A stretch of 37,455 bases of DNA from an uncultured Lachnospiraceae bacterium (lineage in GTDB: Bacteria; Bacillota; Clostridia; Lachnospirales; Lachnospiraceae), in the NCBI GenBank assembly GCA_947175435.1, contig CAMWMS010000007.1:1-37455 (forward strand). Reading direction: 5' to 3'. The position numbers were made by a program, and so were the translations under genes. Shown one piece after another: positions 1 to 37,455 of the stretch. Within the stretch, counting starts at the first letter, position 1; every line of letters starts with the position of its first letter. A model generated the notes under the pieces. The model did not search any database. It was given only the letters and a program-made list of their open reading frames with translations, and was not told the origin of the DNA.

Positions 1-2
1 AC

Positions 3-650
3 AAGCAGTATGCCATGTTTAAAGTATACCGGTTTGTTGCCTGTTGGCTGTACGGTTTTGCAACCGTCGGATTCTGGCTGCTTCTGACGCCGTTAGTCAC
101 GGGAATCTGGCTGAACGAAAGCTGGGAATTGGGGCAGATCGTGTTGACACTTATCCTGATCGATTTCTATTTCAAGGGCGGCAGAGTGGTTCTGGTGAAT
201 TTTAAAATTGCAGCGGGCGTGTTCGAGCAGGATAAATATCTGTCTCTGATTCAGGGAGCAGTGAATCTGGTCTTGTCGATTATCGGTATTAAGTATATCG
301 GGCTGGCGGGTGTATATGTAGGGACGGTGGTTTCCGGGGTGATGGCGAATCTGATCCAGCCCGGAATCATATATAGGAATTGTTTTGACAAGAATACATG
401 GTCTTATTTCAAGGATTCTGTTAAATATATTGGAGTGATTGCGGGGGTCGTGCTGTTAATGATTCCGGTGAAAGCTTTGGTCATGGCGCAGGTGAGTATC
501 GTCACATTTATTGTGATGGCGGCGGTGATTACGATTGCTTACAATCTGATTTTCTTCCTATTCTTTGGGAGAACGCGGGAATTTGCATATCTGTGGAATC
601 TGATTACGGGCAGGGTGCCGTTGTTGAAAAAGTTTAGCCGTAAAGGGTGA
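3..650 (+). CDS. Wzx-like polysaccharide flippase / lipopolysaccharide biosynthesis protein, C-terminal part (5' end outside window)
   Basis: Frame is open to the window edge upstream of the listed ATG at 15; multiple hydrophobic TM segments; first gene before a Wzy-like polymerase in a glycan locus. Confidence 0.7.
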   Translation, partial: KQYAMFKVYRFVACWLYGFATVGFWLLLTPLVTGIWLNESWELGQIVLTLILIDFYFKGGRVVLVNFKIAAGVFEQDKYLSLIQGAVNLVLSIIGIKYIGLAGVYVGTVVSGVMANLIQPGIIYRNCFDKNTWSYFKDSVKYIGVIAGVVLLMIPVKALVMAQVSIVTFIVMAAVITIAYNLIFFLFFGRTREFAYLWNLITGRVPLLKKFSRKG

Positions 651-730
651 TAGAAAAACCGGTTATTTCAGAACACAAATTTGCTTTTGAAGACGTCGGA
701 GCATGAGAGGGTTGTTGAGGAGGTGCGAAG

Positions 731-1825
731 GTGGCACAGGAAACAACAGGGAAACCGTATAGTAAAGTGAATAAGGAAGCGCTGGCGCAGACGGCCTGTC
801 GTGAGCTTATGATATACGGCTTGTGGGACGGAAAGACGAAAGTAAAAAGAGGGATCAGGAAATATATTCTGCGCCAAAACACTGCTCCGGAAGACTTAAT
901 TTTCTGGCCTACCGGACTGCTGGCGGCCGGGCTGTGGGATTACAGTCAGACGATGAATTCTGCAGCCGTTGAACAAGCGCTTGGTGCATACTATACAAGA
1001 TGGATGAAAAAGGGATGCCCTGTTTATTATCTGGATGACCTTCTGGCAGGGGAAACGCTGTTGTCCGCTTATATGATGTATACGGAGAGCGGACAGGGTA
1101 ACGGCATTGTCAATGAACAGAACGCGGATGCGTATCGGACTGCTATCGAGAAACTGGCGGACTTCGGAATGACATATCCGACAGATGAGATGGGGAGTTT
1201 TCCGTACCGGGCGGCACAGAATAATGGCTACGTGTTCGTGGATGCCATCGGACTGGCGTGCCCGTTCCTCTATCGGTATGGCATGGTGTATCAAAGAGCC
1301 GACGCTATGGAACTTGCGGTGAAGCAGATCGTTAATTTTGCGGCTTACGGCATGGACGGTTCTACGGGGCTTCCTTATCACGGCTATGCGGTGAATACCG
1401 GATACAAGTATGGTATTATAGGCTGGGGACGCGCGGTGGGATGGCTGCTTCGGGGCATGATCGGGTGTATGGTCAGTGAGTACGGGGGCGAGAGACTTAA
1501 GGATTCCTATATCGGTCTGGTGGATAGCGTACTGCCGTATCAGCATAAGGACGGATATTTTTCATGGCAGTTACAGGCAATGGACGGGCCGGTGGACACT
1601 TCAGCCACGGGGATGATCTGTGCGGCATTGGAACAGGGAATCAGGCTGCATATTCTGGAGGATCCGAAGTATGAGCAGGCATTGCAGACAGGCAGAAATG
1701 CGATATACAGGTCGGTCAGAGACGGGCAGGTGTATGACTGTTCCGGTGAATGCGAGGGTTTTGGTCAGTATCCGCAGCGTTACGGTGCGTATCCGTGGGC
1801 GCTTGGTCCGGTGCTACTATTGTAA
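731..1825 (+). CDS. Glycoside hydrolase family 88/105-like protein (unsaturated uronyl/rhamnogalacturonyl hydrolase fold)
   Basis: GTG start with GAGGAGGT upstream; motifs VDAIGLACPFLYRYG, TGLPYHGY and WGRAVGW resemble the GH88/GH105 (alpha/alpha)6 core; no obvious signal peptide. Confidence 0.7.
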   Translation: MAQETTGKPYSKVNKEALAQTACRELMIYGLWDGKTKVKRGIRKYILRQNTAPEDLIFWPTGLLAAGLWDYSQTMNSAAVEQALGAYYTRWMKKGCPVYYLDDLLAGETLLSAYMMYTESGQGNGIVNEQNADAYRTAIEKLADFGMTYPTDEMGSFPYRAAQNNGYVFVDAIGLACPFLYRYGMVYQRADAMELAVKQIVNFAAYGMDGSTGLPYHGYAVNTGYKYGIIGWGRAVGWLLRGMIGCMVSEYGGERLKDSYIGLVDSVLPYQHKDGYFSWQLQAMDGPVDTSATGMICAALEQGIRLHILEDPKYEQALQTGRNAIYRSVRDGQVYDCSGECEGFGQYPQRYGAYPWALGPVLLL

Positions 1826-1852
1826 GGAGCGAAAGCGCAGCGGCGAAGATAT
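1826..1852 (+). repeat. Truncated remnant of the 137-nt intergenic element (3' end only)
   Basis: GGAGCGAAAGCGCAGCGGCGAAGATAT matches 26/27 nt of the reverse complement of the element at 16529-16665; begins immediately after the GH88 stop codon. Confidence 0.65.
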
Positions 1853-1914
1853 GAATTTCGGCTGTGCCGACGATTTTGACAAGCCATGAAAAGTAACGAC
1901 AGGAGAGAGCGAGA

Positions 1915-3522
1915 ATGAATGAAAGATCACGTGGGATGATATCCGACAACAGTACAGAGCTCACATTGGCGGAGGCGTGTTATTTCGGTTTCTTTATACT
2001 GCTGTCCGTCACAAAAGGGCTGGGGCTTTACGAGGGGCAGAAGCTTTTTGAGCTGCTTGTGCTTCCGGCGCTTCTTCTCGGTATTGCGAAAATATTGATT
2101 ACCCCGTACACGAAGAGACAGTGGATCGTACAGATCCTGCTGCTTATTCTCACGGCAGTGGTTTTTTATAATTCCCATGAACGGGGAATACTTTTCCTTT
2201 CCTTCACGGTGCTTGGTATGAAGAATATTTCGGTCAAGAGAGTGTTCCATGTAGGTCTGTGGGTATGGTCGTTGTGCTCGATTGTGCTGAGTATTTTCTC
2301 TTTCTTTCGGCTGGAGCATACGGTTTACCGTGTGCATGCCAAGCTGGGGATGGGACATATTTTCAGGTGGAGCCTTGGGTTTTCGCATCCTAATATTCTG
2401 CATATTACTTATCTGGCGCTATGCGCATTTATTATCTATGAATTGGGAGAAAATTACAGGTTTCAACATTTTATATATATGATGGCGGGCAATGTGCTGG
2501 TGTTTCTCTACTCGATCAGTTACACGGGGTTCGGAATCGTGGCAGTGCTGCTTGCAGGATGTATGTATGTGCGGTTTCGACCGAAGTTTTGCATTGTGGA
2601 GAAGGCTTTTGCGAATCTGGTACTGCCGGTTTGTCTGATGTTGTCGTTTGTGGTTCCGTTTTATCTGTATGATCGCAAATGGGCATATTATGTCCAGAAA
2701 TTGAACTTCATGTTAAATACCAGAATCTGGCTTGCAGAGCAGTTCCTCAGATCGGAGTACAGGAGTCTGTTCGGGGCGGATATTTCCAAGATCGTGAAAT
2801 CCTCCATGACAATGGACAACTCCTATGTGTGGGGCTATATCAATTACGGGCTGGTTGCCTTCGTGATCATCATGATCGGTTATTTTGGTCTGTTATTCTA
2901 TACTACGTATAAGCAGCGGACGAGAGAGCTTGTGATCCTGATTTGTTTCCTGGGGGCAGGCTGGACGGAGCCGCTGTTGTTTAACACTTCTTTTAAGAAC
3001 GTTACGCTGATCTTTATGGGAAGTTTTCTTTTTCTGCAGAAGGAAGGGGCGCAGGAATACTGTCTGTTGCCACAGATGAGTCGGAGAGTTACGGTGCCAT
3101 TGGCAGGGTTGCCGGATCAATTGTGGAATAGGGTGCGTGACATTTGGACCCGGAATCGGGGCAAGGTCATCGGTATGACGGCGGCAGGTGCGGCGGTGGG
3201 CCTTATGTTGTGCGCGATCCTGTATAAGCCACCGGTCGGGTATGTGGTGCAGCGCTTCTATACGGATGGTCTTGAGGAAACTTCTGTATACGTGAAAAGC
3301 ATGGAAGATCCTGACTATGCGGGATGGAAGATCATGAACTATGCAGACAAGGACACGCCTATGCAGTTGGTGCAGGGACAGGCGGTACGGTTGGAGACAT
3401 GCAGATATTATGTGGGAAGCGCATTGATCGGAGGTTTTCTGGGAATGGCGGCAACCATGGCATATTACGGAGCGGTGAAAGGCGGCGGTCGAAGACGCAG
3501 TGCGACGGAGAGAGCACGCTGA
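1915..3522 (+). CDS. Wzy/O-antigen-ligase-like polysaccharide polymerase with extra C-terminal two-TM extension
   Basis: Polytopic membrane protein with a LGFSHPNILHITYLAL segment typical of Wzy/EpsG-type polymerases; C-terminal TM, soluble, TM extension. Confidence 0.7.
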   Translation: MNERSRGMISDNSTELTLAEACYFGFFILLSVTKGLGLYEGQKLFELLVLPALLLGIAKILITPYTKRQWIVQILLLILTAVVFYNSHERGILFLSFTVLGMKNISVKRVFHVGLWVWSLCSIVLSIFSFFRLEHTVYRVHAKLGMGHIFRWSLGFSHPNILHITYLALCAFIIYELGENYRFQHFIYMMAGNVLVFLYSISYTGFGIVAVLLAGCMYVRFRPKFCIVEKAFANLVLPVCLMLSFVVPFYLYDRKWAYYVQKLNFMLNTRIWLAEQFLRSEYRSLFGADISKIVKSSMTMDNSYVWGYINYGLVAFVIIMIGYFGLLFYTTYKQRTRELVILICFLGAGWTEPLLFNTSFKNVTLIFMGSFLFLQKEGAQEYCLLPQMSRRVTVPLAGLPDQLWNRVRDIWTRNRGKVIGMTAAGAAVGLMLCAILYKPPVGYVVQRFYTDGLEETSVYVKSMEDPDYAGWKIMNYADKDTPMQLVQGQAVRLETCRYYVGSALIGGFLGMAATMAYYGAVKGGGRRRSATERAR

Positions 3523-3548
3523 CTGGGTGGATGTGAAACGATTACGGA

Positions 3549-5486
3549 GTGGAGGAAAACGTGAGCAAAGATAATCTGGAATACTGTACAATATTAAAGA
3601 CGAACATTAACGTCACCGATATGGATAAAACGATAGAATATATCACAGGTAATCTTGAGGCATTGCGAGGTGATTACATCTGTGTCTCTAACGTGCATAC
3701 GACGGTGATGGCATTTCGGGACGAGGAGTACCGCAAGGTACAGAACAGCGGCGCCATGGCGCTGCCAGACGGTCAGCCGCTGTCGATTGTCAGCCGCCGC
3801 CGGGGGCATGCGCAGGCTAAGCGTGTGCCGGGACCGGATCTGCTGCCTGCTATTTTAAATCTGTCTCAGGAAAAGGGATATACCCATTATTTCTACGGCA
3901 GCACGAAGAGCACGCTGGAACAGCTTAAGAAAGCCGTCTTGGGCAAGTATCCGAAAGTAAAGATCGTAGGTATGTATGCGCCGCCTTTTCGGGAACTTAC
4001 CGGGGAGGAGGACGAGGAGATTACTCGCAGGATCAATGACAGTGGCGCAGATTTTGTCTGGGTAGCGCTCGGAGCGCCCAAGCAGGAAAGGTGGATGTAT
4101 GAGCACAGAGGCAGAGTCGGCGGTCTTATGATTGGTGTGGGAGCCGCTTTTGACTTTATTGCGGGCACCGTGAAACGTGCCCCGATGTGGATGCAGAAGC
4201 TCTGTCTGGAATGGGTTTTTCGCATTATGCAGGATCCGAAACGGATGATTCCGCGCTATCTGAACACGAACTTTGCATTTCTTTATTACGTTCATAAGGA
4301 AAGTAAAGAGCAGCGTGGAAAGCGTGGGAAGAAGCTTCGCATCGCTATGATCGGACACAAAAGAATACCGTCCAGAGAGGGCGGCGTCGAGATTGTGGTG
4401 GAGGAGCTTGCCGTGCGCATGGCAGCTTTGGGACATCGTGTGGAGGCTTACAACCGCTATGGGCACCATGTATCCGGTAAGAAGTATGATCAGGAATACG
4501 GATGGAAAGGCAGGAAGTTTTATAAAGGCGTCAGGGTGTATATTATTCCGACATTCAGAAGCAGCAGCCTGAATGCCATTGTCTACAGCTTCTTTGCCAC
4601 GATCAGGGCGTTATTTGGCAGGTATGATGTTCTGCACTATCATGCAGAGGGGCCCTGTGCTATGCTGTGGCTGCCGAAGCTTTTTCACAGGCGGATCGTG
4701 GTGACTGTCCATGGACTGGACTGGCAGAGGGCGAAGTGGGGCAATCTCGCCTCCTATGTGATTAAATTCGGTGAGAAGATGGCGGCGAAATACGCCGATG
4801 AGGTGATCGTGCTGTCCGAGAATGTACAGAAATATTTTGCGGATACTTATCACAGAAAAGTTACCTATATTCCCAACGGAATCAGCAGACCTGCGCTGCG
4901 TGAGGCACAGATGATCACGGAGAAATACGGGCTTAAGAAAGGCGGATATCTGTTATCGTTAGGGCGGATCGTACCGGAGAAAGGGCTTCACTATCTGATT
5001 GAGGCTTTTGCGAAGATCGATACGGACATGAAGTTGGTGATAGCCGGCGGCAACAGCCATGCAGTGGAATATATGGAACGAATCCATCGGATGGCGGCAC
5101 AGGATGACCGCATTATCATGACCGATTTCGTGCAGGGGCAGATGTTGGAAGAATTGTACTCCAACGCCTATGCTTTTGTGCTGCCCAGTGATGTGGAAGG
5201 AATGGCGCTTACGTTGTTAGAGGCGATGAGTTTCGGCAACTGCTGTCTTGTCAGCGATATATGTGAAAACACGGAAGTGGTGGAGGATAAGGCGTTCGTG
5301 TTCCGTAAAGGAGATACGAAGGATCTGCGTCAGAAGCTCCAATACATGCTGGCGCATCCGGAAATTGTACATGAGTATGGCGCGCAGAGTGCGGATTTCA
5401 TCTGCGGAAAATATAATTGGGACGAGGTTGTGGGTGAGACGATCAAGCTGTACCGCGGGGAGTTGAGCGGAGCGGACGAAGGTTAG
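3549..5486 (+). CDS. Bifunctional glycosyltransferase: N-terminal WecG/TagA/CpsF (GT26), C-terminal GT4
   Basis: N-terminal half: LPDGQPL, GSTKSTLEQL, VALGAPKQERWM, GVGAAFDFIAGTVKRAPMWMQKL (GT26). C-terminal half: IPSREGGVEIVVEEL, VPEKGLHYLIEAF, DVEGMALTLLEAMSFG (GT4). Single uninterrupted frame. Confidence 0.88.
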   Translation: MEENVSKDNLEYCTILKTNINVTDMDKTIEYITGNLEALRGDYICVSNVHTTVMAFRDEEYRKVQNSGAMALPDGQPLSIVSRRRGHAQAKRVPGPDLLPAILNLSQEKGYTHYFYGSTKSTLEQLKKAVLGKYPKVKIVGMYAPPFRELTGEEDEEITRRINDSGADFVWVALGAPKQERWMYEHRGRVGGLMIGVGAAFDFIAGTVKRAPMWMQKLCLEWVFRIMQDPKRMIPRYLNTNFAFLYYVHKESKEQRGKRGKKLRIAMIGHKRIPSREGGVEIVVEELAVRMAALGHRVEAYNRYGHHVSGKKYDQEYGWKGRKFYKGVRVYIIPTFRSSSLNAIVYSFFATIRALFGRYDVLHYHAEGPCAMLWLPKLFHRRIVVTVHGLDWQRAKWGNLASYVIKFGEKMAAKYADEVIVLSENVQKYFADTYHRKVTYIPNGISRPALREAQMITEKYGLKKGGYLLSLGRIVPEKGLHYLIEAFAKIDTDMKLVIAGGNSHAVEYMERIHRMAAQDDRIIMTDFVQGQMLEELYSNAYAFVLPSDVEGMALTLLEAMSFGNCCLVSDICENTEVVEDKAFVFRKGDTKDLRQKLQYMLAHPEIVHEYGAQSADFICGKYNWDEVVGETIKLYRGELSGADEG

Positions 5487-5511
5487 GAATGATCAGAAAA
5501 CGGAGCCGGAT

Positions 5512-6792
5512 ATGAAAATATTAATGGTAAACAAATTTCTCCACCCCAACGGTGGATCGGAGACATATATATTTAAGCTGGGAGAACAACTGCAAAAAAC
5601 AGGGCATGCGGTACAGTTCTTCGGCATGGAGCATAAGGGACGAATCGTGGGAAACCGTGCCGGAATCTACACATCGGATATGGATTTCCACAGTGGCGGC
5701 TTAAAGAAGCTGCTTTATCCGCTGCGCATTGTTTACTCTGTGGAGGCTAAGAAAAAGATGCGTCTCGTACTGGAGGATTTTAGACCAGATGTGGTGCATC
5801 TGAATAATATCAACTTTCAATTGACTCCTTCGGTTATTTATGCTGTCCGTGCTTATGAGAAGAAGTATGACAGGCATGTGAGGATCGTGTATACCGCACA
5901 CGACTATCAATGGGTATGCCCGAATCATATGATGCGGGTGCCGTCTACCGGGGAGATCTGCTTTGCATGTCGCGGCGGTGATTTTATGCAGTGCAGCAAG
6001 AGACGCTGTATCCATGATTCCGGGATGAAGAGTCTGCTCGGCACTATTGAGGCGAAATATTATGCGAAGCGAAAGACTTACGGTATGGTGGATGTGATCG
6101 TGTGTCCCAGCGAATTTATGAAGAAACAGCTTGACACAGACCCGCTGCTCGCGGATAAGACGGTTATGATGCACAATTTTATTGAGAGAGACAGCGGAAA
6201 GGCAGATCATATAGAGAAGCCGTATGAAGGCTCCGTGAGCAGTGCCGAGACAGAAGAAAATAAGGTCGGACAGAATGACGGGGATGAAAAAAGTAAAGAC
6301 TATGTATTGTACTTCGGCCGCTTCTCGGAGGAAAAGGGTACGGAAACTCTGCTAATGGCATGCAGTGCGCTGCCGGATATTCCCTTTATCTTTGCGGGAA
6401 CGGGACCGCTGGAGGAAAAAGTGAATCAGATCCCCAATGTGGAGAACCGGGGATTTGTGACCGGAGAAGAGCTGCGTAGTCTGATTGCGGGAGCCCGTTT
6501 CAGCGTATATCCTTCCGAGTGGTATGAGAACTGTCCTTTTTCGGTAATGGAGTCCCAGATGTATGGGACGCCGGTGCTTGTCTCCGACCTGGGCGGTGCT
6601 CCGGAACTGGTGCAGGCGGGTAGAACGGGAGATCTGTTCAGGGGCGGTGATATACAAGAATTGACAGAGCATATCAGAACCCTCTGGAATGATCCGGCAT
6701 TGTGCCGGGAGTACAGTGAAAACTGTAAGAATATAAATTTTGACACAGTGGAAGAATATTGTGATAAAATGGTGAAGAATATATATGCATAA
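5512..6792 (+). CDS. GT4 family glycosyltransferase
   Basis: MKILMVNKFLHPNGGSETYIFKLGEQL start; YFGRFSEEKGTETLL and PSEWYENCPFSVMESQMYGTPVLVSDLGGAPEL motifs. Confidence 0.9.
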   Translation: MKILMVNKFLHPNGGSETYIFKLGEQLQKTGHAVQFFGMEHKGRIVGNRAGIYTSDMDFHSGGLKKLLYPLRIVYSVEAKKKMRLVLEDFRPDVVHLNNINFQLTPSVIYAVRAYEKKYDRHVRIVYTAHDYQWVCPNHMMRVPSTGEICFACRGGDFMQCSKRRCIHDSGMKSLLGTIEAKYYAKRKTYGMVDVIVCPSEFMKKQLDTDPLLADKTVMMHNFIERDSGKADHIEKPYEGSVSSAETEENKVGQNDGDEKSKDYVLYFGRFSEEKGTETLLMACSALPDIPFIFAGTGPLEEKVNQIPNVENRGFVTGEELRSLIAGARFSVYPSEWYENCPFSVMESQMYGTPVLVSDLGGAPELVQAGRTGDLFRGGDIQELTEHIRTLWNDPALCREYSENCKNINFDTVEEYCDKMVKNIYA

Positions 6793-6845
6793 GAATGGCA
6801 CTGTGTAATACTTATGATTTTACTCTACAGCTAACCAATGCATTA

Positions 6846-6982
6846 GCTCGATCTGCGGTTAATTTCTTAAGGAGCCCCTTAAAAAGCGTCTGCACTTAGC
6901 GAGGTTTTTCACGAGCTTAGTGTCAGCTACGCTTTTTACGGAGCGGGAGCGAGGCGACGAAGAAATTAACCGCAGGTCGAGC
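6846..6982 (+). repeat. 137-nt structured intergenic element, copy A: 23-bp terminal inverted repeat around a 91-nt core
   Basis: Left arm 6846-6868 GCTCGATCTGCGGTTAATTTCTT pairs with right arm 6960-6982 AAGAAATTAACCGCAGGTCGAGC (22 Watson-Crick pairs + 1 G.T/U). Inner stem AAAAAGCGT (6881-6889)/ACGCTTTTT (6929-6937). Core 74/91 identical to the reverse complement of copy B. Confidence 0.9.
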
Positions 6983-7051
6983 GGACCTTTATAGAACAAG
7001 TGTGCAACTTGCGAAGCAAGCAGCCTACAATATAGATTGGAGATAACTTTC

Positions 7052-8050
7052 ATGTCAAGAAGAACCCTATACGGCACAGTCATCGTAACCTATCGATGCA
7101 ATGCCCACTGCAATATGTGTGACTGCTTCAAGGATCCCACCAGACCGGAGGAGGAGATCACACTGGAAGATATCAAGAAGCTGCCGGAGATGGCATTTAC
7201 CAATATCACGGGCGGGGAGCCTTTTATCAGGCAGGACATTCCCGACATTGTGCGTGAGCTTTACAAGAAATCTGACCGGATTGTCATATCTACCAATGGC
7301 TATTTTACGGAGCGGATCATCGCCCTGTGCAGACAATTTCCGAAAGTGGGAATCCGCATCAGCATCGAAGGGCTGCAGCAGACAAATGATGCGATCCGCG
7401 GTATCCCCGACGGTTTCAACAGGGGCTATAATACACTGAAGACGCTGGTGGAGATGAAACACCCGGATGTGGGATTCGGCATGACGGTGCAGGATATGAA
7501 CTGTGAAGATCTGGTGCCGCTTTACAATATCGCCAACGATATGGGCATGGAGTTTGCTACAGCCACGCTGCATAATTCTTTTTATTTCAGAAAGACTGAT
7601 AACAAGATTGATGATAAATATAAAGTGGCGCAGAATTTTGAGAAGCTAATCAATGAGCTGTTAAAGAGCCGTTCGCCTAAGAAGTGGTTCCGGGCATATT
7701 TCAACCACGGATTAATAAACTATATTTACGGCAACAAAAGGCTTCTGCCCTGTGACATGTCCAAAAATGCTTTTTTTATTGATCCGTTCTGCGATGTCAT
7801 TCCTTGTAACGGCATGGAGAAGAAGGCTGTGATGGGCAATCTGCGTGAGAAGAGCTGGGACGAGTTGTGGAATTCTCCACAGGCGCAGAAGGTCAGGGAG
7901 TGTACGAGAAACTGTGACAGAAACTGCTGGATGATCGGTTCCGCGTCGCCGGCGATGCATAAATATATCTGGGTACCCGCATGGTGGGTTGTGAAGCATA
8001 AATTCTTAAAGGGCGGTAAATACAGTTTGAAGGAGAATAAGTTTATATGA
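7052..8050 (+). CDS. Radical SAM protein with SPASM-like C-terminal Cys cluster
   Basis: YRCNAHCNMCDC (CxxxCxxC), TNITGGEPFIRQD, C-terminal CDVIPCNGMEKKAVMGNLREKSWDELW...CTRNCDRNC; ATG 7052 preferred over the track's TTG 7037 (GGAGA upstream). Confidence 0.9.
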   Translation: MSRRTLYGTVIVTYRCNAHCNMCDCFKDPTRPEEEITLEDIKKLPEMAFTNITGGEPFIRQDIPDIVRELYKKSDRIVISTNGYFTERIIALCRQFPKVGIRISIEGLQQTNDAIRGIPDGFNRGYNTLKTLVEMKHPDVGFGMTVQDMNCEDLVPLYNIANDMGMEFATATLHNSFYFRKTDNKIDDKYKVAQNFEKLINELLKSRSPKKWFRAYFNHGLINYIYGNKRLLPCDMSKNAFFIDPFCDVIPCNGMEKKAVMGNLREKSWDELWNSPQAQKVRECTRNCDRNCWMIGSASPAMHKYIWVPAWWVVKHKFLKGGKYSLKENKFI

Positions 8051-9186
8051 GATTCCTGTATGTAGCCCCGCGTTATCACACGAATCAGATGGATATCATG
8101 AAAGGGCTGATAGAACATGGGCATGAGGTCTGTTTTATCAGCCATTATGCCGCTATCATAGAGGATTATTCCTATGTGACGCCGATCGTATTGGGGTATT
8201 CACGATTGTATCGGCTATTGGATTATCTGTACGTACATGTAATCCACAGAAAAGACCCTGAGGCTATCGTATTTAAGATACAGCATGGATTTCCGCCCAT
8301 GCGCAGGTTGAAGAAACTGATCTGTGATTTTAAACCCGATGTTGTGATTCTCAGAGAGCGTTCCGTATACTCTATGGCAGCATATCTGGTTTGCAGACGA
8401 AAAGGATATCCTTGTATTCTCTATAACCAGAATCCATTGTGGTCAGAGTCGGTAAAGACCGACCTTGCGCATCGTATCGTGGCCAGATTGTCGCCGAAGC
8501 TGCGCATGACGCCTGTTATGGGGATTCGGAAGCAGGGAACGTCTATCAAGGAGAATGACTATTTTGTGCCTTTTATTATGGAACCCCAAAAGGCGCCGGA
8601 GGAGAGGACCTATTTTGAGAATGATACGATACATATCCTCTGTATCGGGAAATATGAGATCAGGAAGCACCACTTGCTATTGATTCAGGTGATAGAGGAA
8701 TTGGTTGGGAAACATGGCAGAATAAAGCTGACATTGATCGGCGAAGCGACGAATCATTTCCAGAAAGAATACTGCGGGCAGATCAGGCAGTATGTGTCGG
8801 AACATCACATGGAAGATATCGTTACGGTTAAGACGAACGTGCCCCGTAGCAAAATGGAAGCGGAATATCTGGCGGCTGATCTGTATGTGATTCCCAGCAC
8901 CCGTGAGATGGCATCGGTGTCACAACTGGAAGCTATGAGCTATTCTCTTCCGGTGATCTGCAGCGATTTAAATGGTACCGCCTGCTATGTGGAGGACGGT
9001 GTGACGGGATATCAGTTTAGGGATTGCGATCAGGCGGATCTGAAAGAGAAGCTGGCTATGATGTTATCTGACAGAGAGCAGATGAAAGAGATGGGGGCGG
9101 CGGGGTATCGGGCGCTCACAGAGAAGTATAATTATGAGAATTATTACCGTACCATCATGCAGATGCGGGATAAACTGCTGCAATGA
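8047..9186 (+). CDS. GT4-like glycosyltransferase
   Basis: ATGA overlap with the rSAM gene; VIPSTREMASVSQLEAMSYSLPVICSDLNGTACYVEDGVTG motif. Confidence 0.85.
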   Translation: MRFLYVAPRYHTNQMDIMKGLIEHGHEVCFISHYAAIIEDYSYVTPIVLGYSRLYRLLDYLYVHVIHRKDPEAIVFKIQHGFPPMRRLKKLICDFKPDVVILRERSVYSMAAYLVCRRKGYPCILYNQNPLWSESVKTDLAHRIVARLSPKLRMTPVMGIRKQGTSIKENDYFVPFIMEPQKAPEERTYFENDTIHILCIGKYEIRKHHLLLIQVIEELVGKHGRIKLTLIGEATNHFQKEYCGQIRQYVSEHHMEDIVTVKTNVPRSKMEAEYLAADLYVIPSTREMASVSQLEAMSYSLPVICSDLNGTACYVEDGVTGYQFRDCDQADLKEKLAMMLSDREQMKEMGAAGYRALTEKYNYENYYRTIMQMRDKLLQ

Positions 9187-9198
9187 CAGGGGGCTTAA

Positions 9199-10080
9199 AT
9201 GAAACGTAAGATTAAGGATATTCTGGCAGCGATAGTCTATTTTTTATATGAAAAAGGTATCCTGCACAACCGGATAAAAGTGCATACCATTGACGAGACG
9301 ATCGACGAGCTTCTGAATACCGATAAGAGCATGGTGCGGTTTGGCGACGGGGAGATCGTTATGATCAGAGGTGTGGATCTGATGCTGCAGCAGGCCGCGC
9401 CCGAGATCGGGGAAGGACTTGCAGAGATTCTGACATACCAAAACGATGATCTGATGGTGACCATTCCTGATATTTTCCATACGCTTTCAGATCATCATAG
9501 GGCGAGCAGACAGTTCTGGATGGACCATCTGCTTTTTAACAGGAAAGTATACGAGAAGTACTGTAATAAAGACCGCATATACGGTTCCACGTTTGTGTCC
9601 CGCTGCTATTATTTTGCCTCGGACCGCAGCAGGTGTGCAGGATGGTTTGCAAAAATAAGAAAAATATGGGAAAATAAAGACATTGTGATCGTGGAGGGCA
9701 CGAGGACCCATAACGGTGTCGGCAATGATCTGTTCGACTGCGCGGCAGGTATTGAGAGGATCATATGTCCTCCCAGTAATGCCTATGGAGCGCTGCCGGA
9801 GATTGTAGAGGCGTGTCTTTCTTATAATAAGGACAGGCTGTTTCTCTTATCGGTCGGTGTTGCCGCGAAATTTCTGGCGATGGAATTGTTTCGGAGGGGA
9901 TATCGGGTGCTGGACATCGGTAACATGGATATGGAGTATGAGTGGTATCTGAGAAAGACGCATGATAAGATGTCGCTGGAGAAACATAATGTGATCGGTG
10001 AGAAAGCAAATCGTCAGGCAGCGGCGGATGATGGGGCATACGCAGAATATTTGCAACAGGTGAAGGTGTGGCTGACGTAG
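9199..10080 (+). CDS. GT-D fold glycosyltransferase (DUF1792/SP_1767-like)
   Basis: SMVRFGDGEIVMIRG near the N-terminus, VEGTRTHNGVGNDLFDCAAGIERIICPPSNAYG and LSVGVAAKFLAMELFRRGYRVLDIGNMDMEYEW, characteristic of the DUF1792 family. Confidence 0.85.
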   Translation: MKRKIKDILAAIVYFLYEKGILHNRIKVHTIDETIDELLNTDKSMVRFGDGEIVMIRGVDLMLQQAAPEIGEGLAEILTYQNDDLMVTIPDIFHTLSDHHRASRQFWMDHLLFNRKVYEKYCNKDRIYGSTFVSRCYYFASDRSRCAGWFAKIRKIWENKDIVIVEGTRTHNGVGNDLFDCAAGIERIICPPSNAYGALPEIVEACLSYNKDRLFLLSVGVAAKFLAMELFRRGYRVLDIGNMDMEYEWYLRKTHDKMSLEKHNVIGEKANRQAAADDGAYAEYLQQVKVWLT

Positions 10081-10100
10081 GATAGAGGTTAGAAAAGAGT

Positions 10101-10673
10101 ATGATAGACAGTAAAGAGGCATACAGACGTTATCTTGCACAGGACAGACTGGCGCTTAACAGACAACAGGACAGGCACCCGAGATTTTTCGGAGATGAGA
10201 TCTGGAAGTTCGAGATTCTGCTTCGTAAAGTAGAATATGATCTTAACTGCCGTCGGGGAGTATTTGGCCGGATTGTAGGAAAATACCATAAATTCCGGTT
10301 TCATCGTTTAAGTGTAAAATTGGGTTTTACGATTCCGCCCAATGTGTTTGGCGAGGGATTGTCGATTCCACACTATGGAACGATAGTAGTGCATGGCAGT
10401 GTGAGGGCAGGCAGGAACTGCCGGCTGCAGGAAGGCGTGACTATCGGGGCTACAAATGGAAGCCATAAGGCGGCGGTGATTGGGGACAACTGTTATTTCG
10501 GAAGCGGTGCGAAAGTGCTGGGGGAGGTTACTGTGGCAGATGATGTGGCGATCGGTGCCGGAGCGGTGGTCACGAAAGATATTACGGAGCCGGGCACTAC
10601 CTGGGGTGGCGTACCGGCAAGGAAAATCAGTGATCGTGATTCCCACAGCAATCTGTGCAAGGCACTTTTCTGA
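10101..10673 (+). CDS. Serine acetyltransferase-like left-handed beta-helix acetyltransferase
   Basis: Hexapeptide repeats: IPPNVFGEGLSIPHYGTIVVHGSVRAGRNCRLQEGVTIGATNG...VIGDNCYFGSGAKVLGEVTVADDVAIGAGAVVTKDI. Confidence 0.88.
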   Translation: MIDSKEAYRRYLAQDRLALNRQQDRHPRFFGDEIWKFEILLRKVEYDLNCRRGVFGRIVGKYHKFRFHRLSVKLGFTIPPNVFGEGLSIPHYGTIVVHGSVRAGRNCRLQEGVTIGATNGSHKAAVIGDNCYFGSGAKVLGEVTVADDVAIGAGAVVTKDITEPGTTWGGVPARKISDRDSHSNLCKALF

Positions 10674-10740
10674 TCAAATGTCTGTCGGGAGATTTCATCC
10701 GTGGACAATTGGACGGAAATATGAAGGAGTATCTTAATAA

Positions 10741-12522
10741 ATGAGCGGAGCAAATGAGAACAAAAGAGCTGGAATGCTTACCAAGCTGGGATATATTTTC
10801 GACAAGAGAGATAAATGGAAGATCGGTGCGCTGCTTGTGGCCGTGGTTATTGGCAGTTTGCTGGAACTTTTGGGCGTAACAATTTTTATGCCTTTTATTA
10901 ATATTATCCAGGAACCTGAGACAATCCGGAAGACCTGGTATCTCAAATGGGTGTATGAGCTGTTTCATTTTCAGTCTGCGAAAAGCTTTTTGGCAGCATT
11001 ATCGGTGGCTATTATAGCGGTTTATATCATTAAGAATGTATATCTGATTATTGAGAAGAGCTATATATATCGATTTTCTTATAATACGCAGATGAAATTA
11101 TCCACGCGGTTACTTAGCACATACATGAGAGAGCCGTATACTTTTCATCTGAATAAGAATATCGCTACACTACAGAGAAGCCTGCATGAGGATACATCGA
11201 AATTTATGCAGGTAATTCTCTATTCACTTGAATTGGTAGCGGAGCTTGCAGTTTGTTTTGTGCTGGTGGTGTATCTGTTCTTTGAGAGTAAGACCATCAC
11301 TGTCATTGTTCTGGGGCTGCTGGCGGTATGTGTGGGGGCGTTTTTGCTTCTTACAAGAAAATACAGTCGTAAACTGGGAAAAGACAATCAAGAATATCAG
11401 GGCAAGATCTTCCAGTGGATGAATCAGGCGCTTGGTGGGATCAAAGAGATCAAGATACTGGAAAGAGAAGAGTTTTTTACGGATGAATATCGTAAATATT
11501 ATGTAAAATATGCGATTGGACTTAGAATTGCGAGGACGATTTCCATTCTCCCCAAATATGTGGTGGAGGCTGTGGCAATCTCCGGACTTCTGGTGGGGAT
11601 CATTGTTAAGCTGTTGCTGGGGAAAGCAGATATGACCTATTATATACCGCAGCTGACGGTGTTTGCGGTAGCGGCTTTCCGCCTGATGCCCAGCGTAGGG
11701 CGTATCAATGAGCATGCGACCAACACACTGTATGCTTTACCGTCCGTGGATCTGGTCTATCACGATCTGGTGGAGATTGAAGATTACATTGAGAAACAGG
11801 ATCGTGAGGAGAAGGAGGAATGGAATCTACAGAAAGGTATCGAGGTACAGAATGTGACCTATTATTATCCCGATACCAATGAGCCGGTGATCGACAACGC
11901 CAGTCTCTCCGTCAGGAAGGGACAGACAGTGGCATTTATAGGAGCTTCCGGCGCCGGTAAGACTACTATGGTGGATATTATACTGGGACTGCTGACACCG
12001 CAGAGCGGTGTTGTTATGGCAGATCATATTAATGTACATGAAAAGCCTAAAACATTTCATGCACAGATTGGCTATATCCCGCAGGTAATTTATTTGTCGG
12101 ATGATACGATCCGTAATAATATAGCTTTCGGTGTTAAACAGGAAAACATTAACGAACAGGCGGTGCTGCAGGCAATAGAGAAAGCACAGCTTACCGAGTT
12201 CATAGATAGTCTTCCACACGGACTCGATACGATAGTAGGTGACAGAGGTGTCAGATTATCCGGCGGACAGAGGCAGCGTATCGGAATTGCAAGAGCACTC
12301 TATCATGATCCGGAGATACTTGTGCTTGATGAGGCGACTTCGGCATTGGATAATGACACAGAGGCGGCGGTCATGGAAGCGGTGGAAAATCTGCAGGGCA
12401 CAAAGACGATGATTATTATTGCACACCGCCTGACAACGATCCGCAATGTGGACATAATCTATGAAGTTGAGGACGGTAAAGTAGTTGAGAAGAGCAAGGA
12501 TGAAGTGTTCGGCATACAGTAA
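10741..12522 (+). CDS. ABC transporter, fused permease/ATPase, PglK/MsbA-type lipid-linked glycan flippase
   Basis: TM domain followed by Walker A GASGAGKTT, signature LSGGQRQR, Walker B EILVLDEATSALD. Confidence 0.9.
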   Translation: MSGANENKRAGMLTKLGYIFDKRDKWKIGALLVAVVIGSLLELLGVTIFMPFINIIQEPETIRKTWYLKWVYELFHFQSAKSFLAALSVAIIAVYIIKNVYLIIEKSYIYRFSYNTQMKLSTRLLSTYMREPYTFHLNKNIATLQRSLHEDTSKFMQVILYSLELVAELAVCFVLVVYLFFESKTITVIVLGLLAVCVGAFLLLTRKYSRKLGKDNQEYQGKIFQWMNQALGGIKEIKILEREEFFTDEYRKYYVKYAIGLRIARTISILPKYVVEAVAISGLLVGIIVKLLLGKADMTYYIPQLTVFAVAAFRLMPSVGRINEHATNTLYALPSVDLVYHDLVEIEDYIEKQDREEKEEWNLQKGIEVQNVTYYYPDTNEPVIDNASLSVRKGQTVAFIGASGAGKTTMVDIILGLLTPQSGVVMADHINVHEKPKTFHAQIGYIPQVIYLSDDTIRNNIAFGVKQENINEQAVLQAIEKAQLTEFIDSLPHGLDTIVGDRGVRLSGGQRQRIGIARALYHDPEILVLDEATSALDNDTEAAVMEAVENLQGTKTMIIIAHRLTTIRNVDIIYEVEDGKVVEKSKDEVFGIQ

Positions 12523-12567
12523 GGCTGCAGCCTGAACTGTTACGATAAAGACAGATGGGAGACGGTT

Positions 12568-14130
12568 ATGTCGAAAAGCAGTAAATTGACGCAGTGGGAC
12601 GGGAAACAGAAAGAGTGGATGTTCTTTATATCTTTGTTGATATTTTCGCTGTTTATTTTCATGATTCCCGGCGAGTCTGGATATGTTCTGTTTGATGACA
12701 GCAGTTCCTATATGAATCTTTATGCCAATATGGAAGGGGTCATGCCCGGATATCCACTGTTTCTGCATGGTAATAAGCTTATGTTTGGGGAGGAAAATTA
12801 TCTGTATGCGGTAGTGTTGGAACAGGCGGTTCTTGCTACTGTATGCGTGATCGCTTTTATTGCGTTTATTAAGAAAAAATTTCGTCTCAAATATTGGGAA
12901 GCTTATGTATGCTATGCATTGGCGCTGCTTCCGTTTACGACAAATATGCCGGATTCCATGACGACGCATGAGATCGTGACAGAAGGAGTTGCCTATGCAC
13001 TATTTTATCTGTTTATGGCGGCGTTATTACAGACTGTTTGGAATAAGAGTTTTAAATGGCTGATCATATTATGTGGCATGACACTGTTTTTGTCGCTGAT
13101 CCGGTCACAGATGCAGATACTCTTCGGTGCATGTGGTGTAGTCTGCATCTATATTGCCGTTTTGAAGCCTGGGAAGTCGGATGGGAAAAATGGCAGACGG
13201 TTGTTGAGGTTTCTTGGCGGGATGGTCTGCTGTATGGTAATCGGTCTTGCGGGCATATGGGCTGTCGGGAAGGTTAGCACAGCGTTTCAGAATATGAAGG
13301 CGGAAGTGAGAAGAGAAGAACAGAAGAATGCACAGCGGGCAAAGAGCGATGCATCATCTGATTCGGAGAATGCGCAGGAACAGAAAAAACCTGCGAAACC
13401 TGTCATTACGACAAGCCAGTATGTTACATTGATCCTTTCCAGAGGATTGTATGAGTCTGATTATGAGGATCACCTTTTGTTTGAGGATGAGCAAGTGAGA
13501 GATCTGTACCTTTTTATATATCCGCGTCTGGATAAGGCACAGAATCGTTATGTGTATGCGCGGCCCGGATTGTGGATGTGGAAGGACATTGTAGGAGGGA
13601 TCGGTCGCATTGGCGAACAATGTTACCATAATCAAAATAGTTTTTATAGCGAGAATTATCCGGAACTTGTATATAGCAGCAACTATTCTTCCGTAAGAAA
13701 TGCCAATCAGGTAAAAATTGGTGTGACACTGATTAAGGTGCATTTTGGAAGATTCCTGTATCATACGCTTATGCTGCTTCCGCAGGCGTTTATCTGCACG
13801 GTATTCTTCCAGATCGAGCGAATCTATCTGCTGTGCCATTTAGTTACCCTGTTCTTATATCTCTTTGCGATGGCATTAATGATATGGGCATATAAGGATA
13901 AAAAAGTAGAAAACACCTATGGAGAGTTTATGTGCAGTGTGTTAGGGACGAATCTGATTCTTATATTGGTGATTTCTCTGGTGTTTTTCGGGCAACAGAG
14001 ATATCTTGTATATAATTTCGGTACTTTCTATATATCGGGATTTCTGTTATTTATGAAATTATGGAGATTGTATCTACGTGACCTGGCAGTGCAGGTGTGG
14101 GGCCGTATAAGACATAGGAACAGTCTTTAA
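12568..14130 (+). CDS. Polytopic membrane protein, GT-C-like glycosyltransferase candidate
   Basis: Multiple TM segments; early acidic loop FDDSSSYMNLYANMEGVMPGYPLFLHG reminiscent of GT-C enzymes; located directly upstream of GT2 + DUF2304. Confidence 0.55.
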   Translation: MSKSSKLTQWDGKQKEWMFFISLLIFSLFIFMIPGESGYVLFDDSSSYMNLYANMEGVMPGYPLFLHGNKLMFGEENYLYAVVLEQAVLATVCVIAFIAFIKKKFRLKYWEAYVCYALALLPFTTNMPDSMTTHEIVTEGVAYALFYLFMAALLQTVWNKSFKWLIILCGMTLFLSLIRSQMQILFGACGVVCIYIAVLKPGKSDGKNGRRLLRFLGGMVCCMVIGLAGIWAVGKVSTAFQNMKAEVRREEQKNAQRAKSDASSDSENAQEQKKPAKPVITTSQYVTLILSRGLYESDYEDHLLFEDEQVRDLYLFIYPRLDKAQNRYVYARPGLWMWKDIVGGIGRIGEQCYHNQNSFYSENYPELVYSSNYSSVRNANQVKIGVTLIKVHFGRFLYHTLMLLPQAFICTVFFQIERIYLLCHLVTLFLYLFAMALMIWAYKDKKVENTYGEFMCSVLGTNLILILVISLVFFGQQRYLVYNFGTFYISGFLLFMKLWRLYLRDLAVQVWGRIRHRNSL

Positions 14131-14170
14131 GGTGCGGGTTGAGAATGGGACATGGATATAAAGATGAATG

Positions 14171-14228
14171 GTAACTGTTCAGAAGGGGCATCTTCGTAAC
14201 TGTGAAGAACAGGGTTCTGAACAGTTAC
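14171..14228 (+). other. Intergenic hairpin: perfect 14-bp inverted repeat with nested stem
   Basis: GTAACTGTTCAGAA (14171-14184) / TTCTGAACAGTTAC (14215-14228); nested TCTTC (14191-14195) / GAAGA (14204-14208). Ends 33 nt before the preferred GT2 start. Confidence 0.8.
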
Positions 14229-14261
14229 GATGATTGTAAAGAGATAGAGGATGTAAATGAT

Positions 14262-14981
14262 ATGACGGACGCAAAAGTGCTGATTATTATTCCGGCATAC
14301 AATGAGTCGGAAAGCATTGAAAATGTGATAGATCATTTGACGGATCAGGCGCCGTGGTGTGATTATCTGGTTATTAATGACGGCTCTACGGACAATACAT
14401 TGAGTATCTGTGAGCAGGAACATTTTCATTATCTGGATCTGCCGATTAATCTGGGAATCGGCGGTGCCGTGCAGGCAGGGTATGTATATGCCCGAAAGAA
14501 CAATTATGACATTGCTGTGCAGATGGACGGAGACGGGCAGCATGATATTGCCTATCTGAAGGATATGCTACAGCCTATTCTCGACGGGGAGGCGGATATT
14601 GTAATCGGGTCGCGTTTCCTGAAAAAAGAAGGATTTCAGTCCTCCCAGTCGAGGCGGATCGGGATCGGAATCTTAAGTATGTTGATCCGGTTGACTACGG
14701 GGCAGAGAATCATAGATGTGACCAGCGGTTATCGTGCGGTCAACAGGATGTTTATCGATATTTATTCCAGGGATTATCCGACGGATTATCCGGAGCCGGA
14801 AGCAATCGTTACTGCCATAATGCACAGAGGCAGGGTGAAGGAAGTGCCGGTCAGGATGCGGGCGCGGGAAAGCGGAACCAGTTCCATTACGCTGCGCAAA
14901 TCCGTCTATTATATGATTAAGGTGACACTGGCGATTCTTATCTGTCGGTTAAGCTACGGCTTCAGGAGGGCTAAGAGATGA
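14262..14981 (+). CDS. GT2 family, DPM1/GtrB-like polyprenyl-phosphate glycosyltransferase
   Basis: VLIIIPAYNESESIENVI, VINDGSTDNT, QMDGDGQHD, RESGTSSITLRKSVYYM. ATG 14262 preferred; the track start (GTG 14202) lies inside the hairpin. Confidence 0.88.
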   Translation: MTDAKVLIIIPAYNESESIENVIDHLTDQAPWCDYLVINDGSTDNTLSICEQEHFHYLDLPINLGIGGAVQAGYVYARKNNYDIAVQMDGDGQHDIAYLKDMLQPILDGEADIVIGSRFLKKEGFQSSQSRRIGIGILSMLIRLTTGQRIIDVTSGYRAVNRMFIDIYSRDYPTDYPEPEAIVTAIMHRGRVKEVPVRMRARESGTSSITLRKSVYYMIKVTLAILICRLSYGFRRAKR

Positions 14982-15361
14982 TTCCGTCTACGCTGCGTAT
15001 AACACTGATCATTGCAGTTGTATGCTATTTTATTATTATTTTGTATTTTCTTAAAAATAGGGCGTTGAACTTAAAATATACACTCCTGTGGCTTTTGGCG
15101 GGCGTAGTGATGGGAGTGCTTGTGATTTTTCCGGAAATGTTGCAGCGTATTATACGTGTATTCGGTATTCAAAGCAACATGAACGGTCTGTTTATTATCG
15201 CAATCGGGTTTATGCTCATGATATTGATGGCACTGACTTCCATTGCATCCAGACAGAACATGAAGATTAGATCACTGGTTCAGGAGATCGGTATCCTTGA
15301 TAAGAGAATTCGGGAGCTGGAGGATGGACATAGTGACAGTGTGGGTGAGAGAGATGTCTGA
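14978..15361 (+). CDS. DUF2304 small membrane protein
   Basis: About 127 aa, TM helices then a charged coiled tail (MKIRSLVQEIGILDKRIRELE), ATGA overlap with a GT2 gene, the usual DUF2304 neighbourhood. Confidence 0.8.
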   Translation: MIPSTLRITLIIAVVCYFIIILYFLKNRALNLKYTLLWLLAGVVMGVLVIFPEMLQRIIRVFGIQSNMNGLFIIAIGFMLMILMALTSIASRQNMKIRSLVQEIGILDKRIRELEDGHSDSVGERDV

Positions 15362-16478
15362 CAGAATGGAAATAGCAATCGATCTGTTGTGGCTCAGGCC
15401 CAGACAGGTAGGTGGGACTGAATTTTATATCAGAAATTTATTGGATGGTTTTCTGCGGCTTGAAGAGGACTACCATTTTATCCTGCTTGTATCAAAAGAT
15501 AATAGAGATTCGCTTTCACATTATGCGAAAGATGACAGAATTTCCCTGCTGGAGGCCAATGTAGAATCCGCGAATATCGCGAGGCGTATCCTCTGGCAGT
15601 TTTTCTGCCAGAACAGGCTGTTACGCAGGAATCATATCCGCAAGTGTTTTGTTCCGGTGTACTGCCGTCCGCTTTTCAATGGCGGAATCACTTATATTAA
15701 TGTAATTCATGATCTGCAGGCCGCGCATTATCCTGAATATCATCCATTCCATGAGATCGCTTATTCCAGATTGTGTTGGTGGTTGGATGTGCATTTTTCC
15801 AAACATATCGTGGCGATATCCGACTGGGTGCGGGAGGATATCATGGTCAGATATCATGTGAAGCCGGAGAAGATCACGACGATCTATAATCCTATTACGG
15901 TAGATCCGAACGAGATGGTATCGATGACAGAACTGTCTGAGAAGTACGGTGTCTCGGAAAATGAATATTACTATACGGTTTCACAATTGATACCACACAA
16001 GAATCTGGACACGATCATTGAAGTTATGAGCTGGATCAAAGAGCAAAAGATTGACTTGCCGGGCAGGCTTTTGATTTCCGGCGTAAACGGGGAGAGCCGG
16101 AAGACATTGGAGCGGCAGATACGGGACAGAGGACTGGACAGGGAGATCACACTGACCGGGTTTGTGGAAAATGTTGAACGGAACGCTCTATATAAATACA
16201 GCAGAGCATTTCTGTTTCCCAGTGTGTTTGAAGGGTTCGGGATGCCGCCGATCGAAGCGATGCTTTTCGGAACCGTTGTAATTGCGGCGGACAGGACATG
16301 TATTCCTGAGGTGACACAGGGAAAAGCAAATTATGTGGCGGATCCTTATGATGTGCAGGAATGGATTCGGGTTATGCAGGCTCCTGTGGACAGGATCGGG
16401 GAGATGGATTTTGGGGTGTATGATCAGGGAAGACTGACGAGGAAATATTATCAGATGTTATTGGATATGTTGGGATGA
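15354..16478 (+). CDS. GT4 family glycosyltransferase
   Basis: Start ATG 15354 overlaps the DUF2304 stop; VSQLIPHKNLDTIIEVM and FLFPSVFEGFGMPPIEAMLFGTVVIAADRTCIPEV motifs. Confidence 0.9.
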   Translation: MSDRMEIAIDLLWLRPRQVGGTEFYIRNLLDGFLRLEEDYHFILLVSKDNRDSLSHYAKDDRISLLEANVESANIARRILWQFFCQNRLLRRNHIRKCFVPVYCRPLFNGGITYINVIHDLQAAHYPEYHPFHEIAYSRLCWWLDVHFSKHIVAISDWVREDIMVRYHVKPEKITTIYNPITVDPNEMVSMTELSEKYGVSENEYYYTVSQLIPHKNLDTIIEVMSWIKEQKIDLPGRLLISGVNGESRKTLERQIRDRGLDREITLTGFVENVERNALYKYSRAFLFPSVFEGFGMPPIEAMLFGTVVIAADRTCIPEVTQGKANYVADPYDVQEWIRVMQAPVDRIGEMDFGVYDQGRLTRKYYQMLLDMLG

Positions 16479-16528
16479 GATGAAGGCTTGAGGTGATTAT
16501 TTACGTCCACGGGTTATCTAAGACGGAC

Positions 16529-16665
16529 GCTCAGAGGGAAGTCAATATCTTCGTCGCTGCGCTTTCGCTCCGTTCCGAGCGTAGCGGACACTAAGTTCGT
16601 GGAATACCTCACTAAGTGCCGACGCTCTCCAAGGGGCTCCTTAAGATATTGACTTCCCTCTGAGC
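16529..16665 (-). repeat. 137-nt structured intergenic element, copy B (inverted relative to copy A)
   Basis: Perfect 23-bp terminal inverted repeat GCTCAGAGGGAAGTCAATATCTT (16529-16551) / AAGATATTGACTTCCCTCTGAGC (16643-16665) around a 91-nt core 74/91 identical to copy A after reverse complementing. Confidence 0.9.
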
Positions 16666-16712
16666 TGGTTTGTGGGTGGCCGGTGGATAATAACGATGAA
16701 TAAGAGGTGTTT

Positions 16713-17627
16713 ATGAAGATCGCAGTGATTCTGGTGAATTATAACGGCAAACAATACAATACGGCGTGTATTGAGTCGCTTCTTGCGCAGAAGGACAGCG
16801 GCGGTTCCTATGAAATAAAAATCTACGTCGTGGACAATGCGTCACGGGATGATTCCATGCAGATGATACAGGAGCGCTATGGTACAGACGGGCGGATAGA
16901 GACGATTCTTCTTAACGATAACTACGGATTCTCTTATGCAAATAATGTGGGAATCCGCCGTGCGGTTGAGTGGGGTGCGGATTATGTTCTGCTGCTCAAC
17001 AATGACACGGAAGTACAGGAAGACATGTTGGCGCAGCTTATGGCATGTGCAAAAAGACATCCAGGCAGTGTGATTGCGCCGAAGATTTATTACAGCGACC
17101 ATAGGAATATAATCTGGTCGGCGGGCGGAGCGGTATCGCCCATCATTAGAAAAGTACGCCATATCGGTCTGAATCAGGAAGACAAAGGACAGTTTGATCG
17201 GGAGTGTCAGATCGGGTTTGCCACTGGGTGCTGCCTGTTGCTTTCAAGAGAAGTGATTGAACGGGCAGGATTCCTTGACGAAAGATTCTTTCTGTATTAT
17301 GAGGATACGGAATATTGTTTTCGCTTACGGAAAAGGGGAATTGCCATTTATTACTGCCCGCGGGCTGTAGTCTATCATAAGGTCGGAGCCAGTTCCAAGG
17401 GGGCGGACAGTCCGCTGTGTGCTTATTATATTGCCCGTAACTGGCTTTTGTGCAGCAGGCAGCATTTGAGTGGGCAGTATCCGCTGTTCATCATATACTA
17501 CATGATGAATAGAAGTGTATGTTGTATGCTGTGGCTGCTTTGCGGAAAGAAGGAGCTTGTGCAGGCGACTTGCAGAGGAATCGGAGATTATCGAAAGAAG
17601 AGACTGGGAAAATCGGCGTATTACTGA
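16713..17627 (+). CDS. GT2 family glycosyltransferase (rhamnosyltransferase-like)
   Basis: VILVNYNGKQYN, VVDNASRDDS, NNDTEVQEDML, DERFFLYYEDTEYCFRLRKRG motifs. Confidence 0.9.
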   Translation: MKIAVILVNYNGKQYNTACIESLLAQKDSGGSYEIKIYVVDNASRDDSMQMIQERYGTDGRIETILLNDNYGFSYANNVGIRRAVEWGADYVLLLNNDTEVQEDMLAQLMACAKRHPGSVIAPKIYYSDHRNIIWSAGGAVSPIIRKVRHIGLNQEDKGQFDRECQIGFATGCCLLLSREVIERAGFLDERFFLYYEDTEYCFRLRKRGIAIYYCPRAVVYHKVGASSKGADSPLCAYYIARNWLLCSRQHLSGQYPLFIIYYMMNRSVCCMLWLLCGKKELVQATCRGIGDYRKKRLGKSAYY

Positions 17628-17659
17628 TAATATAAATTGCTTTGACATGGAGGAGTATG

Positions 17660-18259
17660 ATGAAGGAAAAACAAAATATTCATGCAGGTTATTACAGTGA
17701 AGAGGAATTGAAGGGATTGGGAATTTCCAAAATAGGAAAAAATGTACTGATAAGTAACAAATGTTGTATATATCAACCGGATATGATAGAGATAGGGGAT
17801 AATGTCAGAATAGATGATTTCTGTATATTGCTTGGGAAGATAAAATTAGGACACAATGTTCATATTGCGGCATTTTGCCTTTTGAGCGGCGGGGCCGGAA
17901 TTGTGATGGAAGATTATTCCGGGCTGGCACAAAAATGCTCACTTTACACGAAAAGCGATGATTATAGCGGAAGAAGTATGACAAATTCTACGATACCCGA
18001 CAAATTTAAGGAAGTGAGGTCGGGAGAAATAGTGATCGGGAGACATGTGATCGTAGGGGCATCAAGCGTTGTTCTTCCGGGCGTTACCATCGGTGAGGGT
18101 GCTTCGGTCGGCGCAATGAGTTTAGTAAATAGATCCATAGAAGATTGGACTGTGAATATCGGAATACCATGCAGAAAACTAAAGGACAGAGAAAAGGGGC
18201 TGCTGGATCTGGAGAAAGAATATGAAAAGGAATACAGAAATGGATGTGGATACGAGTAA
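17660..18259 (+). CDS. Left-handed beta-helix acyltransferase (hexapeptide repeat)
   Basis: Repeats such as MIEIGDNVRIDDFCILLGKIKLGHNVHIAAFCLLSGGAGIVMEDYSGLAQKC and IVIGRHVIVGASSVVLPGVTIGEGASVGAMSLV. Confidence 0.85.
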   Translation: MKEKQNIHAGYYSEEELKGLGISKIGKNVLISNKCCIYQPDMIEIGDNVRIDDFCILLGKIKLGHNVHIAAFCLLSGGAGIVMEDYSGLAQKCSLYTKSDDYSGRSMTNSTIPDKFKEVRSGEIVIGRHVIVGASSVVLPGVTIGEGASVGAMSLVNRSIEDWTVNIGIPCRKLKDREKGLLDLEKEYEKEYRNGCGYE

Positions 18260-19247
18260 AGTGTTAATCATAGCTGAAGCAGGAGTAAATCATAACGGTG
18301 ACATTAAAATTGCAAGAAAATTAATAGATGCAGCAAAGGAAAGCGGGGCGGACATTGTCAAATTTCAGACTGCGAAACTGGAATCTCTGGTTTCAAAATC
18401 AGCTCAGATGGCAGAGTATCAGAAAAAAAATATAAGTATGGTTAAGTCACAAAAAGAGATGCTGAAAGATATAATTCTGCCTTTTGAAGGTTTTTCAGAG
18501 TTGGCACAATATTGTGACGTCCGGGGAATTACTTTTCTTTCAACACCGTTTGATATAGATAGCATTCGTTTTTTGGACAATTTGGTAAAGATATGGAAAA
18601 TTCCTTCCGGAGAGATCACGAATTATCCTTATCTGAGGGAGATTGCCCTAACCGGCAAACCTGTTATTATGTCCACGGGAATGTGTGAACTGCAGGAGGT
18701 GAAGGAGGCGGTTCGGGTATTAAAGGAAAACGGAAGCAGTGAGATTACCCTGTTGCATTGTAATACGGAGTACCCGACACCTATGCAGGACGTGAACTTG
18801 AGAGCAATGCGGGCTCTGCGGGAAGAATTCGGTCTGCCTGTAGGTTACTCAGATCATACACAGGGTATTGAAGTGCCGATTGCTGCCACGGCTATGGGAG
18901 CGGTAGTGATCGAGAAACATTTTACACTGGATCGCAATATGGAAGGTCCGGATCACAAGGCGAGTTTAGAGCCGGAGGAACTTCGGGCAATGGTGCAGGC
19001 GATCCGAAACATAGAGGCTGCGCTGGGAGATGGAGTCAAGCGCCCATCCGCTTCGGAGACGAAGAATCGGGATGTAGTACGCAAGAGCATCGTTGCTAAG
19101 ACAGACATCCGAAAGGGTGAAGTGTTTACGGAGGAGAATCTGACTGCAAAACGTCCCGGAAACGGTATTTCGCCCATGCGGTGGAATGAGGTAATTGGAT
19201 TGAGGGCGGACCGGGATTATGAGCAGGATGAGATGATCAAGCTGTAA
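18240..19247 (+). CDS. neuB: N-acetylneuraminate/legionaminate synthase family
   Basis: IIAEAGVNHNGDIKIARKLIDAAKESGADIVKFQT, PSGEITNYPYLREIA, GYSDHTQGIEVPIAATAMGAVVIEKHFTLDR; C-terminal SAF-like domain. Confidence 0.93.
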   Translation: MDVDTSKVLIIAEAGVNHNGDIKIARKLIDAAKESGADIVKFQTAKLESLVSKSAQMAEYQKKNISMVKSQKEMLKDIILPFEGFSELAQYCDVRGITFLSTPFDIDSIRFLDNLVKIWKIPSGEITNYPYLREIALTGKPVIMSTGMCELQEVKEAVRVLKENGSSEITLLHCNTEYPTPMQDVNLRAMRALREEFGLPVGYSDHTQGIEVPIAATAMGAVVIEKHFTLDRNMEGPDHKASLEPEELRAMVQAIRNIEAALGDGVKRPSASETKNRDVVRKSIVAKTDIRKGEVFTEENLTAKRPGNGISPMRWNEVIGLRADRDYEQDEMIKL

Positions 19248-19272
19248 CAGAAGCATAAACGTACAAGCGGCG

Positions 19273-19300
19273 TTGCTTGACTTCATTAGGATAGTATAAT
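19273..19300 (+). promoter_or_regulatory. Candidate sigma70/SigA-type promoter upstream of neuC
   Basis: TTGCTT (19273-19278), 16-nt spacer, TATAAT (19295-19300) in an AT-rich 170-nt intergenic gap. Confidence 0.5.
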
Positions 19301-19418
19301 AAAATAATATCCGGATTTATACTTTGTTTATCGTGAATAAAACATTTTTTTTGAAAACCATCTATGGTGCTTTTAAGTTTGCTTTTGTAGGGCGAATGAA
19401 AAAAGCGGAAAATATTTT

Positions 19419-20603
19419 ATGATGAAAAATGTATGTGTACTTACGGCTACGAGAGCCGAATACGGCCTTTTGAAAAATCTAATATTGAGACTGCAGAAGG
19501 AGTCTGAATTTCGGGTAAATGTTGTTGTGACGGGGATGCATCTGGACAAGGCTTTTGGCGAAACGTATCGGGAGATCGAGGAAGACGGAGTCTCTATCGC
19601 GGCAAAAATCCCTATTTTATCTAAGCAGGACGGTGCAGTCGGAATGTCCGAAACTATGTCCAATGCGCTTCTAAGCTTCGGACATTTTTTTGCAGAAAAC
19701 CGGCAGGATCTTCTGGTGGTGTTGGGCGATCGATATGAGACGATGGCGGTCTGTATTGCGGCCATGAATGAACAGATTCCGATTGCGCATATTCATGGCG
19801 GAGAAGTGACGGAAGGCGCGATCGATGATGCGATCAGGCATAGCATCTCGAAGATGAGTTTTCTTCATTTTACGAGCACGGAAGTATACCGCAAACGAGT
19901 GATTCAGTTGGGTGAGCATCCGGACAGGGTTTTTAATGTGGGTGCGCTCGGAGTCGAAAATATTCGTTATGGGAAGCGGCTTTCCCGGTCTGAGCTGGAA
20001 GAAGATCTGCAGTTTTCGTTGGGGGAGAAGTATTGTCTGGTCACATTCCATCCGGTCACGTTGGAAGAGGATGACGGCGTTTCGCAGCTTCAGGAACTGC
20101 TGAAGGCGATGGATGAGATGACGGAATACCGCTATCTGATAACAAAGGCGAATGCAGACGCCGGTGGCAGAAAGATCAACGCCCGGTTGGAGAAATATGC
20201 ACAGGCACATAACGACAGAGTCTGCCTGAAAGATTCTCTGGGCATGGTTCGTTATTTGTCGGCGATGCAATATTGCTCCATGGTGGTGGGAAATTCCTCC
20301 AGTGGAATCCAGGAGGCTCCGGCAATGGGAGTTCCTACGGTCAACATCGGGAATCGGCAGAAGGGAAGGATACAGAGTGCGAGTATTATCAACTGTGAGC
20401 CGTGTGCCGAAGAGGTTGTGGCAGCGATGAGGCGGATACAGACAGAGGAATTTCAGATCGGAATGGAACAGGATCTGCTGTTCGGCGAACCCGAAAGAAT
20501 TCCCCCTTCGCGGGCGATTACAAACCATATCACGGAATATCTACTCGGGGAGAACGGAGCAGAGATAGATTTAAAAAAGAAATTTTACGATATTGCATTA
20601 TAA
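19419..20603 (+). CDS. neuC: UDP-GlcNAc 2-epimerase (hydrolysing), NeuC/LegG family
   Basis: VLTATRAEYGLLKNLI, VVLGDRYETMAVCIAAMNEQIPIAHIHGGEVTEGAIDDAIRHSISKMSFLHFTST, VGNSSSGIQEAPAMGVPTVNIGNRQKGR. Confidence 0.93.
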   Translation: MMKNVCVLTATRAEYGLLKNLILRLQKESEFRVNVVVTGMHLDKAFGETYREIEEDGVSIAAKIPILSKQDGAVGMSETMSNALLSFGHFFAENRQDLLVVLGDRYETMAVCIAAMNEQIPIAHIHGGEVTEGAIDDAIRHSISKMSFLHFTSTEVYRKRVIQLGEHPDRVFNVGALGVENIRYGKRLSRSELEEDLQFSLGEKYCLVTFHPVTLEEDDGVSQLQELLKAMDEMTEYRYLITKANADAGGRKINARLEKYAQAHNDRVCLKDSLGMVRYLSAMQYCSMVVGNSSSGIQEAPAMGVPTVNIGNRQKGRIQSASIINCEPCAEEVVAAMRRIQTEEFQIGMEQDLLFGEPERIPPSRAITNHITEYLLGENGAEIDLKKKFYDIAL

Positions 20604-20633
20604 AAAAAGCGATAGGGCAAAAGGGATAACAGG

Positions 20634-21608
20634 ATGAAAGTGATTGTGATCGGTCTCGGTTCCATGGGAAAGAGAAGGATTCGTCTGATCAGGCAGTATG
20701 ATGGGGCGATTGGAATATGTGGTGTTGACACTTCCGGTGACCGAAGGGAGCAGGCGGAGAAGGAATACGGTATAGAAACATTAGACAGTATAGAGTGTGT
20801 GCGGGCAGATGAGTATGACTGCGCATTTATATGCACCTCGCCCTTATCTCACAGCGGTTTGATCCATACTTGTCTGAGTCTGAACATGCATGTGTTTACG
20901 GAGATCAATCTGATCGCCGACGGCTATGATGAGAATATGAAACTTGCTGCAGAACGCGGGAGGACGCTTTTCTTGTCTTCAACATTTCTGTATCGGGAAG
21001 AGATAGGATATATTGACCGAATGGTCCGCAAGAGCAGCAGCCCTGTCAGTTATCTTTATCATATCGGGCAATATCTGCCAGATTGGCATCCGTGGGAAAA
21101 TTACAAGGATTATTTCGTGGGTGACCGGCGTACAAACGGGTGTAGAGAATTATTTGCCATTGAGCTGCCATGGCTGCTTCACACATTCGGGGATGTGCAG
21201 CGGATTCATGTGGTTAAGGGAAGGGCTACCGGGTTGCAGATCGATTATCCGGACAGTTACCTCGTGACATTGGAGCATGAGAATGGTGCTCGCGGTTCGC
21301 TGGCGGTAGATGTGGTGTCGAGAAAAGCGGTAAGAAATCTGGAAGTGTTTTCGGAAGATATGTATCTGGCATGGAACGGAACCCCGGAGAGCCTGCGGTA
21401 TTATGACTATGAGCGCAAAGCAGAAGTTACGGTCAATCTGTATGACAGGGTTGAGCACAGGGACGGATATGACCAGTTTATCATAGAGAACAGTTATCTT
21501 CATGAGATAGAAGCATTTTTTGCACAGGTGAAAGGCGGAGCGGTTCCAGCATATGATTTTGAGAAAGATAAGGAAACGCTGGCTCTGATTGACAGGATCG
21601 AGGAGTAG
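20634..21608 (+). CDS. Gfo/Idh/MocA-like oxidoreductase, atypical active-site motif
   Basis: N-terminal dinucleotide fold VIVIGLGSMGKRRIRL; usual EKP replaced by EIN (VFTEINLIADG). Confidence 0.8.
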   Translation: MKVIVIGLGSMGKRRIRLIRQYDGAIGICGVDTSGDRREQAEKEYGIETLDSIECVRADEYDCAFICTSPLSHSGLIHTCLSLNMHVFTEINLIADGYDENMKLAAERGRTLFLSSTFLYREEIGYIDRMVRKSSSPVSYLYHIGQYLPDWHPWENYKDYFVGDRRTNGCRELFAIELPWLLHTFGDVQRIHVVKGRATGLQIDYPDSYLVTLEHENGARGSLAVDVVSRKAVRNLEVFSEDMYLAWNGTPESLRYYDYERKAEVTVNLYDRVEHRDGYDQFIIENSYLHEIEAFFAQVKGGAVPAYDFEKDKETLALIDRIEE

Positions 21609-21611
21609 CAT

Positions 21612-22553
21612 ATGAACGGAAACTATAAGATAGCTTTCTGCGGGCTCGGTTCCATCGGAAAGCGTCATCTGCATAATACGGTGCGGTATCTGCAGGAACA
21701 GGGCTGTGATTTTAGAATCGATGCGATTCGGAGCGGAGCGGGAGCTGTGCTTGACGGGGAATTGACGCAGTACGTCAGTGCGCAATACTTTTATGGCGAT
21801 GAGATCCCGCAGGATTACGACATTATATTTATTACTAATCCGACTGCCATGCACAGAGAAAGCATTATGAAGTATCAGAATTGTACGAGGAGTATGTTTA
21901 TCGAGAAACCGGTGGTAGCCGATTCCGAATGTGATTTTTCCGGTATTCCCGATGGTTTGATCTGTTATGTGGCATGTCCTTTACGGTACACGAAGACGCT
22001 TCAGTATGTGAAGGAGCATATTGAATGCGATGCGGCATATTCTGTGCGGGCAGTTTGTTCCACTTATCTTCCGGACTGGCGGCCGGGCGAGGATTACCGA
22101 AAATCTTACAGCGCTCACAAGGCGATGGGCGGCGGCGTGGCGATAGATCTGATTCATGAATGGGATTATCTGATATGGCTGTTCGGCAGACCGGATAAGG
22201 TGGAAAGCATACAGAGGAAGATCTCCGGGCTGGAGACGGACAGTGAAGATATTGCGGTATATATGGGATATTCTAAAGACAGAATCTACGAACTGCATTT
22301 GGATTATTTCGGCAGGGAAGAGAAGCGCAATCTGGAGATTTATCTTCCGTCGGAGACAATTACGGTAGATCTGCGAAACGGCAGAATTCATTTTGGAAAA
22401 TCAGGCGAAGATATCATAATGTGCGAAGACAGGGATGAATATCAGGGGAAAGAGATCGCACATTTTTTTGATATTATCAATGGCAAATGCAATAACGATA
22501 ACGATATTGTGGAAGCGATGAGGACGTTAAGTCTGACGCAGGGCAGGGCATAA
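21612..22553 (+). CDS. Gfo/Idh/MocA family oxidoreductase
   Basis: FCGLGSIGKRHLHN; EKP motif (MFIEKPVVADS); GGGVAIDLIHEWDYLIWLFG. Confidence 0.87.
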   Translation: MNGNYKIAFCGLGSIGKRHLHNTVRYLQEQGCDFRIDAIRSGAGAVLDGELTQYVSAQYFYGDEIPQDYDIIFITNPTAMHRESIMKYQNCTRSMFIEKPVVADSECDFSGIPDGLICYVACPLRYTKTLQYVKEHIECDAAYSVRAVCSTYLPDWRPGEDYRKSYSAHKAMGGGVAIDLIHEWDYLIWLFGRPDKVESIQRKISGLETDSEDIAVYMGYSKDRIYELHLDYFGREEKRNLEIYLPSETITVDLRNGRIHFGKSGEDIIMCEDRDEYQGKEIAHFFDIINGKCNNDNDIVEAMRTLSLTQGRA

Positions 22554-22555
22554 GA

Positions 22556-23401
22556 GTGATCAGGCAGGAGAAGATTACAGACAGGAAGCGGGTGAATCAG
22601 TTGAACAAAGAGAGCAGCATTTTATTTACCATTTGTGCCAGAGCAGGTTCAAAGGGCGTGAAAGGGAAGAATACAAAAATATTCTGCGGAAGGCCGCTTG
22701 CAGCGTACACAGTGGCAGCGTATGAACTATTCAGGCAGCGTTTTCAGACAGAGTACGGGAGTATGGCGCTTGCAGTCAATACGGACAGTGAGTTGCTGCG
22801 GCAGCAGTTGGACGAGCTACGAACGGAGTATCTCTATGTTCCGCGGATCGAGGAACTTGCGGGAGACGTGGTATCGAAGAAGGACGTCATCCGGGATACG
22901 TTGATAAAGAGTGAGGCAGTAAAAAATAGGATATTTGATGTTGTGATCGATTTGGATCTGACATCTCCGTTGCGTACAGTGGATGATATCAAAGGAACTT
23001 TGGATGCACTGAATCAGGATGAGGGCGCTGATATTGCGTATAGTGTGACCTCTTCCCGCAGATCGCCCTATTTCAATATGGTGGCGAAGGGGGAAGACGG
23101 ATATTATCATACTGTAACCCAGACTGGGTTCACGACGCGGCAGCAGTGCCCGTCATGTTATGACATGAACGCTTCGATCTATGCTTATCGGAGAGCATAT
23201 ACGCTGGCAGATCATGTCCTGCCGCGGCGAGAGACAGTCTGGCAGATGAAGGATACAGGCGTATTGGATATTGACAGTGAGGAAGATTTCGAACTGATGG
23301 AAGTGCTTGCGAAATATTTCTATCAGAAGTATCCTGCATATGGTGAGATAGAAGCGGCGGCGTCCCGGTCGGGTGGACAATGCGGCGGCAATATGCTATA
23401 A
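22556..23401 (+). CDS. neuA: CMP-nonulosonate (acylneuraminate) cytidylyltransferase
   Basis: ILFTICARAGSKGVKGKNTKIFCGRPLAAYTV, VVIDLDLTSPLRTVDDIKGTLD; GTG 22556 or TTG 22601 start uncertain. Confidence 0.88.
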   Translation: MIRQEKITDRKRVNQLNKESSILFTICARAGSKGVKGKNTKIFCGRPLAAYTVAAYELFRQRFQTEYGSMALAVNTDSELLRQQLDELRTEYLYVPRIEELAGDVVSKKDVIRDTLIKSEAVKNRIFDVVIDLDLTSPLRTVDDIKGTLDALNQDEGADIAYSVTSSRRSPYFNMVAKGEDGYYHTVTQTGFTTRQQCPSCYDMNASIYAYRRAYTLADHVLPRRETVWQMKDTGVLDIDSEEDFELMEVLAKYFYQKYPAYGEIEAAASRSGGQCGGNML

Positions 23402-23456
23402 TTTTACGAATATTTACGGGCACGGATGTTTATGAGAATATGAGGGCATATTGGCG

Positions 23457-24902
23457 ATGCATGCTTCTATCAGTGAAAATTATGAAAAATTTCTGGATTT
23501 TGAGAACAGTGGGAAAGTATTATCGTTTCACTATCAATACCGGAACATGTTAGTGTGGCCGTTTATCAGGAATGTAATGTGGAACTGTATTTACAAAACC
23601 CTTTTTGGAGAGAATGCGGGATTAATTGACACCAGTGCACAAAATTTGAAAAAGGGCAGGCTTTTTGGCTATAAGTGGCTGCAATTTTTTAAGTTCAATA
23701 AGAATCCGCTGTTTGCCTGCAAACAGACGGATATTTTGTATTTATATCATGTGATCGGCAATGTAAAAGATGAGAATGATGTTTATTATAATCGGATCTA
23801 TGACGATTTTGTGGCACTTCATGACAGCACAGCCATTATAGAGAGCGCACCTCTGTTTCGTCACTTTTATCCCAAGAAGTACAAGACATACGAAGCGGAT
23901 TCAATCGAGATCATTTGTGCGTTTCACGAAAAAATTGCCTCTCTGAACGAGAAGGATAAGAATACCATCGAACAGATGATTGATTATCTGAAGCGGGATT
24001 TTCCGTTTGCATTACAGGAATCTCATTGGCGTATCATCCGCATAGAATTAGAGCGGTATGCCAAGAATATGAAGCTGATTTATGAGTACTACCATAAAGT
24101 CTTTACGCGTATTTCGCCCAAGCTTGTCTTCGTAGCGCAGGCGTGTGACGGAAGCCATATGGCATGTAAGATCAAGGTTTTACGGGACATGGGAATTCCG
24201 TCGGCAGAGATACAGCATGGATTGATCAGTAACGAGCATTTTGCATACAATTATTCCCGGGCGGTCTGCGACAGTGAAGAGTATCGCAGCTATTTGCCGG
24301 ATCATTTCCTGACATTTGGACATTTCTGGGAGAAGACGATCAGGCTTCCCGTGCACACGGAAGTTTTGGGTAGTGCGAATTTTAGCAGAAATTTTGATAA
24401 GACACGTAAAAGTGACAATGATGTCGGAAACGAGACGCAGGACAGGAATATTCTCATTCTCCCGTCGGTCTTAGAGACGTATATGGAGCTGGTCAGGTAT
24501 CTCTATGATAAGCTGCCGGACAGAAGGCTGATTATCAAGGTTCATCCGACGAAGATTAAACAATATGAAGTCTTCAAAACGATGGAGAATGATCGTATAA
24601 GCGTATATATTAAAGAGAATATAAACAACTTTTTTGATCGCGCCGCGATCGTGATCGGCGATGATTCTACCGCATTATATGAAGCGGCAGCGCTGGGAAA
24701 GCAAGTGATGATCTGGGATACGGAATACAGCAGAAACATGCATCGCGCAATAGGCAGGTGGTTTGCGGATAAAGAAGAGCTGCTTTCGATTCTGCAGTCG
24801 GATCATATAAGCATGATAGCAGAGACGAAACCGGAGGATATCTTTGCCCGTGACAGTAAGAGACGATATCGGGCGTTTATTGCAGGATATGTGTCCGAAT
24901 AG
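23457..24902 (+). CDS. GT-B-like surface carbohydrate transferase with HP and ST motifs (candidate CMP-nonulosonate transferase)
   Basis: PSAEIQHGLIS, RRLIIKVHPTK, VIGDDSTALYEAAALGKQVMIWDT; follows neuA. Confidence 0.55.
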   Translation: MHASISENYEKFLDFENSGKVLSFHYQYRNMLVWPFIRNVMWNCIYKTLFGENAGLIDTSAQNLKKGRLFGYKWLQFFKFNKNPLFACKQTDILYLYHVIGNVKDENDVYYNRIYDDFVALHDSTAIIESAPLFRHFYPKKYKTYEADSIEIICAFHEKIASLNEKDKNTIEQMIDYLKRDFPFALQESHWRIIRIELERYAKNMKLIYEYYHKVFTRISPKLVFVAQACDGSHMACKIKVLRDMGIPSAEIQHGLISNEHFAYNYSRAVCDSEEYRSYLPDHFLTFGHFWEKTIRLPVHTEVLGSANFSRNFDKTRKSDNDVGNETQDRNILILPSVLETYMELVRYLYDKLPDRRLIIKVHPTKIKQYEVFKTMENDRISVYIKENINNFFDRAAIVIGDDSTALYEAAALGKQVMIWDTEYSRNMHRAIGRWFADKEELLSILQSDHISMIAETKPEDIFARDSKRRYRAFIAGYVSE

Positions 24903-24929
24903 GACAGGAAATGGTGATTGGGTAAGAGT

Positions 24930-26813
24930 ATGTGCGGAATCTGTGGGATGTTTCGTAAAAACAATGAAGTTGATAAAGAAAAATTTGAGCAGATGATTGA
25001 TATCATCGCGTACCGTGGACCGGATGACAGGGGCGCGTACTATGAGAACAACATTGCCTTGGGACACAGACGGCTTGCAATTATTGACTTAAGCAAGGAA
25101 GGTCACCAGCCATTTTCCTATAAAGACAGATACATTATGGTATACAATGGGGAAATTTATAATTTTCGTGAGCTGAGAGAACAGTTGCGGCATAAGGGGT
25201 ATGAATTTGCGACGAAGACGGATACGGAAGTACTCATTGCGATGTACGACTGTTATGGCAAAGAGTGTGTGAAGCACCTGAACGGTATGTGGGCATTTGC
25301 CGTTTACGACAGGCAGCAGCAGACGATCTTCTGTTCCAGAGACCGATTCGGTGTAAAGCCGTTTTACTACTGTCAGTCGGGGCAGGATTTTATCTTTGCC
25401 TCGGAAATCAAGCAGATTTTATTAATGAAGCAGGGGGATGTATATGCTAACCGGCAGAGGCTTTTGGAATATTTGATTCTGGGGGATCTTGATTATACGG
25501 ATGAAACTTTATTCAGGGATGTGAAGCAGTTAAAAGGCGGATATAATCTGACGCTTCATATCGTGACCGGCGCGTGTACTCTGGAGCAGTATTATGATCT
25601 TAGCCGGACGAGAGCAGACAGGAAGAGCTATCGGGCGGCATGCGATGATTTCAGACGGTTGTTTGAGAGGTCCGTTGCGCTCAGACTGCGGGCAGATGTG
25701 CCGGTGGGCTATTGCTTGTCGGGAGGACTGGACAGCTCTGCTATTGTGTGTATGGCCGATTCGATCATAGGCAGATCCGGAAAAGAAGTGGAGCAGCATA
25801 CAGTGTCTTCCTGCTTTGAGGATAAAGCATATGATGAGCAGGAGTATATAGATGAGGTGGTGTGGCATACGCAGGTCACACCGCATAAGATTTTTGCGTC
25901 AGAGCAGGATTTGTTCGAGAACCTGGACGAGATTATCTGGCATATGGATGAACCTTTCAGTTCTACCTCGATCTTTGCGCAGTGGCATGTTTTTAAAAGC
26001 GCCAAAGAGAATCATCTTACGGTGATGCTGGACGGACAGGGCGCGGACGAGCAGCTTGCGGGATATACAGGGTTCTACAGCGTGATCTTTGCGTATTACC
26101 TGAGAAGATTTCGTTTAATTAAGTTCGGACGGGAGCTCTATTATTATTGCAAGAACCGTCGTGTTTCGGAAACTTATGTAGCGGCGAAAGATGTGATCCT
26201 GAATGCCTTGGTGTCAGCATTTATGCCGAACAGATTGAAAATGTATCTCAAGCGGAAGCTGGGATACGGATATTCCGGGCTGCCCTTTTCGGAGCAATTG
26301 ATCGAGCAGGCGGTCAAGGGCAGGGAAATCTATCAAGTCAGCAGTCCACGGGAATATTCATTGGATCATATGAAATACAGCATGTCCTCGCTGTTACATT
26401 ACGAGGACCGGAATTCTATGGCGCATTCCATAGAATCCAGAGTTCCCTTTCTGGACTACCGCCTGGCACAGAGTATTTATTCCATGCCTGTCCATTATAA
26501 GATTCGTAAGGGTATGACCAAGTCGGTTATGCGGGATGGCTTAGACGGAATCCTGCCGGATAAGATTAAAAACAGGGTCAGTAAGCTGGGGTTTGTCACG
26601 CCGGAGGAAAAATGGATCAATGAAAATTTTGATCAGTTCAGAGAACAGCTCTGCGGGGCATGTGAGAAGCTGAAGGATATGATTGATGCCGGAAGAGTCA
26701 TCAAATGGTTTGATGATAATAAGGGGGAGATTAAGAGAGGAAATTATCTTCCGTGGAGAATTATCTGCGCAGGTCACTGGGTTGATGTCTTCCGTGTAAA
26801 GTTTGATGATTGA
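24930..26813 (+). CDS. asnB: Glutamine-dependent asparagine synthase family amidotransferase
   Basis: MCGICGMF N-terminal nucleophile Cys, AYRGPDDRG, GHRRLAIIDLS, YNGEIYNFRELRE, YCLSGGLDSSAIV. Start moved to ATG 24930 so that Cys is residue 2. Confidence 0.93.
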   Translation: MCGICGMFRKNNEVDKEKFEQMIDIIAYRGPDDRGAYYENNIALGHRRLAIIDLSKEGHQPFSYKDRYIMVYNGEIYNFRELREQLRHKGYEFATKTDTEVLIAMYDCYGKECVKHLNGMWAFAVYDRQQQTIFCSRDRFGVKPFYYCQSGQDFIFASEIKQILLMKQGDVYANRQRLLEYLILGDLDYTDETLFRDVKQLKGGYNLTLHIVTGACTLEQYYDLSRTRADRKSYRAACDDFRRLFERSVALRLRADVPVGYCLSGGLDSSAIVCMADSIIGRSGKEVEQHTVSSCFEDKAYDEQEYIDEVVWHTQVTPHKIFASEQDLFENLDEIIWHMDEPFSSTSIFAQWHVFKSAKENHLTVMLDGQGADEQLAGYTGFYSVIFAYYLRRFRLIKFGRELYYYCKNRRVSETYVAAKDVILNALVSAFMPNRLKMYLKRKLGYGYSGLPFSEQLIEQAVKGREIYQVSSPREYSLDHMKYSMSSLLHYEDRNSMAHSIESRVPFLDYRLAQSIYSMPVHYKIRKGMTKSVMRDGLDGILPDKIKNRVSKLGFVTPEEKWINENFDQFREQLCGACEKLKDMIDAGRVIKWFDDNKGEIKRGNYLPWRIICAGHWVDVFRVKFDD

Positions 26814-26856
26814 GATGTTACGATTACCATGCAGGGAGCAGTGTGGGCGGCTTAGC

Positions 26857-26885
26857 TTGCAGATGTCGGGGGAATGCTATATAAT
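26857..26885 (+). promoter_or_regulatory. Candidate sigma70/SigA-type promoter upstream of the GT4 at 26912
   Basis: TTGCAG (26857-26862), 17-nt spacer, TATAAT (26880-26885), then GGAGGAATAAG before ATG 26912. Confidence 0.55.
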
Positions 26886-26911
26886 AAGATACGCAGATTC
26901 GGAGGAATAAG

Positions 26912-28060
26912 ATGAAAGCGTTGTTCGTATTGCATGAAGGTATTTTCATATATGGCGCTAATCGAAGCATCGCGGGCGTGCTCCAGAATCTGGAGTATGA
27001 TTATGACCTGTTGATCTGCAAGAGTTTTACACGGAAGATCGACGAAGGAGAATTGCGGCAGCTTTTGGGGCGGCATTTAAAGAATATATATATGGTATGG
27101 ATGCCCAGATACCGTTGCCAGTATTATGATAAGGTAAGCCTGTTCAGTGAGTGTTCCCATGTTGTCAATAACATCATGGCTTTTTTCTGTAAGAAGAAAA
27201 GAACAAGAATAATCAGGCAGGGCGGGTATGACTATGTGCACCTGAATTCTCTGGTCCTGTTTCCGATGATAGACGAAAATGCCAAGTATGTTGTTCATGC
27301 CAGAGAGATCATTAATCCACAGTACCGCTGGATCAGACAGTTTACTAAGGCTCTGGAGCGGGCTGCGGGGATCATCTATATAGATGAGGCGACAAGAATA
27401 CCCATTGAAGCGGTGGTGCGCAATAAGCGTGCGATGGTGCTGAACAATCCGTTTGATATGAGGTGGGTTGCGGATGCCGATTACGAAGACAGCCGGAAGA
27501 AATGCGGTGTGGCGCAGACTGACACGGTCTTTGCTATGCTGGGACAGGTCGGTGACAATAAGGGTTCGAAATTTGTGATCCGATCCTTTATGCGACATGC
27601 TAATCCGAACAGCAAACTTCTGATTGTAGGCAATAATGACCATGCGTATGGGCGCGAGTGCGGGAAAATGGCGAAAGATGACGGACGTGTCATTTTCTGT
27701 GGTGAGATGAAGAACACAGGAAGCATTTATCGAGTCAGCGATTACATCATACGCGGAGAACCGCAGTTTTGTATCGGAAGGACGATTTATGAAGGGCTTT
27801 TTGCCGGAGCCGGTGTCATTATTCCCGGGTACGAGACAGATATAAAGCGGATGCAGTCGGGAGAAGAACTGAGGGAGAAAATACACTTCTATGAACCCGG
27901 AAGTGAGGAGTCGCTGGCGGCAGTGATTCAGGAATGTTCTCATGTGAAGCAGGAGAACAGGGAGTTCAGGAGTAATATCGGATACTATATGGAACGGTAC
28001 GATCAGTTCATTCATAAGGTGACAACAAACCGGAAACAGAAAACAACAAACAGAAAATAG
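26912..28060 (+). CDS. GT4-like glycosyltransferase
   Basis: GANRSIAGVL start region, KYVVHAREI, FAMLGQVGDNKGSKFVI, FCIGRTIYEGLFAGAGVII. Confidence 0.75.
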   Translation: MKALFVLHEGIFIYGANRSIAGVLQNLEYDYDLLICKSFTRKIDEGELRQLLGRHLKNIYMVWMPRYRCQYYDKVSLFSECSHVVNNIMAFFCKKKRTRIIRQGGYDYVHLNSLVLFPMIDENAKYVVHAREIINPQYRWIRQFTKALERAAGIIYIDEATRIPIEAVVRNKRAMVLNNPFDMRWVADADYEDSRKKCGVAQTDTVFAMLGQVGDNKGSKFVIRSFMRHANPNSKLLIVGNNDHAYGRECGKMAKDDGRVIFCGEMKNTGSIYRVSDYIIRGEPQFCIGRTIYEGLFAGAGVIIPGYETDIKRMQSGEELREKIHFYEPGSEESLAAVIQECSHVKQENREFRSNIGYYMERYDQFIHKVTTNRKQKTTNRK

Positions 28061-28093
28061 CGCGTAAAGAGCGGCGCAGAAACAGAGGTAAAC

Positions 28094-29182
28094 ATGAAAT
28101 ATGCATTGATCGGATGCGGTAGAATATCACCGAACCACATTGTGGCAGCTTTAAATAATCATTTGGAGATCGCAGCGCTGTGTGATATTGTCACGGACAA
28201 TATGAAGGATAAAGTGCTGAAACATAAACTGTCATCGGATGTGGCGCAGTACACGGACTATCATAAGATGTTGGAAGAGGTCAAACCGGAGCTTGTAGCT
28301 ATCGCGACAGAGAGCGGAAAACACGCGCAGATCGCATTAGACTGCATCGATGCGGGCTGCAATCTGATTATTGAGAAACCGATTGCACTTTCTCTAAAGG
28401 ATGCGGACGAGATCATAGCGCGTGCACGAGATAAAGGAGTTAAGGTATGTGCCTGTCATCAGAACAGATTTAACAAGTCTGTCCTGAAAATCAGGGAAGC
28501 GATCGAGATGCAGCGATTCGGCAGACTTTATTACGGAACGGCCCACATCAGATGGGCGAGAGATTATGAGTATTATGCGCGTGCCAAGTGGCGCGGCACA
28601 TGGGAACAGGACGGCGGTGCACTGATGAACCAGTGTATTCATGATATTGATCTCTTAAGATGGATGATGGGCGATGAAGTCGATGAAGTCATAGGCTTCA
28701 CGGATCGGTTGAAGCATGATTATATTGAAGCGGAAGATCTGGGGCTTGCATTGATCAGATTTAAGAATGGAAGCTATGGTATTGTGGAAGGCACGACCAA
28801 CGTATATCCCAGGAACCTCGAAGAGACATTGTATATTTTCGGAGAGAAAGGAACCGTCAAGGCTGGCGGCGAGGCGGTTAATATCATTGAAGAATGGCGT
28901 TTCTCGGATTATCTGGATGATCCGGAAGAAGTCAAGAAGGAGTGCCATGAGAATCCGCCGAATATATATGGTTTCGGACATTCAAAGCTGTATGCGGATG
29001 TGATTCAGGCAATCGAACAAAACCGCGCGCCTTATGTGGACGCACAGGCAGGGCGCAGAGCTTTGGAGTTGGTGCTGGCGATCTATGAGGCGGCTTATAC
29101 GGGTAAGACGGTGAAGTTTCCGATGACGGACTGCAGCACAATGGACTTTGTCAGCAGATTTGGCGGAAAGGCAGAAGAATGA
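28094..29182 (+). CDS. wlbA: WlbA/WbpB-like UDP-GlcNAcA 3-dehydrogenase (Gfo/Idh/MocA)
   Basis: ALIGCGRISPNHI, IIEKPIALSLKDAD, IRWARDYEYYARAKWRGTWEQDGGALMNQCIHDIDLLRWMMG; followed by wlbB- and wlbC-like genes. Confidence 0.82.
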   Translation: MKYALIGCGRISPNHIVAALNNHLEIAALCDIVTDNMKDKVLKHKLSSDVAQYTDYHKMLEEVKPELVAIATESGKHAQIALDCIDAGCNLIIEKPIALSLKDADEIIARARDKGVKVCACHQNRFNKSVLKIREAIEMQRFGRLYYGTAHIRWARDYEYYARAKWRGTWEQDGGALMNQCIHDIDLLRWMMGDEVDEVIGFTDRLKHDYIEAEDLGLALIRFKNGSYGIVEGTTNVYPRNLEETLYIFGEKGTVKAGGEAVNIIEEWRFSDYLDDPEEVKKECHENPPNIYGFGHSKLYADVIQAIEQNRAPYVDAQAGRRALELVLAIYEAAYTGKTVKFPMTDCSTMDFVSRFGGKAEE

Positions 29183-29751
29183 GTAAAGAATATCATGCAG
29201 ATGCCACCAGTCTGATCAGCGATGACGCCCAGATAGGCAGCGGGACGAGAATATGGCAGTTTTGTAATATCATGGGCGGTTCCGTTATCGGCGCGAACTG
29301 TAATATCGGGCAGAATGTATTCGTTGAAGGCGGGGTACGCTTAGGCAGTAATGTCAAAGTGAAGAATAATGTGGCATTGTATCAAGGTGTTGTTTGCGAG
29401 GACGATGTATTCTTAGGTCCTAACTGTGTATTTACGAATGTGATCAATCCACGCAGCTTCGTAGAGAGAAAACACGAATTCAGGGAGACGATCATTCGTA
29501 AGGGCGCTACTATAGGTGCCAATGCGACGATTGTGTGCGGAAACACGATTGGCCGGTATGCTATGGTGGGAGCCGGTACGGTAGTGACACATGACGTAGG
29601 AGCTTATCATCTCGTGGTGGGCAATCCCGGAAGGCATGTTGGATATGTCTGTATGTGCGGATGTAAATTACAGGAGGAAGCCGGTGCATGGGGCTGCCCG
29701 GAATGTGGCCGGAAGTATAGAGTGACGGCGGATGGTGTAGTGGAGGATTAA
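29179..29751 (+). CDS. wlbB: WlbB/WbpD-like N-acetyltransferase with C-terminal Cys (zinc-ribbon-like) motif
   Basis: GSGTRIWQFCNIMGGSVIGANCNIGQNVFVEGGVRLGSNVKVKNNVALYQGV; C-terminal CMCGCKLQ...CPECGRKY. Confidence 0.85.
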   Translation: MSKEYHADATSLISDDAQIGSGTRIWQFCNIMGGSVIGANCNIGQNVFVEGGVRLGSNVKVKNNVALYQGVVCEDDVFLGPNCVFTNVINPRSFVERKHEFRETIIRKGATIGANATIVCGNTIGRYAMVGAGTVVTHDVGAYHLVVGNPGRHVGYVCMCGCKLQEEAGAWGCPECGRKYRVTADGVVED

Positions 29752-29752
29752 G

Positions 29753-30871
29753 ATGGAATTCATAGATTTAAAAGCGCAATATCGTGCGCTGAAACAGGAG
29801 ATTGACAGTAATATCAGTCAGGTCTTGGCAGACACTGATTTTATTATAGGAAAACAGGTGTCAGAGTTCGAGGAGAAGCTTGCCGCGTATGTGGGGGTCA
29901 ATTATGCAGTGGGGTGTTCCAGCGGGACGGATGCCCTGCAGTTGATCTATATGGCTTATGGAATCGGCAGCGGAGATGCGGTATTTTGTCCGGATATGAC
30001 TTTCGTGGCATCTGTGGAACCTGCATTTATGCTTGGGGCGGAGCCTGTTTTCTGTGATATTGACAAAGACACTTATAACATTTGTCCGGACAGTCTGGAG
30101 AGACAGATCAAGGCTGTGTGCGCCGCAGGGAAGCTCAAGCCGAGAGCCATTGTGGCGGTAGACTTTATCGGTAATCCGGCAGATTATGATAGATTACGCA
30201 GCTTAGCGGATCAATACGGGTTACTGCTGATTGAAGATGCTGCACAGGGCATGGGAGCTTCTTATCATGGAAAGAAGTGCGGGGCACTGGGAGACATAGG
30301 AGCGACTTCCTTTTTTCCGTCTAAGCCGCTCGGGTGTTACGGAGACGGCGGCGCAGTCTTTACCGACAGTCAGGAGATGAATGAACTGCTCAGATCGCTG
30401 AGGGTTCATGGCAAAGGAAGCAGTAAGTATGATAATGTGAGAGTCGGTATGAACGCGAGACTGGATACGCTGCAGGCGGCTGTCATGTTACCGAAGCTGG
30501 CACGTCTTGACGAAGAGATTGCGAGAAGACAGGAGATTGCCGGAAGATATGATGAGGCGCTTAAGGATAAGTTTGTAATCCCTCATATCTGTGAAGGTAC
30601 GATGTCTTCTTATGCACAGTATGCGCTTCTGGCGGAAAACGTACAGCGCAGAGATGAGATCAGGGCAAAACTGCAGGAGCAGGGGATTCCGACAATTGTT
30701 TATTATCCGAATCCGATGCACCGTATGAAAGTATTTGCAGACTGCTTTATGGGTGATGAGACTTTTGAAAATACTGTTGACTATGCGGACAGAACGTTTT
30801 CGGTACCTTTTTCGGCATATTTGACGGAGGAGGATCAGGAGAGGATCATTGACGTTCTGCTTTCTGTCTGA
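29753..30871 (+). CDS. wlbC: DegT/DnrJ/EryC1 PLP-dependent sugar aminotransferase, WlbC/WbpE-like
   Basis: MEFIDLKAQYRALKQEI, GCSSGTDALQL, IEDAAQGMGASYHGKKCGALGDIGATSFFPSKPLGCYGDGGAVFT. Confidence 0.87.
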   Translation: MEFIDLKAQYRALKQEIDSNISQVLADTDFIIGKQVSEFEEKLAAYVGVNYAVGCSSGTDALQLIYMAYGIGSGDAVFCPDMTFVASVEPAFMLGAEPVFCDIDKDTYNICPDSLERQIKAVCAAGKLKPRAIVAVDFIGNPADYDRLRSLADQYGLLLIEDAAQGMGASYHGKKCGALGDIGATSFFPSKPLGCYGDGGAVFTDSQEMNELLRSLRVHGKGSSKYDNVRVGMNARLDTLQAAVMLPKLARLDEEIARRQEIAGRYDEALKDKFVIPHICEGTMSSYAQYALLAENVQRRDEIRAKLQEQGIPTIVYYPNPMHRMKVFADCFMGDETFENTVDYADRTFSVPFSAYLTEEDQERIIDVLLSV

Positions 30872-30938
30872 GGAGTGCAGGCAGAGATGGTATGAGGCTG
30901 CAGAATACGGAAAGATATACCATAAGACGGGAATAAAG

Positions 30939-31994
30939 ATGGATATTCGAAAATTTATCGTAGAAGAAAATATCAGTGTTTTTGATACCATGAAAAAGAT
31001 CGATGCGGGGGCAAGAGGCATCGCTTTTGTGTGTCGGGGATTAAAGCTGCGCGCTGTGGTGACAGACGGAGATATCCGCAGGTATATTTTGGGCGGAGGA
31101 AGTCTGGAGCGCACGGTTTATGAGATTGCGCATAAAGAGCCGATCTATCTCAAGGAGGATCAGGAGAATCAGGCGGCCGTCTTGATGCGTAAACATTCCA
31201 TAACGGCAATACCGATCGTCAATGAGCGGGAAGAGATTGTAAAGATCCGTTTCTTTAAAGAAGAGTTTCGAGATAAGGAAGCAGAAGAAAAGCGCAGTTT
31301 GGATTTGCCACTTGTTATTATGGCCGGAGGTAAGGGGACAAGACTGAGGCCATATACGGACATACTTCCAAAGCCGTTGATTCCGGTGGGTGATAAGACA
31401 ATCACAGAGCATATTATGGATCGCTTTGCGGAGTATGACTGCAGGCAGGTTCTGATGATCGTCAATTACAAGAAGGATTTTATTAAGGCTTATTATGCGG
31501 ACAGTGAGGAGCCGAGAAATATTGTTTTTGTGGAAGAAGATACCTATCTCGGAACCGGCGGTGGTCTTGGGCTGTTGACAGACAGAGTACAGGACACTTT
31601 TTTCATGTCTAACTGTGACATTCTGATTGATGCGGATTATGCTGATATTTTGGATCATCATAGAATGAGCGGAAATATGATAACTATGGTATGTGCAGAG
31701 AAGAGGTTTGAAATTCCTTACGGAACCGTTCAACTGGGACCGGATGGACAGATTACGAGTTTGAAGGAAAAACCGCGGTTTAACTATTATGTGAACACGG
31801 GGTTCTATGTGATTGAGCCGGCCTTTTTACAGAAAATTCCCAGCAATACATTTATCCATATTACCGATGTGATCGACAGATGTATCGCAGACGGAGAAAA
31901 AGTAGGCAGTTATTTGATCAGCGATGATGCATGGATGGATATGGGACAGTTTGATGAGTTGGAGAAAATGAAGGAGCGGCTGGGCAGTCTGTAG
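30939..31994 (+). CDS. CBS-domain nucleotidyltransferase, PtmE/LegX-like (candidate hexosamine-1-P guanylyltransferase)
   Basis: N-terminal CBS pair then LPLVIMAGGKGTRLRPYTDILPKPLIPVGDKTITEHIMDRF; ATG 30939 fits the domain start better than the track start. Confidence 0.8.
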   Translation: MDIRKFIVEENISVFDTMKKIDAGARGIAFVCRGLKLRAVVTDGDIRRYILGGGSLERTVYEIAHKEPIYLKEDQENQAAVLMRKHSITAIPIVNEREEIVKIRFFKEEFRDKEAEEKRSLDLPLVIMAGGKGTRLRPYTDILPKPLIPVGDKTITEHIMDRFAEYDCRQVLMIVNYKKDFIKAYYADSEEPRNIVFVEEDTYLGTGGGLGLLTDRVQDTFFMSNCDILIDADYADILDHHRMSGNMITMVCAEKRFEIPYGTVQLGPDGQITSLKEKPRFNYYVNTGFYVIEPAFLQKIPSNTFIHITDVIDRCIADGEKVGSYLISDDAWMDMGQFDELEKMKERLGSL

Positions 31995-32086
31995 AACATG
32001 TGGTGCACAGGTGGCTTTGGACTGCAGAATATAAGACTGATAAGAAATATGTATGCGAAGACAGCATAAAGCAGATGGGAGCAGGC

Positions 32087-33070
32087 ATGGGGAAAAAAGT
32101 ATTAGTTACGGGTGCAGACGGATTTATCGGTAGTCATCTGACAGAGGAACTGGTGAAGAAAGGATATGATGTAAAAGCGTTTGTCTACTATAACTCATTT
32201 AATACATGGGGATGGCTGGATACAATGCCGGAGGACATCATGAAACACGTCGAGATTTTCAGCGGCGACATCAGAGATCCGAATGGAGTGCGCACCGCGA
32301 TGAGAGGCGCTGATGAAGTGTTTCATCTCGCGGCATTGATTGCGATTCCGTTTAGCTACCACTCACCGGACTCTTATGTGGATACGAATATTAAAGGAAC
32401 CCTGAATGTCTTACAGGCGGCAAGGGATCTGGAAACTTCCCGGGTTTTGATCACTTCTACCTCAGAGGTATATGGTACGGCGCAGTATGTGCCGATTGAC
32501 GAGAAGCATCCTTATCAGGGACAGTCGCCTTATTCGGCTACTAAGATCGGAGCAGACCGTCTGGCGGAGAGTTTTTACCGCAGTTTTAATCTTCCGGTAT
32601 CTATTGTAAGGCCCTTTAATACATACGGGCCGAGACAGTCAGCCAGAGCCGTAATTCCGACGATTATCACCCAGCTCCTTGCCGGGAAGGATGAGATTAG
32701 ACTGGGGTCTTTGACACCGACGAGGGATTTTAACTATGTAAAGGATACGGCACACGGTTTTATCTCGATTGCCGAGTCGGAGCGGACGATCGGACAGGAG
32801 ATCAACATTGCGACGAAACGGGAGATCTCGATCGGGGATCTGGCGGGTGAAATTATTTCTCAAATTAATCCACATGCCCACATTGTTTGTGACGAGGAGA
32901 GACTTCGCCCTGAGAAGAGTGAAGTCAACAGATTGCTGGGAGATAATACGAAGATTATGCAGTTGACCGATTGGCGGATGCAGTATACATTTGAAGAAGG
33001 TATCGCGGAAACGATTGCATGGATCAGGGATAACATGAATCAATACAAGGTGGATTGCTATAATATATGA
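32087..33070 (+). CDS. legB: LegB-like NAD-dependent 4,6-dehydratase (extended SDR)
   Basis: KVLVTGADGFIGSHLTEELVKKGYDVKAFVYYNSFNTWGWLD, STSEVYGTAQYVPIDEKHPYQGQSPYSATKIGADRLAESFY; ATG 32087 preferred. Confidence 0.87.
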   Translation: MGKKVLVTGADGFIGSHLTEELVKKGYDVKAFVYYNSFNTWGWLDTMPEDIMKHVEIFSGDIRDPNGVRTAMRGADEVFHLAALIAIPFSYHSPDSYVDTNIKGTLNVLQAARDLETSRVLITSTSEVYGTAQYVPIDEKHPYQGQSPYSATKIGADRLAESFYRSFNLPVSIVRPFNTYGPRQSARAVIPTIITQLLAGKDEIRLGSLTPTRDFNYVKDTAHGFISIAESERTIGQEINIATKREISIGDLAGEIISQINPHAHIVCDEERLRPEKSEVNRLLGDNTKIMQLTDWRMQYTFEEGIAETIAWIRDNMNQYKVDCYNI

Positions 33071-34860
33071 AAATTTTAAAGCAGATCAAAGGGATCTATA
33101 CACAATTTTATGAGATATTTACGCAGGAACAGAGACGGGGAAGTATTGTCGTTTTTGCTCTGATGTTTATAGGTTCTTTTTTGGAAATGCTGGGTGTTTC
33201 CGTGCTGGTGCCGATGGTGGGGGTCATTCTGTCACCGGTGGAGCTGTTGCATGATCCGGATAAGCAATGGATATGGGAATGTCTGCATATTGAAAGCACA
33301 ACGGAGCTGGTAATATTGATTTCGGGTGGAACCATGGCCATATATATATTCAAGAATATATATATGTCTTTTCTGTCTTATTATAAGAATCGTTTCTTCC
33401 GTAAGGTAGACCAGGAAACATCCATGCGGTTGATGAATTCATATTTGAGCAGAGACTATACATTTCATATTAATACGAACAGTACGGTGCTTCTGCGCAG
33501 TATTATTTATGATATTACGGGTATATCTTCCACGTTGACCAGTGTGTTTACGATTATTATGGAATGTATGTCCACGCTGATGATCATTATTGTGTTGTTT
33601 GTGACCGACTATATGATGGCGGTTACTCTTGGGATTTCGGCTGCATTTGCGCTGGTGATCATTATTGCGGTTTTTCATAAAAATATGCGCCGTCAGGGGC
33701 AGAATTCACTGGGATACCATCAGCGCTGCATAAAGGCGGTCAATGAAGCGTTTAACGGCATTAAGGATGTGCTGGTGACGGGAAGACAGACTTATTTCGC
33801 ACAGAGCTATGAAGAGGCAGTGACGGGAAAGAACAGGGCAAATGCGATCAAAAATTTTGCCTCGGAGTGTCCTGCCTATGTGATCGAGGGGATATGCATT
33901 GTTACTTTTATCGCAATGCTGTGCATAAAATCTCTGACAGGACAGAACGGAACGGAGTTTGTTTCAAACGCGGCGGCTTTTGCGATGGCGGCATTCCGCA
34001 TTCTTCCTTCGGTTGGTAAGATTACGAATAATTATAATATTATTGTCTATTATCGGGCGACCATGAACGATGTCTATAAGAACATCTGTGAGGTACAGAA
34101 AGCTTCAGAGGAAACCGGATTAAGACAACAGCCGGCATTAGCAGACAGAGAGAAGCAGGCGTATAAATTTCAACGGCAGATATGCCTGAAACAGGTAAGT
34201 TGGAAATATCCGAATACGGAAAAGTACATTATCAAAGATTTGGATATGACGATTACCAAGGGGCAGGCGGTCGGGTTTATCGGAGCCTCCGGCGCCGGCA
34301 AAACAACGCTTGCGGATATGATCCTCGGGCTTCTTCCTACTCAGACGGGCGCTATATACATGGATGATATCGACATCAGAGAAATCCCCGGGACATGGAG
34401 CCGTACCATCGGATATGTGCCGCAGAGCGTATATCTGACAGATGACACGATTCGGAATAATGTGGCGTTCGGTATAGACCAAAAAGAGATTAATGAGGAA
34501 AACGTGTGGGAGGCCTTAGAGCAGGCCCAGCTTAAGAAATTTGTGGAGGCATTGCCTGACGGACTTGATACGATCGTGGGAGAACGCGGGGTGAAATTTT
34601 CGGGTGGTCAGAGACAGCGGGTGGCGATCGCCAGAGCATTGTACTATGATCCCGATATTATAGTGCTGGATGAGGCGACCTCCGCATTGGATAATGAAAC
34701 GGAATCCGCTGTGATGGAGGCGATCGAATCTCTACAGGGCCATAAGACGCTGATTATTGTGGCACATAGGCTCACCACGATCAAGAGCTGTGATGCGGTG
34801 TATGAAATTGCGAACGGCAAAGCGGTTTTGCAGAAAAACAAGGAGGCCGGACATGCTTAA
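33067..34860 (+). CDS. ABC transporter, fused permease/ATPase, PglK-type flippase (paralogue of 10741-12522)
   Basis: Walker A GASGAGKTT, FSGGQRQR, IIVLDEATSALD; ATGA overlap with legB; extended similarity to the first ABC protein. Confidence 0.9.
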   Translation: MKILKQIKGIYTQFYEIFTQEQRRGSIVVFALMFIGSFLEMLGVSVLVPMVGVILSPVELLHDPDKQWIWECLHIESTTELVILISGGTMAIYIFKNIYMSFLSYYKNRFFRKVDQETSMRLMNSYLSRDYTFHINTNSTVLLRSIIYDITGISSTLTSVFTIIMECMSTLMIIIVLFVTDYMMAVTLGISAAFALVIIIAVFHKNMRRQGQNSLGYHQRCIKAVNEAFNGIKDVLVTGRQTYFAQSYEEAVTGKNRANAIKNFASECPAYVIEGICIVTFIAMLCIKSLTGQNGTEFVSNAAAFAMAAFRILPSVGKITNNYNIIVYYRATMNDVYKNICEVQKASEETGLRQQPALADREKQAYKFQRQICLKQVSWKYPNTEKYIIKDLDMTITKGQAVGFIGASGAGKTTLADMILGLLPTQTGAIYMDDIDIREIPGTWSRTIGYVPQSVYLTDDTIRNNVAFGIDQKEINEENVWEALEQAQLKKFVEALPDGLDTIVGERGVKFSGGQRQRVAIARALYYDPDIIVLDEATSALDNETESAVMEAIESLQGHKTLIIVAHRLTTIKSCDAVYEIANGKAVLQKNKEAGHA

Positions 34861-36361
34861 TTTATTGATGAGTCTGGTGGCGGAGAAAGAATTAAGCGGT
34901 CGCACCATAGAGGATATTAAAGAGAAGACGAAACCGGATGCTTTATATATGGTGGTAGGCAAATCGGAAGAACTGCCTATCTATGAAGCATATGGAGAAT
35001 GTGTTCTGCGCGAGTATGCTGCACGGGGAATTTATAGTGACCGGCAGTTGGATTTAGAGAACTGCATTGCGCTGGAGGATGATGTCATACAGTACATGAA
35101 CAGGTACAGTACGGAAATCATGCATCAGCAGAGACGGTTTGAGTTATATCCGGATTATCGGATTGAACCGGATTGGAACAGCCATTATACTGTTTATATG
35201 CATAATGTGTTTTTCTGGTATAATTTTCTGGTAAGGAAGCAGATTACGCATGTATTCCTGTCAGCGATACCGCATGAGGGGTATGACCTTATCATTTACC
35301 GTCTTTGCAGGTATCTTCATATACCGATTAAGCTTGTGCACAGCTGCTTTATTCCGTTTAGAAGATATCCGCTCGATGATTTTACGATAGATGAACCGAA
35401 ACTGACCGCAGAGTATGACAAGTTGCTAAAGCAGTATGAACACAGCAGTTTGGAGGAGATTCCGCTGGATGGGAAAACGGCGGAAGTGTTTGCCAGGTGG
35501 GCCTCTTTACAGCCCGATCAGATGAAACCATGGTATATGCGTGTCGATCCTTTTATAAGAAGGCTGCGGCAGCGGTTCTATGAGACGAATATTATCAGAA
35601 TATGGAAAGGAATCCTTGGAGAGGATTATGCCAGATACGGGAAAAGTCCGGCATTCCCGAAAGCGGCGGTTGTAAAGCTGCCGGAGCTTCTGAAGATGAT
35701 ACCTGTGGCTTGGAAGCGATGGCGTTTTGTCAGACCGGTCAAGAAGCTGAGTATAGAGTTCAGAGAATACTATCAGTCGCTTGCAGGGGAGCCGGTAGCG
35801 GGAGAAAAATATATTTATTTCCCGCTGCAATATCAGCCGGAAGCTACATCCAATCCGATGGGAGGCGGCATGTATGCGGATCAGGTGATTCCATTAAATA
35901 TCCTCAGCAGGGCATTACCGGAGGATGTGAAGATTTACGTAAAGACACATCCGGAACAGTTATCGCTGATGCGTACAAGGGATTATTATACCGAGATTGC
36001 TGGGATTCCGAAAGTAAGATTGATGAAGATAGAGACAAGCACATATGATCTGATGAAGAATGCGGTGGCGGTTGCATCGTTGACCGGGACAGCTCTCTGG
36101 GAATGCCAGTTCTTCGGAGTGCCGGCGCTTGCGTTCGGATATTCCGTGAAAAATCCTGCGCCGCTGACCTATCATGTGCGTACCGTGGAGGAGTGTAAGA
36201 AAGCGCTGGAAGAGATAGCAGTAAAACCGCGCAGAGACGTCACAAAAGAGTTGAAACTGTATACGAAGGCGCTGCATAATATTTCATTTGAGGCGGCACG
36301 GATCGGGGAGGCAGTTCCTGAAATCATTGCGGATTTTGTCAGAGCAGATAATCAGATGTAG
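34853..36361 (+). CDS. Capsule/surface-carbohydrate GT-B-like transferase with HP and TGT motifs
   Basis: KYIYFPLQYQPEATSNPMGGGMYADQ, VKTHPEQ, VASLTGTALWECQFFGVPALAFGYS; ATG 34853 overlaps the ABC stop. Confidence 0.6.
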   Translation: MLNLLMSLVAEKELSGRTIEDIKEKTKPDALYMVVGKSEELPIYEAYGECVLREYAARGIYSDRQLDLENCIALEDDVIQYMNRYSTEIMHQQRRFELYPDYRIEPDWNSHYTVYMHNVFFWYNFLVRKQITHVFLSAIPHEGYDLIIYRLCRYLHIPIKLVHSCFIPFRRYPLDDFTIDEPKLTAEYDKLLKQYEHSSLEEIPLDGKTAEVFARWASLQPDQMKPWYMRVDPFIRRLRQRFYETNIIRIWKGILGEDYARYGKSPAFPKAAVVKLPELLKMIPVAWKRWRFVRPVKKLSIEFREYYQSLAGEPVAGEKYIYFPLQYQPEATSNPMGGGMYADQVIPLNILSRALPEDVKIYVKTHPEQLSLMRTRDYYTEIAGIPKVRLMKIETSTYDLMKNAVAVASLTGTALWECQFFGVPALAFGYSVKNPAPLTYHVRTVEECKKALEEIAVKPRRDVTKELKLYTKALHNISFEAARIGEAVPEIIADFVRADNQM

Positions 36362-36380
36362 AGAAAGGCATGATGCGGAG

Positions 36381-37455
36381 ATGAAGAAAATTTTGGTTGT
36401 CGGACGACCTTACAGTAACGGCGGGGACTTTTTGATCTATGATAGAATTATGCGCATATTGCATAAGGCATATCCGGAGGCGGATATTACCCTCAATCTT
36501 CAAAATGATGCACAATTTGCGGTGGATGAGTTGAATGGATATGATGCAATCGTGACCGGAGGCGGAGGTGCGCAATATGCGGAACCGTATGTGAGGACAA
36601 GCTTTTTCTTTCAGCATTTTGATGAGGTAAAAACACCGATTCATTATATGGGTACCGGGCTGTACGGCGCTGACGGTGAGGACAGTACTCTTTACGAATA
36701 TCCGTATTCGGAGGAGATGATTGCATATTTTAATCAGGTAATACAACGTGGCGGGCAGCTTGCGACCAGAGACTGGATCGTAGATACAGTCTTTCGCAAC
36801 AGTGGTATTAAAGGGGCGGTTATGGCGGGCTGTCCGGCATGGTATGACCTGGAGATGCTGGAAAAGCCGGAAACGGATGCGGTTTTTAAGCGTTCTTTTG
36901 CGGATCGGGAGATTAGGACGATTGCCGTTTCCAATCATGGACTCACGAAAAATGCGCAGGATCATGGGAAAAAGCTGGCACAGATCGAGGAGCTGATCAT
37001 ATTTCTGAAAGAAAGATTTCCCGGGGCCGGAATACTTCTTACATTTAATGATGGATATATCACCAAATATTCTAAAGACTATAATCTGACCCTGCAGAAA
37101 TGGGCCCAGGAGCAAGGCGTAAGACGTGTGGATCTGTCAAGCGATGCCGCTAAATTTAAGGCGCTTGATGAGATCGATCTTCATATCGGTTTCCGTGTGC
37201 ATACTCATATTTACTGTATCAGCAGAATGATTCCCAGTCTGTTGATCGAGGAAGATATCAGAGGATTCGGCATGAATGAGACTCTATGTCTGCCACACGT
37301 TACGGCCTATGCACAGCACAGTAAACCGGATGATTTTGTGAGAAACCCATATTTAATCAGGCAGCTTACTGTCCTGCTGGAACAGATGATGACACAGAAC
37401 AGAATAGATTATGGCGAAGTGTTCCGGATTATCCGGGATTGTTACCGAACCGGGA
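36381..37455 (+). CDS. Polysaccharide pyruvyltransferase family protein (3' end outside window)
   Basis: My translation from ATG 36381 is open to the window end: MKKILVVGRPYSNGGDFLIYDRIMRIL, AIVTGGGGAQYAEPY, IDLHIGFRVHTHIYCISRMIPSLLIEEDIRGFGMNETL. Absent from the ORF track because no stop is reached. Confidence 0.82.
   Translation, partial: MKKILVVGRPYSNGGDFLIYDRIMRILHKAYPEADITLNLQNDAQFAVDELNGYDAIVTGGGGAQYAEPYVRTSFFFQHFDEVKTPIHYMGTGLYGADGEDSTLYEYPYSEEMIAYFNQVIQRGGQLATRDWIVDTVFRNSGIKGAVMAGCPAWYDLEMLEKPETDAVFKRSFADREIRTIAVSNHGLTKNAQDHGKKLAQIEELIIFLKERFPGAGILLTFNDGYITKYSKDYNLTLQKWAQEQGVRRVDLSSDAAKFKALDEIDLHIGFRVHTHIYCISRMIPSLLIEEDIRGFGMNETLCLPHVTAYAQHSKPDDFVRNPYLIRQLTVLLEQMMTQNRIDYGEVFRIIRDCYRTG

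Follow-up and report, generated by a model that had tools for sequence, protein, structure and literature searches.

A widespread structured, RNA-like element with a hypervariable closing stem in the Lachnospiraceae, carried in several lineages by small transposons

Two folded elements of 137 nucleotides, located in a 37,455-nucleotide stretch of DNA from an uncultured Lachnospiraceae bacterium (GenBank assembly GCA_947175435.1, contig CAMWMS010000007.1; hereafter, the window), belong to a large family that is present in about a third of the Lachnospiraceae genera tested and is absent from Rfam 15. The core of the element is conserved, while the long stem that closes it takes almost any sequence and yet stays paired. 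In several lineages the element is carried by small transposons. The most likely interpretation is that of a transposon-carried structured RNA cassette, homogenised by recombination, although the role of the RNA is inferred only.

Occurrence and extent of the element family

Copy A occupies positions 6846-6982 (+) of the window, and its terminal stem (P1) is formed by arms at 6846-6868 and 6960-6982 (23 nt each, 96% complementary, 91 nt apart). Copy B occupies positions 16529-16665 (-), with its left (5') arm, in element orientation, at 16643-16665 and its right (3') arm at 16529-16551 (23 nt each, 100% complementary, 91 nt apart). When aligned in element orientation, the cores differ at 17 of 91 positions and the arms at 9 of 23. 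These observations confirm exactly those of an earlier note, which had described two intergenic elements with a conserved core and compensated changes in the arms. The predicted folds are far from chance: copy A folds at -71.9 kcal/mol (z -7.8) and copy B has a z-score of -8.4, about 8 standard deviations below dinucleotide shuffles, and 0 of 200 shuffles were as good. The + strand of copy A folds 9 kcal/mol better than its complement. Copy A lies between a glycosyltransferase and a radical-SAM/SPASM gene, while copy B lies between two glycosyltransferase genes of one polysaccharide cluster.

The family extends far beyond these two copies. A BLAST search with copy A of the genome from which the window derives (termed G000; 3.17 Mb, 293 contigs, 82% complete) detected about 40 copies, and a covariance model built from 38 of them raised this number to about 65 distinct sites (116 rows, many of which are the weak antisense match of the same palindromic site). 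Copies A and B scored 147.5 bits (E 4.9e-29) and 142.6 bits (E 6.0e-28), respectively, against this model. The variants include deletion forms of 67-74 nt that keep P1, as well as forms of 148-178 nt with an extra stem or an extended apical loop. In an initial scan of 60 relatives, copies were found in the same genus and none in 24 genomes of other families of the order. In a family-wide sample, 65 of 200 Lachnospiraceae genomes matched, nearly all of different genera, whereas in a class-wide sample 5 of 196 genomes matched, and all five belong to this family. A pattern for the inner hairpin gave at least 114 exact hits in GTDB species (titled records are Lachnospiraceae/Clostridia), including Hungatella, [Clostridium] symbiosum, Butyrivibrio, Pseudobutyrivibrio and Faecalicatena. 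Some of these represent the inner hairpin alone: the motif CTTAGYGAGG...CACGARCTTAG also occurs alone or in tandem in other Lachnospiraceae, outside the full element (loci L213, L231, L249, L265 and L275), in L249 among tRNA genes.

No Rfam 15 family matched at the gathering score in the window, in copy A with its flanks even at E<=5, or over the elements in 28 loci of other species. The only nearby hit was a Clostridiales-1 RNA (RF01699, 87 bits) at 2699-2906 (+) of locus L334, about 120 nt from an element copy at 2444-2581, which it does not overlap. Likewise, no match was detected in the phage or plasmid collections, and no paper on Lachnospiraceae MITEs, REPs or RNA motifs of this kind was found among the open-access papers searched.

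Predicted structure and the constraint on one strand

The consensus is a three-way junction, comprising P1, a short P2, a long inner arm (P3-P5) that holds a tandem G.A motif (5'-CGAG on both strands), and P4, a 3-bp hairpin with a GNRA loop. In copy A, the long inner hairpin arm spans positions 6877-6940 (+) and carries the motif as CGAGG...CACGAG; G56 A57 and G68 A69 of the element are invariant in the alignment of copies from this genome. The region of the P4 hairpin with its GNRA tetraloop (GC GGGA GC) follows at 6941-6951 (+).

Within this genome, 27 of 51 pairs were compensated. In 78 copies from many species, 95.9% of the pair cells were standard pairs and 44 of 51 pairs changed on both sides, while in 51 copies from other genera the corresponding values were 95.6% and 46 of 51. 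In contrast, partner-shifted controls for the latter set paired at 32-44%. These alignments are fitted to the model and thus lean toward it; nevertheless, the size of the gap to the controls, together with the appearance of all four Watson-Crick pair types at nearly every P1 position, would be hard to obtain in this manner. P1 is hypervariable, such that 53 arm clusters share a mean identity of 0.37 and yet stay paired. Some of the palindromes run further out than 23 bp (loci L329 and L333).

Notably, 122 of 128 parsed P4 loops are GAAA, GAGA, GGGA, GGAA, GCAA or GCGA, all of which are GNRA, and the P4 base pair is G.U in 32 of the 51 copies from other genera. In the arms, G.U outnumbers A.C by 105 to 42, or by 63 to 34 when one event is counted per arm cluster (p = 0.004). 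These features point to constraint on one strand, the strand of copy A that reads +, and are taken here to reflect an RNA, although single-stranded DNA is not excluded.

Mobility and the separate evolution of arms and core

The terminal arms are not the edge of the mobile unit. In this genome, conserved flanks (CCAATACCCA / GTCCGTCTTAGATAA) and an outer inverted repeat, GTTACTGTTCA / TGAACAGTAAC, lie outside the arms, and the unit measures ~197 bp (GTTACT...AGTAAC). The left flank of copy A (6835-6845, +) is a degenerate form of CCAATACCCA, whereas the right flank of copy B (16512-16528, -) carries GTCCGTCTTAGATAACC, a conserved flank of the unit in this genome; the outer repeats of both copies are decayed. 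The outer inverted repeat is retained in 18 copies with at most 3 mismatches at either end. The sequences just outside these repeats match each other only in the right register (0.47 versus 0.26 identity over the 9 positions tested, p < 1/2000), and the position profile indicates an 8-bp target-site duplication. The earlier note had seen no obvious duplication, as it is decayed in most copies, but it is perfect at the copy on contig C31 (CAATGCTT) and at C2:41733 (TATTGAAA). Copies with decayed ends show almost no such signal; they appear to be old, yet their arms still pair. No autonomous element with GTTACTGTTCA ends was found in this 82%-complete genome, and in other genera the copies shown mostly lack these flanks and ends.

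In a sister species (G023), the same module sits inside a 189-bp MITE with the terminal inverted repeat (TIR) CAATGTCATTAAGTTAAG, in roughly a hundred or more copies (258 TIR matches), and a perfect 10-bp duplication was observed in 10 of 13 copies checked. An IS of 1,711 bp with the same TIR (locus L183) encodes a 436-aa IS4-family transposase (NF033592, E 5.8e-37; PF01609), although that IS copy itself shows no clear duplication. Copies in [C.] symbiosum have similar ends. Thus, one module rides in at least two unrelated transposon shells. Interestingly, many insertions of the 189-bp MITE in G023 lie in small hairpins of the type GTAACAGTTCAGCC-GAAA-GGCTGAACTGTTAC, whose arms match the outer repeat of the elements in G000, thereby forming nested repeats. 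Moreover, eight contig ends of G000 (C45:97, C61:15193, C71:32, C96:11426, C134:32, C156:39, C241:30 and C266:3209; loci L157, L160, L163, L166, L169, L172, L175 and L178) begin with the IS4-type end CAATGTCATTAAGTTAA. All of the junctions lie in the element at TTRCGGAGCG or its like, so that an IS repeatedly targets one site in the element with a ~10-bp duplication.

Orthologous sites show that arms and core separate in both directions. In loci L312 and L317 (genomes G437 and G285, flanks ~93-96% identical), the core is nearly unchanged, while both arms are largely replaced and still paired. Conversely, at C77/L209 the arms and flanks are nearly the same and the inner hairpin is changed on both sides together, and at C134/L238 the arms and flanks are the same and only the apical loop differs. 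At C1:70223/L235, most of the core is deleted in one, and one arm pair shows a compensated change from C-G to T-A. Although the number of sites compared is small, the simplest account would be the exchange of cores between dispersed copies by recombination, with site-specific arms kept paired either by selection or by the copying of one arm from the other, as suggested in the earlier note.

Interpretation and related elements

The element is most likely a transposon passenger that acts as RNA when read through from neighbouring promoters, an inference made in the absence of transcript data and of promoter enrichment upstream of the copies. P1, with about two or more helical turns of near-perfect duplex and no sequence rule, would most simply serve as a processing or stabilising stem of the RNase III-substrate type, which cuts out or insulates the element in transcripts and makes insertions near genes tolerable; this suggestion rests only on stem length and sequence indifference, and on analogy with MITE families reviewed previously (PMC3733652). 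More tentatively, the module may be old in the Lachnospiraceae and picked up by different transposons as a shared passenger, its terminal stem being actively renewed at each site, with both arms replaced together and pairing kept, so that each copy carries its own private duplex while the core is homogenised across the genome.

A less likely alternative is that the constraint acts on DNA, such that the strand folds as single-stranded DNA during replication or transposition, and P1 stays paired because one arm is repeatedly copied from the other by template switching within the hairpin. The inner hairpin indeed swaps G-C for A-U with almost no G.U intermediates, which fits block exchange better than stepwise RNA selection, and whole-arm replacement was seen at one orthologous site within ~5% overall divergence. 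In addition, there are deletion derivatives of 67-74 nt, and a minimal, perfectly palindromic derivative (C51:14921-14987) looks like a fold-back product. The preference for G.U and GNRA could also be met in part by a single-stranded DNA hairpin, since G.T mismatches are tolerated in DNA as well. However, the predominance of GNRA loops and of G.U in the P4 base pair is a one-strand pattern that pure palindrome correction does not produce, and G.U exceeds A.C in the arms. In this genome, the possibility that the arms are captured host hairpins was rejected, because conserved flanks lie outside them, although this is not excluded in genera without those flanks.

It appears unlikely that the copies are stand-alone small RNA genes, each with its own promoter, acting in trans. 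Neighbouring genes are further away on the 5' side than on the 3' side (medians of 196 versus 63 nt in this genome, p=0.00015; 128 versus 43 nt in other genera, p=4e-7), although the distances are approximate owing to simple longest-ORF gene calls. Close pairs are mostly head-to-head (17 head-to-head, two of which are orthologous, 4 tandem and 0 tail-to-tail), as divergent transcripts would be. Nevertheless, no enrichment of sigma-70-like promoters was found upstream in any of three copy sets, no conserved unpaired guide-like segment stands out, and ~65 diverged copies per genome would be unusual for a trans-acting sRNA. Least likely is a role as a cis-regulatory leader, riboswitch or transcription terminator. 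Copies are intergenic and often within 60 nt of a gene end, but their orientation to neighbouring genes is mixed (16/12/7/2 in one set and 18/16/12/3 in another), and the flanking genes are of unrelated families, with no Pfam family in more than 3 of 68. Furthermore, copies A and B face opposite ways in a one-way gene cluster, and no T-run follows the 3' arm. Among the readings offered in the earlier note, a structured RNA and a MITE-like element hold together, whereas operon punctuation is not supported.

Among known systems, the element works like the prokaryotic MITEs with RNA folds, namely bcr1 of Bacillus cereus, ERIC and YPAL of Yersinia, NEMIS of Neisseria, EFAR of Enterococcus and RUP of Streptococcus pneumoniae. 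These are intergenic and non-coding, 70-300 bp in length, foldable as RNA and mobilised through TIRs by transposases, and such elements are reported to alter the stability of neighbouring transcripts (PMC3733652). Those listed are each tied to one or a few related species, whereas here one structural module spans dozens of genera, has a terminal stem of almost free sequence and occurs in unrelated shells. REP/BIME palindromes are also high-copy and extragenic, and often occur in inverted pairs, but REPs are 20-40 bp with a GTAG tag and are tied to Y1 transposases (PMC3733652). No Y1_Tnp gene (PF01797) was found in G000, while 5 of 14 control genomes gave a match, and the present element is much longer and multi-helical. 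The G023 form may also be compared with IS4-family mobile insertion cassettes or MITEs in its IS4-family TIRs and ~10-bp duplications, yet it carries no gene but a conserved structured module that also exists outside IS4 ends. IStrons similarly ally a structured RNA module, the group I intron, with a DNA transposon, a possible way to make insertions harmless (PMC4227781); no group I intron model in Rfam matched the element, and splicing is not implied.

The combination of RNA-like covariation, transposon mobility and concerted evolution in one object offers a direct test of how palindromic arms co-evolve, by RNA selection or arm copying, and of whether transposons carry RNA modules that make insertions tolerable. 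The element is also a possible marker for strain typing and annotation in this dominant gut family, and a warning that covariation screens will report it as a new ncRNA when it is at least partly mobile DNA.

No autonomous transposon was detected inside head-to-head pairs: spacers of 54-598 nt were, by eye, non-coding or tandem repeats, and the ~0.9-2.2-kb intervals in loci L234, L313 and L320 hold ordinary genes. In locus L116, the spacer of a head-to-head pair (between 671 and 888) is a degenerate tandem array of ~21-bp units resembling AAAGTCAATACCCAGCAGAC, of which the conserved left flank of the element looks like one unit. Finally, a second, unrelated palindromic repeat family of ~300 bp lies next to several copies in G000, to the left of C33:1069, C115:1974, C108:7610 and C139:3652.
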